Part shown: positions 1-64,000 of the stretch, piece after piece
Layout: each line of letters opens with the position of its first letter
Numbering within the stretch: the first letter of the stretch is position 1
NCBI GenBank assembly: GCA_030657355.1
Contig: CP131056.1
Location: forward strand, 372,001 to 436,000
Length of the DNA: 64,000 nt
Source of the DNA: Radicibacter daui
Lineage (GTDB): Bacteria; Pseudomonadota; Alphaproteobacteria; Radicibacterales; Radicibacteraceae
Direction of reading: 5' to 3'
Position numbers and translations under genes: made by a program
Notes under the pieces: model-generated
What the model was told of the DNA's origin: nothing
Seen by the model: only the letters and a program-made list of their open reading frames with translations
Database searches by the model: none

Positions 1-1
1 C

Positions 2-922
2 CTGTCGCTGCTGCTGGTCGGGCTTTCGCTCATCGCCTTCTTTACCCAGCTGCGCATCCTCTCCCGCCGTAATTATGAGACGACGGGCGGCAAGCCGCAG
101 GCCATCGAGCGCCGGCCACTCGGCCTCTGGACGGTTCCTGTCCTGCTCTTCTTCGCTTTCGCAGCCTTCATCGCCTGCGCCGTGCCGCTGCTGGCCATTC
201 TGGCAACCGCGCTTCAGCGCACGCTGTCCGGCGGCCTCGCCTTCGGTAATTTCGGCCTGCAGAATTTTACCGAGATCTGGTCGCAGGGCTCGGACGGCCT
301 GACGGCGCTGATGAGCAGCCTGTCGCTAGGCGTCTCGACCGCGCTTATCACCGGCCTTCTCGGGGCGCTTGCGTCCTATTTTGTCGTGCGGGGTACCGGA
401 CGCGGCCGGGTGCTGCTGGATGCGCTCAGCGTTCTGCCCAATGCGCTGCCTGGCGTTGTGGTGGCCGTCGGCCTCATTCTGGCGTGGAACCAGCCATGGC
501 TGCCGGTCTCACCCTACAACACGCCCTTTATCCTGCTGATTGCCTACTGCTGCATCCTGCTGCCGTTCCCGGTGCGTTATGCCAATGCAGCCTTCCGCCA
601 GATCGGCACCAGCCTCGAGTCCGCGGCCCGGGTGGCGGGCGCCGGTCCCGTCGTGACCCTGCGGCGCATCCTCGGCCCGCTGGTGGCGCCGAGCATGGTC
701 TCGGCCATGCTGCTGGTCTTTGCCGTCGCCTCGCGGGAACTGGTGGCCTCCATCCTCGTGGCGCCGGTCGGCATGACCACGGTTGCCACCTTCATCTGGC
801 GTCAGTTCGAGCAGGGTTCGGTCGGGCTCGGCATGGCGATGGCCTTTACCGCCATTCTCATCACCACCGCGCTGCCGCTGATCGTGCTGATCGCCATGCG
901 CCGCACCCGCATGGTGCTTTAG
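2..922 (+). CDS. ABC transporter permease, C-terminal part (cut by window start)
   Basis: The reading frame is open from base 2, so the gene begins before the window; about 306 residues are visible. Hydrophobic segments alternate with short loops, and near 612-690 lies an EAA-type cytoplasmic loop (LESAARVAGAG followed by an Ile and a Pro), the contact site for the ATPase in importers. The size and the second permease half fit the FbpB/ThiP-like family (iron(III), thiamine or similar two-domain permeases). The substrate cannot be told without the missing upstream genes. The stop codon overlaps the stop of the convergent LysR gene by a few bases. Confidence 0.8.
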   Translation: MSLLLVGLSLIAFFTQLRILSRRNYETTGGKPQAIERRPLGLWTVPVLLFFAFAAFIACAVPLLAILATALQRTLSGGLAFGNFGLQNFTEIWSQGSDGLTALMSSLSLGVSTALITGLLGALASYFVVRGTGRGRVLLDALSVLPNALPGVVVAVGLILAWNQPWLPVSPYNTPFILLIAYCCILLPFPVRYANAAFRQIGTSLESAARVAGAGPVVTLRRILGPLVAPSMVSAMLLVFAVASRELVASILVAPVGMTTVATFIWRQFEQGSVGLGMAMAFTAILITTALPLIVLIAMRRTRMVL

Positions 923-1857
923 TCGGCCACTGGTAGTTCGCGGTCCCAGGGCGGCAGGGCGCCGCTGGCGGTGCCATAGGCCGCCATCAGGAAATTTACG
1001 AAGGCGGCGACCTTGGCGGTCTGTCGCCGCTCCGGATACAGCGCCATCACCCCGCTGATCACCCGGACCGGATGATCGAGGGTCAGTGCCACCAGCCGCC
1101 CGTCGCGCAGCGCATCGCCGACGATAAAGGTCGGCTGGTAGATGATGCCCAGCCCGGCAACCGCCCCTTCCATCAGCGCATCGCCGTTGCTGGCAATCAG
1201 CGATCCTGAAATGGCGGTGCGGATGTCGCCCTTGGTGCCAAACCACCATTCCCGCGCGCCCAGCGTGGGGGAGAGGGTGTAACCAAGGCACTCATGATCG
1301 GCGAGGTCCGCCACGGTCCGCGGCGCTCCCCGGCGCGCCAGATAGGCGGGCGCGGCGCACAGGGCGAGATTGCACGGCGCCAGCAGCCGGGCGGAAAGGC
1401 CGCGATTGTCCCGCTGGCTGACGCGGATGGCGAGATCCCAGCCCTCCTCCGTCAGGTCGATCACCCGGTCATTGAGGCCCAGCTCGACGCGCAGATGCGG
1501 ATATTGTTCGGCAAAACCCGCCATCAGCGGGGCGATCTGGCGGGTGCCGAAACTGACCGGGGCATTGACCCGCAAATTGCCGCGCAGCTCCACCCGTTCG
1601 GCGCTTGCCGCCGCCTCCACCTCCTCTACCTCGGCCAGAATGCGTTCGGCACCATCGAGGAAACGTCGCCCGGCCTCGGTCAGGGTCAGGCGCCTTGTCG
1701 TGCGGTGCAGCAGCTTGACGCCCAGCCGTTCTTCCAGTGCCGCCAGATATTTGGTCGCCATGGTGGGCGACATGCGCAGCGAGCGGGCGGCGGCTGAAAT
1801 GCCGCCGAGCGCGGCGACACGGGCAAAAACCTCCATGCCGAGAAACCGGTCAAGCAT
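919..1857 (-). CDS. LysR-family transcriptional regulator
   Basis: A 312-residue protein. The N-terminal winged helix-turn-helix (about residues 1-60) carries the usual LysR pattern FARVAALGGISAAARSLRMS, followed by the linker helix and a periplasmic-binding-like effector domain with NLRVNAPVSFG. It is divergent from the DoxX/VOC operon starting at 1984, the classical arrangement for a LysR protein controlling its neighbour. An inverted repeat in the shared intergenic space (1919-1945) is a candidate operator. The ligand is unknown; a quinone or catechol is a reasonable guess from the target genes only. Confidence 0.9.
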   Translation of the reverse strand: MLDRFLGMEVFARVAALGGISAAARSLRMSPTMATKYLAALEERLGVKLLHRTTRRLTLTEAGRRFLDGAERILAEVEEVEAAASAERVELRGNLRVNAPVSFGTRQIAPLMAGFAEQYPHLRVELGLNDRVIDLTEEGWDLAIRVSQRDNRGLSARLLAPCNLALCAAPAYLARRGAPRTVADLADHECLGYTLSPTLGAREWWFGTKGDIRTAISGSLIASNGDALMEGAVAGLGIIYQPTFIVGDALRDGRLVALTLDHPVRVISGVMALYPERRQTAKVAAFVNFLMAAYGTASGALPPWDRELPVAD

Positions 1858-1918
1858 GTGCGCCGCCCTCCGTCATTTCACTCTGATGGTGTGAACTGTC
1901 GTTCCAACAAAGCGGATT

Positions 1919-1945
1919 ATCATGATTTGAGTTTGAAGTCATGAT
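1919..1945. promoter_or_regulatory. Inverted repeat, candidate LysR operator
   Basis: ATCATGA, 13 bases, TCATGAT: perfect 7-bp arms lying between the divergent LysR gene and the DoxX/VOC operon. The arms contain the T...A spacing common to LysR sites. The role is inferred from position and symmetry. Confidence 0.5.
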
Positions 1946-1983
1946 GAGGGTCTCAAATGTTTTCCTCCCTCAGGAGAGTTTTG

Positions 1984-2397
1984 ATGATCGACAACCGTAC
2001 CGCCCCCTACGCCGCTCTCGTGCTGCGTCTCGTGCTCGGGGTGGCTTTCGTTGCCCATCTGGCGCTGAAGCTGTTTGTCTTCACGCCCGCCGGCACCGCC
2101 GGCTTCTTCGCCAGCCTCGGCCTGCCGCCGGCGCTGGCCTATCTCACCATGCTGGGTGAAGCGGTGGCCGCCGTCTCGCTGCTGCTGGGCATCTGGACCC
2201 GTATCGGCGCCCTGATCGGCGTGCCGATCCTGCTCGGTGCCATCGTCATGGTTCATGGCGCTGCCGGATTCTTCTTCAACAACCCGAATGGCGGGTGGGA
2301 ATATCCGGCATTCTGGGCCGTCGCCCTGATCGTCCAGGCACTGCTGGGGGATGGCGCCCTTGCGCTGAAGCCGACCCCGGCGTTGCGCCGGGCCTGA
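1984..2397 (+). CDS. DoxX family membrane protein (CatD-like)
   Basis: About 137 residues with four hydrophobic segments and the DoxX signature (LRLVLGVAFVAHLALKLFVF, then LGLPPALAYLTMLGEAVAAV). An earlier ATG at 1957 is in frame, but the start at 1984 is preferred because AGGAG sits at 1972-1976, 7 bases ahead. DoxX proteins are membrane subunits linked to quinone or thiol redox balance. In Bacillus subtilis, CatD (DoxX) is encoded beside the catechol dioxygenase CatE, and the same pairing occurs here with the gene at 2483. The reaction of this copy is not shown by sequence. Confidence 0.85.
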   Translation: MIDNRTAPYAALVLRLVLGVAFVAHLALKLFVFTPAGTAGFFASLGLPPALAYLTMLGEAVAAVSLLLGIWTRIGALIGVPILLGAIVMVHGAAGFFFNNPNGGWEYPAFWAVALIVQALLGDGALALKPTPALRRA

Positions 2398-2482
2398 GGC
2401 CGCCCCAAATCAAACCCTGCCGCACCCGGCGTCATCTGGCGCAAAGAGGCGGCAGGGTCCCGTCACTCAAGGAAACCGGATC

Positions 2483-3388
2483 ATGGTCAATCAGGCTGCA
2501 CGGGCACTCGAGGATGATCTTTCCTCTCCCGACCGGGTCAATCTCTATGCGCTGACAACGCCCTGGCATGTCGGGGCGGTCACGCTCACCGTGCGCGACC
2601 TGCAAACCGTCGCGGACTGGTATCGCCACGTACTGGGTTTCGAAACGCTTCGTAGCGATAATGGCGAAGTGGTGCTTGGTGCCGGCGGCAAGGCCCTGCT
2701 GGTGCTGCAGCGCGATGCCGCCGCCAAGCCGGCGACCCACCGTGAGGCCGGGCTTTTCCACACCGCTTTCCTGCTGCCGACCCGCGCTGACCTCGGCCGC
2801 TGGATTCTCCATGCTTCCGAGCAGCAGTTCCAGATACAGGGTGCCAGCGACCATCTGGTGAGCGAGGCAATCTATCTCGGCGATCCCGAAGGCAACGGCG
2901 TCGAGATCTATTGCGACCGCCCCCAGCCGGCGTGGGAGTGGCAGGGCGACAGGATCAAGATGGCAACCGAACGGCTGGATCTGCGCGCCATTGCGGACAC
3001 GGCCGGCGCCTCGCGCTGGCAAGGCGTGCCTGCCGGCGCTGCGGTTGGCCATATCCACCTGCAGGTGGGTGATGTCCCGCAGTCCGAAGCGTTCTATCGC
3101 GAGATTTTCGGCCTCGATGTCACCTGCCACTACCCCGACGCCAATTTCTACAGCTCCGGCGGTTACCATCACCATGTCGGCGCCAATGTCTGGAACAGCC
3201 GCGGTGCCGGCCGCCGGCCGGAGGGCATTACCGGCCTTGCCGGCTTCGAGATGGTGGCGAAAAGCCCGGATGTGTTTGCCGCCCGGCTTGCCGCGCTCGA
3301 TGCCAGGGGCGCGCCGCTTGCCGGCAGCGCCGAGCGGCCGGTGGTGGCTGATCCTTGGGGTAACCGCCTCTCGCTGACCGTTGCCTGA
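2483..3388 (+). CDS. VOC superfamily protein, catechol-2,3-dioxygenase (CatE)-like
   Basis: 301 residues with two VOC repeats. The first has VTLTVRDLQTVADWYRHVLGF (about 34-54) and ends with DPEGNGVEIYCDRP; the second has GHIHLQVGDVPQSEAFYREIFG (about 189-210). Candidate metal ligands are a His in each repeat (LFHTAFLLP and GHIHLQV) and a downstream Glu (GVEIY), as in extradiol dioxygenases of the CatE/YfiE type. AAGGA lies 10 bases before the ATG. It is co-transcribed with the DoxX gene and faces a LysR regulator, supporting detoxification of catechols or quinones. A glyoxalase-like role cannot be excluded. Confidence 0.85.
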   Translation: MVNQAARALEDDLSSPDRVNLYALTTPWHVGAVTLTVRDLQTVADWYRHVLGFETLRSDNGEVVLGAGGKALLVLQRDAAAKPATHREAGLFHTAFLLPTRADLGRWILHASEQQFQIQGASDHLVSEAIYLGDPEGNGVEIYCDRPQPAWEWQGDRIKMATERLDLRAIADTAGASRWQGVPAGAAVGHIHLQVGDVPQSEAFYREIFGLDVTCHYPDANFYSSGGYHHHVGANVWNSRGAGRRPEGITGLAGFEMVAKSPDVFAARLAALDARGAPLAGSAERPVVADPWGNRLSLTVA

Positions 3389-3410
3389 CCGGCGAACGTT
3401 CCACGTGAAG

Positions 3411-3444
3411 CAAGGCCGCCTGTCTCAGGCGGCCTTGTTCTTTT
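3411..3444 (+). terminator. Intrinsic terminator of the DoxX/VOC operon
   Basis: Perfect 12-bp stem, CAAGGCCGCCTG at 3411-3422 and CAGGCGGCCTTG at 3426-3437, loop TCT, then TTCTTTT. The right arm also encodes the last codons of the convergent gene at 3425-4441. Confidence 0.9.
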
Positions 3445-4441
3445 CTGCCTCAAGGCAGCCAAAGGCGATCAGCGTCTGGCGTACGGCCTCCACCAGCGGT
3501 GTGTGCGGCTCTGCCCCCAGCAGGGCAACGAGGCGGCGGTTATCAAGCTGCACCGGCTGCTGCCAGAGGTAACGCATCTCCTGCATTTCATTGAGGAAGG
3601 TCATGAAGGGCGCGGCCAGCGTCAGCAGCGGCCAGGGCAGGCCACGGACCTTGAGCTTCGGCTGCCCGCTGGCCGCGCGGATGGCGGCGATCATCCGCGT
3701 GCCATCGTCATCCCAGTTCTCTCCCATGTGGAAGAGCTCGAACGGCTCCAGCCTTTCTTCGCGTTCAACCAGTTGCACCATGGTTTCGGCAACATCGGGC
3801 AGGTAGGCCCATTGATGCCCCATACCGGGCCTGCCGGGATAGGTGATGGCGCTGAGCGGTTTGCCGGCCTTGATCAGCCCTTGTGAAAACCAACTGTTGC
3901 CGGCGTCGGGGCCAAAGAAGTCTCCGGCCCGCACGATCAGGCTTTTGCCGCCCTGCCGGGCCGCTTCCAGCAGCCGTGCTTCCATGCGTACCCGGATGGC
4001 GCCCTTGCGGGTGAGCGGGCGCTGCGGCGCTGCTTCCTCGATCAGCGGAAAGGCATCCGGCCCGTAATTATAGACCGTGCCGGGCAGCAGAAGGCGTGCG
4101 CCTTCCCGTGCCGCCGCGGCAATGCTGTTTTCCAGCATCGGCATCACCAGCTTGTCCCAGTCGCGGTAACCGGGCGGGTTGACGGCATGGACGACGAGCC
4201 GGGCCCCTGCCGCCGCACGCTCGACGTCCCCGGCCACCATGGCATCGCCCGCCAGCCACAACGGAGTTCCGGCGGCACTGCGGCGGGGCGATGCCTGCCA
4301 GCGCGCGCCGGCGCTTTTGATATCCCGCACAAGGGCTGTTACCTGCCAGCCACGCTCCAGCAGCTTTGCCGCCACCGCGCCGCCGATGCCTCCGGTTACA
4401 CCCAGCACCAGCGCCCGCTTTGTTTCGCCCGTACCCGTCAT
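3425..4441 (-). CDS. NAD(P)-dependent epimerase/dehydratase family protein (atypical SDR)
   Basis: 338 residues with an N-terminal Rossmann fold: ALVLGVTGGIGGAVAAKLLE at about residues 10-29 (GxxGxxG dinucleotide motif). The middle of the protein has PGTVYNYGPDAF, which places the Tyr of an extended-SDR active site (YxxxK-like, here degenerate), and LIVRAGDFFGPDAGN. These resemble NAD-dependent epimerases and saccharopine-dehydrogenase-like NmrA proteins. The substrate is unknown. It is divergent from the LysR gene at 4545, which probably regulates it. Its last five codons lie inside the terminator of the opposite operon. Confidence 0.85.
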   Translation of the reverse strand: MTGTGETKRALVLGVTGGIGGAVAAKLLERGWQVTALVRDIKSAGARWQASPRRSAAGTPLWLAGDAMVAGDVERAAAGARLVVHAVNPPGYRDWDKLVMPMLENSIAAAAREGARLLLPGTVYNYGPDAFPLIEEAAPQRPLTRKGAIRVRMEARLLEAARQGGKSLIVRAGDFFGPDAGNSWFSQGLIKAGKPLSAITYPGRPGMGHQWAYLPDVAETMVQLVEREERLEPFELFHMGENWDDDGTRMIAAIRAASGQPKLKVRGLPWPLLTLAAPFMTFLNEMQEMRYLWQQPVQLDNRRLVALLGAEPHTPLVEAVRQTLIAFGCLEAEKNKAA

Positions 4442-4544
4442 GACCCCATCTCCAGAATCAGAAAGTCGTGTCTGTGGCCAAAGGTGCGGCGATGGGCGGA
4501 TAAACGGAATTGGCTATATCTGTTGATCGGCTAGTATAAAATAT

Positions 4545-5441
4545 ATGAACCAGCCTTTCACCGATTGGGAAAATCAGCGGGCTTTCCTCGCCGTCTGGCA
4601 GGAAGGCAGCCTCTCCGCCGCCGCGCGCCAGCTCGGCGTTGCCCAGCCGACCGTACGTCGCCGTCTGGAGGCGCTGGAAGCGGCGCTGGGCGTTACGCTT
4701 TTCACCCGCTCCCCCAGCGGGCTGACCCCGACCGCCGCCGCTCATGAGCTTGGCCATCATGCCGAGGCGATGGCCCATGCCGCCGAAGCCTTTAACCGCG
4801 CGGCTTCCGGCGGTGTCGAGGGTGTTACCGGCTCGGTGCGGATCAGTGCCAGCGATGTGGTGGGGGCGGAGGTGTTGCCGCCTATTCTCGCCCGCCTGCA
4901 AACCCGCCATCCCGGCCTCGCCATCGAATTGATGCTCAGCAACAAGGCACAGGACCTGCTCAGGCAGGAGGCGGATATTGCCGTGCGCATGTTTCGCCCC
5001 ACCCAGGCGGCGATGGTGATCCGGCCCGTCGGCCGCATCCGGCTGGGTTTCTATGCCGCCCCTGCCTATCTGGCGGCCCACGGCACACCCGCCTCGCTCG
5101 GCGACCTCGCGCGCTTTGCCCTCATCGGTCCGGACCGGGACCGGCAGACGCTGGTGGCCCTGCAGGCGCTCGGCCTGCCGGCGACATCCGTCGACTTCCA
5201 CCTCCGCACTGACAGCCAGCTCGCTCAGCTTGCCGCCATCCGCGCCGGCGGTGGCATCGGCATCTGCCAGTCCGGGCTTGCCCGCCGCAGCCCGGAACTG
5301 GTGGAAGTGCTGCCCGGCAGCTTTGATCTCGGCCTCGATACCTGGATCGTCATGCATGAGGATCTGCGCCGCGTCGCCCGCGTGCGGGCGGCCTTCGACC
5401 ACTTGGCCGAGGAGCTGGCCGTTTACGCGCGGGGCGAGTGA
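4545..5441 (+). CDS. LysR-family transcriptional regulator
   Basis: 298 residues. The HTH is at the N-terminus (FLAVWQEGSLSAAARQLGVA, about 14-33, with PTVRRRLEALEAALG after it), then a substrate-binding-like domain with RISASDVVGAEVLPPIL. The start is unusual: the ATG is preceded by AT-rich sequence (TATAAAATAT) and no Shine-Dalgarno-like motif, yet the domain requires translation from here. It is divergent from the epimerase-family gene at 4441 and presumably controls it. Confidence 0.88.
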   Translation: MNQPFTDWENQRAFLAVWQEGSLSAAARQLGVAQPTVRRRLEALEAALGVTLFTRSPSGLTPTAAAHELGHHAEAMAHAAEAFNRAASGGVEGVTGSVRISASDVVGAEVLPPILARLQTRHPGLAIELMLSNKAQDLLRQEADIAVRMFRPTQAAMVIRPVGRIRLGFYAAPAYLAAHGTPASLGDLARFALIGPDRDRQTLVALQALGLPATSVDFHLRTDSQLAQLAAIRAGGGIGICQSGLARRSPELVEVLPGSFDLGLDTWIVMHEDLRRVARVRAAFDHLAEELAVYARGE

Positions 5442-5455
5442 ACGGCCGGCAGATC

Positions 5456-6274
5456 TCAGATATTCGGGCTCAGCTGGCGGCGTACCTCGTCCGCCAGCGG
5501 GTGCAGCGCCGTTGCTGCCGCGCTGCCAACCAGACTGAAGCCGATACCATCCTTTGCCCAGCTGAAGCCGCGCAGGCTGTCAGTGTCGAGCGCGGTCATC
5601 GGCGCGTTCTGGTCTGCCGCCATCGGCCGTGACAGCAGGGCAAGGCGGTTGCCCTTGTCATCGTCATAGAGGAAAAGCACCGCGGCCCCATGCGGTGTCG
5701 CGACCATCCGCCCGCCCATGAAGCGATAACCGGAGGCGGCAAGGTCGGGCGCGGACACGGGGTGGCCGAGCCGTGCCGAAGCCCAGTTCTGCAGCTCGCT
5801 GCGGCTGTCCGCCCGTAATTCCACCGGGCGCTGCCGGTCGGCGGCGAAGACGGCATAGTTATAGGAGGCTTCCTGCGCCAGGGCGGCAATGCCTTCAGCC
5901 GGGGCTGTGCCACTCGCCGTCGGGAAAGCCGCCTGCGGTTGCAAGGCATGCAGGGACCATCCCCCTACTCCGCCGGCCAGCAGCAACAGCAAGGCCGCAG
6001 CAATCTGCATCCCGCGCTGCCAGTAAGCAGGCTGCGCCGGCGCGCGCTGGCGTTCGATCAGGTGAGCAAGCGTCAGCTCCGGCGGCAGCGGTTCCTCGGC
6101 AACCGGGGCAAAGGCGTCACGCAGTTCCTGGCGCTGGCGGCGATAATCCTCGACCCGCAGCGCCACTTCCGGGTGCCCTTCAAGATAAAGGGCAATCTCG
6201 TCCCGCCGCGCGCTGTCCAGGGCGCCATCGACATAGGCGTGCAGATCATCTTCAGTGACCGGTCGGCGGTTCAT
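5456..6274 (-). CDS. Membrane anti-sigma factor partner of the ECF sigma factor
   Basis: 272 residues. The N-terminal cytoplasmic segment (TEDDLHAYVDGALDSARR, about 7-24) is the conserved anti-sigma helix region. One transmembrane helix follows at about 95-115 (IAAALLLLLAGGVGGW), then a periplasmic C-terminal domain. Zinc-binding HxxxCxxC residues of ZAS-type anti-sigma factors are absent: the equivalent stretch reads YLEGHPEVALRV. The start overlaps the stop of the sigma gene by 4 bases (ATGA), implying coupled translation. It most likely holds the sigma factor inactive at the inner membrane until an envelope signal arrives. Confidence 0.85.
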   Translation of the reverse strand: MNRRPVTEDDLHAYVDGALDSARRDEIALYLEGHPEVALRVEDYRRQRQELRDAFAPVAEEPLPPELTLAHLIERQRAPAQPAYWQRGMQIAAALLLLLAGGVGGWSLHALQPQAAFPTASGTAPAEGIAALAQEASYNYAVFAADRQRPVELRADSRSELQNWASARLGHPVSAPDLAASGYRFMGGRMVATPHGAAVLFLYDDDKGNRLALLSRPMAADQNAPMTALDTDSLRGFSWAKDGIGFSLVGSAAATALHPLADEVRRQLSPNI

Positions 6275-6807
6275 TTGACCCTCCGCAGAAAATCAGCCCG
6301 CCCCGGCAGGGTATCCCGGTCGGTGGTTCTGTTGGTGGCGGCGCGCAGCCTCTCCCGCGCCCGTGACAGGCGGGACATGACGGTGCCAATGGGAATGCCA
6401 AGCACCCGCGCCGTTTCGGCGTAGGACATATCCTCCACCGATACCAGCAGCAGCACGGATCGCAGCTCGTCAGGCAGTTCGTCCAGCGCGGCCATCAGTT
6501 CCTTGACCTGAAGCCGTTCTTCCTGCCTTGGCGGCGTTGCGAAAGCGGCGTCATCCACCGCCTCCACATCGACATGCCCGCCGCGCGCACCCTGCTGGCG
6601 CAGGCGGTTGACGGCAAGATTGTGCAGTATGGCAAAAAGCCAGGCCCGGGTGTCGCCTTCGTCCCGCTTGAGATGCCAGCGGCTGATGACGCGCTCCAGA
6701 CAGTCCTGCACCAGATCGTCCGCCGCTTCGCGCTGGCGCATCAGGGCGCGGGCATAGCGGCGCAGCGCCGGAATAAGCGGCTCCACCTGCTGCATCATGC
6801 CCTTCAT
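6271..6807 (-). CDS. ECF RNA polymerase sigma factor
   Basis: 178 residues. Region 2 is at about 15-75 (ADDLVQDCLERV, then TRAWLFAILHNLAVNRLRQQ) and region 4 at about 105-160 (LPDELRSVLLLVSVEDMSYAETARVLGIPIGTVMSRLSRARE, split here only for description). AGGAGA stands before the ATG. It is co-transcribed with its anti-sigma factor and lies downstream of the secreted beta-propeller, DUF305, peroxidase and phosphoesterase genes on the same strand. This makes those genes likely members of its regulon, although that link is inferred. Confidence 0.93.
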   Translation of the reverse strand: MKGMMQQVEPLIPALRRYARALMRQREAADDLVQDCLERVISRWHLKRDEGDTRAWLFAILHNLAVNRLRQQGARGGHVDVEAVDDAAFATPPRQEERLQVKELMAALDELPDELRSVLLLVSVEDMSYAETARVLGIPIGTVMSRLSRARERLRAATNRTTDRDTLPGRADFLRRVK

Positions 6808-6895
6808 GGCCTTCTCCTGCGCGCTTCCCGCCAGCCGACTATTGCCTCCCTGTCCGGGGGTGACAAGCCGGCCGGTGGATTGCGGGGGCAGCCGG

Positions 6896-6904
6896 TTTGA
6901 TCCC
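6896..6904 (-). promoter_or_regulatory. Possible ECF-type -35 element upstream of the sigma gene
   Basis: GGGATCAAA on the minus strand. Similar boxes, GGGAATAAAA (9007-9016) and GGGGAACAAG (12140-12149), precede the DUF305 and phosphoesterase genes. The expected -10 parts are not consistently conserved, so this is tentative. Confidence 0.35.
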
Positions 6905-6923
6905 GGTTACCCCCGCGCTTTCC

Positions 6924-8384
6924 TTATTCGGCCTGAAGCTGGGCAATGGTGCCCGGCGCTTCCGCCGTACCGCTGGCGATCACCAGATAGCGGCGCTGGT
7001 CGGCACTGCCGGCCTCGACAATCTGGCGGATGGGCCCGACCGCGTTGACGATGGCGCCGCCCACGGGATTGGTGCGGAAGGCCGCCAGCGGCTCCAGCGT
7101 ACCGCTGCCATCGGCATGGTCCGCCAGCGCCAGAACATAGGGCTGCTTGGGCTCAAGCCCGGTAACGGCAGCCTGCACCACCTGCACCAGCCCCTGATCG
7201 AACAGGCTCACGGTCGTGGGTTTGCCCTCGGCGGTCTTGTTGTTTTTGGCCGTCAGTTGCAGCTGGGCCGACTTGCCGGCAAGGCCAAGCGGCTGGAGGT
7301 TCTGCAGCCCGTCGCCTTCAGGCACGGCATTCGGCACATAGGTCAGCGCCTGCGGGGCCTGGCCGATGGGAACAGTAGCGACCACCTTGTTGCTCACCGT
7401 GTCGATGACGGCCAGCGCGTCGGCATTCTCGAGCCCGACATAGATGCGGCTGCCATCCCCCGACGGCCACAGGCCGTGCGGCAGGCTGCCGACCGGAATG
7501 GTCGCGACTTCGGAGAAGTCATCGGTGCGGAACACCTTCACCTGATTGAGACCGCCGATGGTCACATAGGCAAAGCTGCCCTTGGCGTTGGTGGCGAAAT
7601 TGACGTGGTTGGTGATGGCGCCGGTATCGATGGTCTTGAGGAGATTGAAGGGCGGCCGGGCATTGAAGGCCTGCACCTTGCCCACATCCTTCAGCGTGAA
7701 CCACACCTGGCTGCCATCCGGCGTTGCCGCGATGTTGGGGCAGAACGGGCTCTCCTGCTTTACCCGCGCAATGATCTTGTGATCGGCGACGGAGACGACA
7801 TCGGTCTCCGGATTGAAGGAGGAGCAGACATAACCGTATTTGCCGTCGGGAGAGAAAATCTGCATGCCGGGGCCGGCGGGCGTCTTGATGCGGGTCTTTT
7901 CCTCAAAGCTGTGGGCGTCCAGCACTTCGACATAATCCTCACCGCGCACGGTCACCCACACTTCCTTGCCGTCAGGCGTAAAGAAGGCCTCGTGCGGCGA
8001 GCGGCCGACATAGGTGGTGTGCCTGACGCTGTTGGTGGCGGTGTCGATGAAGGTCACCGAGTTGGAGCCGATGGACACCACCGCCAGCGTCTTGTGGTCG
8101 GGGGAAAAGCCCATGCCGTGCACCAGCACCTGGCCGTGATAGAGCGGGCTGAAATTCCCCGGCTGCGGATCGCCGAGGCGGATGACGCCCAAGAGCTTGT
8201 TGTCGGCAGGGTCGGTCACCGAAACGGTGTTGGAAAACTGCTCGGCGGCATAGACGCGGTCATGATGGCTGATCGGCACGTCGGCGGCAGAGGCCGCCTC
8301 CGGTGCCTGGCCGGCAAAGGCCGGCGCGATGCCGGCAAGGGCGGTGCCGGCCAGCAGGGCAACGGCAAGCAGGGACGATTTCAT
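6924..8384 (-). CDS. Secreted YncE-like beta-propeller protein
   Basis: 486 residues. A TTG 27 bases upstream would lengthen it, but ATG 8384 has GGAG 10 bases ahead and begins a clean signal peptide (MKSSLLAVALLAGTALAGIAPAFA). The mature part consists of repeated YVTN/NHL-like blades such as NSVTFIDTATNSVRHTTYVG, KYGYVCSSFNPETDVVSVAD and SRIYVGLENADALAVIDTVS, giving a roughly seven-bladed propeller. A C-terminal extension of about 140 residues follows. Such proteins act as periplasmic binding or scaffold proteins; no catalytic residues are recognised. It lies in a row with DUF305, cytochrome c peroxidase and phosphoesterase genes. Confidence 0.85.
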   Translation of the reverse strand: MKSSLLAVALLAGTALAGIAPAFAGQAPEAASAADVPISHHDRVYAAEQFSNTVSVTDPADNKLLGVIRLGDPQPGNFSPLYHGQVLVHGMGFSPDHKTLAVVSIGSNSVTFIDTATNSVRHTTYVGRSPHEAFFTPDGKEVWVTVRGEDYVEVLDAHSFEEKTRIKTPAGPGMQIFSPDGKYGYVCSSFNPETDVVSVADHKIIARVKQESPFCPNIAATPDGSQVWFTLKDVGKVQAFNARPPFNLLKTIDTGAITNHVNFATNAKGSFAYVTIGGLNQVKVFRTDDFSEVATIPVGSLPHGLWPSGDGSRIYVGLENADALAVIDTVSNKVVATVPIGQAPQALTYVPNAVPEGDGLQNLQPLGLAGKSAQLQLTAKNNKTAEGKPTTVSLFDQGLVQVVQAAVTGLEPKQPYVLALADHADGSGTLEPLAAFRTNPVGGAIVNAVGPIRQIVEAGSADQRRYLVIASGTAEAPGTIAQLQAE

Positions 8385-8480
8385 CTTGGGAACACTCCGG
8401 AAAATTGACAAGGGAAGGGCTGGCCGCCTGCCGTGCAGGGCAGCCGGAAATGACGGGCGGTGTGGGAGGTTAAAAACGGA

Positions 8481-8909
8481 TCAGGGCGCCGCGGGCGCAG
8501 GGGCTCCGGTGGGGGCCGGCGCGGAGGGCGGCGGCGGGTCGCCGATCGCCAGCCGCATGACGGCAATTTCCTGCAACTGGTCGACGATGATTTCCTGGGC
8601 AATGCGCCGCAGCGTTTCGTTGCTGCCGTAGCGCAGCTCCGCCTCGGCCATGTCGATGGCGCCTTGATGGTGCGGGATCATCATCAGGGCAAAGTCCCGG
8701 TCGATATCGCCGCTGGGCGTAACCGCCATGCCCTGCATCATCCGGGTCATGGCCGTATCATTGTCGGCAAGAAAGGGGGCTTCGGCCCCGGCTGCCGCGC
8801 TATCCGGGGCGGCGGTTTGCTCGCCATTGGCGCTGGCGACGCCAGAGGCGGCAAGGACCAGCAGGGCGGCAACACAGGCGGCGCTGCTGTGGCGGGCTGG
8901 AAAACGCAT
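8481..8909 (-). CDS. DUF305 family secreted protein
   Basis: 142 residues with a signal peptide (residues 1-27, ending ASGVASA). It then has the DUF305 core, ALMMIPHHQGAIDMAEAELR (about 74-93), whose His80, His81 and Met residues are typical and suggest metal binding; copper has been proposed for relatives. A proline/alanine-rich tail ends the protein. GAGGA precedes the ATG. It is 72 bases after the beta-propeller's upstream end on the same strand, and the 155-base gap ahead of it carries an ECF-like promoter candidate (9007-9016 with TGTCT at 8989-8993). Whether it binds metal here is not shown. Confidence 0.88.
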   Translation of the reverse strand: MRFPARHSSAACVAALLVLAASGVASANGEQTAAPDSAAAGAEAPFLADNDTAMTRMMQGMAVTPSGDIDRDFALMMIPHHQGAIDMAEAELRYGSNETLRRIAQEIIVDQLQEIAVMRLAIGDPPPPSAPAPTGAPAPAAP

Positions 8910-9064
8910 CGAAATCCTCGCTTCGACTGTCCGGGCTTCCGCCCGCCACCCGGTTTCAGACCGGGCAGCGGGGGTGGTTCATAAGGTCAGACAGCGGGCG
9001 AGGCGGTTTTATTCCCGGCGACCTGAAAAAAACTGGTGCCGGCTTTTGCCGTGGGGTCCCCGGA

Positions 9065-10450
9065 TCAGGGGGTATTCTTCTGCGGGGTCTTGTTTTCTGC
9101 GGGTTTCCATCCGTCCGTCAGGGTGCCGAGAAAAACGACGACGTCCTTGATCTCCTGCGCGTCGAGCGCCGGTTTCTGGCCGGGCTTGCGGTCGAGCGGG
9201 GCGTCGATGACGTCGATGTTGGTGCGGTACCCGGCCGGCAGGTCGTCATATTTCTCGGGCTTGCCGTTCTTGCCCTTCGGGTAGAACTCAGCAGGGTTGG
9301 TGTCGCGCCGAACGTAGAACTTCACCACCTCTTCCAGTGTGGTGAAGCGGCCATTGTGGAAGAAGGCATGGCGCGTGGAGGCATTACGCAGCGTCGGGGT
9401 TTTGAAGAGGCCGCAATTCTGCGTCTGGCGCGAATAGGCATCGTCACGCAGCGGCCCGCAGATACCCAGATCATGCCAGGCCGGGTCGGCATTGGCGGAG
9501 ATCTTCGGGTTCCGCGGCACACCCAGCGCCTCATATTCATAGTCGGTGAAGACCGGCGGGCGTCCCTCGGCATCGGTGGTGTCGAGATGGCAGGAGGAGC
9601 AGTTGCCCTTCTTCGGGTCGTCAAACAGCTTGAGACCGCGTGCTTCGGCCGGGCTGAGTTTGGCCTCTCCTTTGAGGTAATAATCATACTTGCTGGTAAA
9701 GGCATGGAAGCCGGGGGCCTCCATCTGGTAGCGCGCCAGCGCAAAGCTGGCTTCGGTCAGCGTCATTTCCGGATCATCCAGCACCTGATCGCCGAAAAGC
9801 TGACCAATCTGCCGGCCATACCCGTCCTTGATGCGCTGATAGACGGCGTGCCGATCGCTGTTCGCCATCTCGAAAGGCGAAAACAGCGGACCGCTCGCCT
9901 GGTCTTCCAGCGTGTCGGCCCGCCCGTCCCAGAAGAAGCCGCCTTCGGGCACGATGTCGGGCGCGGTGCTGGCCGCCTTCGGCTGGTTGCCGGCACTGCC
10001 AACCAGCGTGACCGGCGTTGCCGGGCCTTCCACCTCGTTCGGGCTTTCCGGCCCAATGGAAAAGGCATGGGACAGATATTTATAGGTCAGGCTGGGCACG
10101 GGGCGGATGCCCGGCTGGTCCAGCTTCGGCCCGCCCAGCTGCACGACCAGCCTGTTGGCGGGGGCATAGTGGTTTTCCGGGGCATGGCAGGAGCTGCAGG
10201 CCATCTGGCCGGAGGCTGACAGGCTCTTGTCGAAGAACAGCGCCTTGCCGAGTTTTGCCGCCGCGCTGAGGCCTGAATCGGCAGCATCGTCATAGGTCGC
10301 CGTGTCGTCAGCAGCGGCAGCAGAGGGAGCGGCGGAAGTGCTTGCGCCGGCGGGGCCCGCAGAAAGCCCCGCGTCGGCAACGCCCGAAAGCACAAGGCCT
10401 GCGAGCGTCGCCGCCGGAGCGATGCGAGCCAGAAGTTTTGTCACGGACAT
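9065..10450 (-). CDS. Di-heme cytochrome c peroxidase (MauG/CcpA family)
   Basis: 461 residues. A signal sequence occupies about the first 27 residues, followed by a low-complexity Ala/Ser segment. Two c-type heme sites are seen: CSSCH at 85-89 and CSSCH at 284-288, the spacing of bacterial di-heme peroxidases. The conserved GGFFWDGRADTLEDQA (about 170-185) and NASTRHAFFHNGRFTTLEE regions are also present. It would reduce hydrogen peroxide, or oxidise a partner, in the periplasm using electrons from a cytochrome or cupredoxin. Heme attachment depends on the ccm genes at 43.8 and 54.4-57.4 kb. It follows the phosphoesterase by 20 bases, hence same operon. Confidence 0.92.
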   Translation of the reverse strand: MSVTKLLARIAPAATLAGLVLSGVADAGLSAGPAGASTSAAPSAAAADDTATYDDAADSGLSAAAKLGKALFFDKSLSASGQMACSSCHAPENHYAPANRLVVQLGGPKLDQPGIRPVPSLTYKYLSHAFSIGPESPNEVEGPATPVTLVGSAGNQPKAASTAPDIVPEGGFFWDGRADTLEDQASGPLFSPFEMANSDRHAVYQRIKDGYGRQIGQLFGDQVLDDPEMTLTEASFALARYQMEAPGFHAFTSKYDYYLKGEAKLSPAEARGLKLFDDPKKGNCSSCHLDTTDAEGRPPVFTDYEYEALGVPRNPKISANADPAWHDLGICGPLRDDAYSRQTQNCGLFKTPTLRNASTRHAFFHNGRFTTLEEVVKFYVRRDTNPAEFYPKGKNGKPEKYDDLPAGYRTNIDVIDAPLDRKPGQKPALDAQEIKDVVVFLGTLTDGWKPAENKTPQKNTP

Positions 10451-10470
10451 TCTTTCTGGCTCTTTTCGTC

Positions 10471-12105
10471 TTACATCTGGGTGCCGGTCTTCGGGTCCAG
10501 CATCAGCGCGCTGTTGCCGGGCTTCGACCAGTCGAACATGCCGTCGATGGAACCGGCGATGGCATCGAAGGAGCCGCCGCCGATGCGCTGGCCAGCCAGC
10601 CAGTTATCTTCCACGAAGCGGATGAGCGAGGTCTGGTCGGTCAGGGTGTGATCGACGAAGTTGCTCCTGGCATAGGGCGAGACCACCAGCATCGGCTGGC
10701 GGGTGCCGTAACCGCAGCGGCCTTCAGCCGGGGCGCCGGTCACGCCCGGCAGCGGCGTGCCGCTCAGGCACTGGTCGCCGTTCAGCACGTCATAGCCCTT
10801 AACCGGGATGTTGGACGGGTTGATCACGGCATGGGCATGGTCGTACCAGCCATCGCTGTCGTCATACATGATGACGATGGCGGTGTTCTTCCACTCCGGC
10901 GACTTCTCGATGCTGTTGACGGCGTTGGTCACGAATTCCTGTTCGTCCAGCGGGTCGGAATAACCGGCATGGCCGTCCTGGAAGCCCGAGGCCTTGAGGA
11001 AGCTGACGGCCGGCATGTTGCCGTTCTTCAGCGCGGCGAAGAAATCGTCGATGTCGTACTGGTGGTTGGCGCCGCCGTCATTGCCGGTGCCGATGGCATC
11101 GACCGAGCTCGGGCGGGTGTGCTGCGGGTTGGCGGTGGAGGCGTAGTACTGGAACGGCTGGTGGTGGGGGATGTAGTCCACCTCCGTCACATTGGTGACG
11201 GCCGAGGTGGTGGTGCGGGCGCAGCCGGTGGTGCCGTTGCCGTTGGTCTTCGTCAGGTCAAACCCGCCCTCGAAGAAACCCCAGCTGATGTTTTTCGCAT
11301 TCAGCAGGTCGCCGATATTCTTGCCATAGAGCAGGCCAGTGAGGCCTTGCGAACACACGTCCCCGGTGGGGTCGAGGTCGCTGATCATGGTCCAGCCGCC
11401 ATTGCCGTCGGGCACGACGCGGCCCTTGTCATAGGTGCCGTCCTTTTCCAGCGTATAGCCCGGCGGCAGGATCATGCCGTTGGTCTGGCCGGAAATCAGA
11501 TTGATGGCGCCGGGGGTGGAGGGGCCGAAATTGGTCGAGAAGGAATTATCGTCCATCGCGAAGTGCTGGGCGTAGTTCCACATCGCGGTGACGGTGTTGC
11601 CGTCGTAATAGCCCATCACCTGGCCCCTGGTGCCGAACTCGCCGGCAGCGCCCTTGGTGCCGCGGCCGGTATGGGCCGGGAACAGGTCCATGGCGTAATT
11701 GTCATAGGCCGCCTGCTCGGCGGTGTAGCCGTGATCCTGCGACTGCGTTGCTGCCTGCGTGCGGTCAAGGCGGAAAGGGGCGGCTGCATCGGCGCCGTTG
11801 CCGGCAGCGGTCTGGTTCGGGTTGTCCTTGAGGAGACCCGCCTTTTCCAGCGTGTTAATGTCGGTCGGCGTGTTGGCGGCGGCGGTGAAGTTTGGCTCAC
11901 CCTCCGGATTGGCCGCCTTCGGGTAAGTGGCGAAATAGTGATCGAAGGAGACATTCTCCTGGAAGATCACCACCAGATGCTTGATCGGGGTTGCCGTGTT
12001 GGGCGCAGCCGTTTCCGCGGCCATGGCCGGGAAGGAAGCGGCGGTCAGCAGCGCCAGCGTGCTGCAGGCGGCAAGGGCCGCCCGGCGGGTGTTTCGGGTC
12101 ATCAT
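10471..12105 (-). CDS. Secreted phosphoesterase (acid phosphatase/phospholipase C superfamily)
   Basis: 544 residues with a signal peptide (about 1-29, twin arginines in NTRRAALA but a weak Tat match). The PF04185-type phosphoesterase fold begins with KHLVVIFQENVSFDHYFATY; the ENxSFDHYF block holds metal and nucleophile residues in AcpA-type acid phosphatases. Later blocks are TAIVIMYDDSDGWYDH and GTRQPMLVVSPYARSNFVDH, the expected second metal-binding region. Substrate (phosphomonoester or phospholipid) cannot be assigned. It is first in a run with cytochrome c peroxidase, DUF305 and beta-propeller genes. Confidence 0.88.
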   Translation of the reverse strand: MMTRNTRRAALAACSTLALLTAASFPAMAAETAAPNTATPIKHLVVIFQENVSFDHYFATYPKAANPEGEPNFTAAANTPTDINTLEKAGLLKDNPNQTAAGNGADAAAPFRLDRTQAATQSQDHGYTAEQAAYDNYAMDLFPAHTGRGTKGAAGEFGTRGQVMGYYDGNTVTAMWNYAQHFAMDDNSFSTNFGPSTPGAINLISGQTNGMILPPGYTLEKDGTYDKGRVVPDGNGGWTMISDLDPTGDVCSQGLTGLLYGKNIGDLLNAKNISWGFFEGGFDLTKTNGNGTTGCARTTTSAVTNVTEVDYIPHHQPFQYYASTANPQHTRPSSVDAIGTGNDGGANHQYDIDDFFAALKNGNMPAVSFLKASGFQDGHAGYSDPLDEQEFVTNAVNSIEKSPEWKNTAIVIMYDDSDGWYDHAHAVINPSNIPVKGYDVLNGDQCLSGTPLPGVTGAPAEGRCGYGTRQPMLVVSPYARSNFVDHTLTDQTSLIRFVEDNWLAGQRIGGGSFDAIAGSIDGMFDWSKPGNSALMLDPKTGTQM

Positions 12106-12307
12106 CGTCCTCGTCTGTCGCTGTTTGGCTTATGTTCTGCTTGTTCCCCGGCTCACGGGGAGAAGCTGGCCTGCAGCGGCCCCCGGGGCGGGGCGTCCGG
12201 CTGTTTCGCCGGATCGGTTTCAGCGCTATCAGCGGCATATTGCAGAGGGATGACCGGGGGCAGTCGGGAAGGGCTTCTGCGTCAACTTGCGCCAGAGGCG
12301 AGACGTC

Positions 12308-12343
12308 GCAGGCCCCCGCCGCCCACCGGCAGCGGGGGCCTGC
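12308..12343. repeat. 12-bp perfect inverted repeat (hairpin)
   Basis: GCAGGCCCCCGC at 12308-12319 and GCGGGGGCCTGC at 12332-12343, just past the end of the minus-strand hydrolase gene. It has no U-tract on the minus strand, so it is more likely an mRNA 3'-end stabiliser or Rho-dependent site than a full intrinsic terminator. Confidence 0.6.
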
Positions 12344-12352
12344 TGAACTGCT

Positions 12353-13207
12353 TTAACCCTTCAGGAACCGCCGGATGGCGGCAGCGATTTCCCCGGCATG
12401 CGTTTCCAGCGCAAAATGGCCGGTATCGAGCAACTGGACTTCGGCCTGCGGCAGGTCGCGCTTGTAGGCCTCGGCACCCGGCGGCAGGAAAAACGGGTCG
12501 TTCTTGCCCCAGATCGCCAGCAGCTTCGGCTGATGCTGGCGGAAATAGGCCTGGAAGGCCGGGTAGAGCTTCACGTTGCTGGCATAATCGAGAAAGAGAT
12601 CGAGCTGGATGTCATCCACACCCGGCCGGCCGGTGTAGTACGCATCAAGCGCACTGCCGTCAGGCGAGACTTTCGAGACGTCCGGCACGCCATGTTCATA
12701 TTGCCAGCGGATGGACGTGGGAGTGAGCATGGCACGCTGCGCTTCGCGGTTGGCGGCGGTCGGTTCGCGCCAGTAACGCTGGATGGGATCCCATCCTTCG
12801 CTGAGACCCTCGAGATAGGCATTGCCATTCTGCGAGATGATGCCGGTGATGCGCTCCGGATGCGCCATCGCCAGCCGGAAGCCGGTCGGTGCGCCATAGT
12901 CGAAGACATAGATCGCGAACTTCCTGAGCCCGATCACCTCGGTAAAGCGGCCGATCACCTCGGCCAGATGGTCGAAGCTGTAGGTAAATTCCTCGCGCGG
13001 CGGCAGGGCAGACTGGCCGAAGCCCGGCAGGTCGGGGGCTACCAGATGAAACTCGTCCGCCAGCAGCGGAATGAGGTCGCGGAACATGTGGCTGGAGCTC
13101 GGGAAGCCGTGCAGCAACAGCAGTGTTGGCTTCGCCGCATCACCGGCTTCGCGGTAAAAAACCTCATAACCATCGACATCGGCGGTGCGAAAGGAAACGG
13201 TGCTCAT
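12353..13207 (-). CDS. Alpha/beta hydrolase, haloalkane dehalogenase/epoxide hydrolase-like
   Basis: 284 residues with the fold markers LLLLHGFPSSSHMFRDLIP (oxyanion HG at 33-34), a nucleophile elbow in which the residue is Asp (AIYVFDYGAPTGF, Asp103), and a C-terminal His in DTGHFALETH. GKNDPFFLPP contains the probable acid. An Asp nucleophile points to C-halogen or epoxide chemistry rather than ester hydrolysis, though many homologues have unknown substrates. It is the third gene of the AhpD-PPOX-hydrolase operon driven from the LysR-linked promoter near 14.6 kb. Confidence 0.85.
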   Translation of the reverse strand: MSTVSFRTADVDGYEVFYREAGDAAKPTLLLLHGFPSSSHMFRDLIPLLADEFHLVAPDLPGFGQSALPPREEFTYSFDHLAEVIGRFTEVIGLRKFAIYVFDYGAPTGFRLAMAHPERITGIISQNGNAYLEGLSEGWDPIQRYWREPTAANREAQRAMLTPTSIRWQYEHGVPDVSKVSPDGSALDAYYTGRPGVDDIQLDLFLDYASNVKLYPAFQAYFRQHQPKLLAIWGKNDPFFLPPGAEAYKRDLPQAEVQLLDTGHFALETHAGEIAAAIRRFLKG

Positions 13208-13288
13208 CGGGCAAAACTCCGGGGTTGCCGGGCACCATCGCGCCCGGTCGGGAAAGAGGATCGAATTGGGGGCGGGGTGCCGGAGGCT

Positions 13289-13915
13289 TTAGCCGGCCGC
13301 GCCGGCGAGCCGGGCCTTGAGGGCGGCGTTTTCCGCCTCCAGCACGGCAATACGCTCCTGCATCATCCGCGTGGCGGCACTCACTTCCTCGGCGGTAAAG
13401 CGCGGGATGATGTGCTGCGGGCAGTTCCAGTCAAAGGCTTCCAGCCGCAGGCGGAAAATGCGCTCCACCTTGGCCCGGTAACCCTCCGGTGCTACCAGCC
13501 GGGCAAGCTCCGGCTCATCTTCCGGCATTACGATCTCGGCATGGGCAAACAGCTTCAGCCGGGCGCGGCGGGCATAATCCATCAAGATCAGGCTTACCTT
13601 GTCATCGCTGCCGATATTGCCGGTGGAGATGTACTGGAGGTTGCCGCGATAGTCGGCAAAAGCCAGCGTCCGGTCGTCGACCAGCTTCAGGAAGCCGCGC
13701 GGGCCTCCGCGGTGCTGTACATAGGGCCAGCCGGTCTCGGACACGGTTGCCATGTAAAAGCTGTCGCGTTCGGCGATGAAGGCGGCTTCCGCCTCGGTAA
13801 AGCGCTCGAAGCGGCGGTTGCCCTTGAAGTCCTGCCAGTGCTGGTCCACGCCCATGCGGGCCTGCGCCGCCACGACGCCGGGCGTCAGGGCAATGTCGAG
13901 AAATCCGTAAGGCAT
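13289..13915 (-). CDS. Pyridoxamine 5'-phosphate oxidase-like flavin-binding protein
   Basis: 208 residues. The frame extends further upstream, but ATG 13915 has GGAGG nine bases ahead and starts the conserved region. FYMATVSETGWPYVQHRGGPRGF (about 51-73, FMN-binding split barrel) and LAFADYRGNLQYISTGNI are characteristic of the PNPOx-like family used in general flavin redox or F420/heme binding. The C-terminal 40 residues form a likely coiled coil (ATRMMQERIAVLEAENAALK). It sits between the AhpD-like and hydrolase genes. True pyridoxine oxidation is unlikely. Confidence 0.83.
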   Translation of the reverse strand: MPYGFLDIALTPGVVAAQARMGVDQHWQDFKGNRRFERFTEAEAAFIAERDSFYMATVSETGWPYVQHRGGPRGFLKLVDDRTLAFADYRGNLQYISTGNIGSDDKVSLILMDYARRARLKLFAHAEIVMPEDEPELARLVAPEGYRAKVERIFRLRLEAFDWNCPQHIIPRFTAEEVSAATRMMQERIAVLEAENAALKARLAGAAG

Positions 13916-13973
13916 GATCCGGCCTCCTTTTCTCTGCTCGTCTTGCTGCTGTCGTCCGGCGCCCGGCGGTATC

Positions 13974-14519
13974 TCAGGCGGCTTCGGCCCGGCGCACGAC
14001 CGGGAAATCGATGTCGGTCTTCGCCGTTTCATTGAGGAAGTTGGTGAAGACATTGAGCGCCACGTGGGCGACGATCTCCACAATCTCCCCATCGCCGAAG
14101 CCTGCGGCACGCACCGCGGCGATATCGGCCTCGCTGACATGGCCGCGCTCACGGGCGACCTTGGCGGCGAAGGCAACGGCGGCCGCGGCCTTGCCATCCG
14201 CCGAACCGCCCTTGCGGTTCAGGGCGATTTCTTCGGCGCTCAGCTTGGCAAGGTTGGCGCCGAGATAGCTGTGGGCGGAAAGGCAATAGTCGCAGCCATT
14301 CACCTCGGCGACGGCAAGGGCAATACGCTCGCGCGTCTTGACGTCCAGCGAGCGGGTCAGGGCACCGTGAAAGCCGGTGAAAGCTTCAAGTGCCACCGGG
14401 CTGTTGGCAATGAGGCGGAAGAGGTTGGGTACGGCACCCAGCTGCTTCTGCACGGCAGTCAGCACAGGCTTCGAGGCTTCCAGGGCAGTGTCGAGCGTGG
14501 GGATGGCAAGGCGTGACAT
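13974..14519 (-). CDS. AhpD/carboxymuconolactone decarboxylase-family protein
   Basis: 181 residues from ATG 14519, which has GGAGG about eight bases upstream (a longer frame from 14588 lacks support). The AhpD core is RIALAVAEVNGCDYCLSAHS (about 65-84) with the redox pair Cys76-Cys79 and His83, preceded by Glu72. This matches the peroxidase-related alkylhydroperoxidase signature. It could reduce peroxides or relay electrons. It is the first gene of a three-gene operon divergent from LysR 14658. Confidence 0.9.
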   Translation of the reverse strand: MSRLAIPTLDTALEASKPVLTAVQKQLGAVPNLFRLIANSPVALEAFTGFHGALTRSLDVKTRERIALAVAEVNGCDYCLSAHSYLGANLAKLSAEEIALNRKGGSADGKAAAAVAFAAKVARERGHVSEADIAAVRAAGFGDGEIVEIVAHVALNVFTNFLNETAKTDIDFPVVRRAEAA

Positions 14520-14584
14520 GGTTTGAACCTCCAGCTTTGTTGTTGAACGACCGCTTGGGCCGGCAAGGAGGAAGATGCTGTTTT

Positions 14585-14597
14585 TCACGTTTCGTGA
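14585..14597. promoter_or_regulatory. Small palindrome, candidate LysR operator
   Basis: TCACG-TTT-CGTGA between the divergent AhpD operon and the LysR gene. Position and symmetry suggest regulator binding; not otherwise tested. Confidence 0.35.
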
Positions 14598-14657
14598 TAA
14601 TTCCGTAAGTCAGAAAGGCATCTTTCCAAAATTTGAAAATATCGGAGCGCGCGGGTC

Positions 14658-15581
14658 ATGGATCGGCTGGAGGCAATGACGCTGCTGCTGGCGGTGGTGG
14701 AAAAGGGCAGCCTGTCGGCGGCCGGCCGCGCGCTGCGGGTGCCGGTGCCGACACTCAGCCGCAAACTCTCTGACCTGGAAGCTCATATCGGCACCCAGCT
14801 TCTGCTGCGCACCACTCGCAAACTGACTCTGACCGAAGCAGGCGAGGCCTATCTGGCGGCCGCCCGCCGCATTCTCGATCAGGTGGAAGAAGCCGAGCGC
14901 GAGGCTGCCGGTGAATTTACCGCCCCGCGCGGTGAGCTGGTGATAACGGCTCCGCTCTTCTTTGGCCGGCTGCATGTGCTGCCGGTGGTGGGCGAATTTC
15001 TGGCACTCTATCCGGAAATCAACATCCGCCTGCTGTTGTCGGACCGGAATGTCCAGCTGGTGGAAGACCATGTGGATATGGCTGTGCGTATCGGCCGTCT
15101 GCCTGACAGCAGCATGATCGCCACGCGCGTCGGCGCCCTGCGCACGGTATTTTGCGCCAGCCCTGATTTCCTGGCGCTTCACGGTACGCCTGCGCGGCCG
15201 GAAGAGCTGGCCGGGTTGCCGGCCGTCTTGTTTGACGGGCCGACACCGACCCTTGGCTGGCGCTATGTGCCGCAAGGGGCGGCAGTGCCGGTTGATGTCC
15301 GGGCAACACCGCGCCTGGCGGTGTCATCGGCAGAAGCGGCCGCCGATGCCGCCATCAGCGGCCTCGGCATCACCCGCCTGCTGCATTATCAGGTCGCGGA
15401 GGCTGTGGCTGCGGGCCGCCTAAAATTGCTGCTGGAAGAATTCGAACCCGAGCCGGCACCGGTTAATCTGGTGCATGCCGCGCGCGGGCAGATGCCGCTC
15501 AAGATGCGGCGGTTTCTGGATTTCGCCACGCCAAGGCTCAGGCAGGCGCTTGGCCGGCTGATGCCCGGCGGGGAGGAATAA
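14658..15581 (+). CDS. LysR-family transcriptional regulator
   Basis: 307 residues. HTH with LLAVVEKGSLSAAGRALRV (about 11-29) and PTLSRKLSDLEAHIGTQLLL, then effector domain beginning GELVITAPLFFGRLHVLP. It is divergent from the AhpD-PPOX-hydrolase operon and separated by only 5 bases from the downstream EamA transporter, so it may share a transcript with the exporter. The target set implies response to an organic oxidant or xenobiotic; the effector is unknown. Confidence 0.9.
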   Translation: MDRLEAMTLLLAVVEKGSLSAAGRALRVPVPTLSRKLSDLEAHIGTQLLLRTTRKLTLTEAGEAYLAAARRILDQVEEAEREAAGEFTAPRGELVITAPLFFGRLHVLPVVGEFLALYPEINIRLLLSDRNVQLVEDHVDMAVRIGRLPDSSMIATRVGALRTVFCASPDFLALHGTPARPEELAGLPAVLFDGPTPTLGWRYVPQGAAVPVDVRATPRLAVSSAEAAADAAISGLGITRLLHYQVAEAVAAGRLKLLLEEFEPEPAPVNLVHAARGQMPLKMRRFLDFATPRLRQALGRLMPGGEE

Positions 15582-15586
15582 AAGGG

Positions 15587-16555
15587 ATGGACGGGCAGGA
15601 GACGCAGCACAGCACCGGCGGGTTCATCGCTGTCCTTCTCGGCGCGACTTTTCTGATGGGCTCCAGCTTCATTGCCGGCAAGCTGCTGATGCAGGCGGGG
15701 GTGCCGGCATTCCTGCTGGTGGGCTGGCGCTTTCTGGTGGCGGCGCTGGCAACACTGCCGCTGGTCCTGCTCGAAGGCCGGTTCTGGCGGGCGCTGGTTC
15801 CGGCGGGCCTCACGCTGCGCCATGGCGGGACGGTTATCCTCATCGGGCTGCTGCAGACCGCCGCAGTGATGGGGCTGCTTTTCCTTGCCATGCGCACCAT
15901 CTCGGCCTCCACAGCGGCCATCCTGCTCTTTACCAATCCGCTCTGGGTGGCGCTGCTGAGCCGCCTTTTCTTTGGCGAAAGCCTGTCAGCCGGCCGGCTG
16001 CTGGGGCTGGTACTCGGGCTTGCCGGCGTGTGCCTTGCCATCGGCGTGGGGCCGGATTTTCTGGCCGGCGGCGATGTTTTGCAGGGAGAGTTGACCGGGC
16101 TGGCCTCGGCCCTCTGCTGGTCGGTGGCCACCCTCGTCAACAAGCGCGCCCGGCTGCCCTTCGGCTCCTGGGCGCTCAGTTTCTGGCAGATGCTGCTGGG
16201 ATCGCTGGTTATTCTGGCGCTTGCTCTCGCCCTGGGTCAGCGCTGGCCGGCCGAAACCAGCCTTGCCGACTGGGGCTGGTTCTTCTGGCTGGCGATCCCC
16301 GCTTCCACCGGTTCTTTCGGGCTCTGGTTCGTGGCGCTCAGGAAGGGGGGCGCCACCCGGGCGAGCAGCTTCCTCTTCGCCGCGCCGCTCTTCACGGTGG
16401 TGCTGTCTTTCCTCATTCTCGGGGCACCGCTTACCTGGCCGCAGGCCGTTGGCGGGGCGCTCATTGGCCTTTCGCTCTGGCTGGTAAACCGCAAGACCCT
16501 CGGCCAATCGCCGCAAAGCCGGATTGCGGAAGCCGAGGCGGAAGGGCAGCCCTGA
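15587..16555 (+). CDS. EamA/DMT-family transporter
   Basis: 322 residues with ten predicted membrane helices in two EamA repeats: the first begins GATFLMGSSFIAGKLLMQAG, the second QGELTGLASALCWSVATLVN. These proteins export metabolites or drugs across the inner membrane. It starts 5 bases after the LysR gene, so a shared transcript is likely. The substrate is unknown, but co-location with a detoxification set suggests efflux of a related compound. Confidence 0.9.
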   Translation: MDGQETQHSTGGFIAVLLGATFLMGSSFIAGKLLMQAGVPAFLLVGWRFLVAALATLPLVLLEGRFWRALVPAGLTLRHGGTVILIGLLQTAAVMGLLFLAMRTISASTAAILLFTNPLWVALLSRLFFGESLSAGRLLGLVLGLAGVCLAIGVGPDFLAGGDVLQGELTGLASALCWSVATLVNKRARLPFGSWALSFWQMLLGSLVILALALALGQRWPAETSLADWGWFFWLAIPASTGSFGLWFVALRKGGATRASSFLFAAPLFTVVLSFLILGAPLTWPQAVGGALIGLSLWLVNRKTLGQSPQSRIAEAEAEGQP

Positions 16556-16586
16556 GCGGGCACACCCCCTGCCTCGACCCGATGCC

Positions 16587-17069
16587 CTATTTGCCGTCCG
16601 CAGCCGCCTCGATGGCCGGCAGATCCAGCTTCACCATGCCCATCATGGCCTGCATGGCGCGCCCGGCGCGGGCCGGGTCCTTGTCCTTGAGGAGTGCCAG
16701 CAGGCGACGGGGCGTGACCTGCCAGGTCATGCCGTATTTGTCGGTAATCCAGCCGCATTGCATGGCCTCGCCGCCATCGGCGCCGAGTTTTTCCCACAGC
16801 GCATCGATCTCGTCCTGGCGCTCGCAATTGATCATCAGCGAAATGGCCGGGGTAAACTGAAACTCCGGCCCGCCATTGAGGGCGAGGAACTCCTGTCCCT
16901 CGATCTCGAACGAGACGGTCAGCACACTACCGGGCGTGCCGTGCCCCACCTCGCCCCAGCGCAGCATGTCGGTGATGCGGGCATCGGGAAACAGCGAGCA
17001 GTAGAAGTTGGCAGCTTCTTCCGCCTGACCGTTGAACCACAGGCAGGGAACGATCTTCTGCTTTGTCAT
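16587..17069 (-). CDS. VOC family protein (PhnB-like)
   Basis: 160 residues. It begins KIVPCLWFNGQAEEAANFYC and contains SFEIEGQEFLALNGGPEFQF, the typical PhnB/3-demethylubiquinone-methyltransferase-like VOC family (name by homology only; no methyltransferase function is implied). It is the third gene of the NTF2-VOC-VOC run, whose promoter candidate lies at 18070-18096. Genes of this family are frequent ECF41/ECF42 neighbours. Substrate unknown. Confidence 0.87.
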   Translation of the reverse strand: MTKQKIVPCLWFNGQAEEAANFYCSLFPDARITDMLRWGEVGHGTPGSVLTVSFEIEGQEFLALNGGPEFQFTPAISLMINCERQDEIDALWEKLGADGGEAMQCGWITDKYGMTWQVTPRRLLALLKDKDPARAGRAMQAMMGMVKLDLPAIEAAADGK

Positions 17070-17094
17070 GGGGTTTCCTCTGATCTTTCGGGGT

Positions 17095-17523
17095 TCAGCC
17101 CTGGTTGCGCTGGTTCATGGCCCACAGCACGCCGAACGGATCGACAAGCTGGCAGTAGCGATCGCCCCAGAACATGTCGGTAGGCGGCATCTTCACTTCG
17201 GCGCCGGTAGCCACCGCCCGCTCGAAGCGGGCATCGATGTTGTCCACCATCAGCGTCATGGTGAAACCCTGCGGCTTTTCCACCGGGCAGCCATGCTCGG
17301 GAAAACCGTCGCTCAGCATCACCGAGCTGCCGTTGATATAGAGATGCACATGCATGGTACGGCCCCGCTCGTCGGGTGGATAGGCGAAGGCAAGTTCCGC
17401 CCCGAAGGCCTGCTTGTAGAACTCGGCCGCCTTGAAGGCGCCGTCCACCTGCAGATAGGCGACGACGCCGCCCTTTGTTTCCACCGGCGCTGCGGGGGCC
17501 GTGTTTTCCTGAATCTTGTCCAT
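17095..17523 (-). CDS. VOC/glyoxalase family protein (PhnB-like)
   Basis: 142 residues from ATG 17523, chosen because GGAGG stands just upstream; a longer frame to 17712 lies over the neighbouring gene. VVAYLQVDGAFKAAEFYKQA and VMLSDGFPEHGCP resemble the PhnB family, and the C-terminus WGDRYCQLVDPFGVLWAMNQ is diagnostic. Middle gene of the probable ECF42-controlled operon. Function unknown; VOC metal ligands are only partly recognisable. Confidence 0.87.
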   Translation of the reverse strand: MDKIQENTAPAAPVETKGGVVAYLQVDGAFKAAEFYKQAFGAELAFAYPPDERGRTMHVHLYINGSSVMLSDGFPEHGCPVEKPQGFTMTLMVDNIDARFERAVATGAEVKMPPTDMFWGDRYCQLVDPFGVLWAMNQRNQG

Positions 17524-17581
17524 GGTTGTTCCTCCGGTTCTGTCTGCTCTGGTTAAAGTCCGGGCCGCCGGGAGGACGGCC

Positions 17582-18016
17582 TCAGGGCGTGAGGTCGGTG
17601 GCCGCGCGCACGCTGCCATCCATGTAAAAAGGCGTGGAGATGTGGTCGTGGGTGATGCGCCAGCCGCCGTCGCGGCGGCCAAACACCACAGTGCGGCGGG
17701 TCCACACGGCAACCGTCTCCCCCGCCTTTTTGGTGCCGCTGATGCGCAGGAAGCCGTGCGCCACAGCCAGCGGCCCGCTGGAGGTCACCTCGATATCCTT
17801 CAGCTCATATCCGATCGGCCCGTCCCAGGTGGCAAACCAGGCTTCGATACCGGCCCGGTCTGCTCTGGCATCGCTGCGATAGGCCAGCGGCGGGGCAAGA
17901 TCGTAGACGACCGAGCCCGGGGCATAGGGTGCCAGCGCCTGTTCGGCGTCCTTCAGGCGGATGGCATTGGCATGCACCTCCAGCAAGGTGCGGATCGCCG
18001 CTTCATCGAGCGTCAT
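17582..18016 (-). CDS. NTF2-like/SnoaL-family protein (YybH-type)
   Basis: 144 residues: EAAIRTLLEVHANAIRLKDA at the N-terminus and GGWRITHDHISTPFYM near the C-terminus form the cone-shaped NTF2 fold of the SgcJ/YybH group. It is the first gene of the operon NTF2-VOC-VOC. A TGTCGG-N17-CGTC promoter-like sequence lies about 55-80 bases upstream of its ATG. No catalytic residues are assigned; homologues bind small hydrophobic ligands. Confidence 0.87.
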   Translation of the reverse strand: MTLDEAAIRTLLEVHANAIRLKDAEQALAPYAPGSVVYDLAPPLAYRSDARADRAGIEAWFATWDGPIGYELKDIEVTSSGPLAVAHGFLRISGTKKAGETVAVWTRRTVVFGRRDGGWRITHDHISTPFYMDGSVRAATDLTP

Positions 18017-18069
18017 GGCTGACCTCCTCTTGTCCGGGCGGCCCTTCAGGGCGGGCTCATGCCCTTAAG

Positions 18070-18096
18070 GACGCGCGGGAGAAGGTGAGGCCGACA
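18070..18096 (-). promoter_or_regulatory. ECF42-type promoter candidate for the NTF2-VOC-VOC operon
   Basis: On the minus strand: TGTCGG (18091-18096), 17 bases, CGTC (18070-18073). An A/T tract (CGGAAAAAATTTTAA) precedes the -35 box. The same layout recurs at 19801-19827 and 19859-19885. As I recall, the published ECF42 consensus is close (TGTCGA, CGA/TC). Confidence 0.7.
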
Positions 18097-18125
18097 GGGC
18101 CCTTAAAATTTTTTCCGAAAAATCT

Positions 18126-19382
18126 TCAGCCGGGGATGCCGGCTTCCTCCCCCAGCTTGTCGAGGTGCTGGCGGATCAGCGCGGCTTCGGCCGGTGTGTT
18201 GGCAAGACAGATGGCCTGATTGAAGGCGGCGCGCGCTTCCGCCTTGCGGCCGAGCTGGAGCAGGAAGTGCCCGCGCGCGCCATGGTAGGGGAAATAGGCG
18301 CCGAGCCTTTCCGCCAGCGGCTCGATGAGCGCCAGCGCCTCTGCGGGGCCCAGCACCTTGGATATGGCGACCGCCCGGTTGAGGGTAATGACCGGTGAGG
18401 GCTGCATGCGCTCCAGCGCGGCATAAAGCGCGGCGATGGAGCCCCAGTCGGTCTCGCCGGCGCGGGCACTGCGGGAATGTTCGGCAGCAATCGCGGCCTG
18501 CACCTGATAGGGGCCGGGGCGCTGGTGGCGCACCGCCTTGTCGATGAGCGCCAGCCCCTCGCCGATCAGCTTGCGGTTCCAGAGCGTCCGGTCCTGTTCT
18601 TCCAGCAGGACGATTTCGCCTGCCGCATTGAACCGGGCCGGTGCCCGGGCGTGCTGCAGCAGCATCAGCCCCAGCAGCCCCATGATCTCCGGCTCGGCCG
18701 GAAACAGCCGGAGCAGCAGCCGGGCAAGGCGGATCGCCTCCTCACACAGGTCCGCATCCCCCGCCAGCTGCGGTTCGCGTACGGAATACCCTTCGTTGAA
18801 GACCAGATAGGCCATCGCCGCCACGGCGGCGAGGCGCTCGGACCGTTCCACCGCTCCCGGCGCCTCGAACGGCACGTCGGCTTTGGCGATGCGGGCCTTG
18901 GCGCGGGTAATGCGCTGTTCCATTGCCGCTTCGCCCACCACAAAGGCGCGGGCGATCTGACGCACGCCAAGGCCGCAGACAATGCGCAGGGCAAGGGCGA
19001 TCTGCTGGGTTGCCGGCAGGTCCGGATGGCAGCAGATGAAGAGCAGTCTCAGCACATCGTCGCGGTATTGCGCCCCGTCCAGCCGTTCGGCCAGCGGCGC
19101 TTCGGCGTCTTCAAGGTCAGACAGCACGGCTTCTTCAGGCAGGGCCTCCTGCCGGCTCATCCGGCGGGCACCATCAAGGGCGGCATTGCGCCCGACCATG
19201 ATCAGCCAGGCCGCCGCATCGCGTGGCGGCCCGTTGACCGGCCAGTGCTTCAGCGCACGCAGGCAGGCCTCCTGAAACGCCTCTTCCGCAGTGTCCAGAT
19301 CGCGGAAATAGCGCAGCAGCGCCCCAACGGCCCGCGGGCGGGCGCCAGTCAGCGCTGCATTGATCCAGCTCTCCTCGCTCAT
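18126..19382 (-). CDS. ECF42-type RNA polymerase sigma factor with C-terminal TPR extension
   Basis: 418 residues, about twice the length of an ordinary ECF factor. Regions 2 and 4 occupy about residues 1-160 (LDTAEEAFQEACLRALKHWP and QQIALALRIVCGLGVRQIARAF). The rest is the DUF6596/TPR-like tail (AVAAMAYLVFNEGYSVREPQ, PYQVQAAIAAEHSRS, VITLNRAVAISKVLGPAEAL). ECF42 proteins have no anti-sigma factor; the tail is thought to regulate activity. It is 12 bases after the DGPF/YCII gene in the same operon, exactly the family context. Distinct from the ECF factor at 6271. Confidence 0.93.
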   Translation of the reverse strand: MSEESWINAALTGARPRAVGALLRYFRDLDTAEEAFQEACLRALKHWPVNGPPRDAAAWLIMVGRNAALDGARRMSRQEALPEEAVLSDLEDAEAPLAERLDGAQYRDDVLRLLFICCHPDLPATQQIALALRIVCGLGVRQIARAFVVGEAAMEQRITRAKARIAKADVPFEAPGAVERSERLAAVAAMAYLVFNEGYSVREPQLAGDADLCEEAIRLARLLLRLFPAEPEIMGLLGLMLLQHARAPARFNAAGEIVLLEEQDRTLWNRKLIGEGLALIDKAVRHQRPGPYQVQAAIAAEHSRSARAGETDWGSIAALYAALERMQPSPVITLNRAVAISKVLGPAEALALIEPLAERLGAYFPYHGARGHFLLQLGRKAEARAAFNQAICLANTPAEAALIRQHLDKLGEEAGIPG

Positions 19383-19394
19383 GATCCAGCGGCC

Positions 19395-19769
19395 CTAGAC
19401 GGCGGTGCGCGGGTCGGCGTTATAAAGTCCGACGGGGCGGATTTCATAAGCGCCGCCCGGATTGGCGGCAGCAAGCTCGCGGGCAAAGGCCAGTGCCTCT
19501 TCGAGCCCTTCCACATCGATGATGTAGAAGCCGAGCAGCTGTTCCTTGGTCTCGGCAAAGGGCCCGTCCAGCACCAGCGGCGGGTCTTCGCTCTTGCGCA
19601 ATGTGGTGGCCGCCGTCGTCGGCAGCAGGCGCAGCGACGGGCCGAGTTTGCCGGCTTTCACCCATTTTTCCTGCACCTGGCCAAGCCGCGCCATCACGGC
19701 ATCGTCCTCTTCCTTGCTCCAGGACCAGACGACATCCTCATCGTGATAACAAAGCAGGGCATAGAGCAT
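19395..19769 (-). CDS. YCII-related (DGPF) protein, ECF42 partner
   Basis: 124 residues. It contains VLDGPFAETKEQLLGFYIID, the DGPF signature typical of proteins encoded with ECF41/ECF42 sigma factors, and a YCII ferredoxin-like fold with EEALAFARELAAANPGGAYE. First gene of the DGPF-ECF42 operon; an ECF42-type promoter candidate is centred about 45 bases upstream. The biochemical role of DGPF proteins is unsettled. Confidence 0.9.
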   Translation of the reverse strand: MLYALLCYHDEDVVWSWSKEEDDAVMARLGQVQEKWVKAGKLGPSLRLLPTTAATTLRKSEDPPLVLDGPFAETKEQLLGFYIIDVEGLEEALAFARELAAANPGGAYEIRPVGLYNADPRTAV

Positions 19770-19800
19770 GGGGTTCCTCCGGTCGCATTTCTTTTTAGAA

Positions 19801-19827
19801 GACGTGCCACTATGCCCGCAGCCGACA
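19801..19827 (-). promoter_or_regulatory. ECF42-type promoter candidate for the DGPF-sigma operon
   Basis: Minus strand TGTCGG (19822-19827), 17 bases, CGTC (19801-19804), about 32 bases before the ATG. It is back-to-back with the plus-strand copy at 19859-19885 and shares the AT-rich tract between them. Confidence 0.7.
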
Positions 19828-19858
19828 GGGCTGTTCCGGAAAATTTTTAAACTCCGGG

Positions 19859-19885
19859 TGTCGGCATTGCCCGAAGCCGGGCGTC
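19859..19885 (+). promoter_or_regulatory. ECF42-type promoter candidate for the SRPBCC gene
   Basis: TGTCGG (19859-19864), 17 bases, CGTC (19882-19885), 42 bases before the ATG at 19928. Preceded by CCGGAAAATTTTTAAAC, similar to the tract ahead of the 18070 promoter. Confidence 0.7.
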
Positions 19886-19927
19886 CTCAGGGGGAACGTC
19901 ACCTGAGCCAATAAAAGGGAGGACCTC

Positions 19928-20413
19928 ATGGCCACCAAGCTCGACATCGCGCCCGCTTCCGACCGCGAACTGGTACTGCGCCGCCTCGTTGACGCGCCGC
20001 GCGAGAAGATCTGGCGCTGCTGGACGGAGCCGGAACTGATGAAGAAATGGTTCTGCCCGCGCCCGTGGACCACGCCGCTGGTGGAGATGGATGTACGCCC
20101 CGGCGGCAGTCATCACATGGTGATGAAGGGGCCGAACCCGGGTGAAGAGCATGATCTGCGCGGCGTCTTTCTTGCGGTGGAACCGCTGGAGCGCCTGACC
20201 TTTACCGATGCCTTCGTCAGCGCCTGGCAGCCGTCGTTGAAGCCCTTCATGGTGGCGACGCTGGAGCTGGAGGCCCAGGGCGACATGACCGTCTATACCG
20301 CCCGCGTCTGGCACTGGAGCGTGGCGGACCGCGAAGAACACGAGAAGATGGGCTTCCACGAAGGTTGGGGCATTTGTGTGGAGCAGCTGGAAGAGGTGGC
20401 AAAGGGGCTCTAG
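19928..20413 (+). CDS. SRPBCC/AHSA1 family protein
   Basis: 161 residues. The AHSA1 (START-like) fold is marked by RLVDAPREKIWRCWTEPELM (about 18-37) and KKWFCPRPWTTPLVEMDVRP, and by the ending HEGWGICVEQLEEVAKGL. The cavity probably binds a hydrophobic ligand. GGGAGG stands before the ATG. It is divergent from the DGPF-ECF42 operon with its own promoter of the same type, so it is very likely part of that regulon. Confidence 0.9.
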   Translation: MATKLDIAPASDRELVLRRLVDAPREKIWRCWTEPELMKKWFCPRPWTTPLVEMDVRPGGSHHMVMKGPNPGEEHDLRGVFLAVEPLERLTFTDAFVSAWQPSLKPFMVATLELEAQGDMTVYTARVWHWSVADREEHEKMGFHEGWGICVEQLEEVAKGL

Positions 20414-20448
20414 CAGCCCCCCGGCCCTGTCAGGCTGTTCTTGCCGGC

Positions 20449-21048
20449 CTAGAAGAGCGCATCCGCCAGCATCCACAGCACGGAGACGGCAAGCAGGGCC
20501 GCCATGGCAAGGTTGAAGCGCCGGGCAAACCGGCGCGCCAGCACCGCGCCGGCATAGGCCCAGAGCGCCAGCGACAGCCAGCAGATGATGAAGTAGAGCC
20601 CGCAGAACACCGCAAGCCCGGTGCCCTTCTGCTCCAGCGGCAGGATGAAGGTGCCGATGGCGGAAAGGATGGCGAGCCACGCCTTGGGATTGAGGCCTTG
20701 CACGGTAACGCCCGCCCAGAAACCCGGCAGGTCCGCTTCAGCCGGCGACAGGCTGGCGAGCGGGCCGCTGCGGGCGATTTTCCAGGCAAGCCACAGCAGA
20801 TAGGCCGACCCTGCCAGCGTCATCGGCAGCGAAAAGCGCTCCAGCCAGAGTGCACCTGTTACCGCGCCGGCCCCAAGCGCGCCAAAGGCCAGGATGAAGC
20901 ACACCGTCGCTCCGGTGACGTAAGGCAGCACCCGCGCCCCGCCAAAGCGCGCCCCGGCCATGGCGCCGATGAAATTCACCGGGCCGGGCGTGGCGGAGGC
21001 CGCAAGGGCAAAAAGGCACATGGCACCGAGGACGGGCAAGGAAGGCAT
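20449..21048 (-). CDS. LysE/RhtB-family amino acid exporter
   Basis: 199 residues with six hydrophobic segments. The signature ASATPGPVNFIGAMAGARFG (about 17-36) is that of the LysE/RhtB superfamily, and FWAGVTVQGLNPKAWLAILS is the conserved central loop. It exports an amino acid or derivative across the inner membrane. An AraC gene lies 115 bases upstream on the same strand, the standard pairing for regulated export. Substrate unknown. Confidence 0.9.
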   Translation of the reverse strand: MPSLPVLGAMCLFALAASATPGPVNFIGAMAGARFGGARVLPYVTGATVCFILAFGALGAGAVTGALWLERFSLPMTLAGSAYLLWLAWKIARSGPLASLSPAEADLPGFWAGVTVQGLNPKAWLAILSAIGTFILPLEQKGTGLAVFCGLYFIICWLSLALWAYAGAVLARRFARRFNLAMAALLAVSVLWMLADALF

Positions 21049-21163
21049 GGTTGCGATCTCGAAACAAAATAACGATTTCGAGATCTGCCACGCCGTGACC
21101 GGCTCCGGATTGGACGAACTTAACCTTCACCCGCTCCTCCGGGCCCGCCCGGCGCAGCCCGGA

Positions 21164-21976
21164 TCAGTGGGTGATGAGGGAGGTGGGTGTTACGCCCAGA
21201 TGGCGGCGGAACTGGCGGATCATGTGGGACTGATCGCAGAAGCCTGCTTCCAGCGCGGCCTCTGCCGCGCTTTTTCCGGCCACCAACGCTGTTTTGGCGC
21301 GGGCAACCCGGCGCTGAAGCGCATAGGCGTGGGGCGAAAGCCCGAGCGCGCGGGAAAAGCACCGCACCAGATAATTGGGGTGCAGGCCAACCAGTGCGCC
21401 GAGGCCGGCAAGCGAAAGGTCGCCTGTTTCCGCCTCCACCCCGGCGGCGATGGCTTCCCGGACGCGGGCAATCGCCAGATTTTCCCGGCCTGCCGGGCGC
21501 AGTTCGGCGCCGCCATGGCTCTCGAACACGGTGCCGAGTACCTGCTGCACCGCCTCTTCGACTCCAAGCCGCCAGTCACCGGCCTGCTGCGCAAGGCAGA
21601 GGCGCTCAGCCAGTGTCTCCAGTGCGCGGGTCAGCTCAAGGCCGCGGTCCTGCGGCGTTACTTCACGAAAGCCCCGAAGCTGCGGCAGGTCCAGCAGCGC
21701 TTTGACCGCGGCCTCGTCGGCATAGAGCATCTTGTAGCGCAGGCGCCCGGCATTGGAGTGGCCGGTATGCGGCTCCTCCGGGTTCATCAGCGAGAGCGAG
21801 CCGCTGGGCAGCACCATGGTTTCGCCCCGGCACTGATACCCGCCCACCCCCGCCGAGATCGCCCCGATGGCAAAACCCTCATGGGAGTGCCGGCCGAAGG
21901 TCTGGTTATGAAAATCCGCCTCGAACAGCTCGATGCCGTTCAGCCAGGTCAGGTGGTGATAGCGGTTCTTCTGCAT
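21164..21976 (-). CDS. AraC-family transcriptional regulator
   Basis: 270 residues: an N-terminal cupin-like sensing domain (LFEADFHNQTFGRHSHEGFA, about 16-35) and a C-terminal double HTH (LSLAGLGALVGLHPNYLVRC and AALEAGFCDQSHMIRQFRRH). It precedes the LysE exporter on the same strand and is the likely activator of that gene. Ligand unknown. Confidence 0.9.
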   Translation of the reverse strand: MQKNRYHHLTWLNGIELFEADFHNQTFGRHSHEGFAIGAISAGVGGYQCRGETMVLPSGSLSLMNPEEPHTGHSNAGRLRYKMLYADEAAVKALLDLPQLRGFREVTPQDRGLELTRALETLAERLCLAQQAGDWRLGVEEAVQQVLGTVFESHGGAELRPAGRENLAIARVREAIAAGVEAETGDLSLAGLGALVGLHPNYLVRCFSRALGLSPHAYALQRRVARAKTALVAGKSAAEAALEAGFCDQSHMIRQFRRHLGVTPTSLITH

Positions 21977-22246
21977 CTGCCCGGTCCGGAGCCTGAAGGT
22001 GCCGGTATCCTACAGGGTAACGTCGGGGCCTGACAGCGGGCACACGGTTCGCCGGAGTTGATGCCGGGTGGCCGGCCCTCCTTGCCATTTGGCGCCCTTC
22101 CCGGTCGAATCCATCAAGTCCGGGTGCAGAGACAATAACGTCCCGCTCTTTGCTGCTAACGGTGGATGCTTCGGCCGGCACCAGGATGTCTCCCTGAAGA
22201 AGACCGGCTGCGCCATATCCATGTTGCTGCCTGAAAGGGACAGGAA

Positions 22247-23188
22247 ATGCTGCTTCACGCGCCTCGCCGGTTCATCTTCGCTTTCTGCCTGATGATTCTG
22301 ACGGGAGGCGCGGCGACCGGCGCGCGGTCGGCGGTTCCTGATTTTCCTGCCAGTTTCCGTGTCCTCGATATTTCTGCCAATGGCACCACAATTCATGTGC
22401 GCGTCGGCGGCAGCGGGCCTGCCGTCGTGCTGCTGCACGGCTATGGCGAAACCGGGGACATGTGGGCGCCGCTCGCCGCGGATCTCGTCCGGGATCACAC
22501 CGTCATCGTGCCTGATCTTCGGGGTCTCGGCCTTTCTGCGCAGGTCGCCGAAGGTTTCACCAAGGCCAACCAGGCAAAGGATGTGGCTGCGGTTCTGGAT
22601 AGTCTCGGGGTCGGCCCCGTCGATGTGGTGGCTCACGATATCGGAAACATGGTGGCCTTTGCCTTCGCGGCCGCATACCGCCAGCGCACCACGCGCCTTG
22701 TCATGATGGACGCGCCGGTGCCCGGCATTGGCCCGTGGGAGGAAATCCTCAAGAGCCCGTTGCTTTGGCACTTCCGCTTCGGAGGCGCCGACATGGAGCG
22801 GCTGGTTGCCGGGCGGGAGCGGATTTATCTCGACCGGTTCTGGAATGATTTTTCTGCCGATCCGGCAAAATTCGACGAAGCCTCGCGTCAGCACTACGCC
22901 GCGCTTTATGCCCGGCCCGGCGCGATGCATGCCGGATTCTCCAACTTCGCCGCCTTCGATCAGGACGCCGTTGATGACCGCAAGGATCTGGAGGCTGGCA
23001 AACTCACCATGCCGGTGCTTGCCATTGGCGGGGCCGCCTCGTTCGGGTCGACCATGGCAGTTGTGATGCGGGCGGCGGCAACCAATGTGCAGGAACTGGT
23101 GATCCCGGCATCCGGGCACTGGATCATGGAAGAAAATCCGGCCCCGGCCGTCAGCGGCATCAGGGCCTTTATCGATCAGCCGGTGTGA
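22247..23188 (+). CDS. Secreted alpha/beta hydrolase, epoxide hydrolase-like
   Basis: 313 residues. A signal peptide (about 1-29) is followed by the hydrolase fold: VVLLHGYGETGDMWAPLAAD (oxyanion region about 61-80), nucleophile Asp131 in VVAHDIGNMVAF, and final His in IPASGHWIMEEN. An Asp nucleophile together with HGYGETG resembles fluoroacetate dehalogenase/epoxide hydrolase homologues. GGGACAGGAA lies directly before the ATG. It stands alone between the AraC gene and tRNA-Gly, with no evident operon partner. Confidence 0.85.
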   Translation: MLLHAPRRFIFAFCLMILTGGAATGARSAVPDFPASFRVLDISANGTTIHVRVGGSGPAVVLLHGYGETGDMWAPLAADLVRDHTVIVPDLRGLGLSAQVAEGFTKANQAKDVAAVLDSLGVGPVDVVAHDIGNMVAFAFAAAYRQRTTRLVMMDAPVPGIGPWEEILKSPLLWHFRFGGADMERLVAGRERIYLDRFWNDFSADPAKFDEASRQHYAALYARPGAMHAGFSNFAAFDQDAVDDRKDLEAGKLTMPVLAIGGAASFGSTMAVVMRAAATNVQELVIPASGHWIMEENPAPAVSGIRAFIDQPV

Positions 23189-23214
23189 GAGGCGGCTAGC
23201 CAGAGCCAGAAATG

Positions 23215-23236
23215 AAAAAAGCGCCTCAAAAGGCGC
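23215..23236 (-). terminator. Intrinsic terminator of tRNA-Gly
   Basis: Read on the minus strand: GCGCCT-TTTG-AGGCGC followed by TTTTTT (23220 down to 23215). It lies 30 bases downstream of the tRNA 3' end. Confidence 0.85.
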
Positions 23237-23266
23237 CCGGAAACAATCGATTCTGATCTGGAAAAC

Positions 23267-23341
23267 TGGAGCGGGCGAAGGGATTCGAACCCTCGACCCC
23301 AACCTTGGCAAGGTTGTGCTCTACCCCTGAGCTACGCCCGC
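23267..23341 (-). tRNA. tRNA-Gly (anticodon GCC)
   Basis: 75 bases including an encoded CCA. The acceptor stem is GCGGGCG/CGCCCGC with discriminator U. D-arm GTAGCTCAGGGGTAGAGC; anticodon arm CAACCTTGCCAAGGTTG holding GCC; T-arm GAGGGTTCGAATCCCTTC with TTCGAAT. All four stems pair. A promoter (23416-23444) and terminator (23215-23236) on the same strand make it a single-gene unit. Confidence 0.97.
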
Positions 23342-23415
23342 TCGGCGCTGGAAAGGCTGGCTTATTTGCTGGCATTTCCATGTTTGGGACGGTCGCTGCT
23401 GCGTCCGTGGCGGGG

Positions 23416-23444
23416 TTATTAGACGCTGGCTTTTGGCCGTGCAA
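23416..23444 (-). promoter_or_regulatory. Promoter of tRNA-Gly
   Basis: Minus strand TTGCAC (23439-23444), 17-base spacer, TAATAA (23416-23421), followed by a GC-rich discriminator (CCCCGCC) as usual for stringently controlled stable RNA genes. Confidence 0.65.
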
Positions 23445-23589
23445 GCACTTTTTTAAAGCTTTTTGTTTCCGGCATCGTTTTTCCCGGTGCCGGGGGCACC
23501 GCCCCCCGCGGCCTTGCTGGCCTGCTGCCCCGTGCCAGCCGGCCGGGCCCGGTAGCACAGCTTCCGGCTTTACGTTAAAAGCCTTTCCC

Positions 23590-24201
23590 ATGATGACTGA
23601 AGACGCCGCCACCCCCGCCCTTGCCGGTGGAAGTGATTCCGCCGCCCCTGCCGATCTTGCCGCCGCGCGTGCCGTGCCGCCGGTCACCAGCGATGCGTTG
23701 CTGGCGCGTCTGGCCGACCTGGGTATCGCGGCGCCGACGGTGGAGCACCCGCCGGTCTTTACCGTTGCCGAAGCGCAGGAGCACCGCGCCGGCATCGAGG
23801 ACGGCGGCCATAGCAAGAACCTCTTTCTCAAGGACAAGAAGGGCGCGCTCTTCCTTGTCGTTTGTCATGAGGAAACGCCGGTCGATCTCAAGGCTCTGCA
23901 TCCGGTGCTGGGCAGCGGCCGGCTTTCCTTCTGCTCGGCCGAGCGGTTGATGGAATATCTGGGCGTCATCCCCGGATCGGTCACGCCCTTCGCGCTCATC
24001 AACGATACCGCGCTTGCCGTGCAGCCGGTCTTCGAGCGGCGTTTGCTGGAGATGGAGCCGCTGCACTTTCACCCGCTTACCAACACCCGCACCACGTCGG
24101 TGAGCCGGGAAGGGCTGCTGCGATTCGTCGAGGCATGCGGCCACAAACCGATGGTGGTCGACCTGCCGGAGCGCCCGGCGGACGCCGGCGAGGGCGCCTG
24201 A
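23590..24201 (+). CDS. YbaK/prolyl-tRNA editing-type deacylase
   Basis: 203 residues from the first of two adjacent ATGs. The YbaK core has VEHPPVFTVAEAQEHRAGIE and GHSKNLFLKDKKGALFLVVC, with the Lys of KNLFLKDKKG expected in the active site. ProX/ProXp-ala enzymes hydrolyse alanyl- (or cysteinyl-) tRNA mischarged on tRNA-Pro. An extra N-terminal Ala-rich stretch of about 30 residues precedes the domain. No strong ribosome-binding site is seen. Confidence 0.88.
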   Translation: MMTEDAATPALAGGSDSAAPADLAAARAVPPVTSDALLARLADLGIAAPTVEHPPVFTVAEAQEHRAGIEDGGHSKNLFLKDKKGALFLVVCHEETPVDLKALHPVLGSGRLSFCSAERLMEYLGVIPGSVTPFALINDTALAVQPVFERRLLEMEPLHFHPLTNTRTTSVSREGLLRFVEACGHKPMVVDLPERPADAGEGA

Positions 24202-24352
24202 GCATCCTTCCCTCGCTTTTAAGCTGACGGCGGGGCTTGAGCTTCGGCGCCGGCCGCCGCATCTATAGGGCCAAGTTTGGATAAGGAGGCCTGCTGCCGG
24301 CCAACAGGACTGGTGGCGGCGATGCTCCCCGCGAAAAGGACGGATAAAGACG

Positions 24353-25318
24353 ATGAGCCTCTTCGGCATGGGTTCCGGCAACCCCAATGGCGCGGCCCCC
24401 GCTGCGGCCCCGCAGGCCGCGGCTGCTCCGGCAGGCGCCCTGATCAAGGACACCGACATCCGCAGCTTTGCCGCCGATGTGCTGGATGTCTCGCGCAGCG
24501 TGCCGGTGATCGTGGAGTTCTGGGCCACCTGGTGCGGCCCCTGCAAGCAGCTGATGCCGACGCTGGAAAAGCTGGTGACACAGGCCGGCGGCGCCGTGCG
24601 CATGGTCAAGGTCGATATCGACAAGAACCAGCAACTCGCCGCCCAGCTGCGCATCCAGTCCGTGCCCACCGTCTACGCCTTCTATCAGGGCCAGCCGGTC
24701 GATGCCTTCCAGGGGGCGCTGCCGGAATCGCAGGTGAAGCAGTGGATCGACCACCTGATCAAGTCCACCTCCGGCGCCGGCCCCGCCGCCGCCATCGAGG
24801 AAGCGCTGGCCGCGGCCAAACAGGCGCTGGATGAAGGCGATATCCAGACCGCCGGCGGCATCTATCAGCAGATCGTGCAGGCCGACCCCGAGAATGCGCC
24901 CGCTTATGCCGGCATGATCCGCTGCCTGATGGCAGCGGGCCAAACCGAGCAGGCTGCCGGCCTTCTGGCTGACCTGCCGCCGGAAATCGCCGGCCATGCC
25001 GAGGTAAAGGCTGCTGCAACCGCCCTGGCGCTTGCCGAACAGGCCGGCGCCGCGCGCGGAGCGACGGGCGGGCTGGAAGCGCGCCTTGCTGCCGATGCCA
25101 ACGATCATCAGGCCCGCTTCGATCTGGCGATGGCGCTTTATGCCGAAGGCCGCAATGAAGAGGCCGCCGAGGCGCTGATCGAGATCGTGCGCCGCGACCG
25201 GACCTGGAACGAGGACGCCGCCCGCGCCCAGCTCGTGAAGTTCTTCGAGGCCTGGGGTGCGGCGGACAAGCTGACGCTGCGCATGCGCCGCCGCCTCAGC
25301 TCGGTGATGTTCTCCTGA
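24353..25318 (+). CDS. Co-chaperone YbbN/CnoX-like: thioredoxin plus TPR protein
   Basis: 321 residues. The thioredoxin domain is about 33-140 with WATWCGPCKQLMPTLEKL (Cys61, Cys64); the C-terminal half is made of TPR repeats (ALAAAKQALDEGDIQTAGGI; ARFDLAMALYAEGRNEEAAE). This is the CnoX/YbbN design, a holdase that protects proteins under bleach or redox stress and hands them to DnaK/GroEL. It keeps the full CxxC, unlike E. coli CnoX (SxxC). Next to YbaK and a LON-domain protein: a proteostasis group. Confidence 0.9.
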   Translation: MSLFGMGSGNPNGAAPAAAPQAAAAPAGALIKDTDIRSFAADVLDVSRSVPVIVEFWATWCGPCKQLMPTLEKLVTQAGGAVRMVKVDIDKNQQLAAQLRIQSVPTVYAFYQGQPVDAFQGALPESQVKQWIDHLIKSTSGAGPAAAIEEALAAAKQALDEGDIQTAGGIYQQIVQADPENAPAYAGMIRCLMAAGQTEQAAGLLADLPPEIAGHAEVKAAATALALAEQAGAARGATGGLEARLAADANDHQARFDLAMALYAEGRNEEAAEALIEIVRRDRTWNEDAARAQLVKFFEAWGAADKLTLRMRRRLSSVMFS

Positions 25319-25398
25319 CCGTCTGAAGCCGGCAGGTATCATGTCTTTAAGGGCGTGCCGGGCTTTGCGCCGGGCCCGCCCGTCCTATCTTTGAAGTC

Positions 25399-26082
25399 AT
25401 GAGCTCCCGCAACTTTCCCGACCTTGCCACCCTGCCCGACACGTTGCCGGTATTTCCGCTTATGGGCTGCCTGCTGCTCCCGGGGGGGCGGTTGCCGCTC
25501 AACATCTTCGAGCCGCGTTATCTTGCCATGCTGGATGATGCGCTGAAGGGCAGCCGCCTGATCGGCATGATCCAGCCGCGGGAGGAAGAGACGGTGAGCG
25601 AGGACGGCCATCGCTCGCCTGCACGCCTGCATCCCGTCGGCTGTGCCGGCCGGGTCATCGCCTTCAGCGAAACCGACGACGGGCGCTATCTCATCACCCT
25701 CGCCGGCATTATCCGCTTCGGCATCGCGGAAGAACTGGCGGCGGCGCCCGGCGGTTACCGGCTGGTGCGTCCCGACTGGGCCCCCTGGCAGGCCGATCTG
25801 GCACGCGACGGTTCGGGCGGGGAAGCGCTTATTGACCGGTCGCGCCTTGTCAGCCTGCTGAAGCGTTTCCTTAGCGAGCGCAACCTTTCGGCAGACTGGG
25901 ATGCCTTCAAGGATGCGCCGGAGGAGGCGCTGGTGACGGTGCTGGCAATGAACTGCCCGTTCTCGCCGCTGGAAAAGCAGGCGCTCCTGGAAGCGCCGGA
26001 CCTTGCCGAACAGGGCCGCATCCTGATGGCCCTGCTGGAGCTTGCCTGCGCCGAGGCGAGCGGAGAAAGCCGCCGCCATTAA
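25399..26082 (+). CDS. LON peptidase substrate-binding-domain protein
   Basis: 227 residues consisting almost entirely of a LON N-terminal domain: [20 protein letters not shown] and [20 protein letters not shown] (about 15-56), then IGMIQPRE. No AAA+ or protease domain follows, so it is a stand-alone adaptor-type protein. It follows the thioredoxin-TPR gene by 80 bases and precedes Trm112. Exact client unknown. Confidence 0.93.
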
Positions 26083-26165
26083 TACCGTTCTCCCGGCGGC
26101 TATCCCTGCCGGGCAAACGTGCTACTGTCCCGCCAATACTACGAGCTTACCGGAAGTCAGGACCC

Positions 26166-26342
26166 ATGAGCGCCACCGTCGATCCCAAGCTGCTTGAGCT
26201 GCTGGTCTGCCCGCTGACCAAGGCGCCGCTGCGCTATGACCGCGAAAAGCAGGAGCTGATCAGCGATCAGGCCCAGCTGGCTTTCCCCATCCGCGATGGC
26301 ATTCCCATCATGCTGGTGGATGAAGCCCGCCCGCTCGATTGA
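26166..26342 (+). CDS. Trm112 family protein
   Basis: 58 residues. The protein starts [20 protein letters not shown], then [20 protein letters not shown] and [17 protein letters not shown]. Bacterial Trm112-like (UPF0434) proteins are typical at this size; the first Cys pair is reduced to a single CPLTK. Eukaryotic Trm112 activates methyltransferases. Lies between the LON-domain gene and DUF971, a common alphaproteobacterial arrangement. Confidence 0.9.
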
Positions 26343-26381
26343 GCCACCCTGTTTTCCCGTCTGTCTGCTTGAGTTTATCCG

Positions 26382-26777
26382 ATGCCTGATGTGTTGGCCG
26401 CCGCGCGCGAAGGGTTCGAGACGCGCCACTGGCCGCTGGAAATCCGCCTGAAACGCGCCGAAAAACTGCTGGAGGTCGACTGGGACGACGGGGTGACCCA
26501 CAGTCTGCCGGCCGAACTCCTGCGGGTCGAAAGCCCATCGGCTGAAATCCAGGGCCATGGCCAGGAAGAAAAGACCATCCTGCCGGGGCGGCGCCATGTC
26601 GGCATCCTTGGCGTCGATGCCGTCGGCCACTATGCCGTGCGCCTGCGGTTTGACGATCTGCACGATACCGGCCTTTACAGCTGGCGTTATCTGCGGGCGT
26701 TGGGCGAGCAGAAGGATGCCGTCTGGCAGGCCTATCTCGATGCGCTGAAGGGCAAGGGCCTGAGCCGCGATCCCTGA
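26382..26777 (+). CDS. DUF971 (gamma-butyrobetaine hydroxylase-like N-terminal domain) protein
   Basis: 131 residues with LEIRLKRAEKLLEVDWDDGV and HSLPAELLRVESPSAEIQGH near the N-terminus, then VGHYAVRLRFDDLHDTGLYS and WRYL. This is the DUF971 domain. Known members are linked to Fe-S/MRP and ubiquinone or cobalamin loci, and may coordinate a metal. The usual Cys residues are not seen. It is followed by a bidirectional terminator, ending the housekeeping run begun at 23590. Confidence 0.9.
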   Translation: MPDVLAAAREGFETRHWPLEIRLKRAEKLLEVDWDDGVTHSLPAELLRVESPSAEIQGHGQEEKTILPGRRHVGILGVDAVGHYAVRLRFDDLHDTGLYSWRYLRALGEQKDAVWQAYLDALKGKGLSRDP

Positions 26778-26803
26778 GACGCGAGCGCTTCGGTTCTGAG
26801 ACT

Positions 26804-26841
26804 AAAAAAGCGGCGGTCCTCATAGGGGCCGCCACTTTTTG
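26804..26841. terminator. Bidirectional intrinsic terminator
   Basis: Stem around GGCGGTCC (26812-26819) and the GGGCCGCC arm, flanked by AAAAAA on the left and TTTTTG on the right. Serves DUF971 from the plus strand and the MFS gene from the minus strand. Confidence 0.85.
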
Positions 26842-26866
26842 TTTTCCCGGAAGCTGCTGCCCTGCC

Positions 26867-28051
26867 TCAGGCGCCTTCCATGACCTCTTCCGCCTGCGTC
26901 CGGTTTTTGCGTTCCAGCAGCAGGCTGAGGGTGATGAGGGCCAGCGCACCGAGCGGAACCAGAGCGGCGACGTAAGTGACGGCGCCAAGGCCCGGTCCCC
27001 GTTCGATCACCACGCCGCCCAGCCACGCCCCGAGCGCATTGCCGATATTGAAGGCGGCAATGTTGAGGCTGGAGGCAAGGCTCTGGCCGGCGCCATGGGC
27101 CTTTTCCAGTACCCACATTTGCAGCGGCGGCACGGTGGCAAAACTGGCAAGCCCCAGCAGGGCGACAAAGAGCAGGGTAACAGGCTTGCTGGAGAAGAAG
27201 AGGCCCATCACCGCCAGCACCAGCGCAAGGGCAACCAGCGCGCCGATCAGGGTTGCGGTCAGCCTGCGGTCGGCAAACCGGCCGCCCATCAGGTTGCCCA
27301 CCACCAGCCCGCCGCCAAACAGCAGCAGGATGGGGGAGACAGCCGCTTCGCCAAAGCCGGCAAGGCGCGTCAGGATGGGTTCGATATAGGTAAAGACGGT
27401 AAAGAGGCCGGCAAAACCCAGCGTGGTGATGCCAAGGCCCAGCAGCACCTGCAGCCGCACCATGGCTTTCAGGTCCTGCCGCCAGTCGGCTTTCTGCGGC
27501 GCTTCACGGTCTGCCGGTACAAAGGCGACGATCACCGCAAGGGCGATGAGGCCCACGACCGTCACGGCCCAGAAGGTGGCCCGCCAGCCGAGCTGCTGGC
27601 CAAGCCAGGTGCCGAAGGGCACGCCAAGGATGTTGGCGACGGTAAGGCCGGTGAACATCACCGCAATGGCAGACGCCCGGCGGTCCGCCGCGACCAGCCC
27701 GGTTGCCACCACCGAGCCGACACCGAAGAAAGTGCCGTGGGCAAAAGCCGTCAGCACGCGGGCGGCCAGCAGAAAGCCATAGCTGGGCGCCAGCGCGCAG
27801 GCGGCGTTGCCGAGGGTGAAGATCAGCATCAGCGCCAGCAGCACCCGTTTGCGCCGGCAGCCGGAGGTAAGCGCCGTCAGGAACGGCGCGCCGACGGCAA
27901 CGCCAAGCGCGTAACCGGAAATCAGCAGGCCGGCGGTGGCGATGGAAACATCAAGCGACGCGCTTACCGGCGTCAGCAGGCCCATCAGCACAAATTCGGT
28001 AACGCCGATGCCGAAGGCGCCGATGGTCAGCGCATAAAGGGCGAGAGGCAT
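26867..28051 (-). CDS. MFS transporter (drug efflux/arabinose-efflux-like, YdhP/AraJ type)
   Basis: 394 residues with twelve hydrophobic segments. The N-terminus FGIGVTEFVLMGLLTPVSAS and RASAIAVMFTGLTVANILGV are typical of the DHA1/AraJ-NepI group. GAFGIGVTEF is characteristic of the purine/arabinose exporter subfamily. It ends a minus-strand run SDR-VOC-NTF2-MFS; the gap to the next gene is 31 bases, so a shared transcript is likely. Probably exports the product or the toxic substrate of that pathway. Confidence 0.9.
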   Translation of the reverse strand: MPLALYALTIGAFGIGVTEFVLMGLLTPVSASLDVSIATAGLLISGYALGVAVGAPFLTALTSGCRRKRVLLALMLIFTLGNAACALAPSYGFLLAARVLTAFAHGTFFGVGSVVATGLVAADRRASAIAVMFTGLTVANILGVPFGTWLGQQLGWRATFWAVTVVGLIALAVIVAFVPADREAPQKADWRQDLKAMVRLQVLLGLGITTLGFAGLFTVFTYIEPILTRLAGFGEAAVSPILLLFGGGLVVGNLMGGRFADRRLTATLIGALVALALVLAVMGLFFSSKPVTLLFVALLGLASFATVPPLQMWVLEKAHGAGQSLASSLNIAAFNIGNALGAWLGGVVIERGPGLGAVTYVAALVPLGALALITLSLLLERKNRTQAEEVMEGA

Positions 28052-28082
28052 GGAAGTAATCCTTGGCTCAAAGGGCAGCGGA

Positions 28083-28625
28083 TCAGAAAGAAACCGTGGC
28101 GATGCCCATCTTGGCGAGCAGCGTCAGATTGTCCTCGATGTGCCAGTTGTCGGTGATGTGGCCGTCGGTGATCTTGATGAGATCGGTCGCAATAAAGTCG
28201 ATCGACTGGCCCTTGCCTTCGGCCTTGCCGAAGCTGCCGGTGAAGTGGCCGGTAAAGAGCATGTGCACCGTCACATAGTCGCCGGCGACGATCATCTTCT
28301 TCACCTCTACCTTCAGGTCCGGCACCGCCTTGCGGAAGGTGCGCGAGGCAAAGGCCGGGCCTTCCGGCCCTTGCGGCCGGCCGGCGGGCAGCGTGTGGTC
28401 GGTGAAGGTGGGGGCAATGGCGCGCGTCAGCGTGGTTTCATCGCCATCGTTCCAGAACTGGTAGAAGGCCTTGGCCGCCGCGAGGGTCTCGTCGGTTCTG
28501 GCGGCCGGCTCGCTACCGGCAAGGATGATCTCGTCGATCTTCACCGGGTCCGCGTGCGCGGCGCCTTGCACGGCAGCAGTCATCAGCACGCCGAGAGCGG
28601 CGGCCATCAAAAGGGTCTTGCGCAT
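28083..28625 (-). CDS. Secreted SnoaL-like/ester-cyclase-type NTF2 protein
   Basis: 180 residues from ATG 28625, preceded by AAGGA. A signal peptide is about 1-28 (LLMAAALGVLMTAAVQGAAHA), then an NTF2 fold with AKAFYQFWNDGDETTLTRAI and GHFTGSFGKAEGKGQSIDFI. These 'predicted ester cyclase' proteins bind small aromatics; function unproven. Lies 11 bases after the VOC gene in the same run, and an export signal is unusual for this family. Confidence 0.85.
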   Translation of the reverse strand: MRKTLLMAAALGVLMTAAVQGAAHADPVKIDEIILAGSEPAARTDETLAAAKAFYQFWNDGDETTLTRAIAPTFTDHTLPAGRPQGPEGPAFASRTFRKAVPDLKVEVKKMIVAGDYVTVHMLFTGHFTGSFGKAEGKGQSIDFIATDLIKITDGHITDNWHIEDNLTLLAKMGIATVSF

Positions 28626-28636
28626 GTTGTGGGTCC

Positions 28637-29032
28637 TTAGAGAGAGCCGGCGGCAGTGTGTTCGCCTGCAGGGGGATCGCGAAAAACCAGTTCGAGCAGG
28701 ATGCCGCCGGGCGTGCGGATGAAGAGGCGGCGTTCGCCGAGTTCGGGCAGTTCCATCGGGCTCCAGGGGATGCCGAGAGCGCTCAGCCGGTCGGCCCACT
28801 TGTCCCGCCCATCCAGCCGCAGCCCCACATGGTCCAGCGTCTCGCCCTGCCGGTCGACCGGGCCGCCCCGGCCCGGGATCAGATGGAAAAGCGGCTGGCC
28901 ATCGGCATAGAGCCAGTAACCGGGAAAACCGAAATCCGGCCTCGGTCCGACCGTCAGCCCCAGCACCTCCTCCAGGAAGCGCCGGGTGCCTTCAAGGTCT
29001 GCCGTACGGATGGTGGCATGGTCGATCAGCAT
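28637..29032 (-). CDS. VOC family protein (glyoxalase/dioxygenase-like)
   Basis: 131 residues from ATG 29032; GGAG sits seven bases upstream, so the longer frame to 29152 is not used. IDHATIRTADLEGTRRFLEE (about 3-22) and ETLDHVGLRLDGRDKWADRL (about 65-84) are VOC markers, with His and Glu positions suitable for metal binding (HATI, HVGL, LLEL). Co-transcribed with the NTF2 and MFS genes; substrate unknown. Confidence 0.87.
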   Translation of the reverse strand: MLIDHATIRTADLEGTRRFLEEVLGLTVGPRPDFGFPGYWLYADGQPLFHLIPGRGGPVDRQGETLDHVGLRLDGRDKWADRLSALGIPWSPMELPELGERRLFIRTPGGILLELVFRDPPAGEHTAAGSL

Positions 29033-29129
29033 GATCGGAGCTCCTTTCACGGGGTGCCCGGCAGGGGAAGGTACAGGCTGTTCCTCGGGCAAATCCTCCC
29101 CAACTCGGGGGGTGGCCCGCAGGGCCGGT

Positions 29130-29229
29130 GGGGGTAATGACGCTGCTATCAAGCGAGGGCCTCTACCCGGTCTCGGCTCATTACCCCCATCCGGGCTGCG
29201 CCCACCTTCCCCATCCAGGATGGGGAAGG
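29130..29229. repeat. Intergenic palindromic element
   Basis: GGGGGTAATGA (29130-29140) pairs with TCATTACCCCC (29178-29188), and CCTTCCCCATCC-A-GGATGGGGAAGG (29205-29229) is a near-perfect 12-bp palindrome. It fills the gap between the SDR and VOC genes and looks like a dispersed palindromic repeat. Confidence 0.7.
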
Positions 29230-29241
29230 ATAATCGGCGCC

Positions 29242-29970
29242 TCAGGCGATGGCGCCGCCGCCATCCACCCGTACCGTGCTGCCGGTGGCAAACGGTGTGG
29301 TGGCAAGGAAGAGAACGGCGTTGGCGATATCCTCCGGCTGGCCGATGCGGCGTGCCGGCAGGCGCTGGGCGGCGCCGGCAAACATCGCCTCGCGCTTTTC
29401 ATCCGGCAGGCCGCCCCAGATCGGGGTGTCGATGAGGCCGGGGGAGACGGCATTGACGCGCACCGGTGCCAGTTCCAGCGCCAACCCGCGGGCCAGCGCT
29501 TCGAGCGCGGCGTTGATGGCGCCCTGCAGCACCGAGGTGGCGGAGGGCCGCACACTCAGGAAGCCGGAGATGAAGGTCAGCGAACCGCCGGGAGTGATCT
29601 GCGCTGCCCGGGCGACCCGGTAGGCACCCCAGAACTTGCTCTCCATCGCCGCTTTGGCATCGGCAAGGTCAAGGCCGCGTACCGGGCCGCCCTTGGTCTG
29701 GGCGGCGGAGATCACGACGTGATTAAAACTGCCCTGCGCGGCAAAAAACGCGGCGATGGCGGCTTCGTCGCCGGTATCGAGGGTGGCGACCTTGACGTTG
29801 TGGCCGATGCTGGCGGCGGCGGCTTTCAGCTTGTCTTCAGAGCGCGAGGCGATGGTGACCTCGGCGCCGCTTGCGGCGGCAAGCGCGGCGGTGGCAAGGC
29901 CGATGCCCGAACTGCCGCCGAGAATGAGGAAACGCTGGCCGGAGAGGCTGGCAAGCTGCGGATTGCTCAT
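29242..29970 (-). CDS. SDR family oxidoreductase
   Basis: 242 residues. Cofactor site FLILGGSSGIGLATAALAAA (about 14-33, TGxxxGxG-like), then RSEDKLKAAA. The catalytic region is weakly conserved: FISGFLSVRPSATSVLQGAI has no YxxxK Tyr in the expected place, unlike classical SDRs. The C-terminus NAVLFLATTPFATGSTVRVD GGG is typical. First gene of the run leading to VOC, NTF2 and MFS, and divergent from LysR 30110. Confidence 0.88.
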   Translation of the reverse strand: MSNPQLASLSGQRFLILGGSSGIGLATAALAAASGAEVTIASRSEDKLKAAAASIGHNVKVATLDTGDEAAIAAFFAAQGSFNHVVISAAQTKGGPVRGLDLADAKAAMESKFWGAYRVARAAQITPGGSLTFISGFLSVRPSATSVLQGAINAALEALARGLALELAPVRVNAVSPGLIDTPIWGGLPDEKREAMFAGAAQRLPARRIGQPEDIANAVLFLATTPFATGSTVRVDGGGAIA

Positions 29971-30109
29971 TTGATTTCTCCTTCGTTGGCGAGGGTCTCA
30001 ACGCCTTATGCGGTGGGGCGGTCCTTCGTCTTGAACAGAAGGTGGCATATCCATCTTTCTTGCTGTATCTCTCTAGTTGTCGAAGCTTCCTTGTCGTTTC
30101 AGCAAGAAT

Positions 30110-31012
30110 ATGGCGGACAATCTCCTCGACATGATCGTGTTTGTGCGGGTGGTGGAGGAGGGCAGCCTCTCCGCGGCCGCCCGCGCGCTTGGCCAGTCGC
30201 TTGCTGTTGTCAGCCGCAAGCTGTCACGGCTGGAGCAGCGCCTTGGCGTGCGCCTCATCAACCGCACCACCCGGACACTGGCGCTGACAGAGGAAGGGTC
30301 GGCCTTCCATGCCCGCTGCGCCCGTATTCTTGCCGAGATCGATCTTGCAGAGGCGGAGGTCACACGCGGGCTCAAGAGCGCAACCGGTCTTCTCCGCATC
30401 ACCTCGGCGGTTGCCTTCAGCCGCCGCTGGCTCGGGCCGCAATTGCAGGAGTTCCGCCGGCTGCATCCGGGGCTGCAAATCCAGCTCCATGCCAGCGATG
30501 CCCTCGTCTCCCTGGTCGAGGGCGGGTTCGATCTTGCCATCCGTTTCGGCGCGCTTGCCGATTCAAGCCTTGTCGCCCGCCAGCTTGCCCACAACTACCG
30601 CGTCATCTGCGCGGCGCCGGCCTATCTCGATTCCCGTCCGCCAATCCGGCAGCCGGAAGATCTGCAGGCCCATGACTGCATTCTCTATGGCGATCCGCTG
30701 CAGGATCACTGGCGACTGGCAGAAGGGCGCTCGGTGCGCGTCAGGGGCGCGCTCAGCACCAATGACGGCGAACTGGCCCATGCCTGGGCGCTCGCCGGGG
30801 CGGGCCTTGTCTTCAAATCCATCTGGGATGTGCAGGGCGATATCGCCGCTGGCCGGCTGAGAGTGGTGTTGCCGGAGTTCAAGCCGCCGGCCGCGCCCAT
30901 CCACGCGGTCTACCCGCACAGCCAGCACACGGCGCGCGTGCGCCTATGTGTGGAATTCCTGGCGAGCCGCCTGAAGGAGAGAAGCCTTCAGGGGGCGCCG
31001 GCGGGGGCATAA
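30110..31012 (+). CDS. LysR-family transcriptional regulator
   Basis: 300 residues from ATG 30110 (a TTG at 30077 is also in frame but without support). HTH FVRVVEEGSLSAAARALGQS (about 9-28) and VVSRKLSRLEQRLGVRLINR; effector domain begins LLRITSAVAFSRRWLGPQLQ. Divergent from the SDR-VOC-NTF2-MFS cluster, so its probable regulator. Effector unknown. Confidence 0.9.
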   Translation: MADNLLDMIVFVRVVEEGSLSAAARALGQSLAVVSRKLSRLEQRLGVRLINRTTRTLALTEEGSAFHARCARILAEIDLAEAEVTRGLKSATGLLRITSAVAFSRRWLGPQLQEFRRLHPGLQIQLHASDALVSLVEGGFDLAIRFGALADSSLVARQLAHNYRVICAAPAYLDSRPPIRQPEDLQAHDCILYGDPLQDHWRLAEGRSVRVRGALSTNDGELAHAWALAGAGLVFKSIWDVQGDIAAGRLRVVLPEFKPPAAPIHAVYPHSQHTARVRLCVEFLASRLKERSLQGAPAGA

Positions 31013-31058
31013 CGGGTTTGACGTGCCTTATGGTGAAAACCATCACGTTTGGCTGCGA

Positions 31059-31064
31059 TATAAT
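31059..31064 (+). promoter_or_regulatory. -10 element upstream of coaBC
   Basis: Exact TATAAT about 95 bases before the coaBC start; no convincing -35 box at 17 bases. Some AT-rich sequence follows (TTATTATATG). Confidence 0.4.
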
Positions 31065-31158
31065 CCCCTTATTATATGTGAAACATTGCGGACCTACATG
31101 CCCGTGCGCTAGAACGGCGGGGTTGGCGTTCGATTGAACGAATCGGGAATCGGCTTTT

Positions 31159-32430
31159 ATGGCGGAAGCGCAGGATAAGGGGCGGATCGGGCTGCTTGCG
31201 GGTAAGCGCATCCTGCTCATTATTGGAGGCGGGATTGCCGCTTACAAGGCGCTGGAGCTGATCCGTCGCCTGCGCGAGCGCGGGGCTTCCGTGCGCTGCG
31301 TGATGACGAAGGCCGCTCATGAATTCGTGACCCCGCTCTCCGTTGCCTCGCTTTCCGGCGAACCGGTCAATGAAGAGCTGTTCTCGCTGACGGACGAAGC
31401 GGAGATGGGCCATATCCAGCTCTCCCGCGCGGCCGATCTGCTGGTCGTTGCCCCTGCCACTGCCAATCTTCTGGCACGCATGGCCGGCGGTCTGGCTGAC
31501 GATCTTGCCACCACCCTGCTGCTCGCCACCGACAAGCCGGTGCTGGCCGCTCCGGCGATGAATGTGCGCATGTGGTTGCATCCGGCCACCACCGCCAATG
31601 TGGCGCTGCTGCGCCAGCGCGGCGTGCTGTTTGTCGGCCCGGAAGATGGCGACATGGCCTGCGGCGAATATGGCCCGGGCCGCCTTTCCGAGCCGATGGA
31701 TATCCTGCACGCCGTCGAGGATTTTTTTGCCGTTACCCCGGCCCCGGGTGTGCTGGCCGGCCGCCGGGTTCTGGTGACTTCCGGCCCCACGCACGAGCCG
31801 ATCGACCCGGTGCGTTATCTTGCCAACCGCTCCTCCGGCAAGCAGGGCCATGCCATTGCTGCGGCGTTGCAGGCAGCGGGCGCCGAGGTGACGCTGGTGA
31901 CCGGGCCGGTCACCCTGCCCGATCCGGTCGGGGTCACGGTGCTCAGGGTGGAGACGGCGCAGCAGATGGCCGATGCCTGCCGGCGTGTAGCTGCCGAAGG
32001 CGGCGCGCGTGATGCCGCCATCTGCGCTGCCGCCGTTGCCGACTGGCATGTCGTGCCGGCGGACGAGAAGCTCAAGAAGGACGGCAGCGGCACGCCGCCT
32101 GCCCTTCGGCTTCAGGAAAATCCTGACATTCTGTCGGGCCTGTCGGCGCCCGGCCCCGGCCGGCCGGCGCTTGTCGTCGGCTTTGCCGCCGAGACGGAAA
32201 AGGTGGCCGAGCATGGCCGCGCCAAGCGCCTGCGCAAGGGCTGCGACTGGCTGCTGGCCAATGATGTTTCCACCGGCTCCGGCACTTTTGGCGGCGAAGA
32301 GAACGCCGTGCTGCTGATCGCGGCCGACGGAGAAGAAGCCTGGCCGCGCATGAGCAAGGTCGCGCTTGCCACCCGCCTTGCCCGCCGCATTGCCGATCAT
32401 TTTACCGGTGAGGCAAGCGCTGCCGAATAG
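31159..32430 (+). CDS. coaBC: CoaBC: phosphopantothenoylcysteine decarboxylase/phosphopantothenate-cysteine ligase
   Basis: 423 residues. The CoaC half has ILLIIGGGIAAYKALELIRR (about 18-37), His85 in GHIQLSR, and the PAMN motif (132-135). The CoaB half begins VLVTSGPTHEPIDPVRYLAN and has NRSSGKQGHAIA and VPADEKLKKDG. The two activities convert 4'-phosphopantothenate to 4'-phosphopantetheine on the way to coenzyme A. A perfect TATAAT lies at 31059-31064 in its leader, though without a clear -35. dut follows 66 bases later. Confidence 0.97.
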   Translation: MAEAQDKGRIGLLAGKRILLIIGGGIAAYKALELIRRLRERGASVRCVMTKAAHEFVTPLSVASLSGEPVNEELFSLTDEAEMGHIQLSRAADLLVVAPATANLLARMAGGLADDLATTLLLATDKPVLAAPAMNVRMWLHPATTANVALLRQRGVLFVGPEDGDMACGEYGPGRLSEPMDILHAVEDFFAVTPAPGVLAGRRVLVTSGPTHEPIDPVRYLANRSSGKQGHAIAAALQAAGAEVTLVTGPVTLPDPVGVTVLRVETAQQMADACRRVAAEGGARDAAICAAAVADWHVVPADEKLKKDGSGTPPALRLQENPDILSGLSAPGPGRPALVVGFAAETEKVAEHGRAKRLRKGCDWLLANDVSTGSGTFGGEENAVLLIAADGEEAWPRMSKVALATRLARRIADHFTGEASAAE

Positions 32431-32496
32431 GGAGTGCCTGCCCTTGCCGGAAACTCCGACTGACCAGAACGACCATAACATTCGAGACGAGAGCCG

Positions 32497-32964
32497 ATGA
32501 CCGCGACCATCACCGTTCCCATCCTGCAGCTGGACCATGCCCGTGACCTGCCCCTGCCCGCCTTTGCCACCGAGCATTCTGCCGGTCAGGACCTGCTGGC
32601 GGCGGTGGACGCACCGGTAACGCTGCAGCCGGGCGAGCGCGCGCTCATCCCCACCGGCATCGCCATTGCCCTGCCGGAAGGTTTTGAGGCGCAGGTTCGC
32701 CCGCGCTCCGGCCTTGCCGCCAAGAACGGTGTCACCACCCTCAACGCGCCCGGCACCATCGATGCCGATTATCGCGGTGAGGTTAAGGTTATCCTCATCA
32801 ATCACGGGCAGGAGCCCTTCACCGTCGAGCGCGGCATGCGTGTCGCCCAGATGGTGATCGCCGCTTATGCCCGCGTCAGCTGGCTGCCGAGCGCCTCGCT
32901 CGAGGAGACGGCCCGCGGCGCCGGGGGCTTCGGCTCCACCGGTACCGCCGTGCCGGCCCGCTGA
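32497..32964 (+). CDS. dut: dUTP diphosphatase
   Basis: 155 residues with all five dUTPase motifs in order: AGQDL (29-33), RPRSGL (68-73), GTIDADYRG (86-94), RVAQMV (115-120) and [10 protein letters not shown] (140-149). Trimeric enzyme hydrolysing dUTP to dUMP and pyrophosphate, which limits uracil in DNA and supplies dUMP for thymidylate. Downstream of coaBC, the usual alphaproteobacterial neighbourhood. Confidence 0.98.
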
Positions 32965-33009
32965 GCCGACCCCTGGAAACCCCAAAGGGAGAAGGAGGCA
33001 GATAAGGCC

Positions 33010-33465
33010 ATGCTGCGCGTCTCCAAGAAACTGATGTTCACCATCGAGGCGGTGCTGGACATCGCCTACAACGCCGGCACCGAGCCGGTGCAGTCCGGCG
33101 AGATCACCCGCCGCCAGGGTATTCCCAAGCGCTATCTCGAGCAGGTGCTGCAGCATCTGGTGCGGGCCGGCATCCTGTCCGGCGTGCGCGGCCCCCGGGG
33201 CGGCTATCGCCTCGCGCGCGAGCGCCGGCGCATCACGCTGGGCGAACTGGTGCGGGTGGTGCGCGGCATGGAAACCGCGCTCGACCCCATTGAGGATCCG
33301 GCCGGCAGTGTGCTTGGCCGGGACGTGGTGCGGCCGATCTGGATCGACATGCAGGACGAGTGCCTCAAGAAACTCGATGACATCACCATCGAGGATCTGT
33401 GCGTGAAGGCACATCAGGCCGGCATCGCCAGCGAAACCCAGCAGGTTCTCGACTACACGATCTGA
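33010..33465 (+). CDS. Rrf2-family transcriptional regulator
   Basis: 151 residues: an N-terminal winged HTH (MFTIEAVLDIAYNAGTEPVQ, then QGIPKRYLEQVLQHLVRAGI, about 13-60) and GPRGGYRLARERRRITLGEL. It carries only two cysteines (near residues 118 and 134), not the C-x5-C-x5-C cluster of IscR, so an IscR role is unlikely. It resembles CymR-type cysteine regulators by its position upstream of cysK, 54 bases ahead. A regulatory link to cysteine synthesis is inferred. Confidence 0.9.
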   Translation: MLRVSKKLMFTIEAVLDIAYNAGTEPVQSGEITRRQGIPKRYLEQVLQHLVRAGILSGVRGPRGGYRLARERRRITLGELVRVVRGMETALDPIEDPAGSVLGRDVVRPIWIDMQDECLKKLDDITIEDLCVKAHQAGIASETQQVLDYTI

Positions 33466-33519
33466 CCCTGGCGGCGGCGCCAGCCGCCGCCCTGACAGAA
33501 AAACCGGGAAATCACCATC

Positions 33520-34488
33520 ATGATGACAGCCCAGACCCCCTATCGCGGCCGTGTCTACAACAACATCACCGAAACCATCGGTGCCACGCCGCTGGTGCGT
33601 CTCAACCGGCTGCCCGTGCAGGCCGGTGCGAAGGCGACGGTGCTCGGCAAGTGCGAGTTCTTCAACCCGCTCAACAGCGTGAAGGACCGTATCGGCCTTG
33701 CCATGATCGAGGCGGCGGAAAAGGAAGGGCGCATCGCCCCCGGCCGGACCACGCTGATCGAGCCGACCTCGGGCAATACCGGTATCGCGCTTGCCTTCGT
33801 GGCGGCCGCCAAGGGCTACAAGCTCATCCTCACCATGCCGGAGAGCATGTCGGTCGAGCGGCGCAAGATGCTGCGCCTTCTGGGCGCGCAGATCGAGCTG
33901 ACGCCGGCCGGCATGGGCATGAAAGGCGCCATCGAGCGGGCGGAGACCATGATCCGCGAAACCGGCGATGCCATCATGCTCCAGCAGTTCAAGAATCCCG
34001 CCAACCCGGACGCCCATGCCAAATCCACGGCAGAGGAAATCTGGGCCGATACCAGTGGCGAGGTGGATGTGCTGATCTCCGGTGTCGGCACCGGCGGCAC
34101 TCTGACCGGCGTCGGCCGGGTGCTGAAGGAACGCCGCCCCGGCTTCAAGGTCATTGCGGTGGAGCCCGAGGATAGCCCGGTGCTTTCCGGCGGCCTGCCC
34201 GGCCCGCACAAGATTCAGGGTATAGGCGCCGGCTTCGTGCCCGACATCCTTGACCGTGACCTCATCGACGAGGTGGTGCGCATCGGCAATGAGCGTGCCT
34301 TCGCCACTGCCCGCGCGGCAGCAGCGGAAGAAGCCTTGCCGGTCGGTATCTCCTCCGGCGCGGCCATCGCGGCAGCACTGGAAGTGGCGGCCCGGCCGGA
34401 GATGGCCGGCAAGACCATCGTCACCATCCTGCCGAGCTTTGCCGAACGTTACCTCTCCACCCCGCTCTTCGACGGCCTCGACAACTGA
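33520..34488 (+). CDS. cysK: Cysteine synthase A (O-acetylserine sulfhydrylase)
   Basis: 322 residues with the PLP Lys55 in [11 protein letters not shown], substrate loop TSGNTG (83-88), the PLP phosphate loop GTGGTLTG and the closing [13 protein letters not shown]. Forms L-cysteine from O-acetylserine and sulfide in the cytoplasm. Start chosen at the first of two ATGs. It follows an Rrf2 regulator and precedes a ThiF/MoeB-type gene and a DsrE gene: a sulfur-assimilation/transfer operon. Confidence 0.97.
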
Positions 34489-34549
34489 GGCCCGGACCGC
34501 GCACGCTCTGACCCTGCTGCCAGCCGGCGGCAGGGCAGCGAGGACGTCG

Positions 34550-35344
34550 ATGGATTTCAGCGAGCAGCAGATCGAGCGTTATTCCCGGCACATCCTGCTG
34601 CCGGAAGTGGGCGGTACGGGGCAGGAAAAGCTGCTCGGCGCCCGCGTTCTGGTGGTGGGGGCCGGCGGGCTCGGCGCGCCGCTGCTGCTTTATCTGGCGG
34701 CAGCCGGTATCGGCACGCTCGGCATTGTCGATGCCGATACCGTCGATCTCAGCAATCTCCAGCGCCAGGTCGTGCATGACATGGCCTCGCTCGGCCGGCC
34801 CAAGGTGGAGAGTGCCGCGGCTCGCATCGCCGCACTCAACCCGGATGTGCAGGTCGTCCAGCATGCCGAGAAGCTGACGGCTGCCAATGCCGGGACCATC
34901 CTTTCCGGCTACGACATCATTGCCGACGGCACCGACAATTTCGCCGCGCGCTATCTGCTGAACGATGCCTGTTTTCTCCTGAAGAAGACGCTGGTGACGG
35001 CGGCGATGTACAGGTTTGATGGTCAGCTGACGGTGCTGAAGGCGCATGAGCCCGGTTGCCCCTGCTGGCGCTGCCTGTTTCCCGAACCGCCGCCGCCGGG
35101 CCTGATCCCGAGCTGCAGCGAAGCCGGCGTGCTGGGTGTGCTGGCTGGCACGCTCGGCAGCTTGCAGGCAAGCGAAGTGCTCAAGGAAGTGCTGGGCATC
35201 GGGGAGAGCCTTGCCGGCACGCTGCTGCTCTATGAGGCACTGCCGCAGCGCTTCCAGCGCATTGTTGTGCCCAAGGATCCGGCCTGCCCGCTCTGCGGCA
35301 GCCAGCCCTCGATCACCGATCTTTCCGGGCACCTTGCTGCATGA
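34550..35344 (+). CDS. moeB: HesA/MoeB/ThiF-family adenylyltransferase
   Basis: 264 residues. A longer frame upstream is an extension over cysK; ATG 34550 starts the conserved RYSRHILLPEVGGTGQEKLL. Nucleotide site VLVVGAGGLGAPLLLYLAAA (about 34-53), DxDxV-type VDADTVDLSNLQRQ (about 62-75), zinc Cys pairs CPCWRC and CPLC, and CSEAGVLG with the catalytic-type Cys. Such proteins adenylate the C-terminal Gly of MoaD/ThiS for sulfur transfer. No carrier protein is encoded nearby, so MoeB versus ThiF is not certain. Stop overlaps the next start (ATGA). Confidence 0.88.
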   Translation: MDFSEQQIERYSRHILLPEVGGTGQEKLLGARVLVVGAGGLGAPLLLYLAAAGIGTLGIVDADTVDLSNLQRQVVHDMASLGRPKVESAAARIAALNPDVQVVQHAEKLTAANAGTILSGYDIIADGTDNFAARYLLNDACFLLKKTLVTAAMYRFDGQLTVLKAHEPGCPCWRCLFPEPPPPGLIPSCSEAGVLGVLAGTLGSLQASEVLKEVLGIGESLAGTLLLYEALPQRFQRIVVPKDPACPLCGSQPSITDLSGHLAA

Positions 35345-35766
35345 ACCCGCCGCTCGCTCTCTGCCTGCACAGCGCAGCCATCGACCGGGTGCATTATGCG
35401 TTGACCCTCATGGCCTCGGCACTCGCCACCGGCAGCAAGGCCACGCTCTTCGTCGCCGGCCCTGCCGTCTGGCTGCTGGCGAAATCCGGACCCGTTGGTG
35501 GCCCTGGCTGGCATGGGTTGTCGCCGGATGCCGGCGGGCTTGAACCAGCCGCCTTTGAGGCCCGGCTGGCAGAGAAGGGAATCGGCACCCTCACGATTCT
35601 GGCGGAAGCGATCGCCGAGCTTGGCGGCGAGGTGCTGGTGTGCGAAATGGCGCTGCGGCTTGCCGGCCTTGCGGCGGCAGACCTTTCTCCCCAGTTAAAG
35701 CCGCAGCCGAGCGGGGCCGTTACCTACCTGTCCCGTGCCGCCGGGGCTACCAGCCTCTTTATCTGA
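35341..35766 (+). CDS. DsrE family protein
   Basis: 141 residues with the DsrE-like beginning LALCLHSAAIDRVHYALTLM, KATLFVAGPAVWLL and the C-terminal Cys region EVLVCEMALRLAGLAAADLS (about 91-110). The fold is a Rossmann-like trimer unit used to carry sulfur or to act as a small effector. It overlaps the MoeB-like stop by 4 bases. With cysK and Rrf2 upstream it probably assists sulfur transfer; the acceptor is unknown. Confidence 0.85.
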   Translation: MNPPLALCLHSAAIDRVHYALTLMASALATGSKATLFVAGPAVWLLAKSGPVGGPGWHGLSPDAGGLEPAAFEARLAEKGIGTLTILAEAIAELGGEVLVCEMALRLAGLAAADLSPQLKPQPSGAVTYLSRAAGATSLFI

Positions 35767-35796
35767 CGCCTGTCTCACCTGCCGGACGAACAAACG

Positions 35797-36657
35797 ATGC
35801 CTGAACTGCCCGAAGTCGAGACCGTGCGCCGTGGTCTGGCGCCGATCATGGAAGGCCAGCGCATCACCCGCGTACTGCAACGCCGGCCCAATCTGCGTTT
35901 CCCCTTTCCGGACGATCTGGAAGGCCGGCTGACCGGCCGCCTTATCGAGCGGCTGTCACGCCGGGCGAAATATTTGCTCTGGCATCTGGAAGGCGGGCAG
36001 GTGTTGATCGGCCATCTCGGCATGTCGGGCCGCATGGTCACGCACCGGGGCTGGCCGGAGAGTTTCGCCACTCACGATCATCTGGTGCTGCAATTTTCCA
36101 ATGGCTGGGTGCTGCGCTTCAACGATGCGCGGCGATTCGGCTTTCTGGTTGCCACCAGCCACAATGAACTCACCAGCCACCCGCTGCTCGCCGCCATCGG
36201 GCCGGAGCCGCTGTCGGAGGAGTTCAGTGGCGCGGTGCTGGCAGCGGCCCTTGCCGGCAAGCGCACGCCTATCAAGGCCGCTCTGCTTGACCAACATCTG
36301 GTGGCGGGACTCGGCAATATCTATGTGTGCGAGGCGCTGTGGCATGCCCGCATCTCGCCCGAGCGTGAGGCGCGGCAGGTAAGCGCGGCGGAGGCCGGGG
36401 TGCTGGCCGGGGCCATCAAGGATGTGCTGGGCCGGGCTATTGCCGCCGGCGGCTCCTCTTTACGTGACTATGTGCAGTCGGATGGCGAGCTCGGTTATTT
36501 CCAGAACAGCCATGTCGTCTATGGCCGCGAGGGGCAGGACTGCCCGGATTGTGCCGCCGGCAGGCCGCATCAGACCGCCTCAGGGAACAAAGGCTGCATC
36601 GAGCGTATTGTGCAATCGGGGCGCAGCAGCTTTTATTGCCCCGTCCGCCAGCGCTGA
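35797..36657 (+). CDS. mutM: Formamidopyrimidine-DNA glycosylase (Fpg/MutM) with atypical zinc finger
   Basis: 286 residues. MPELPEVE gives catalytic Pro2 and Glu3; Lys58 in RRAKYLLW matches the conserved hairpin lysine, and [11 protein letters not shown] is the helix-two-turn-helix region. It excises 8-oxoguanine and ring-opened purines. The C-terminal zinc finger is unusual: cysteines are at 249, 252, 267 and 281, and the position of the canonical last Cys (FYCPxCQ) reads FYCPVRQR, with Arg284. An extra 15-residue loop lies between CPDC and KGC. See findings. Confidence 0.93.
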
Positions 36658-36766
36658 GGGGTGTTCCGGCACCTTCTCTGACCGGCGGAACAATGCGGGC
36701 GACTCGTCCCTCAAAAGACAGGTTCCCGTTCCTCATTCCCTTCCGCGCAGGAAGCCTGACCCGCCC

Positions 36767-37147
36767 ATGCCGCGCCTTTCCCGCCTGCTTGCCGCTTTCC
36801 TTCTCTGCCTGCTGCCGCTGGCGGCCGGGGCTGCCGAGCGCTTTGTGCCGGGCATTGCCGATCTGCCGCTGATGGACGGGCTTGCCGTGCCGGATGCCGA
36901 CGCGGATGCCGCCGTTGCCTTTGATGCGCCGGGCGGCCGGGTGGTCGATGTGGCCGCTGCCGGCAAGGTGAAATGGGCAGATGTCGTGCGCTTTTACAGC
37001 GATACGCTTGCCCAGCTCGGCTGGGTGCAGATCGGCCGCACCGACGAGGTGATGGTGTTCGAGCGTGAGGATGAGAAGCTGACGCTGGAACGCGCCAAGG
37101 TCGCTGCCGGGGAAACCACCGTGCGCTTCAATCTCGGCCCGCGCTGA
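36767..37147 (+). CDS. Small secreted protein of unknown function
   Basis: 126 residues with a signal peptide (about 1-23, ending LAAGAAE). The mature part is compact and has no Cys: RFVPGIADLPLMDGLAVPDA then VVDVAAAGKVKWADVVRFYS and DEVMVFEREDEKLTLERAKV. A similar periplasmic gene sits between mutM and rpsT in related alphaproteobacteria as far as I know. Function unknown. The mutM start-to-start order and 110-base gap suggest its own leader. Confidence 0.75.
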   Translation: MPRLSRLLAAFLLCLLPLAAGAAERFVPGIADLPLMDGLAVPDADADAAVAFDAPGGRVVDVAAAGKVKWADVVRFYSDTLAQLGWVQIGRTDEVMVFEREDEKLTLERAKVAAGETTVRFNLGPR

Positions 37148-37206
37148 AAACCAGCACCTGCCTCGGGCGCCACGGCCCGCCATTAGCAATAATCGTTGGG
37201 TTTTCC

Positions 37207-37236
37207 TTGACGAAAGCGGCTTGCCAGACCTATAAG
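37207..37236 (+). promoter_or_regulatory. Promoter of rpsT
   Basis: TTGACG (37207-37212), 18 bases, TATAAG (37231-37236), about 73 bases before the rpsT start. A near-consensus sigma-70 promoter, as expected for a ribosomal protein gene. Confidence 0.65.
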
Positions 37237-37308
37237 CCGCGCTCACGCGAATTTTTGGTCTGGCTGCAAAGGGTGGCCGGGCCCGCTTTTACAGGTATCG
37301 GATAAACC

Positions 37309-37569
37309 ATGGCGAACACCAAATCGGCCAAGAAGCGCATCCGCCAGATCGAAGCCCGCACCGAGATCAATGGCGCCCGCCGCAGCCGTATCCGCACCTT
37401 CATCAAGAAGGTCGAAGTTGCAATTGCTGCCGGTGACAAGACCGCGGCCCAGGAAGCCTTCAAGGCTGCCCAGCCGGAAATGCAGCGCGGCGTCAGCAAG
37501 GGCCTGCTCCACATCAACACCGTGGCGCGTAAGCTCTCCCGTCTGTCGGCCCGAATCAAGGCCATCTGA
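37309..37569 (+). CDS. rpsT: 30S ribosomal protein S20
   Basis: 86 residues, the usual length, beginning [20 protein letters not shown] and containing the basic alpha-helical bundle ([40 protein letters not shown]). Binds 16S rRNA early in small-subunit assembly. Its own promoter and a strong terminator (37613-37654) define a single-gene unit directly ahead of dnaA, the standard alphaproteobacterial order. Confidence 0.99.
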
Positions 37570-37612
37570 TCCAGGTGAGTCGGCCCTTCCGGGGGCCTGC
37601 CATTGGAATTTG

Positions 37613-37654
37613 AAGAACCGCCCCGGCTCATGCTGCGGTGCGGTTCTTTGTTTT
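37613..37654 (+). terminator. Intrinsic terminator of rpsT
   Basis: AAGAACCGC at 37613-37621 pairs with GCGGTTCTT at 37640-37648; the loop region is itself GC-rich, followed by TGTTTT. Confidence 0.85.
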
Positions 37655-38233
37655 GGTCTTCCCGTAAGTTGGCGCCTGTGCGCCGCACCGGGACTCAGCT
37701 TCGGCCGGCAGGACTGCCCTTTCCGGCAGGCGCGGACGCAGGGAACATTTCACCTGCGCAATAGTCTGCGAACATGCGGCGGCGACTCGAAAACGGCGCA
37801 GATGTTCACATCTGTTCAGGTTGCGCCGGGGTCTGCTGCTGGGTACCGTCTTCCACGGTCGGGCAGTTTCCCGGCTCGTATCCGTGCTTAGCAGGGCAAA
37901 GTCCGTGAAGGACTGTCACCCGAGGGGCAAAGCAACAGGAACGGGCCACCGGGGTCTCCGGCCATCGGGGGGAGACTAGCCTTCCAGGAACAGTACGAGC
38001 CGGCATCCGGCCCTCTTGCGCGTGGCGTCATCGCGATGCCACCGGGCAGGAGGGTAGTTTCGATTGCCGGGCCCGTGTTTCTGGGTCGGGGGGCAACGCT
38101 TCCGTGAATGACGTCGCGAAGGTTCACCTGACCTCGTGCTGACGAGGCCGGGACGGGTTCTTGTTGTGTCTGGTCGAACCGTCGCGCTGGGCTAGGGCGC
38201 TTGGAAAGAAAAGGCGCCCGAGGGGCGGGTTAG
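37655..38233. other. Long structured leader between rpsT and dnaA
   Basis: About 580 bases with no supported gene. Hairpins: GGCGCA/TGCGCC (37795-37827) enclosing CAGATG-TTCA-CATCTG (37799-37814), ACCGT/ACGGT (37845-37859), AGTCC/GGACT (37900-37914), GCCGG/CCGGC (37999-38011), GGCGTC/GATGCC (38024-38040) and CCTCGT-GCTG-ACGAGG (38132-38147). No clear DnaA box (TTATNCACA) was found. It may hold dnaA leader structure or a small RNA; see findings. Confidence 0.5.
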
Positions 38234-39736
38234 ATGCTGGTGATGAGCGAAGCAGGCGGGGCAAGAAAAACGACGATGTCCGACCGGGGTGCATTGGCAG
38301 ATCAGTGGGAACGGGTGAAGGACAGGCTGCGCGCCGAGATCGGCGATGCCAGCTTCCGGCACTGGGTCCATGGTGCCGAGCCGGCCGGATTCGATGATGG
38401 CGAAGTGCAGCTGGTCGTGCCGAACCGCATGCAGCGTGACCGGGTGCGTAACCAGTATGCCGACCGGATTCGCGCCCTCTGGTCACGCGAGAACCCCGCC
38501 GTGGTCACCGTCGATGTCGTGGTAGCCAAGATTGCAACGCCGCCGGCGTTGCCGCCTGGAAACGACAGTAGCGATGCGCTGCCGGCCTTGCCCGGGGCGC
38601 TGGCGCTGGAAACCGTTACCCTGGAAGGCCCGGTTGATCCGCTCGGCGATGGCGGCCGGGGCGGCCAGGCTTTCGCGACCGTGATCGATGGCAAGGGCGA
38701 TCCCTTTGCGGCCATCGCCGGTCAGCTCGATCCGCGTTTCACCTTCGATAATTTCGTCCAGGGCAAATCCAACGAACTGGCGCTGGCTGCTGCGCGCCGC
38801 GTAGCCGAATCGGCCACCGTCACCTTCAATCCGCTTTTCCTCTATGGCGGCGTCGGCCTCGGCAAGACGCACCTTATGCACGCCATTGCCCATGAAATCC
38901 GCCGCCGCACGCCGGGTCGCCGCGTGCTCTACATGTCGGCGGAAAAGTTCATGTACCAGTTCATCCGTGCCCTGCGTTTCAAGGACACCATGGCGTTCAA
39001 GGAGCTGTTCCGCTCCGTGGACGTGCTGATGATCGACGATGTGCAATTCATCAGCGGCAAGGATTCGACGCAGGAAGAGTTCTTCCACACCTTCAACGCG
39101 CTGGTGGACCAGAACCATCAGGTCATCATCAGCGCCGACAAGAGCCCGTCCGATCTGGACGGCATGGAAGACCGCCTGAAGTCGCGCCTTGGCTGGGGCC
39201 TCGTGGCCGATATCCATCCCACCAATTACGAGCTGCGCCTCGGCATCCTGCATGCGCGCTGCGACCAGGTGGGTCTCAGCGTGCCCGGCAAGGTGCTGGA
39301 GTTCCTCGCCCACAAGATCACCTCCAACGTGCGTGAGCTGGAAGGGGCGCTTAACCGCCTTGCCGCCCATGCCCAGCTGGTGGGCCGCGAGATCACCGTG
39401 GAAGTGGCGCAGGACCTGCTGACGGACCTTCTGCGCGCCAACGACCGCCGCGTGACCATCGAGGAAATCCAGAAGAAGGTGGCCGAGCACTACACCGTGC
39501 GCGTGTCGGACATGTATTCCAGCCGCCGCAGCCGCTCGGTTGCCCGGCCGCGCCAGGTGGCGATGTATCTCTCCAAGCGCCTGACCTCGAAGTCGCTGCC
39601 GGAGATCGGCAAGAAGTTCGGTGGGCGCGACCACACCACCGTCATGCATGCGGTCAAGAAGGTGGAAGAGCTGATCGGCGCCGATCCGGTGTTTGCCGAG
39701 GATGTCGATCTGCTGCGCCGCATGCTGGAGAGCTGA
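38234..39736 (+). CDS. dnaA: Chromosomal replication initiator DnaA
   Basis: 500 residues from ATG 38234; ATGs at 38243 and 38276 are also possible, and MSDRGALADQWERVKDRLRA from 38276 aligns best with domain I, so the true N-terminus is open. Walker A GGVGLGKT (205-212), Walker B around VDVLMIDD (262-269), and the domain IV signature GGRDHTTVMHAVKKVEEL (463-480) for DnaA-box recognition. Unwinds oriC and loads DnaB. A long glycine/alanine linker lies between domains I and III. Confidence 0.98.
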   Translation: MLVMSEAGGARKTTMSDRGALADQWERVKDRLRAEIGDASFRHWVHGAEPAGFDDGEVQLVVPNRMQRDRVRNQYADRIRALWSRENPAVVTVDVVVAKIATPPALPPGNDSSDALPALPGALALETVTLEGPVDPLGDGGRGGQAFATVIDGKGDPFAAIAGQLDPRFTFDNFVQGKSNELALAAARRVAESATVTFNPLFLYGGVGLGKTHLMHAIAHEIRRRTPGRRVLYMSAEKFMYQFIRALRFKDTMAFKELFRSVDVLMIDDVQFISGKDSTQEEFFHTFNALVDQNHQVIISADKSPSDLDGMEDRLKSRLGWGLVADIHPTNYELRLGILHARCDQVGLSVPGKVLEFLAHKITSNVRELEGALNRLAAHAQLVGREITVEVAQDLLTDLLRANDRRVTIEEIQKKVAEHYTVRVSDMYSSRRSRSVARPRQVAMYLSKRLTSKSLPEIGKKFGGRDHTTVMHAVKKVEELIGADPVFAEDVDLLRRMLES

Positions 39737-39756
39737 GGGTTCCTGGCTTCAGGCCC

Positions 39757-40269
39757 TCAATCGTCCAGCGGCCCGCCTTCGGGCACTTCAAATCCCAGTG
39801 ACAGCAGGTTGGCGCGGGTGCTTTGCGTCAGCGTCAGGCGGTTCGCCAGCGCCGCTGCGGCAGCGGCTTCCACCACCCGGTCGAAATTGAGGAGCTGCGA
39901 TTCGACACGCAGCCGCCCTTTGGCGTCGGTCAGATCCAGCTGCATCCAGCCACCCTGCCGGTCGCGCCGGGTGGAATAGTAGGCAAGCTTTAGCTTTTGC
40001 AGCGCTGCCCATTCCAGTCTTTTGCGCCCCAGCGGGCCCTTGACCTCGATTCCGGTGTCATCGAGCGCTACGACCGTCAATTGTCGCTGCGCCGTGCGCA
40101 GGGCAAAGATCGCGAACAGCAGCGCCGCGGCAATGAAGACCCAGCGCACCCAGGCCAGCATGTCGACGGCAACCAGCGGCACCAGCGTCAGCAGGAGGCC
40201 CGCGCCGGCACGCAGATAATCGCCGGTCAGGTCGGCAGCGGGATAGAGGAGGCGCTGGGGCGCGGGCAT
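39757..40269 (-). CDS. Membrane protein with PH-like cytoplasmic domain, unknown
   Basis: 170 residues from ATG 40269 (GTG 40278 is an alternative overlapping the xth stop). Two hydrophobic segments at about 15-60 (AGAGLLLTLVPLVAVDMLAW and VFIAAALLFAIF), then a beta-rich part (VVALDDTGIEVKGPLGRKRL, WMQLDLTDAKGRLRVESQLL) resembling bacterial PH/YdbT-like domains. Same strand as xth and only a few bases away, so co-transcribed. Function unknown. Confidence 0.75.
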   Translation of the reverse strand: MPAPQRLLYPAADLTGDYLRAGAGLLLTLVPLVAVDMLAWVRWVFIAAALLFAIFALRTAQRQLTVVALDDTGIEVKGPLGRKRLEWAALQKLKLAYYSTRRDRQGGWMQLDLTDAKGRLRVESQLLNFDRVVEAAAAAALANRLTLTQSTRANLLSLGFEVPEGGPLDD

Positions 40270-40274
40270 CGCTC

Positions 40275-41090
40275 TCACGGCTCCAGATCGACAATGACCG
40301 GCACGTGGTCGGAAGGTTTGGCGTCAATGCCGCGCCAGGCGCGCAGCGTCTCCGTCGCCTTGAGCGTGCCTTCGAGCGCGGGCGTCACCCAGATATGGTC
40401 AAGCCGGCGGCCACGGTCGGCGCTGTCCCAGTCCTTGGCCCGGTAGCTCCACCAGCTGTAGAGCTTCTGGTCGGCCGGCACGAAGTGGCGCACCGCGTCC
40501 ACCCAGCCGATGGAGCGCTGCATGGCCCCCAGCTTCTCGACCTCGATCGGTGTGTGGGACACAACCTTGAGCAGCTGCTTGTGGGACCACACGTCATGTT
40601 CCAGCGGGGCGATGTTGAAGTCGCCCACCGCGATCATGCGCCGGCTTTTGGCATCGCCGCCGCCGGAGGTCAGCGCCTGCGGCCACCAGGCCGTCAGCTC
40701 ATCCACGAAAGCCAGCTTGTGGGCGAACTTCTCGTTGATGGTGGTGTCCGGTTCGTCGCCGCCGGCGGGAATATAGAGGCAATGCAGGTCGATATCATGG
40801 TCCGCCAGCGTGGCGGAGATGTGCCGGCAATCCTGCTTGCCCGCACGGTCATGCGTCAGCGGCGCCGTCAGCGGCAGGCGGGAGAGAATGGCCACGCCGT
40901 TGTAGCTCTTCATGCCCTGGATGTGCTGGAAACCGTATCCCTTCTCGGCAAAGGCCGCGGCGGGGAAGAATTCGTCCGGCGTCTTCGTCTCCTGCAGGCA
41001 CAGCACGTCGGGCTGGTAGCTCTCCAGAAAGCTCAGCACGAGGTCGAGGCGAAGGCGCACGGAATTGATGTTCCAGGTGGCGATGCGCAT
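40275..41090 (-). CDS. xth: Exodeoxyribonuclease III
   Basis: 271 residues from ATG 41090, where MRIATWNINSVRLRLDLVLS begins the family's N-terminus; a longer frame upstream is not needed. Asn7, Glu34 (LCLQETKTPDE), the GDFNIAP motif and the terminal SDHVPV motif supply the AP-endonuclease/exonuclease active site (Mg2+). Removes 3'-blocking groups and cuts at abasic sites, complementing MutM encoded 4 kb away. Confidence 0.95.
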   Translation of the reverse strand: MRIATWNINSVRLRLDLVLSFLESYQPDVLCLQETKTPDEFFPAAAFAEKGYGFQHIQGMKSYNGVAILSRLPLTAPLTHDRAGKQDCRHISATLADHDIDLHCLYIPAGGDEPDTTINEKFAHKLAFVDELTAWWPQALTSGGGDAKSRRMIAVGDFNIAPLEHDVWSHKQLLKVVSHTPIEVEKLGAMQRSIGWVDAVRHFVPADQKLYSWWSYRAKDWDSADRGRRLDHIWVTPALEGTLKATETLRAWRGIDAKPSDHVPVIVDLEP

Positions 41091-41160
41091 GGGGCTGGCA
41101 ATCTCCGGGAGCCCGTGGCCGGCGGGGCCGGCCACGGGAAAGTCAGGGTAAAGGATCGGG

Positions 41161-41868
41161 TCAGGAGCGGGTGGTAACGGCAAGCTTCAGCGTGCCGACG
41201 GGGCCGACTGAGGCCTCCAGCCGGTCGCCGGGCCCGATGGCGGCCACCCCTTCCGGGGTGCCGGTGAAGATGAGGTCGCCCGGCGCCAGTTCCACCATCT
41301 GCGACAGCTGGGCGATGATGTCGGCCACCGGCCAGATCATGTCGGCAAGGTTACCCTGCTGGCGCGGGGTGCCATTGACGGAAAGGGTGATGCCGCCGGC
41401 TTCCAGCGTGCCAGTCTCGCTTACCGGATACAGCGGGCCGATGGGGGCGGAACGGTCAAAGGCCTTGCCCATCTCCCAGGGCTTGCCGCCCTTTTTGGCT
41501 TCGGCCTGCCGGTCACGGCGGGTGAGGTCGATGCCAACGGCATAACCCCAGATCAGGTCATTGGCCTGTTCCGGGCTGATGTTGAAGCCGGGCTTGCCGA
41601 TGGCGACCACCAGCTCGACCTCGTGATGCAGGTCGTTGGTGGCGACGGGATAGGGATAGGTCAGCTCATCGCCTTCCGCCACCGGCACCAGCGCATCTGC
41701 AGGCTTGGCGAAGAAGAACGGCGGCTCACGATCATCAGCCCCCATCTCGCGCGCATGGGCGGCATAGTTGCGGCCCACGCACCACACGCGGCGCACAGGG
41801 AACAGGTCGCCCGTGTTGCCGGCAACGGGAATGGCGGCTTGGGCGGGCGGGGCAATCACGTAGGCCAT
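41161..41868 (-). CDS. Fumarylacetoacetate hydrolase family protein
   Basis: 235 residues from ATG 41868, preceded by AGGAAAC. VGRNYAAHAREMGADDREPP (about 32-51), FFFAKPADALVP and DLHHEVELVVAIG place the metal-binding acids and His of FAH enzymes; GTPEGVAAIGPGDRLEASVG is the conserved end. These are hydrolases or isomerases/decarboxylases of 2-oxo or 2-hydroxy acids in aromatic breakdown, e.g. 2-keto-4-pentenoate or acylpyruvate types. Precise substrate undetermined. Confidence 0.9.
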   Translation of the reverse strand: MAYVIAPPAQAAIPVAGNTGDLFPVRRVWCVGRNYAAHAREMGADDREPPFFFAKPADALVPVAEGDELTYPYPVATNDLHHEVELVVAIGKPGFNISPEQANDLIWGYAVGIDLTRRDRQAEAKKGGKPWEMGKAFDRSAPIGPLYPVSETGTLEAGGITLSVNGTPRQQGNLADMIWPVADIIAQLSQMVELAPGDLIFTGTPEGVAAIGPGDRLEASVGPVGTLKLAVTTRS

Positions 41869-42231
41869 GGAGCGTTTCCTGACGTCTTGTGGGCTGGATG
41901 GAAAGGCCGGCACCCATGGCCGGGCCCATCCCCTTACCATCACCTAGACCATTCCGGGCGCCCTGTGAATCGCCAGCGGTGCCGCGCCGGGCGCAAAAGA
42001 AACCCTCTGTAGCCCTGTTGCGAGGGCGGCAGTGGACCCGCCTTGAGGATAAAATTCTTAAAGGGCGGTCAACACCGGAAGGGCAGGATTTTGATCCGCC
42101 CGTCCCCGGAGGCGCTGCTGTCAGCGCCCGGACCGGCTTTCCACAGGGGTAGTGGTGACGACTGGAAGCAGGGGGACGGCGCCCGGCGCAGAGGGCGACT
42201 GGCACTGGTCGGAGCCCGCCGCCCCTGTTTA
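41869..42231. other. Intergenic stretch without a gene
   Basis: 363 bases between the FAH gene start and the amidotransferase stop. It holds the FAH promoter region and a 7-bp hairpin (GGCGCTG-CTGT-CAGCGCC, 42111-42128). Nothing else was recognised. Confidence 0.5.
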
Positions 42232-42978
42232 TCAGGAAACGGCCTGACGGACCGCTTCACCAAACCGGGCAAAGAGGGCGGTGGAGAACGGGTCTTCCCA
42301 GAAACGCCATTCGGGGTGCCACTGAATGGCGACGGCGAAGGGATGATCCTCCACCCGAAACGCCTCGACGAGCCCGTCCGGCGCCCGCGCTTCAACGGCA
42401 AGCCCGCGTCCCAGGGTCTCTATGCCCTGCATATGGACAGAATTGACCTCAATCTGACCGGCACCACCGTTGATCTGCCGGAGCAGGCCGCCTTCGGTCA
42501 GGGTCACGCTGTGGGCCTTGCCGTACTGCACTTCCACCGGCTTGCTGTCGTCGGCGCGGTGATCGGCAAGGCCGGGAACGGTCTGTACCGACTGGTGCAG
42601 CGTGCCGCCCATGACCACATTCAGCTCCTGAAAGCCGCGGCAGATGCCCAGCATCGGGATGCCGCGCTCCAGTGCCCGGCGCATCAGCGGCAGGTTGGTA
42701 GCGTCGCGTTCCGGGTCGTGCAGGGTACCGGGTGCGGAGGCCGGGCCGCCATAATGCTGCGGCTCGACATTGGAGGGGCTGCCGGTCACCAGCAGGCCAT
42801 CCACCCGGTCAAGCAGAGGATCCCATTCCCACCAGTCGCCCAGTGCCGGGATCAGCAGCGGCTGGCAATCCGCCCCTTCGGAAACGGCGCGGATATATTT
42901 GTCGCCCACCACATGAAAGGGGTGGGCACCGAGCATGCGGGTGCAGCAGGGAACGGCGACAAGCGGGCGGCGGCTCAT
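42232..42978 (-). CDS. Gamma-glutamyl-gamma-aminobutyrate hydrolase-like class I glutamine amidotransferase (PuuD family)
   Basis: 248 residues from ATG 42978. The nucleophile elbow MLGICRGFQELNVVMGGTLH (about 113-132) holds the catalytic Cys in GICRG; the His-Glu pair of the triad is near WHPEWRF, and TGSPSNVEP is the oxyanion part. PuuD hydrolyses gamma-glutamyl-GABA in putrescine catabolism. A polyamine link is plausible because homospermidine synthase occurs at 60 kb, but that is inference. It stands alone, with about 290 bases to the divergent nfu. Confidence 0.88.
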   Translation of the reverse strand: MSRRPLVAVPCCTRMLGAHPFHVVGDKYIRAVSEGADCQPLLIPALGDWWEWDPLLDRVDGLLVTGSPSNVEPQHYGGPASAPGTLHDPERDATNLPLMRRALERGIPMLGICRGFQELNVVMGGTLHQSVQTVPGLADHRADDSKPVEVQYGKAHSVTLTEGGLLRQINGGAGQIEVNSVHMQGIETLGRGLAVEARAPDGLVEAFRVEDHPFAVAIQWHPEWRFWEDPFSTALFARFGEAVRQAVS

Positions 42979-43270
42979 GAAGGGGCTCACTGGCGAGGAG
43001 GCGACTGGCGAAAGCGGGCCTTGTGCCGGCCCGTTTCATCACCAGATAGGCCTTACGGGCCTTCGGCGGCAAGAGCGCCGCCGCTACGGGTTCCCCCTGC
43101 TTTCCCCCGTGAAGCAGGCCACGCTGGCGCCTGTGGCATTGCCGGGCCAGCGGGTGCATGATGAAAGCAAGGATCAATCATGAGAAGCGTGGGGACCGGC
43201 TGCCGGCGCCAGCGCTTCCCCGGAGCGGGTAAACCGCCTTCCGGCGATGAAGAGTTACAAGAGCCAGACG

Positions 43271-43834
43271 ATGTTCATTCAGACCGAAGAGACGCCGAAT
43301 CCGGCGACGATCAAGTTCCTGCCCGGCCGTGAAGTGCTGGCAGGGGCCACGCTGCAATTCGCTTCGGCCGCCGAGGCCGAGACGTCCCCGCTTGCCCGTC
43401 GCCTGTTTGCCATCGAGGGCATCGAGGCGGTGTTCTTCGGCGAGGACTTCGTCAGCGTCTCCAAGGGCGGCGATGCCCGCTGGATCATGATCAAGCCGCA
43501 GGTGCTGGGCGCGATCATGGAGCATTTCACCAGCGGCGACCCGCTGCTTGAAGGTGTTGCCGCCAGCCAGACCCACGAATCAGTGGGTTTTGACGAGGAA
43601 GACGCCGAGATCGTCGACAGCATCCGCGAGCTGCTCGATACCCGCGTGCGCCCGGCCGTTGCCCAGGATGGCGGCGACATCCTTTTCCACGGCTTCAGCA
43701 AGGGTGTGGTGTATCTGACCCTGCGCGGTGCCTGCTCCGGCTGCCCGAGCTCGACGGCGACCTTACGCGGCGGCATCGAAAACATGCTGAAGCATTATGT
43801 GCCGGAAGTGATGGAAGTGCGCGCCGTCGCCTGA
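43271..43834 (+). CDS. NifU-like Fe-S scaffold/carrier (Nfu)
   Basis: 187 residues from ATG 43271, aligning MFIQTEETPNPATIKFLPGR with Nfu N-terminal domain PF08712. The C-terminal NifU-like domain has GACSGCPSSTATLRGGIENM with Cys155 and Cys158. Transfers [4Fe-4S] clusters to client apoproteins. ccmH begins at its stop (TGATG overlap), so the two are translationally coupled. Confidence 0.95.
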   Translation: MFIQTEETPNPATIKFLPGREVLAGATLQFASAAEAETSPLARRLFAIEGIEAVFFGEDFVSVSKGGDARWIMIKPQVLGAIMEHFTSGDPLLEGVAASQTHESVGFDEEDAEIVDSIRELLDTRVRPAVAQDGGDILFHGFSKGVVYLTLRGACSGCPSSTATLRGGIENMLKHYVPEVMEVRAVA

Positions 43835-44391
43835 TGCGCTGGCCAGCCTTGTCCCTCCTGTCTTCCCCGACTTTTCAGGCCCCGCGCCAGCGGGCGGCCT
43901 TGCGGCTGTCCCTGCGCGGGGTTTTGTTTGCCGGCTTGCTGGCCCTGCTTTGTCCGTTGCTGGTCCTCGGTTCGCAGGCCCTTGCGGTCGAACCGGGAGA
44001 GATGCTGGCTGATCCGGTGCTGGAAGCCCGGGCCCGCGACATCTCGAAGGAACTGCGCTGCCTCGTCTGCCAGAACCAGTCCATCGACGACAGTAACGCC
44101 CCGCTTGCCCATGACCTGCGCGTACTGGTGCGCCAGCGGCTTGTCGCCGGTGATAGCAACGAGGCGGTAAAGCAGTATCTCGTCGCCCGCTATGGCGATT
44201 ATGTGCTGATGAAGCCGCCGTTCAAACCGGAGACCTGGGTGCTCTGGCTCGGTCCGCCGGTGCTGCTACTGCTAGGCGGCGCCTTGGTCTGGAGCGTCTT
44301 GCGGGGTCGTGGACGCGCCTCCACAACTGCCGCCGAGGCAGCCCTGTCGCCCGAGGAAGAAAAGCGCCTCAGCGAGCTTGTCGATAGCTGA
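43834..44391 (+). CDS. ccmH: Cytochrome c-type biogenesis protein CcmH
   Basis: 185 residues: signal/anchor near 30-52, the redox motif LRCLVCQNQSI (Cys76, Cys79) in a periplasmic loop, and a second membrane helix at about 130-150 (WVLWLGPPVLLLLGGALVWS). CcmH reduces apocytochrome thiols for heme ligation in the System I pathway. It is separated by about 10 kb from ccmABCE at 54.4-57.4 kb; ccmF, ccmG and ccmI are not in the window. Confidence 0.95.
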   Translation: MRWPALSLLSSPTFQAPRQRAALRLSLRGVLFAGLLALLCPLLVLGSQALAVEPGEMLADPVLEARARDISKELRCLVCQNQSIDDSNAPLAHDLRVLVRQRLVAGDSNEAVKQYLVARYGDYVLMKPPFKPETWVLWLGPPVLLLLGGALVWSVLRGRGRASTTAAEAALSPEEEKRLSELVDS

Positions 44392-44495
44392 CGGGTGCTT
44401 GGGCACTCGCGCCCAAAAGGTTAAAGAAAGCGCTTTGCAGCAGAGGGCCGCGACGCTACGGTCTCCAATCTGCTTATTAATTGAGCTATTCCGGC

Positions 44496-45284
44496 ATGGC
44501 CTCTGAAAACGCCCGAAAAATACCCGCCATCGAGGTTGCCCAGCTGCACAAGAGCTTCGGTCAGCTTCAGGTGCTGAAGGGGGTGTCGCTGACGGCCCGG
44601 GAGGGAGATGTCATCTCCATCCTCGGCTCCTCCGGTTCGGGCAAGTCCACCTTTCTGCGCTGCCTCAACCTCCTGGAAATCCCTGATTCGGGCGATGTGA
44701 TCATCGGCGGCGAGACCATCGAGATGCGATCTACCGGCGATGGTCGCCAGGTGCCGGCCAGGCGGGCACAGGTCGAGCGGATTCGCGCCAATCTCGGCAT
44801 GGTGTTCCAGCAGTTCAATCTCTGGACCCATATGACCGTGCTGGAAAATGTCATCGAGGCCCCGGTGCATGTGCTGGGCCTTTCGAAGGCCGAGGCGACC
44901 GAGCGCGCGGATGCGCTGCTGCACAAGGTCGGACTTTATGAAAAGCGCGGTGTCTATCCCAGCCACCTGTCCGGTGGCCAGCAGCAGCGTGTGGCGATTG
45001 CCCGGGCGCTCGCCATGCAGCCCAAGGCGCTGCTCTTCGACGAGCCGACCTCCGCGCTTGATCCCGAGCTGGTGGGCGAGGTGCTGAAGGTCATGCGCGG
45101 CCTTGCCGAGGAAGGCACCACCATGCTGGTGGTGACCCACGAGATGGGTTTTGCGCGCGATGTCTCGTCCCGCGTCATGTTTCTCCATCAGGGACTGGTG
45201 GAGGAAGAGGGCGTGCCGCACGAGATGTTTGCCGAGCCGAAGACGGAGCGTTTCCGCGCTTTCCTCAGCCGCGCGCTGCATTAA
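44496..45284 (+). CDS. Polar amino acid ABC transporter, ATP-binding subunit
   Basis: 262 residues from ATG 44496; a TTG 15 bases upstream is the alternative. Walker [10 protein letters not shown] (44-52), Q-loop in VFQQFNLW, signature [16 protein letters not shown], Walker [15 protein letters not shown] and switch VVTHE. The HisP/ArtP/octopine type. Same operon direction as the binding protein and permeases downstream. A weak hairpin GGCGGCAAAGCCGC near 45409-45424 sits in the leader of the next gene. Confidence 0.95.
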
Positions 45285-45489
45285 TATTCACCTTTCGGGA
45301 AAACCGGCTTCAGGTCGCCATGGCAGCCTGCGGCATTTTCCGGAAGATGATGCCAGACTGTCCGTTCAGGGTGGCCGTGAAAGGTCTCCCCTTGCGGACG
45401 GGACGGAGGCGGCAAAGCCGCTTTCGTTGAAGTAACTGAAAGAAAACATCGGGAAAAATCCCGGAAGCCTGAGACAGGAGGCACGAGCC

Positions 45490-46323
45490 TTGTTCAAGAA
45501 GACCCTTATGGCCGTGAGTGCGCTGGCCGCTCTCACGCTCGCCGGCGCTGCCAGCGCCGACACCCTTCGCATCGGTACCGAAGGCGCCTATCCGCCGTGG
45601 AACAGCACCGATAGCACCGGCGCCCTCGTCGGTTATGAAGTCGATCTCGCCCACGCCATCTGCGACACGCTCAAGATGGAGTGCGAAATCGTTGGGCAGG
45701 ATTGGGACGGCATGATCCCGGCTCTGGTGAACGGCAAGTTCGACGGCATCATGGCCGGCATGTCGATCACCGAAGAGCGCAAGCAGACCATCGACTTCAC
45801 CCAGGGCTATGCCACCGAGCCGGGCCTCTTCGTCGGCGCCAAGGACAGCGCCTTCGCCAAGGCCAGCTATCCGGCCGATGTGAAGGGCGGTGTTGCCGAG
45901 CTCAAGAAGCTGCTCAAGGGCAAGTCCATCGGCGTCCAGACCGGCACGATCCACTACAATTTCCTTGAGCAGGAGTTCAAGGACGTGGCGGATATCAAGG
46001 TCTACGACACCGTCGAACAGCAGAACTCCGACCTCGCGGCCGGCCGTGTCGATGCCATCCTGGCCGACATGTCCTCCTCCGATCCGTTCCTCGACAGCGC
46101 TGAAGGCAAGGGTTTTGCCACCTTCGGCCCGGGCCTGACCGGTGTTGACTATCCGGTTTATGGCGAAGGCGTCGGCATCGGTGTCCGCAAGGACGATACC
46201 GCCCTCAAGGCCAAGCTGAACGAGGCGCTGTGCACGCTGAAGGGCAATGGCAAGCTCTCCGAGCTGACCACCAAGTACTTCAAGCGCGACATCTCCATGC
46301 CGAAGTCGGCTGACTGCAAGTAA
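45490..46323 (+). CDS. Amino acid ABC transporter substrate-binding protein (HisJ/ArgT/LAO family)
   Basis: 277 residues starting with TTG at 45490: AGGAGG (45476-45481) lies 8 bases ahead, which supports this non-ATG start over ATG 45508. A signal peptide (MAVSALAALTLAGAASADT) precedes LRIGTEGAYPPWNSTDSTGA, YEVDLAHAICDTLKMECEIV and GKSIGVQTGTIHYNFLEQEF: the family-3 solute-binding fold. Likely ligand is a basic or polar amino acid or opine; not provable here. Its mRNA ends in the strong hairpin at 46352-46380. Confidence 0.95.
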   Translation: MFKKTLMAVSALAALTLAGAASADTLRIGTEGAYPPWNSTDSTGALVGYEVDLAHAICDTLKMECEIVGQDWDGMIPALVNGKFDGIMAGMSITEERKQTIDFTQGYATEPGLFVGAKDSAFAKASYPADVKGGVAELKKLLKGKSIGVQTGTIHYNFLEQEFKDVADIKVYDTVEQQNSDLAAGRVDAILADMSSSDPFLDSAEGKGFATFGPGLTGVDYPVYGEGVGIGVRKDDTALKAKLNEALCTLKGNGKLSELTTKYFKRDISMPKSADCK

Positions 46324-46351
46324 CAGGTCTGCCTGTCGGGCCTGCACGAAG

Positions 46352-46380
46352 GGGGGCTGGCAGCCTTGCTGCCGGCCCCC
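46352..46380 (+). promoter_or_regulatory. Strong hairpin after the binding-protein gene
   Basis: GGGGGCTGGCAGC (46352-46364) with loop CTT and GCTGCCGGCCCCC (46368-46380), 13 bp with one wobble. No U-tract, so likely a processing/stabilising stem giving the binding protein more mRNA than the permeases. Confidence 0.6.
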
Positions 46381-46434
46381 TCTCGTAGCCGCACCGCCGG
46401 GCTTTCATAAGAAAAATCCGCCGAAAGGATGCCG

Positions 46435-47148
46435 ATGCTGGAGATGCTGAAACCGCTGGCCTGGGGGCCGGATGGCTGGGGAGACGAACTTGCGAGCGGC
46501 GCGATGGTCACGCTGGGCCTCGCCATCAGCTCCTACCTCTTCGGCCTGGTTATCGGCATGCTCGTCGCCTGGGCCAAGCTCGGCGGCTCGCGGTGGGTGC
46601 GGATCGCCGGCGATGTCTACACCACCATCGTGCGCGGCGTGCCCGAGCTGCTCGTCATCTACCTGCTCTTCTTCGGCAGCGCCAACCTGCTGGGCCGTAT
46701 CGCCCATCTCTTCGGCTACAAAGGCTTTATCAGCTTGCCGGAGTTTTTCGTCGGCACGCTGGCCGTCGGTTTCATCTCAGGTGCCTATTCGACGGAAGTT
46801 TTTCGCGGTGCCATCCAGGCACTGCCCAAGGGGCAGATCGAGGCGGCCAGAGCCGTCGGCATGTCGCCCTTCCTTGTCTTTCGCCGCATCATGCTGCCGC
46901 AGCTGCTGCGCTATGCGTTGCCGGGGCTCGGCAATGTCTGGCAGCTTTCGCTCAAGGATACCTCACTGGTCTCCGTCACCGGCCTTTACGAGCTGATGCG
47001 CACGGCCCACGTCGCTGGCGGCTCCACGCGCGACTATTTTCCCTTCCTGCTGGCGGCGGCGCTGCTGTTCCTGCTGTTCTCGACCGGCTCCAGCCAGCTG
47101 TTCCGGCGCGGGGAGCGCTGGGCCAATCGCGGCGTGCGGAGGGCCTGA
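46435..47148 (+). CDS. Amino acid ABC transporter permease (HisQ type)
   Basis: 237 residues from ATG 46435, with AAAGG six bases ahead (the ATG six bases earlier is too close to the site). Five or so hydrophobic segments, EAARAVGMSPFLVFRRIMLP as the EAA loop, and VYTTIVRGVPELLVIYLLFF at the front. Forms a heterodimer with the next protein in the inner membrane. A 3-base gap separates it from that gene. Confidence 0.95.
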   Translation: MLEMLKPLAWGPDGWGDELASGAMVTLGLAISSYLFGLVIGMLVAWAKLGGSRWVRIAGDVYTTIVRGVPELLVIYLLFFGSANLLGRIAHLFGYKGFISLPEFFVGTLAVGFISGAYSTEVFRGAIQALPKGQIEAARAVGMSPFLVFRRIMLPQLLRYALPGLGNVWQLSLKDTSLVSVTGLYELMRTAHVAGGSTRDYFPFLLAAALLFLLFSTGSSQLFRRGERWANRGVRRA

Positions 47149-47151
47149 TCC

Positions 47152-47883
47152 ATGGATTTCTCTCTCGCCCTTGCCTATCTGCCCGATCTGCTGCGCGCCG
47201 CGGTTACCACGCTCGGCCTCGTAGCGACCTCGCTTGTGCTGGGCATCATCATGGCAGGCGGCATTGCCGCCATGCGGCTTTCGGCGGTGCCTTGGCTCAA
47301 GGGGCCGGCCTCTTTCTACATCTTCTGCTTCCGCGGCACGCCGCTGCTCGTGCAGATCTTCATCATTTATTACGGCTTCGGTCAGTTCGAGTTCATCCGC
47401 CAGTCCATCGCCTGGGTGGTGCTGAAGGATGCTTGGTGGTGCGCGGTCATCGCCTTGATGTTGAATACTGCCGCCTATAGTGCGGAGATTGTCCGCGGCG
47501 GCATCGAATCCGTGCCCTATGGCCAGCTGGAAGCTGCAAAGGCCTGCGGCATGTCGCCGATAAAGCGCTTCCTGCGTATCACCGCCCCGCAGGCGCTGGC
47601 ACAGGCGCTACCGGCCTATGGCAACGAGATGATCCTGATGGTGAAGGCCAGCTCGCTCGCCAGCGTCATCACCGTCGTCGAACTGACGCGGGTTGCGCGC
47701 ACCATGCAGTCCAAGACCTTCGACCCCTATACGCCGTTCCTTACCGCCGGGCTCATCTACCTCATCATCAACTTCGCCATCACCCGCTTCATCAAGGTCG
47801 CCGAGTGGAAAGCGACCCCCTACCAGCGCCCGCCGGCCGGGGTTTCTGCGCCTGCGGCAGCGGTACAATCACAGGCGGACTGA
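47152..47883 (+). CDS. Amino acid ABC transporter permease (HisM type)
   Basis: 243 residues. Conserved front FYIFCFRGTPLLVQIFIIYY and EAA loop EAAKACGMSPIKRFLRITAP. Partner of the preceding permease. Last gene of the importer operon; the gap to the cyclase gene is 100 bases. Confidence 0.95.
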   Translation: MDFSLALAYLPDLLRAAVTTLGLVATSLVLGIIMAGGIAAMRLSAVPWLKGPASFYIFCFRGTPLLVQIFIIYYGFGQFEFIRQSIAWVVLKDAWWCAVIALMLNTAAYSAEIVRGGIESVPYGQLEAAKACGMSPIKRFLRITAPQALAQALPAYGNEMILMVKASSLASVITVVELTRVARTMQSKTFDPYTPFLTAGLIYLIINFAITRFIKVAEWKATPYQRPPAGVSAPAAAVQSQAD

Positions 47884-47983
47884 CTTTTTTAACCTTTTGG
47901 CGCCCGATTCACCGAACTGTTATCGGCTTGTAACGCTACATCGTTAGGCTGGCCCCGTCGCGAGCTCGGGCCAGTCAAACTCC

Positions 47984-49492
47984 ATGTCGTTTCCACAGCG
48001 CCACACGCTGATCAGTCTTGGTTTCTGGATCACGCTTACCTGCGTCGCCGCGCTGACTATCATGGCGCGCGTGGAGCACAGCAGGCAGCGCGATGCCGCT
48101 GCCGGGGCGGAAGCCGATGCGCTTGCCGTTGCCCGCGACATGATGGTCGACCTCGGCCGTTTTGACAGCGCGGCCAATGTGCTGGCGGCAAGCCCGGAAC
48201 TGGCAGAGCAGATCACCCGGCCGGACAATCCGGTGGCGCGGGCCCGCATGGCGCGCCTGCTGGATTCGGTGGCCGATGCTACCCAGCTTGCCAATGTCTT
48301 CGTGACCGACGAGACGGGCGTTATCGCCTTTGCCGGCGGCAAGAACCGCCGCCTGCTGGAAGGCCGGCCGGTCAACTCGCTCGATGCGGTGCGCGAGGTG
48401 CTCTATTTCAGCCGGCCGTCGCATTTCATCGGCCAGTCGTTGATCGGCGACGGCCAGTCCTATTTTGTCGGAGTGCCGCTGCGCCAGGGCGACAAGACCA
48501 TGGGCGCCGTGGTGGTCGAGGTCTCCAGCACTGCCTTCCGCATCAACCCGGTCGATGCCGGCGATATCGTGCTGGTGCTGGACCCGACCGACTCCGTCGC
48601 CATGACGTCCGATCCGGCCTGGCGCTTTGCCATTCTCGGCCGCAATGCGCTTGATCTGCACCCCGTTGGTCTCAATGAACCTACGGCGCCGCAGCCCGAC
48701 AGCCTGTCGGGCGAAAGCCAGCGCCACTCCTATCTGCGGGACAATGGGCCCGGCATGGCAACGCCGCGGCTCGCCCAGCTCAAGACAGGCGAGCGGGTGT
48801 TCGCCATGTCCGACCTTTTCGGGGGCTGGGCCGTTGCCATCCTGCGCCGGCCGGACGAGATCATCTTTGCGCAGCGGGCGGCGGGCGGCATTACCCTGCT
48901 GCTCGGCCTCCTTGGCTGGATGACCACCAACATGGTGCTCAATGGCCGGCGCCATTTGCGCCAGCTGCGGGAAAAGTCGATCCGCGACTCGATGACCGGC
49001 CTCTATAATCGCAGCTACATGAATGAAGCCATGCTGCCCATCATCGCCGCTACCGATCGCAGCCTGCTGCAGGGGTTGGCGATGGTGATGGTCGATATCG
49101 ACAATTTCAAAAGCATCAACGACACCTTCGGCCACCACACCGGCGACATGGTGATCCAGAAGCTGGCCGACACCATCCGCCGTGAAGCGCGCAAGAGCGA
49201 TGTCGCCATCCGTATGGGCGGAGAGGAGTTCGCCATCTTCCTGCCCGGCACCGATACGCGCGGCGCCCTTGTCTTTGCCGACCGGCTGCGTCAGGCCTTC
49301 AGCGGCGAGGTCGGGCCGCTGCCTGATGGCCGCCGGGCCACGCTGAGTGCCGGCGTCTCGCTTCATCGCAGCGGCGACACGCTGGAAGGGCTGATCAAGT
49401 CAGCCGACGATGCCCTTTATGACGCCAAGCGGACCGGCCGTGACCGTGTCGTCGAGGCGAAGCCTCTGTCTGCGATGTTGGAGCTGGCCTGA
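47984..49492 (+). CDS. Diguanylate cyclase with periplasmic sensor domain
   Basis: 502 residues. A membrane helix (about 8-28) and a second at about 300-320 bracket a periplasmic dCache-like sensing region (LLEGRPVNSLDAVREVLYFS). The C-terminal GGDEF domain starts with SIRDSMTGLYNRSYMNEAML; the catalytic signature is RMGGEEF (about 410-416), an active GGEEF form. Makes c-di-GMP from two GTP. The signal is unknown. The kinase-like gene at 49592 follows. Confidence 0.93.
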   Translation: MSFPQRHTLISLGFWITLTCVAALTIMARVEHSRQRDAAAGAEADALAVARDMMVDLGRFDSAANVLAASPELAEQITRPDNPVARARMARLLDSVADATQLANVFVTDETGVIAFAGGKNRRLLEGRPVNSLDAVREVLYFSRPSHFIGQSLIGDGQSYFVGVPLRQGDKTMGAVVVEVSSTAFRINPVDAGDIVLVLDPTDSVAMTSDPAWRFAILGRNALDLHPVGLNEPTAPQPDSLSGESQRHSYLRDNGPGMATPRLAQLKTGERVFAMSDLFGGWAVAILRRPDEIIFAQRAAGGITLLLGLLGWMTTNMVLNGRRHLRQLREKSIRDSMTGLYNRSYMNEAMLPIIAATDRSLLQGLAMVMVDIDNFKSINDTFGHHTGDMVIQKLADTIRREARKSDVAIRMGGEEFAIFLPGTDTRGALVFADRLRQAFSGEVGPLPDGRRATLSAGVSLHRSGDTLEGLIKSADDALYDAKRTGRDRVVEAKPLSAMLELA

Positions 49493-49591
49493 TCCCCTGC
49501 CACTATTGCGGCCGGGCCCGTTACCGGGGCACCCGCAAATCAGCATGGCGGCTTTCCCGTCCCGGGTAAAAGCCGGCCCGGGGGAAATACC

Positions 49592-50308
49592 ATGTCGGAA
49601 ATCACCGCTGCCGCTGCGGATATGGACAGGCTGCTGCGTCTTGCAGCGCATGACCTGCGCGGGCCGCTCTTCGGCCTGCTGGGGCTTACCGAGCTTCTGG
49701 CAATGACCGCCGATGAAGCCCCGCGTGACCGGCTGACCGAGCAGGCCCGCCTTGCCCATGCGGCCGCCATGCAGCTTGCCGATCTGGCCGATGCCCTTTT
49801 CCTGCAGCTGAGGGCCAGCGCCGGCGGGCTGGAGCCGATCCATGCCCCGGTCGATCTCGAGGCGCTGACAGAGCGGGTTCTGGCGCTTTACGGGCCGAGC
49901 TGCGATGCCAAGTCGGTTACGCTTGAAGGGCCGGTCAATGCCGGGGCACTGCCACGCGTCGAAGGCGATCCCTTTCTGCTTGAGGCCATCCTGCGCAACC
50001 TTATCGCCAACGCGGTCAAGTTCTCGCCGCCCGGCACCACTGTCAGTCTGTCGGTTTCTGCCCAGCCTGATGCGGTGGTCATGATGGTGCAGGACGAGGC
50101 TGGCGGCATCGATCCACAGGTCATCGCCAATGCCAGTGCCGGCCGCACGGTGTCGGCACGCATCGGCACCGGCGGAGAGGCCGGCAGCGGCCAGGGGATG
50201 CGCCTTGCTTTCCAGCTGTGCGAAAAGCTGGGCCTCACCCTTACCTATCTGCCCGCCGGCAAGGGCACCCGCGCCCAGCTTTCCATTCCGCTGCACCGGC
50301 CGGGCTGA
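49592..50308 (+). CDS. Soluble histidine kinase-like protein
   Basis: 238 residues with no membrane or sensor domain. The HisKA phosphoacceptor His20 is in AAHDLRGPLFGLLGLTELLA; N box LRNLIANAVKFSPPGTTVSL; the G boxes are partly present (DEAGGIDP, GSGQGMRLAFQLCEKLG). It resembles hybrid-less kinases that need partner sensors. It may act with the neighbouring diguanylate cyclase, 99 bases upstream, but there is no adjacent response regulator. Ends before a bidirectional terminator. Confidence 0.85.
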   Translation: MSEITAAAADMDRLLRLAAHDLRGPLFGLLGLTELLAMTADEAPRDRLTEQARLAHAAAMQLADLADALFLQLRASAGGLEPIHAPVDLEALTERVLALYGPSCDAKSVTLEGPVNAGALPRVEGDPFLLEAILRNLIANAVKFSPPGTTVSLSVSAQPDAVVMMVQDEAGGIDPQVIANASAGRTVSARIGTGGEAGSGQGMRLAFQLCEKLGLTLTYLPAGKGTRAQLSIPLHRPG

Positions 50309-50343
50309 CCCGGCACGGGCTGGTTAACCAGGCGGACCCAAAC

Positions 50344-50379
50344 AAAAAGCCGTCCCGGAGGTGTCCGGGACGGCTTTTT
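50344..50379. terminator. Bidirectional intrinsic terminator
   Basis: AAAAAGCCGTCCCGG / CCGGGACGGCTTTTT, nearly perfect 15-bp symmetry. Ends the histidine-kinase gene and the convergent sdhB transcript. Confidence 0.95.
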
Positions 50380-50401
50380 GTCAGTGCTTTGCCGGCACGC
50401 C

Positions 50402-51178
50402 TTAGCGGCGGGCCACCATCAGGCGCTTGATCTCCGCAATTGCCTTGGCCGGGTTCAGACCCTTCGGGCAGGTGCGGGTGCAGTTCATGATGGTGTGGCA
50501 GCGATAGAGCCGGAACGGGTCTTCCAGCGCATCCAGACGCTCGCCGGTCGCCTCGTCGCGGCTGTCCGCGATCCAGCGATAGGCCTGCAGCAGGATGGCC
50601 GGGCCGAGGTAACGGTCACCGTTCCACCAGTAGCTGGGGCAGGAGGTCTGGCAGCAGAAGCACAGGATGCACTCATAGAGGCCATCCAGCTTCTCGCGGT
50701 CTTCCGGGCTCTGCAGGCGCTCGCGGCTCGGGGCCGGGCTGTGGCTTTTCATCCACGGCTCGATCGAGCTGAGCTGTGCGTAGGGCACGGAAAGGTCCGG
50801 CACCAGGTCCTTCACCACCGGCATGTGCGGCAGCGGGTAGATCTTCACCTCGCCATCGATGTCCTCGATGGCCTTGGTGCAGGCCAGCGTGTTGGTGCCA
50901 TCGATGTTCATCGCGCAGGAGCCGCAGATGCCTTCACGGCAGGAGCGTCGGAAGGTGAGCGTCGGGTCGACCTCGTTCTTGATCTTGATGATCGCGTCGA
51001 GGACCATCGGCCCGCACTTGTCGAGGTCGATCGGGTAATAGTCGACGCGCGGGTTCTCGCCGTCGTCCGGGCTCCAGCGGTAAACCTTGAAGGTCTTTAC
51101 CCGCTTGGCGCCTGCCGGTGCCGGCCAGCGCTTGCCTTCCCTGATCTTGGAATGTGCCGGAAGCGTCAGTTCAGCCAT
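50402..51178 (-). CDS. sdhB: Succinate dehydrogenase iron-sulfur subunit
   Basis: 258 residues. The [2Fe-2S] ligands are Cys80, Cys85, Cys88 and Cys100 ([10 protein letters not shown]...C). The [4Fe-4S]/[3Fe-4S] Cys are at 170, 173, 176, 180 and 227, 233, 237. Passes electrons from the flavoprotein to ubiquinone in complex II. Last gene of the sdhCDAB operon, 57 bases after sdhA. Confidence 0.98.
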
Positions 51179-51235
51179 TTTCTAACAAGCCTTCTATCCG
51201 TCCAAGTCCATCAAACCCACGAGGAGAAACGCGCC

Positions 51236-53041
51236 TTAGTAGACGCGCTTCTTCGGGGGAATGGGCTCGATGTCGCTGGTCAGGGTGTAGAGGTGCACCG
51301 GGCGATAGCCGATCTGGGTCTCGCCGCTGTCCACATTCATGGACATGACGGTGTGCTTCATCCAGTCCTTGTCATCGCGCTCGGCGAAGTCCTCGCGCGC
51401 ATGGGCGCCGCGGCTTTCCTGGCGGTTGGCAGCGGAACGCATGGTGACGACGGCCTGCGGCAGCAGGTTTTCCAGCTCGAGCGTTTCGACAAGGTCGCTG
51501 TTCCAGACCATCGAACGGTCGGAAACACCGATGTCGCCGCGCTGGGCGTAGATGTCGTCGAGCAGCTTGACGCCCTCGTCCAGCACCTCGCCGGTGCGGA
51601 ACACGGCGCAGTTGTTCTGCATCACGCGCTGCATCTTGCCGCGCAGCGTTGCCGTCGGGGTTTCGCCCTTGGCGTAACGTAGCCCGTCGAGACGGCCGAG
51701 GATGGCGTCCGTCTTCTCCTCGGAAATCTTCTTGTGCGCGCTGCCCGGCTTCACCACTTCGGCGGCGCGGATGGCGGCCGCACGGCCGAACACCACGAGG
51801 TCGAGCAGCGAGTTGGAGCCGAGGCGGTTGGCACCGTGCACGGAAACGCACGCCGCTTCACCGATGGCCATCAGGCCCGGCACCACGCGGTCGGGATCGT
51901 CCGCCGTCGGGTTCAGCACTTCGGCGCGGTAATTGGTGGGAATGCCGCCCATGTTGTAGTGCACGGTCGGCAGCACCGGGATCGGCTGCTTGGTCACGTC
52001 GACACCGGCGAAGATCTTGGCGCTTTCGGCAATGCCGGGCAGGCGCTGGTGGATCAGGTTCGGGTCGAGGTGGGTGAGGTCGAGATGGATGTGGTCGGCA
52101 TGCTCGCCGACACCGCGGCCTTCGCGAATTTCGATGGTCATCGAACGCGAGACGACGTCACGGCTGGCAAGGTCCTTGGCCGAGGGGGCGTAACGCTCCA
52201 TGAAGCGCTCGCCATCCTTGTTGCGCAGGATGCCGCCTTCGCCGCGCACGCCCTCGGTAATGAGGCAGCCTGCGCCATAGATGCCGGTCGGGTGGAACTG
52301 CACGAACTCCATGTCCTGCAGCGGCAGGCCGGCACGGATCGCCATGCCGCCGCCGTCGCCGGTGCAGGTATGGGCCGAGGTGCAGGAGAAGTAGGCGCGG
52401 CCATAACCGCCGGTCGCCAGCACGGTCATCTGCGCGCGGAAGCGGTGCAGCGTGCCGTCATCGAGGTTCCACGCCATGGCACCGACGCAGGCGCCGTCAT
52501 CGTCCATCAGCAGGTCGATGGCGAAATATTCGATGAAGAACTCGGCATCGTGCTTCAGGCTCTGCTGGTAGAGCGTGTGCAGGATGGCATGGCCGGTACG
52601 GTCGGCGGCAGCGCAGGTACGGTAGGCCTGGCCCTCGCCGAAGCGGGTGGTCATGCCGCCGAAGGCGCGCTGGTAAATCTTGCCTTCCGGGGTGCGCGAG
52701 AACGGCACGCCGTAATGTTCGAGCTCGATGATGGCGGGAATAGCCTCGCGCACCATGTATTCGATCGCGTCCTGGTCGCCGAGCCAGTCGGAACCCTTGA
52801 CGGTGTCGTACATGTGGTAGCGCCAGTCATCCTCGCCCATGTTGCCGAGCGCGGCCGAGATGCCGCCCTGCGCCGCCACGGTGTGGCTGCGGGTCGGAAA
52901 CACCTTGGTGATACAGGCGGTCTTCAGCCCCTTCTCGGCCATGCCGAAGGTGGCGCGCAGGCCGGCGCCGCCGGCGCCGATGACCAGAACATCATATTCA
53001 TGGTCGACGATCTTGTAGGCATCGCCCTTGATAGCAGCCAT
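51236..53041 (-). CDS. sdhA: Succinate dehydrogenase flavoprotein subunit
   Basis: 601 residues from ATG 53041; upstream open sequence in the same frame runs over sdhD and is not used. FAD site [10 protein letters not shown] (18-27), covalent-FAD His53 in [10 protein letters not shown], and the catalytic stretches [18 protein letters not shown] and [20 protein letters not shown]. Oxidises succinate to fumarate in the TCA cycle; anchored by SdhC/SdhD. Confidence 0.98.
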
Positions 53042-53049
53042 GGCTTGCC

Positions 53050-53445
53050 TCAACCTCCAAACATCATTTTGAGCACGCTGATGATGCTCAGCGTGGCCAG
53101 GAAGAACGCCGCGAACTTGATCACGACGAGGCTGGCGATCTTGAGCCATTCGGTGTGGCAGTAATCTTCCACCACCACCTGCAGCCCGAGGCTGGAGTGG
53201 TAGAAGAGCGCCACCAGAAGCAGGATGGCGAGGGTGCCGGTGCAGGGGCCGGCGAGCCAGGCCTGCACGGACGCCTGATCGGCTCCGAGATGGGCGAGGA
53301 CGCCGCCGACGAACCACAGGCCGAGCGGGATGATGGCAAGCGCGGTAAGGCGCTGGGCCCACCAGTGCTGCACGCCTTCCTTGGCCGCGCCGAGACCGCG
53401 CACGCGCCCGAGCGGCGTGCGCAGGGATTTGGTCTTGCTGCTCAT
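53050..53445 (-). CDS. sdhD: Succinate dehydrogenase membrane anchor subunit
   Basis: 131 residues from ATG 53445. Three hydrophobic segments; [20 protein letters not shown] (about 84-103) holds the heme-ligand His and the Asp-Tyr pair near the ubiquinone site. Eight bases before sdhA. Confidence 0.93.
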
Positions 53446-53461
53446 GTCGTATGCTCCCCGC

Positions 53462-53863
53462 TTACCAGACAGTCGCGCCGATGACGATGGCGGCAAGGGT
53501 CAGAACCACCGCGCCGACAAAGACGGCGCGGCCGCTGGCATAGACCTGCGGCAGTTCAAAACCCCAGCCGGCATCCCACAGCAGGTGCCGGATGCCGTTC
53601 AGCAGGTGATAGAAGAAGCAGAAGCTCCAGCCCGCCAGGGCGATCACGCCGATCCACGAGCCAAGCACCGCGGAGACGAAATCGAAGTAGGGAGCTTCGC
53701 CGGCGGCGGCGGCAATCCACCACGCCAGTACGATCAGACCGACGCTGAGGGCGATGCCCGTGGCGCGGTGCAGGATGGACATTATGGAGGTGATTTGCGG
53801 CTTGTAGATCTGCAAATGCGGCGACAAGGGTCGCGGCCGTTGCGCCGGGGTGGCGTCCGCCAT
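53462..53863 (-). CDS. sdhC: Succinate dehydrogenase cytochrome b556 subunit
   Basis: 133 residues: RPLSPHLQIYKPQITSIMSI and LHRATGIALSVG at the N-terminal helix (quinone-site Ser/Arg), then FFYHLLNGIRHLLWDAGWGF with the heme His. Three membrane helices. First gene of sdhCDAB, 16 bases ahead of sdhD. Confidence 0.95.
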   Translation of the reverse strand: MADATPAQRPRPLSPHLQIYKPQITSIMSILHRATGIALSVGLIVLAWWIAAAAGEAPYFDFVSAVLGSWIGVIALAGWSFCFFYHLLNGIRHLLWDAGWGFELPQVYASGRAVFVGAVVLTLAAIVIGATVW

Positions 53864-53905
53864 CGTTTTATCCTCGAATTCTACGCGGGCGTCCGGAAGG
53901 GGCCG

Positions 53906-53934
53906 CGTATAGGTCGGTGCCAGGGGGCTGGCAA
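53906..53934 (-). promoter_or_regulatory. sdhCDAB promoter
   Basis: Minus strand TTGCCA (53929-53934), 17 bases, TATACG (53906-53911), 43 bases before the sdhC ATG. A perfect inverted repeat TGCCAG-GGGG-CTGGCA (53918-53933) overlaps the spacer and -35, a possible operator. Confidence 0.6.
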
Positions 53935-54134
53935 AGATTTGTTCTTGTGCAATGCATCAAGCGTCGAGTGAGGCCAATATCGGCAAGATTGAGGCCGGAA
54001 GCAACAGCCTGTCGTTTGACTTCACGCCATTGCAACCGACCGTTCCGCCGCCTGCGGCCCCGGTCGCAGACGTCATGCGCTTCTTGCGCCGGAATGACAA
54101 TCCGCCTCGGCCGGAAATTATGGGCGTGCCACAT

Positions 54135-54163
54135 TTGCAACTTATTTTACGATTTTTTAATAC
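54135..54163 (+). promoter_or_regulatory. Promoter candidate for the downstream RNA
   Basis: TTGCAA (54135-54140), 17 bases, TAATAC (54158-54163) in an AT-rich tract. The -10 matches consensus weakly; the spacing is optimal. Confidence 0.4.
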
Positions 54164-54169
54164 ATTTTG

Positions 54170-54325
54170 ACGCTTAATCCCTTCGATAGGGAACACCCAT
54201 GGGTGCGAAGAATCCCCCCGATTGTCGCCCAAGTGCGACAGCGCCCGTTCCCGCCAGCCATGCCCCGGCTGGGTCAATGTAAGAGACGGCCATCGCACCC
54301 CCCGGCGATGGCCGTTATTTTTTTG
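54170..54325 (+). ncRNA. Candidate small RNA with five hairpins
   Basis: Consecutive stems: TCCCT/AGGGA (54178-54192), CACC-CATG-GGTG (54194-54205), TGTCGC/GCGACA (54223-54240), CCAGCC/GGCTGG (54254-54272), and an 11-bp terminator stem ACGGCCATCGC/GCGATGGCCGT (54286-54315) followed by TATTTTTTTG. A single-stranded C-rich loop AATCCCCCCG lies between stems 2 and 3. There is no supported reading frame. It ends 71 bases before ccmA. It matches no RNA family I can name. Confidence 0.6.
54286..54325 (+). terminator. Intrinsic terminator of the candidate RNA
   Basis: Perfect 11-bp stem with a C-rich loop ACCCCCCG, then TATTTTTTTG. With no coding gene upstream on this strand, it implies a non-coding transcript. 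Confidence 0.9.
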
Positions 54326-54395
54326 TCCGTTTCGCCCACTCTGTGGAGTGTCCACTGCTGGATTCCCCCCGGCGGCTGGCTTATAGCCGGTGGTG

Positions 54396-55097
54396 ATGAG
54401 CCCTCCGAGCCCCTTTTCCCATCGCCTCGCCGCCCATGGACTCGCCTGCCTGCGCGGGCAGCGTCTGGTGTTTGCCGAGGTGGATTTTGCGCTCGGTCCC
54501 GGTGATGCGCTGCTCCTCACCGGCCCCAATGGCAGCGGCAAGTCCACCCTGCTGCGGGTGCTGGCCGGCCTGCTGCGCCCGCTCGCCGGCGATATCTCCT
54601 GGGATGGCGAAACGGCGCGGCCCGGCGACCTTGCGGGCCTCATTCATTATATAGGGCACCTCGATGCCCTGAAGCCGGTGCTGACGGCGGCGGAAAATGT
54701 CGCCTTCTGGGCCGGCCTTGCCGGACATCCCGAGCCTGCCGGTGCCGCCGCCCGGGCACTGGAGCGGGTCGGCGGCGGCAGTTTTGCCGCGCTGCCCGGC
54801 CGCCTGCTGTCCGCCGGCCAGCGCCGCCGTACCGCCCTCGCCCGCCTTCTGGCGCTGCCGCTGCCGCTCTGGTTGCTGGACGAACCGGCAACCAGCCTCG
54901 ATGTCTCCGGTATTGTTCTGCTTGAAGAGATTATGGCCGCGCACCGTGCGGCAGGCGGCATCGTAATTGCCTCCACTCACAGTGCCCTTGCCCTGCCAGG
55001 CGCCATGGGCCTCGATCTTGGCGCCCTTGCCCGCCGCCGGGCACAGGAAGCGGAAGAAGCGCAGGACGGCGCCAGCGTCGATGAGGTGCCGGCATGA
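54396..55097 (+). CDS. ccmA: Heme exporter ATP-binding protein CcmA
   Basis: 233 residues from ATG 54396; a GTG six bases earlier is not used. Walker A GPNGSGKST (43-51), a signature-like LSAGQRRRTALARLLA with GQ retained, and Walker B LWLLDEPATSLD. CcmA drives release of holo-CcmE using CcmB/CcmC. The stop overlaps the ccmB start by 4 bases (ATGA). Confidence 0.95.
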   Translation: MSPPSPFSHRLAAHGLACLRGQRLVFAEVDFALGPGDALLLTGPNGSGKSTLLRVLAGLLRPLAGDISWDGETARPGDLAGLIHYIGHLDALKPVLTAAENVAFWAGLAGHPEPAGAAARALERVGGGSFAALPGRLLSAGQRRRTALARLLALPLPLWLLDEPATSLDVSGIVLLEEIMAAHRAAGGIVIASTHSALALPGAMGLDLGALARRRAQEAEEAQDGASVDEVPA

Positions 55098-55759
55098 GAG
55101 GCTTCCTCGCCTTGCTGGTGCGCGATCTGCGCCTTGCCCTGCGTCAGGGATCGGACGCGGTGATGGCGGTCGCCTTCTTTGTGCTGGTCATCCTGCTGTT
55201 TCCCTTCGGCATCGGGCCGGAGCCGAACATGCTGGCGCGTATTGCTGCTGGCACGCTCTGGGTTGCCGCCCTGCTCGCCTCGCTGCTCGCGCTCGAGCGG
55301 CTGTTCCAGCATGATTATGAGGACGGCTCGCTGGATCTGCTGGTGCTGGGGCGTCTGCCGCTGGAGGTCGTGGTGCTGGCCAAGGTACTGGCCCACTGGC
55401 TTGTCACCGGCCTGCCGCTGCTGGTCGCGGCCCCGCTTGCCGGCGCCATGCTGAATTTCCCCGGCAGCGGGTTGCCGGTGCTGCTGGCAAGCCTTGCGCT
55501 GGGCACGCCCACCCTTTCGCTCATCGGTTCCATCGGTGCGGCGCTGACACTTGGAGCGCGCCGGGGCGGCGTGCTCATGTCGTTGCTCATCCTGCCGCTT
55601 TATATCCCGGTGCTGATCTTCGGCGCCGGCGCCGTCGAGGCAGCGGCGTCCGGCCTTGAGGTCGGGCCGCATCTGATGCTGCTGGGCGGTATGTGCGTCT
55701 TCAGTCTGGTGTTGGCTCCATTGGCCGCTGCTGCGGCACTTCGGCAGGCGCTGGGTTGA
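55094..55759 (+). CDS. ccmB: Heme exporter protein CcmB
   Basis: 221 residues with six membrane segments; FLALLVRDLRLALRQGSDAV (about 3-22), FFVLVILLFPFGIGPEPNML and ALERLFQHDYEDGSLDLLVL are conserved in CcmB. Membrane partner of CcmA. The 3' end is overlapped by an opposite-strand small ORF (55701-56012). Confidence 0.95.
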   Translation: MRGFLALLVRDLRLALRQGSDAVMAVAFFVLVILLFPFGIGPEPNMLARIAAGTLWVAALLASLLALERLFQHDYEDGSLDLLVLGRLPLEVVVLAKVLAHWLVTGLPLLVAAPLAGAMLNFPGSGLPVLLASLALGTPTLSLIGSIGAALTLGARRGGVLMSLLILPLYIPVLIFGAGAVEAAASGLEVGPHLMLLGGMCVFSLVLAPLAAAAALRQALG

Positions 55760-56012
55760 GCGTCATGACCCGGGCATGCCGGTCGCCGGCCGGGTCCGCC
55801 TCCCGCCCGCCGACGACGGGAGAGGGCATGGGTGCCGGGCTCAGCCGGTCCATCAACAGCATTGGCACCAGCACGGCCGAGAAGGCCGCCATCGTCAGGG
55901 CCGACGCCATGACCGCCTGCCGGCGTGGAATCCCGATGCGGCGGATGACCCAGAACAGCAGGGCGAATCCGGCAAGAAGTATCAGGCTGAGAATGAAACC
56001 CTGCATTGCCAT
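55701..56012 (-). CDS. Small membrane protein, unknown, opposite to ccm genes
   Basis: 103 residues with two hydrophobic segments (FILSLILLAGFALLFWVI at about 6-23; ALTMAAFSAVLVPMLLMD at about 38-55) and a proline-rich tail. It fills the 424-base gap between ccmB and ccmC, overlapping ccmB's 3' end by 59 bases. AAGG stands before the start. Its hydrophobic pattern looks real, but nothing supports a function. Confidence 0.5.
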   Translation of the reverse strand: MAMQGFILSLILLAGFALLFWVIRRIGIPRRQAVMASALTMAAFSAVLVPMLLMDRLSPAPMPSPVVGGREADPAGDRHARVMTLNPAPAEVPQQRPMEPTPD

Positions 56013-56183
56013 CGGCCTTTTTTCCCGCGCCCCTTTATCCGCAAGTTGCCCAAACCCATGTGCAGGCTTGCCGGAAAATTGCGGTCAAACGGGGGGCCGC
56101 GACATGGCAACACGGGGGCGGGCCTTGCGCTCGTGGCCGACCTCGGTGACCATCCGCTCCCGATATTCTCCAGGGCCAGTCTG

Positions 56184-56945
56184 ATGCATCAGTTCGCCAA
56201 CCCCGCTCGCTTCATGCGCATCGCCGGCATGGCTTTGCCGTGGTTCAGCGTGGCCGCGGTGGTTCTTTTCGCTACCGGACTGTTTTTTGCCCTGTTCGAC
56301 AGCCCGCCCGACTACCAGCAGTCCGAGACGGTGCGCATCATGTATGTGCATGTGCCGGCGGCCTGGATGGCGATGTTCGTCTATACGAGCCTTGCCGTGG
56401 CGGCGGCGAGTTCGCTGGTGTGGAAACACCCGCTGGCCGACCTTTGGGCACGCGCCAATGCGCCGCTCGGCGCCGGATTCACCGCTATCTGCCTTGTGAC
56501 CGGCATGCTGTGGGGCAAGCCGATGTGGGGTGCCTGGTGGGCGTGGGATCCGCGCCTTACCTCGGTGCTGGTACTGTTCTTCCTTTATCTGGGCTACATC
56601 GCGCTCGTTGGCGCCTTTGACGATCCCGAGCGCGGGCTCAAGGCCGGCAATGTGCTGCTGCTGGTCGGCGCGGTGAACGTGCCCATCATCAAGTTCTCGG
56701 TCGACTGGTGGAACTCGCTGCACCAGCCGGCCTCCGTCCTGCGCATGGATGGCCCGGCCATTGATCCCTCCATGCTGCTGCCGCTGCTTTTGATGTGGGG
56801 GGCGTTCATGGCGCTGTTCGGGGCGCTCGCCATCCTGCGGCTCAGGAGCGAGCTGATGGAGCGCCGGCTCTCCGCCCTGCGCCTGACACTCGCCAGCCAA
56901 CCGGCCGGTTCCCGGTCCTCCAGCAACGAACCGGGCCTGTCATGA
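56184..56945 (+). CDS. ccmC: Heme-handling membrane protein CcmC
   Basis: 253 residues, six membrane helices with the tryptophan-rich heme motif [20 protein letters not shown] (about 116-135) and flanking His of PAAWM and NSLHQPASV. Loads heme onto CcmE in the periplasm. It is longer at its C-terminus than usual ([20 protein letters not shown]), and no separate ccmD reading frame lies between it and ccmE, whose start overlaps its stop. Confidence 0.95.
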
Positions 56946-57457
56946 GCCTCAAGACCGCGCGCAAACGCCGGCGCCTCTATGTGCTGCTGCTGGCTCTGAC
57001 AGGCCTTGGCACCGCTACGGCGCTGGTACTCGCCAGCCTCGGCGACAACATCTCTTTCTTCCTCAGCCCCAGCCAGGTGCATGCCCAGCATTATGGCGCC
57101 CAGCGCCAGTTCCGCCTCGGCGGGCTGGTGGAAAATGGTTCGGTCGAGCGCAGCGGCACCACGACGCTCTTTACCGTTACCGATACGGTCGAGGAGGTGA
57201 GGGTTTCCTATACCGGCATCCTGCCGGACCTGTTCCGCGAAGGGCAGGGTGTGGTGGCCAATGGTCATCTCGATGCCGCGGGCGTGTTTGTCGCCGATGA
57301 GGTTCTGGCCAAGCACGACGAAAAATACATGCCGCCCGAAGTGCATGATGCGCTGAAGGCTGCCGGCGCCAGCATCGAGGCGGATGGCACCGTCGTCGGT
57401 GCCGACGGCAAGCGCTACCAGTATCAGCGCGGGTCCACCGCAAGCCCGGGGTCCTGA
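56942..57457 (+). CDS. ccmE: Cytochrome c-type biogenesis heme chaperone CcmE
   Basis: 171 residues: membrane anchor at about 11-32, OB-fold with [20 protein letters not shown], heme-binding His125 and Tyr129 in [14 protein letters not shown]. Binds heme covalently and passes it to the apocytochrome ligase. It overlaps ccmC by 4 bases (ATGA). Confidence 0.97.
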
Positions 57458-57463
57458 GGGCTC

Positions 57464-57787
57464 ATGTCCTCTTCGGCGCGGGGTCTGCTTATTCTGGCGG
57501 CCGCGGGGCTCTCCTGCCTTGTGCTGCTGCCCTTTCCGGTCTTGCTGGTGATGATCATCGGCAGTGTTGCGAAGCTTGCGGAAGCCGGGCAAGCCACGGT
57601 GCCGGTGTGGCTCTACGCGGCCTACACGCTGCTGCATCCGGTGCCACTCTTTGCCTGTGTCGGGCTGGCCTGGGCGCGTTACCAGCGGGGGCGGCCTCTG
57701 GCGCTGTGGCTCTGGCTTTGGTTGGCGCAGGCCGTGTTTTATCTGTTCATGAGCTTCGGCCCGGTCGGGCTTGTCGCGCGGGCATGA
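57464..57787 (+). CDS. Small membrane protein of unknown function
   Basis: 107 residues with three hydrophobic segments (LLILAAAGLSCLVLLPFPVL; WLYAAYTLLHPVPLFACVGL; LWLWLWLAQAVFYLFMSFGP). It begins 6 bases after ccmE. Too hydrophobic and too short for a CcmI; no known Ccm protein fits. Function unknown. Confidence 0.7.
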   Translation: MSSSARGLLILAAAGLSCLVLLPFPVLLVMIIGSVAKLAEAGQATVPVWLYAAYTLLHPVPLFACVGLAWARYQRGRPLALWLWLWLAQAVFYLFMSFGPVGLVARA

Positions 57788-57807
57788 AGGGCAGCAGGAG
57801 AGGGTTG

Positions 57808-58206
57808 ATGGCCGGGCATTTCAACATGGCGCCCACACTCGACGATATCGAGGCGATGGCGAAAGCCGCCTTCGGCGAGATCCCCGCCGATTTGCGCCAG
57901 CACGTCACCAACCTCACCATCACCGTGCAGGATTTTGCCGAGGATGACGTGCTGGAGGAGATGGGCATCGAAAGCCCGTTCGAACTACTTGGTCTGTATC
58001 AGGGCGTCGATATGGTGCGCCGGTCCATCAGCGATCCGGTGCAGGAAACCGAGCGTGTTTTCCTCTACCGCCGGGCGCTGCTCGATGTGTGGTGCGAGGG
58101 CGAGGACAGCCTGCCCGACATCGTGCGCCATGTGCTGATCCATGAGATCGGGCACCATTTCGGCTATTCGGATGCGGATATGGAGGCGATCGAGGACGCT
58201 TACTGA
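57808..58206 (+). CDS. Zincin-like metallopeptidase family protein
   Basis: 132 residues from ATG 57808, with AGGAG seven bases ahead. Catalytic HEIGHHFGYSD (His112, Glu113, His116) is the HExxH motif of the DUF1025/'metallopeptidase family' group; FELLGLYQGVDMVRRS is conserved too. Substrate unknown. It overlaps the convergent DUF3253 gene by 7 bases. Confidence 0.9.
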   Translation: MAGHFNMAPTLDDIEAMAKAAFGEIPADLRQHVTNLTITVQDFAEDDVLEEMGIESPFELLGLYQGVDMVRRSISDPVQETERVFLYRRALLDVWCEGEDSLPDIVRHVLIHEIGHHFGYSDADMEAIEDAY

Positions 58207-58586
58207 GCGTCCTCTTCCCCGTCCTCGAAACCGTCGGCTTCCGGTTCGCCAGCGGCTTCCTGCGCCAGATCGGCGGCAAGACGCAGGCGGATGATGCCCT
58301 TGGCCTCCTGCGGGGTCACCGGCTTGCCCTTGCGCAGAATCTCGATGCGGCCGGAGCCGGCAAGACGCTTGGCAATTGCCCGCACGCGGCCCAGCAGCTC
58401 GCGCCAGCCTTCGGCGTCCAGCGCCTGCGCCACCTCGTTCGGGTCAACGCTGCCTTCAACGCCCCGGGCTGTTGCCAGCGCCATGATGGCGGCGGCGATC
58501 TGCCGGTCGGTTACAGGCTGCGGGCCCCCGGGCAGGGCCGCTTCCGGCAGGTCCTGCGGGGTTTCGATATAGTCTTCGTCGCTCAT
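58200..58586 (-). CDS. DUF3253 domain-containing protein
   Basis: 128 residues from ATG 58586. Core VTDRQIAAAIMALATARGVE and RIEILRKGKPVTPQEAKGII match DUF3253, a winged-helix-like domain, followed by an acidic tail. The function of DUF3253 is not known to me. The cyclase at 58642 lies about 55 bases upstream on the same strand, so the two may share a transcript. Confidence 0.85.
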   Translation of the reverse strand: MSDEDYIETPQDLPEAALPGGPQPVTDRQIAAAIMALATARGVEGSVDPNEVAQALDAEGWRELLGRVRAIAKRLAGSGRIEILRKGKPVTPQEAKGIIRLRLAADLAQEAAGEPEADGFEDGEEDAQ

Positions 58587-58641
58587 CCTTACCGCCTTCA
58601 TCGGTTACGGGCCGCCGGGGCCGGCTGCCGGGCGGCAGGGT

Positions 58642-59940
58642 TTAGTCGTTTCGCGCCTTGGGGTCGAGGCCGAAAACCTGCTGCGGCTCTTCATACCCCT
58701 TGAAGGTGTGGCTGCCGAGCGGGAGATAGTTGCCGGGATAAATCTCGACAAACCGTTTCGACACCAGAATGGTCTCGTGCAGCACCTTGCAGAGGGACTC
58801 GACCCGGGCGGCATAGTTGGCGGCGGCGCCGGTCACGGTGAATTCGAGCCGCGAGGCGGTGCCGACATTGCCGTAGAGCACCCGGCCGACATGCAGGGCG
58901 ATGCCGATTTCCAGTGCTTCCTCGCCGCTTTCGCGGCGCTCGTCATTGTAGGTCTCCAGCCGCTGGGCGGCATCTCGCGCCGCATCGAGGGCGGAGCGGA
59001 AGGAGGCCCGGCACTGCGGGCTGAGCGAGGTGCCGCAATCGACCTGGCTGTTCTGGATCGGGAAGATGGCCAGCATGGCGTCGCCGATGAAGCGCAGCAC
59101 CTCGCCGCCATGGTCCATCACCGCGCCGGCCATGCAGTCGAAATAGCGGTTCAGCAGGTTGAGGAAGGCTTCCGGCGGCATGGATTCGGCAAGGCGCGTG
59201 GAAGCGCGCAGATCGCAGAACCAGATGACGGCGTCGATGGTGTCCACATCGCCGCGCCGCGTGCGCCCTTCGAACACCCGGTTGCCGGCCCATTTGCCGA
59301 TATAGGTGGTCAAAAGCTCGCGTGACATCAGGCGCAGCTGGAAGGTCTCCAGGATGCGCGCCAGCGCCGGCAGCGCATCATAGACCAGCTTGAGGTCCGT
59401 GCCGCTAAAGCCACCCGGATGCTTGCTGGCGAGGGTGATCGCGTTCTTCTTGCGCCCGCCGGAGAAATGGATCGGCAGGGCGACATAGTCGGTATAGCCC
59501 TCGTCCCTCAGGTCCGCGAGGATCGGGAAATCCAGCAGCGGCGCGGGGATGTCGAGCCGGCGGCGCACGGCGGCGGCATTCTGCTCGAACAGCACCCGGT
59601 AGGGGCTTTCCAGATAAAGCGGTGTCTCCAGGAGCTCATGCGGCACGCCGTTGGAATCGACCTTGTCGCCATCGGCTTCCCACGACACGCCAAAGCCCAC
59701 CACCGTCGGGTGCAGCGTGCGCATGGTCACGCGGATACGGTCAACCGCCACTCCGGCCTGCACCAGCCGGCGCCCCAGCTGGGCGACGAGGGTGGTGAAG
59801 TCGGGCAGGTTCCACCCTTCCAGCAGCAGCCACTCCACGATCTCGTTGGAGGTCCAGCTTTCCAGGATGGGGGCGGTATCTTCGAGGGGCATGTCGTTCA
59901 TGGCCGGAGCCTGAAGCAGGGCGGATGAGGGGAACTTCAT
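58642..59940 (-). CDS. Class III adenylate/guanylate cyclase
   Basis: 432 residues; ATG 59901 is an alternative start. An N-terminal sensor-like region (WTSNEIVEWLLLEGWNLPDF) is followed by a C-terminal cyclase: DAVIWFCDLRASTRLAESMP (first metal Asp, about 240-259), VLRFIGDAMLAIFPI (second metal Asp) and GRVLYGNVGTASRLEFTVTG. No membrane helix is evident. Makes cAMP or cGMP; which one is not clear. It is divergent from homospermidine synthase. Confidence 0.9.
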   Translation of the reverse strand: MKFPSSALLQAPAMNDMPLEDTAPILESWTSNEIVEWLLLEGWNLPDFTTLVAQLGRRLVQAGVAVDRIRVTMRTLHPTVVGFGVSWEADGDKVDSNGVPHELLETPLYLESPYRVLFEQNAAAVRRRLDIPAPLLDFPILADLRDEGYTDYVALPIHFSGGRKKNAITLASKHPGGFSGTDLKLVYDALPALARILETFQLRLMSRELLTTYIGKWAGNRVFEGRTRRGDVDTIDAVIWFCDLRASTRLAESMPPEAFLNLLNRYFDCMAGAVMDHGGEVLRFIGDAMLAIFPIQNSQVDCGTSLSPQCRASFRSALDAARDAAQRLETYNDERRESGEEALEIGIALHVGRVLYGNVGTASRLEFTVTGAAANYAARVESLCKVLHETILVSKRFVEIYPGNYLPLGSHTFKGYEEPQQVFGLDPKARND

Positions 59941-60249
59941 GGGCGGGGCGCCTTCGGCAAACGCTCCGGCAGCGTGACGGTCTGTGGCCCCCTAGCTGCG
60001 GCGGCGGGTTTGGCCGTGCCCGCTGGACGCGTCACGGCTTTGCGTAGAATTGGTGTTTGCGGCGCTGCGGCGCAAGGGTGGCGTGTGCATTTGTCTGTTG
60101 CGGCAGACGCCGGTATTCGCGCCCCTGAGGAGCAAAATATATAAGCGGACTTATAAATGTGCAGCTTGCCATATGTTGCCTGACCCGTTAGGCGAAAGGG
60201 CATGTTCAACTGCAGGGCGCGGTTTCGGCGCTGGTGGAGGTATTTGTGA
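59941..60249. promoter_or_regulatory. Divergent intergenic region of cyclase and hss with palindrome
   Basis: Holds TATAAG-CGGA-CTTATA (60140-60155), a perfect 6-bp inverted repeat with TATA-like halves, about 95 bases before hss. GGAGG (nine bases ahead of ATG 60250) is the hss ribosome-binding site. No gene was seen here. Confidence 0.5.
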
Positions 60250-61668
60250 ATGACGGGTCATATCCGGCACGCAACATTTGAAGGTTCGGTGCTCGTGCTT
60301 GGCACGGGCAGTGTTGGCCAGGGGCTGCTGCCTCTTCTTCTGAGGCATCTTGATCTGCCGTCCGAGCGGGTCCGCTGCATTGGCGGCGACGGGCGCGGAG
60401 CGGAGATCGCCGCCAGCCTTGGCTTGAAGTTCGAAAAACTGCCGCTCACACAGGCCAATTATGCCGCCTTGCTCAAGGAGCGGCTGGCGGCCGGTGATTT
60501 CCTTGTCAACGCGTCGGTCGATGTCAGTTCCGTCTCCCTGATGGAGCTCTGCCAGGAGATCGGCTGTCTCTATATTGACACCTGCATCGAGCCATGGAAG
60601 GGCGCCTACACCGACCACAGCCTGCCGGCCGAGCGGCGCACCAATTATGCCATGCGGCATACCGCGCGTGAGCTGGCGAAGCGCTATCCCGGCGGCCATA
60701 CCGCCGTCGTCGCCCATGGCGCCAATCCCGGCCTTGTCAGCCACTTTATCAAGCAGGCACTGATCGACATCGCCCGCGACACCGGCTTTAAGACCGACGT
60801 GCCGAAAGGCCGTGACGGCTGGGCACGGCTGATGCAAGAGCTCGGCATCCGGGCCGTGCATGTGGCCGAGCGCGATACCCAATATTCCGCCCGCATCAAG
60901 CAGCGCGGCGAATTCGTCAACACCTGGTCGGTCGACGGGTTCTATTCCGAAGGCGCGCAGCCGGCGGAGCTGGGCTGGGGCACGCATGAAAAGGCACTGC
61001 CGGCCGGGGCCAGCACCTTCACCTTCGGAGCGGGTGCGGCAATCTATCTCGACCAGCCGGGCGCGCTCAGCCGCGTACGCAGCTGGACACCGCTGGAGGG
61101 CTCCTATCACGGCTTTCTCATCACCCATAACGAGGCGATCTCCACCTCGGACTATTATACGGTGATGGAAAATGGAGAGGCGTCCTACCGGCCGACCTGC
61201 CACTACGCCTACCACCCGTGCGACGACGCCATCCTGTCGCTGCATGAGCTTGCCGGGCGCAATCTCCATCTCCAGCCGCGCCAGCGCATCATGATGGACG
61301 AGATCGATACCGGCGTTGACGAGCTGGGGGTGCTGCTGCTGGGCCATGCCCGCGGCGCCTACTGGTACGGCTCGCGGCTTTCCATCCAGGATGCCCGCAA
61401 GCTGGCACCGCATAACAATGCCACTTCCCTGCAGGTGGTGGCGGCGGTACTGGGCGGCATGGTGTGGGCGATCGAAAATCCGAAGGCCGGCATCGTCGAG
61501 GCCGAGCAGATGGATTACGACCGCGTGCTGGAGGTGGCCTTGCCCTATCTTGGCGAGATGGCCGGCGTCTATAGCGACTGGACGCCGATCAAGGGACGCA
61601 ACCAGCTCTATGCCGAGGCCGTTGATGCGGAAGACCCGTGGCAGTTCTCCAACGTTCTGGTGAAATGA
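60250..61668 (+). CDS. hss: Homospermidine synthase
   Basis: 472 residues. The saccharopine-dehydrogenase-like NAD fold starts VLVLGTGSVGQGLLPLLLRH (about 14-33). The middle has IGCLYIDTCIEPWKGAYTDH and HTAVVAHGANPGLVSHFIKQ, typical of alphaproteobacterial HSS; the C-terminus keeps the homodimer region. It uses two putrescine molecules (or spermidine and putrescine) to make homospermidine in an NAD-dependent reaction. Probably supplies the main triamine of the cell. Confidence 0.95.
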   Translation: MTGHIRHATFEGSVLVLGTGSVGQGLLPLLLRHLDLPSERVRCIGGDGRGAEIAASLGLKFEKLPLTQANYAALLKERLAAGDFLVNASVDVSSVSLMELCQEIGCLYIDTCIEPWKGAYTDHSLPAERRTNYAMRHTARELAKRYPGGHTAVVAHGANPGLVSHFIKQALIDIARDTGFKTDVPKGRDGWARLMQELGIRAVHVAERDTQYSARIKQRGEFVNTWSVDGFYSEGAQPAELGWGTHEKALPAGASTFTFGAGAAIYLDQPGALSRVRSWTPLEGSYHGFLITHNEAISTSDYYTVMENGEASYRPTCHYAYHPCDDAILSLHELAGRNLHLQPRQRIMMDEIDTGVDELGVLLLGHARGAYWYGSRLSIQDARKLAPHNNATSLQVVAAVLGGMVWAIENPKAGIVEAEQMDYDRVLEVALPYLGEMAGVYSDWTPIKGRNQLYAEAVDAEDPWQFSNVLVK

Positions 61669-61699
61669 TGCCTCGGTGACGCCACAAGGGGGGATTCTC

Positions 61700-63376
61700 A
61701 TGCGAGCCATCATGCACCATCACGAACGTCCCCCCTTGCCGTCCCGTCTTCGCCTGCTTCTGCTGGCCGCCGCCTCGCTTGGCGCGCTTGCCGCAACCGG
61801 TGCTTCTGCCGCCACGGCAACAAGCGATCCGCTGCCTCCCTGGCAGGGCCTGTTCAACGCCTATGTGGCGGCTCACCCGGACCTTACCGGCGATCCGGCC
61901 TTCACCAGCAGCTTTGCCATGATGCAGAGCTGTACGCCGGCAAGCCCGCCCAATGCCGGCCGCCAGCAAATGGCGAGCCACGATCTGATGCAGCTTGGCG
62001 ATCTGGCCGCTGGCAGCACGGTGCGCCTGCGCCTTGCCACCCATCTGGGGGTCGATCAGTCCGGCGTCGTCGATTTCAACCCGCTGCCGCCGGGCAGCAT
62101 CATTCCGGTGACGGCACCCGATCCCGAGCCGGGCTGTGCCCCGGTTTCCGGTGAATGGCCGCAGCGTTTCTCGGTGCATCTCGCCAATGGCGCCGCCATC
62201 GGCGACATAGCGAGCCCCGAGGCCGCTTCTCTTGCCGGCCAGCCGGCCTGGGTCGAGATGGATGCCGTGGTCGATCATATGGGCGACACCGGCGCCAGCG
62301 TGCCGGTCGAGATGCATGTCGTCGGCGCGCGCGTGCTGCTGGCCAATGCGCGCCTGCTCAAGACCTATGATGCCGCCGAGCTTGCCGCTGGCGGTGCCGG
62401 GGGCACCCTTGCCAGCCCGTTTGCCAGCAATGACCAGAAGGTCGGCCTTGCCTGGTTTGCCTTCAACGGCATGTCGCCGCCTGCCGGTGCGCCGGTGGTG
62501 GCGGATCTCGCCGCCAACCCGATGGCAACCAACCAGACCATGGGGCTGGACAGCACGGTCTCCGCGGTTCCGGGCGGTGTCGCCATTACGGCGCTGGCTT
62601 CCGGCTGGAGTGTGCCGGTCCAGGCCTTCAACCAGAATTTCTCGCTCGGCTTCGTCAATGCCAGCGAGTTTCATATCGTGCCTGTGCCGGGTGATATGAG
62701 TTCGGCGGTGGCGGGCGGTGCGCCGGCAATGGTGGAGGTAACCTTCACCCCCGTTGGCGCAGCCCCGGCTCACGGTGATGCGCCCCGGCTGGTCATGGCT
62801 CATATCGAAACCGTAACGCTGACTGTGCGGCCTTTCGGCCAGCCGCCGATGATCCGCACCGTGCGGACCGCCAGCGTGGCTGCGCCCTGGCATCCGTCGG
62901 TCGACAGCCGCACGGCGATGGATTTCGATATCAGCGGCATGCGTCCCGGTCAGGATAGCGCTACGGCTATTGCGGCCGCCCGGCAGAATTTCAGTGTGCG
63001 CCTGACGCCGTCCGGCAGCCGTCTTGTGCCGCCAGCTGCAACCTGCCCGCTTGATGGCACCGGCCAGCCGATTCCGCGCGCGGCCGGAGATTACCGCTGT
63101 GTCGTGGCCGATCTGGATGCCGCCGGCCTTGTTCGGCGTGCTCAGGTGGTAAGTGCCGTTCCCGGCGACCAGAGCAATGCGCTCGTCAGCGTGCTGATGG
63201 ACCGTTATGGCGAGCCGACAGCCCGCGGCGGCGAATTGCGGGTTAATGGCGAGCCCGTGCCGGGTATCGTATTGGGCTGGGGTGCCGTGGCGCCGGATGG
63301 CAGCACGCCGATGACCGCCAGGCTCTGGCAGGATGGCAGCTATACCTATGAAATGCTGACGGTCGCCGCCCCCTGA
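61700..63376 (+). CDS. Large secreted protein of unknown function
   Basis: 558 residues from ATG 61700 (AAGGGGGG just upstream). A long N-region with signal peptide ends near ALAATGASAAT. The mature protein has no recognised domain. It is beta-rich, has a few cysteines that could form disulfides (SCTPASPP, PGCAPV, ATCPLDG, YRCVV), and includes hydrophobic strands such as GEWPQRFSVHLANGAAIGDI. Same strand as hss, 31 bases after it, so possibly co-transcribed. Function unknown. Confidence 0.8.
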   Translation: MRAIMHHHERPPLPSRLRLLLLAAASLGALAATGASAATATSDPLPPWQGLFNAYVAAHPDLTGDPAFTSSFAMMQSCTPASPPNAGRQQMASHDLMQLGDLAAGSTVRLRLATHLGVDQSGVVDFNPLPPGSIIPVTAPDPEPGCAPVSGEWPQRFSVHLANGAAIGDIASPEAASLAGQPAWVEMDAVVDHMGDTGASVPVEMHVVGARVLLANARLLKTYDAAELAAGGAGGTLASPFASNDQKVGLAWFAFNGMSPPAGAPVVADLAANPMATNQTMGLDSTVSAVPGGVAITALASGWSVPVQAFNQNFSLGFVNASEFHIVPVPGDMSSAVAGGAPAMVEVTFTPVGAAPAHGDAPRLVMAHIETVTLTVRPFGQPPMIRTVRTASVAAPWHPSVDSRTAMDFDISGMRPGQDSATAIAAARQNFSVRLTPSGSRLVPPAATCPLDGTGQPIPRAAGDYRCVVADLDAAGLVRRAQVVSAVPGDQSNALVSVLMDRYGEPTARGGELRVNGEPVPGIVLGWGAVAPDGSTPMTARLWQDGSYTYEMLTVAAP

Positions 63377-63381
63377 CCGTG

Positions 63382-64000
63382 TCAGCCGGCAGCACCCTGC
63401 TGCCGGCGGAGCTGCCGGATGATGAAGCGCCCGGGCTGGAGCAGTGCCTGCTCCTCGCCCGGCAACGCTTCCGTGCCCCCGCAAATCTGGCCGGCCAGCA
63501 TCTCGGCGAGCAGGGGCGCCACTGTCAGCCCCCGCGGCCCGAGCCCGGCCATGACATAGAGCCCCGGCAGCCAGCGTGCCGGCGGCAGTCCGCCCCGGTG
63601 GGCGTTTTTGGCAAGCGGCGCATAGTCTTCGAGCCAGCCGGCGTGGTCGGGAACGGGGCCGGCCAGCGGCAGATGGTCCGGCGTCACCGCTCTGAGGGCA
63701 GCCCTGCCTTGCAGCGCCTCTTCCGGTTGGTCCGGCAGAATATCCCCCAGGGCTTCGCTCAGCGTTGCGAGATTGCGCCGGTGATCGGCGGCTTCGACCG
63801 TTTGCGGCCCGCCAGCCGAGTGATCGAAGGTTGCCCCCACAGCATGGCGCCCCTCCACCAGCGGCGTCATATAACCGCCAAAGACCAGCGCTGCCTGCAA
63901 CCGGGCGCTCTGTGTCCCCGGCGGGGTCAGGGTTATCTGCCCGCGCCGGGCGGCCAGCGGCAGCCAGGCCGTTACCTCAAACCGTGCCGCTTCAAGCGCA
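63382..64000 (-). CDS. mnmC: MnmC-like FAD-dependent tRNA-modification oxidoreductase, C-terminal part
   Basis: Open to the window edge; about 206 residues are visible. Conserved RRGQIT, ALVFGGYMTPLVEGRHAVGA, LRAVTPDHLPLAGPVPD and LYVMAGLGPRGLTVAPLLAE match the MnmC C-terminal oxidoreductase domain. This domain removes the carboxymethyl group of cmnm5s2U34 in tRNA using FAD. Whether the N-terminal methyltransferase is fused lies outside the window. Confidence 0.85.
   Translation of the reverse strand, partial: ALEAARFEVTAWLPLAARRGQITLTPPGTQSARLQAALVFGGYMTPLVEGRHAVGATFDHSAGGPQTVEAADHRRNLATLSEALGDILPDQPEEALQGRAALRAVTPDHLPLAGPVPDHAGWLEDYAPLAKNAHRGGLPPARWLPGLYVMAGLGPRGLTVAPLLAEMLAGQICGGTEALPGEEQALLQPGRFIIRQLRRQQGAAG

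Follow-up and report, generated by a model that had tools for sequence, protein, structure and literature searches.

Introduction

The ECF42 sigma factors of Streptomyces venezuelae reportedly use a TGTCGA -35 element and have mainly DGPF genes as their targets. A review describes the TPR extension and the YCII neighbour of ECF42 factors, together with a YCII fusion in Caulobacter (PMC8999054). ECF-10 of Pseudomonas putida, also a member of the ECF42 group and with a similar genomic context, is associated with antibiotic stress, oxidative stress and biofilm phenotypes (PMC8999054, PMC6180224). In Sinorhizobium meliloti, overexpression of the ECF42 factor RpoE10 raised SMc01149-SMc01148 and SMb20475-SMb20474, the promoters of which read TGTCGG-N17-CGTC (Lang et al. 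2018, PMC6180224), and the regulon includes one distant target operon (PMC6180224). The YCII-rpoE10 operon of that species carries the same boxes, yet SMc01151 (DGPF) was not induced by RpoE10 overexpression, and the motif and the start mapped for this operon overlap (PMC6180224).

Here, we analysed a window of 64,000 nucleotides from Radicibacter daui (contig CP131056.1, positions 372,001 to 436,000), in which an earlier note had proposed a self-contained ECF42 regulon with three near-identical promoter candidates. As in the RpoE10 regulon, TGTCGG-N17-CGTC promoters accompany a YCII-sigma operon, genes for hydrophobic-ligand-binding (SRPBCC-like) and glyoxalase-like proteins adjoin it, and one or more targets lie at a distance. 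Since the same TGTCGG/CGTC boxes and the same kinds of genes have been published (PMC6180224), the window adds a further case to an already described kind of circuit. Unlike in S. meliloti, however, the SRPBCC gene is divergent here and has an A/T block in common with the sigma operon, NTF2-VOC-VOC genes follow the sigma gene, and the distant targets are a DoxX gene and an orphan DGPF gene. We assign a probability of about 0.86 to the whole reading, namely an ECF42 (RpoE10-type) regulon with an UP-like A/T block and an overlapping sigma70 promoter at DGPF-ECF42. The result is a clearly bounded ECF42 regulon, comprising five promoters of a single genome together with their predicted starts. It widens the model of ECF42 promoters to an A/T block, boxes and a start-site step, and it suggests an explanation, open to testing, for the failure of the apparently autoregulated ECF42 operon of S. 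meliloti to respond to RpoE10.

The ECF42 gene cluster

The sigma factor gene (18126..19382, minus strand) encodes a 418 aa protein with sigma2 and sigma4 domains and a DUF6596/TPR-like C-terminal extension. In the Pfam search, Sigma70_r2 and Sigma70_r4_2 were above cut-off and DUF6596 was found in the extension (1.1e-33), while TPR_8 was weak and under its cut-off. The AlphaFold model (mean pLDDT 83) consisted of two sigma domains and a long helical-hairpin array, with residues 177-414 forming all-helical hairpins and the linker joining the sigma domains (residues 79-102) predicted at low confidence. The best PDB structural matches of this model were TPR proteins, a designed TPR protein being at the top, and the ECF factors sigma L and sigma H ranked lower; a search by sequence for a solved ECF42 relative found none. 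The adjoining gene encodes a DGPF/YCII protein (19395..19769, minus strand; 124 aa; Pfam YCII 3.4e-20) that contains LDGPFAETKE and has 1s7i (PA1349) as its PDB relative. The typical domains, the C-terminal extension and the DGPF neighbour confirm the assignment of the sigma factor to ECF42 made previously from the sequence. The S. venezuelae ECF42 proteins likewise combine sigma2-sigma4 with a TPR extension and DGPF neighbours. No anti-sigma gene was found near the ECF42 gene, where Pfam placed the neighbours in the EamA, LysE, AraC-type, AHSA1, VOC and NTF2 families. The activity of ECF42 is probably gated via the TPR extension, by protein contact.

On the other strand, a divergent gene encodes an SRPBCC/AHSA1 protein (19928..20413, plus strand; 161 aa; Pfam AHSA1 3.9e-29). 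Beyond the sigma gene, three minus-strand genes encode an NTF2-like SnoaL_3 protein (17582..18016; 144 aa; Pfam 3.4e-15), a VOC protein of the Glyoxalase family (17095..17523; 142 aa; Pfam Glyoxalase 3.1e-16) and a VOC protein of the PhnB / 3-dmu-9_3-mt type (16587..17069; 160 aa; Pfam 3.1e-46; PDB 1u69). DGPF, VOC, SRPBCC, NTF2 and DoxX are small-molecule or stress-associated folds, and any biochemical role of the regulon would be putative. The single detoxification or modification pathway put forward in the earlier note would be speculative and is not adopted here.

A scan of GTDB genomes for relatives yielded 80 loci with ECF42 orthologues, to which the ECF42 of the window is 66-76% identical, and a DGPF-like frame was present in 82 of 83 loci. 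Apparent DGPF-ECF42 fusions in several loci were rejected, the long frames being ECF42 frames that stay open upstream. The two are truly joined only in a Phenylobacterium locus (L070), in which one open frame holds both DGPF and ECF42, as either a real fusion or a frameshift.

Promoter sites and their conservation in relatives

TGTCGG-N17-CGTC had only three exact matches in the window, one before each of three transcription units, where the earlier note had placed them. The ECF42 promoter of DGPF-ECF42 lies at 19801..19827 on the minus strand (-35 TGTCGG 19822-19827, -10 CGTC 19801-19804; score 45.3), that of SRPBCC at 19859..19885 on the plus strand (-35 TGTCGG 19859-19864, -10 CGTC 19882-19885), and that of NTF2-VOC-VOC at 18070..18096 on the minus strand (-35 TGTCGG 18091-18096, -10 CGTC 18070-18073; score 33.8). 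All three units are thus preceded by ECF42-type promoters, which are near-identical in their boxes but differ in their 17-base spacers. The predicted ECF42 starts are ~19792 (-) for DGPF-ECF42, ~19894 (+) for SRPBCC and ~18060-18061 (-) for NTF2-VOC-VOC.

We found that TGTCG-N18-CGTC, equivalent to 17 bases after TGTCGG, occurred 153 times and in 79 of the 80 orthologous loci, with 6 occurrences of the reversed pattern. Other box spacings were far rarer than N18; the highest, N15 (79 times in the 80 loci), is one of the in-frame spacings and probably reflects coding background. An exact site stood on the DGPF side in 74 of 80 loci, and five of the other six had, in the same place, a site mismatched at one or two positions, leaving L039 alone without one. 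Downstream of the non-DGPF sites in relatives were SRPBCC, VOC and NTF2 genes, to which Pfam added DoxX_2 (L059, L061, L090, L099 and L103), more SRPBCC proteins and DUF899. Conservation of the boxes in orthologous loci was thereby observed before DGPF-ECF42 and before SRPBCC, VOC, NTF2 and DoxX genes. In 58 genomes of relatives, the full signature with TGTCGG was present in only four (G000, G004, G009 and G041), the very ones in which identity between the best ECF42 and the query reached 51% or more.

After removal of near-duplicates, 53 sigma-operon and 59 target promoters were aligned on TGTCGG. The resulting model comprises an A/T block at -18 to -10 (AAAAATTTT), TGTCGG, 17 bases, CGTC and Y-T. 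A pyrimidine-purine step was present at offset 34/35 in 54 of 59 target promoters and coincides with the mapped start position of S. meliloti SMc01149, which is the last, lower-case base of the printed sequence, at offset 35 (PMC6180224). By analogy with S. meliloti, we infer that ECF42 activates these promoters. It would direct RNA polymerase to promoters composed of an A/T block, about 10 bases and TGTCGG-N17-CGTC-Y-T, with DGPF-ECF42, SRPBCC and NTF2-VOC-VOC as predicted targets here and the orphan DGPF and DoxX genes elsewhere.

In the window, the A/T block common to the two divergent promoters (AAAATTTTTAAA) lies at about 19840..19851, and a second block (GGAAAAAATTTTAA, minus strand) lies at 18103..18114 before the NTF2 promoter, shortly after the stop codon of ECF42; both are conserved in position. 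The earlier note had regarded the tract as shared by all three promoters; one tract does serve the divergent pair, but that of the NTF2 promoter is similar, not identical. At least six of the eight positions from -18 to -11 were A/T in 48 of 53 sigma-operon and 54 of 59 target promoters (102 of 112 in all), and the DNA farther upstream had 36-38% A/T. This fixed distance and its conservation support the earlier idea of an UP-like element. The block probably acts as an UP element, which would be bound by the C-terminal domain of the RNA polymerase alpha subunit and would raise transcription. A terminator reading of the tract at 18103-18114 was rejected, as the same block precedes promoters without a gene end before them.

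A candidate sigma70 promoter inside the spacer of the sigma operon promoter

At offset 13-18, the sigma-operon promoters carried C-A-T-A-C-T, and the target promoters were C/G-rich. A match of at least 4/6 to TATAAT at offset 13 was found in 26 of 53 sigma-operon promoters versus 0 of 59 target promoters (Fisher 5e-11), a result reached in none of 2000 permutations, the maximum of which was 6 even with the best of twelve offsets allowed. The copy in the window is a sigma70-like -10, CATAGT, at 19809..19814 on the minus strand, which matches TATAAT at 4/6 positions at the conserved offset and marks a candidate overlapping promoter. A -35-like TTGAC/TCGAC stood 16-18 bases upstream in 20/53 sigma-operon promoters versus 5/59 targets (Fisher 2e-4); the sigma70 -35 of the window is weak (GGAACA, 3/6). 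Moreover, TGTCGG-N7-NATANT-N4-CGTC gave 15 matches, versus 5 for the reversed control, in 385 genomes of the class, a sample that includes the window genome, may overlap in species with the discovery set and is thus not fully independent. Eleven of the 15 matches stood directly before DGPF-ECF42, the window copy being one of them.

The simplest reading, suggested by these sequences, is that the CATACT-like hexamer marks an overlapping housekeeping promoter, the start of which would fall on the CGTC box. Such a sigma70 promoter in the ECF42 spacer would be a basal source of the sigma factor and a competitor of the ECF42 holoenzyme, and the overlap could explain the absence of RpoE10-dependent induction of the SMc01151 operon in S. 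meliloti. The SMc01151 spacer has TAGCGC, not CATACT, at offset 13-18 (PMC6180224), and the SMc01151 start appears on the CGTC box if the start site is the last base of the printed sequence; given this poor hexamer, only the start position of the S. meliloti precedent agrees with the overlap. The proposal that the sigma factor drives its own gene therefore holds for the box, which is conserved before DGPF-ECF42, but is qualified by the uninduced S. meliloti operon and by the extra sigma70-like -10 in the spacer.

Alternatively, ECF42 itself may recognise the hexamer as part of the spacer, or another regulator that gives the sigma operon a different response may bind there. This would agree with the fixed position of the hexamer and its specificity for the sigma operon, and also with the often weak matching sigma70 -35: the one in the window matches at 3/6, and at least 4/6 is reached in only 20/53 promoters. 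We nevertheless consider it unlikely, because the hexamer resembles TATAAT at the most conserved positions of the latter, and because the -35-like TTGAC/TCGAC at 16-18 bases is commoner in sigma-operon promoters than in targets. Furthermore, an embedded sigma70 -10 predicts the overlap between the motif and the mapped SMc01151 start, and the hexamer survives in a Bradyrhizobium MAG (L101 ~2245-2271) although the two ECF42 boxes of its sigma operon have decayed (CGTCGG and CGTT, with CATACT intact).

The preferred sigma70 overlap would be the sole new element of the regulon. This novelty is provisional: a literature search found no report of a sigma70 overlap for ECF42, the main ECF42 papers being outside its reach. 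Across Alphaproteobacteria, we regard it as somewhat probable that the ECF42 operon promoter is composite, with a sigma70 -10 in its spacer and mutually exclusive holoenzymes, that the output of the sigma operon is basal and competition-limited, and that the hexamer-less targets are purely ECF42-dependent.

The promoter of the NTF2-VOC-VOC genes

The NTF2-VOC-VOC genes lie on the same strand as DGPF-ECF42, their promoter comes directly after the ECF42 stop, and the A/T tract after ECF42 contained no convincing terminator by eye, all of which would suit a reading in which these genes are mainly transcribed by read-through from DGPF-ECF42 and the 18070-18096 site is minor. This reading is improbable, however, since the score of the site (33.8) is typical of true target promoters and the gene after ECF42 carries its own conserved site in most relatives.

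Distribution of the promoter in the genome

The earlier note had suggested scanning the genome for the two boxes. In the 5.06-Mb genome, TGTCGG-N16-18-CGTC gave 90 matches versus 60 for the reversed control. With this loose two-box pattern only 1.5-fold over the control, the boxes alone are weak and would not convince, whereas their conservation does. The exact N17 pattern occurred 13 times, three of these inside 1.8 kb. When the A/T block and CGTC-Y-T were added, the genome count was reduced to the three window sites with 0 in the control, and it is this fuller signature, not the two-box pattern, that is specific. A chance origin of the boxes in GC-rich DNA, as the figures of 90 and 60 might be taken to imply, is refuted almost beyond doubt by the specificity of the full signature and by the conservation, across the 80 loci, of position, spacing, flanks and gene context.

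With the A/T block, the boxes and CGTC-N-T at zero mismatch, the three window sites were joined by C1:2616875-2616919 (-), located 2.2 Mb from the sigma gene, where an orphan DGPF/YCII gene starts 48 bases further on. Allowing one mismatch added C1:578605-578649 (-), which is 188 kb away from the regulon of the window and precedes a DoxX gene. Both sites scored ~24 with a weight matrix built without the window, and for all YCII, AHSA1 and DoxX genes of this genome the highest score of any further site nearby was 8.9; these scores cover pattern matches and family loci, and true targets range from 16 to 53 on the target matrix. For 19 genes with 100 upstream bases each, we estimated that ~0.002 such sites would be expected among ten non-local exact sites; 2 were seen, DoxX having been partly picked after its site had been seen. 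Given these strong promoter copies before the distant DoxX and orphan DGPF genes, the regulon is not self-contained as had been claimed, and we count it, from sequence matches, as a predicted five promoters and eight genes in this genome.

The orphan DGPF gene (L116 1071-1454, -; site 1503-1529, -) is downstream of a LysR-type gene. At the DoxX gene (L181 3139-3597, -), the ECF42-type promoter ends CGTCCTAGG, and a small NTF2-like (SnoaL-type) frame, recognised by eye, lies upstream (L181 3713-4105). Among the remaining exact sites, those of L011, L014, L030 and L177 were rejected as lying inside long frames, and those of L176, L179 and L180 as being without the flanks. A weak sixth candidate (L178 1467-1493; C1 ~2243.4 kb) is located 31 bases before an SDR-type oxidoreductase gene, with its A/T tract ~10 bases too far upstream.

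A second ECF42 gene of this genome (C1:1054668-1055858) encodes a protein 38% identical to the ECF42 of the window. It likewise follows DGPF genes, two in number (L182 4918-6889, C1 ~1053.9-1055.9 kb; also L112:640). Unlike in the window, its upstream site reads TGTCGA-N17-CGTC, for which reason it is probably a separate circuit. The comparison suggests that the two ECF42 circuits are kept apart by the last base of the -35 element.
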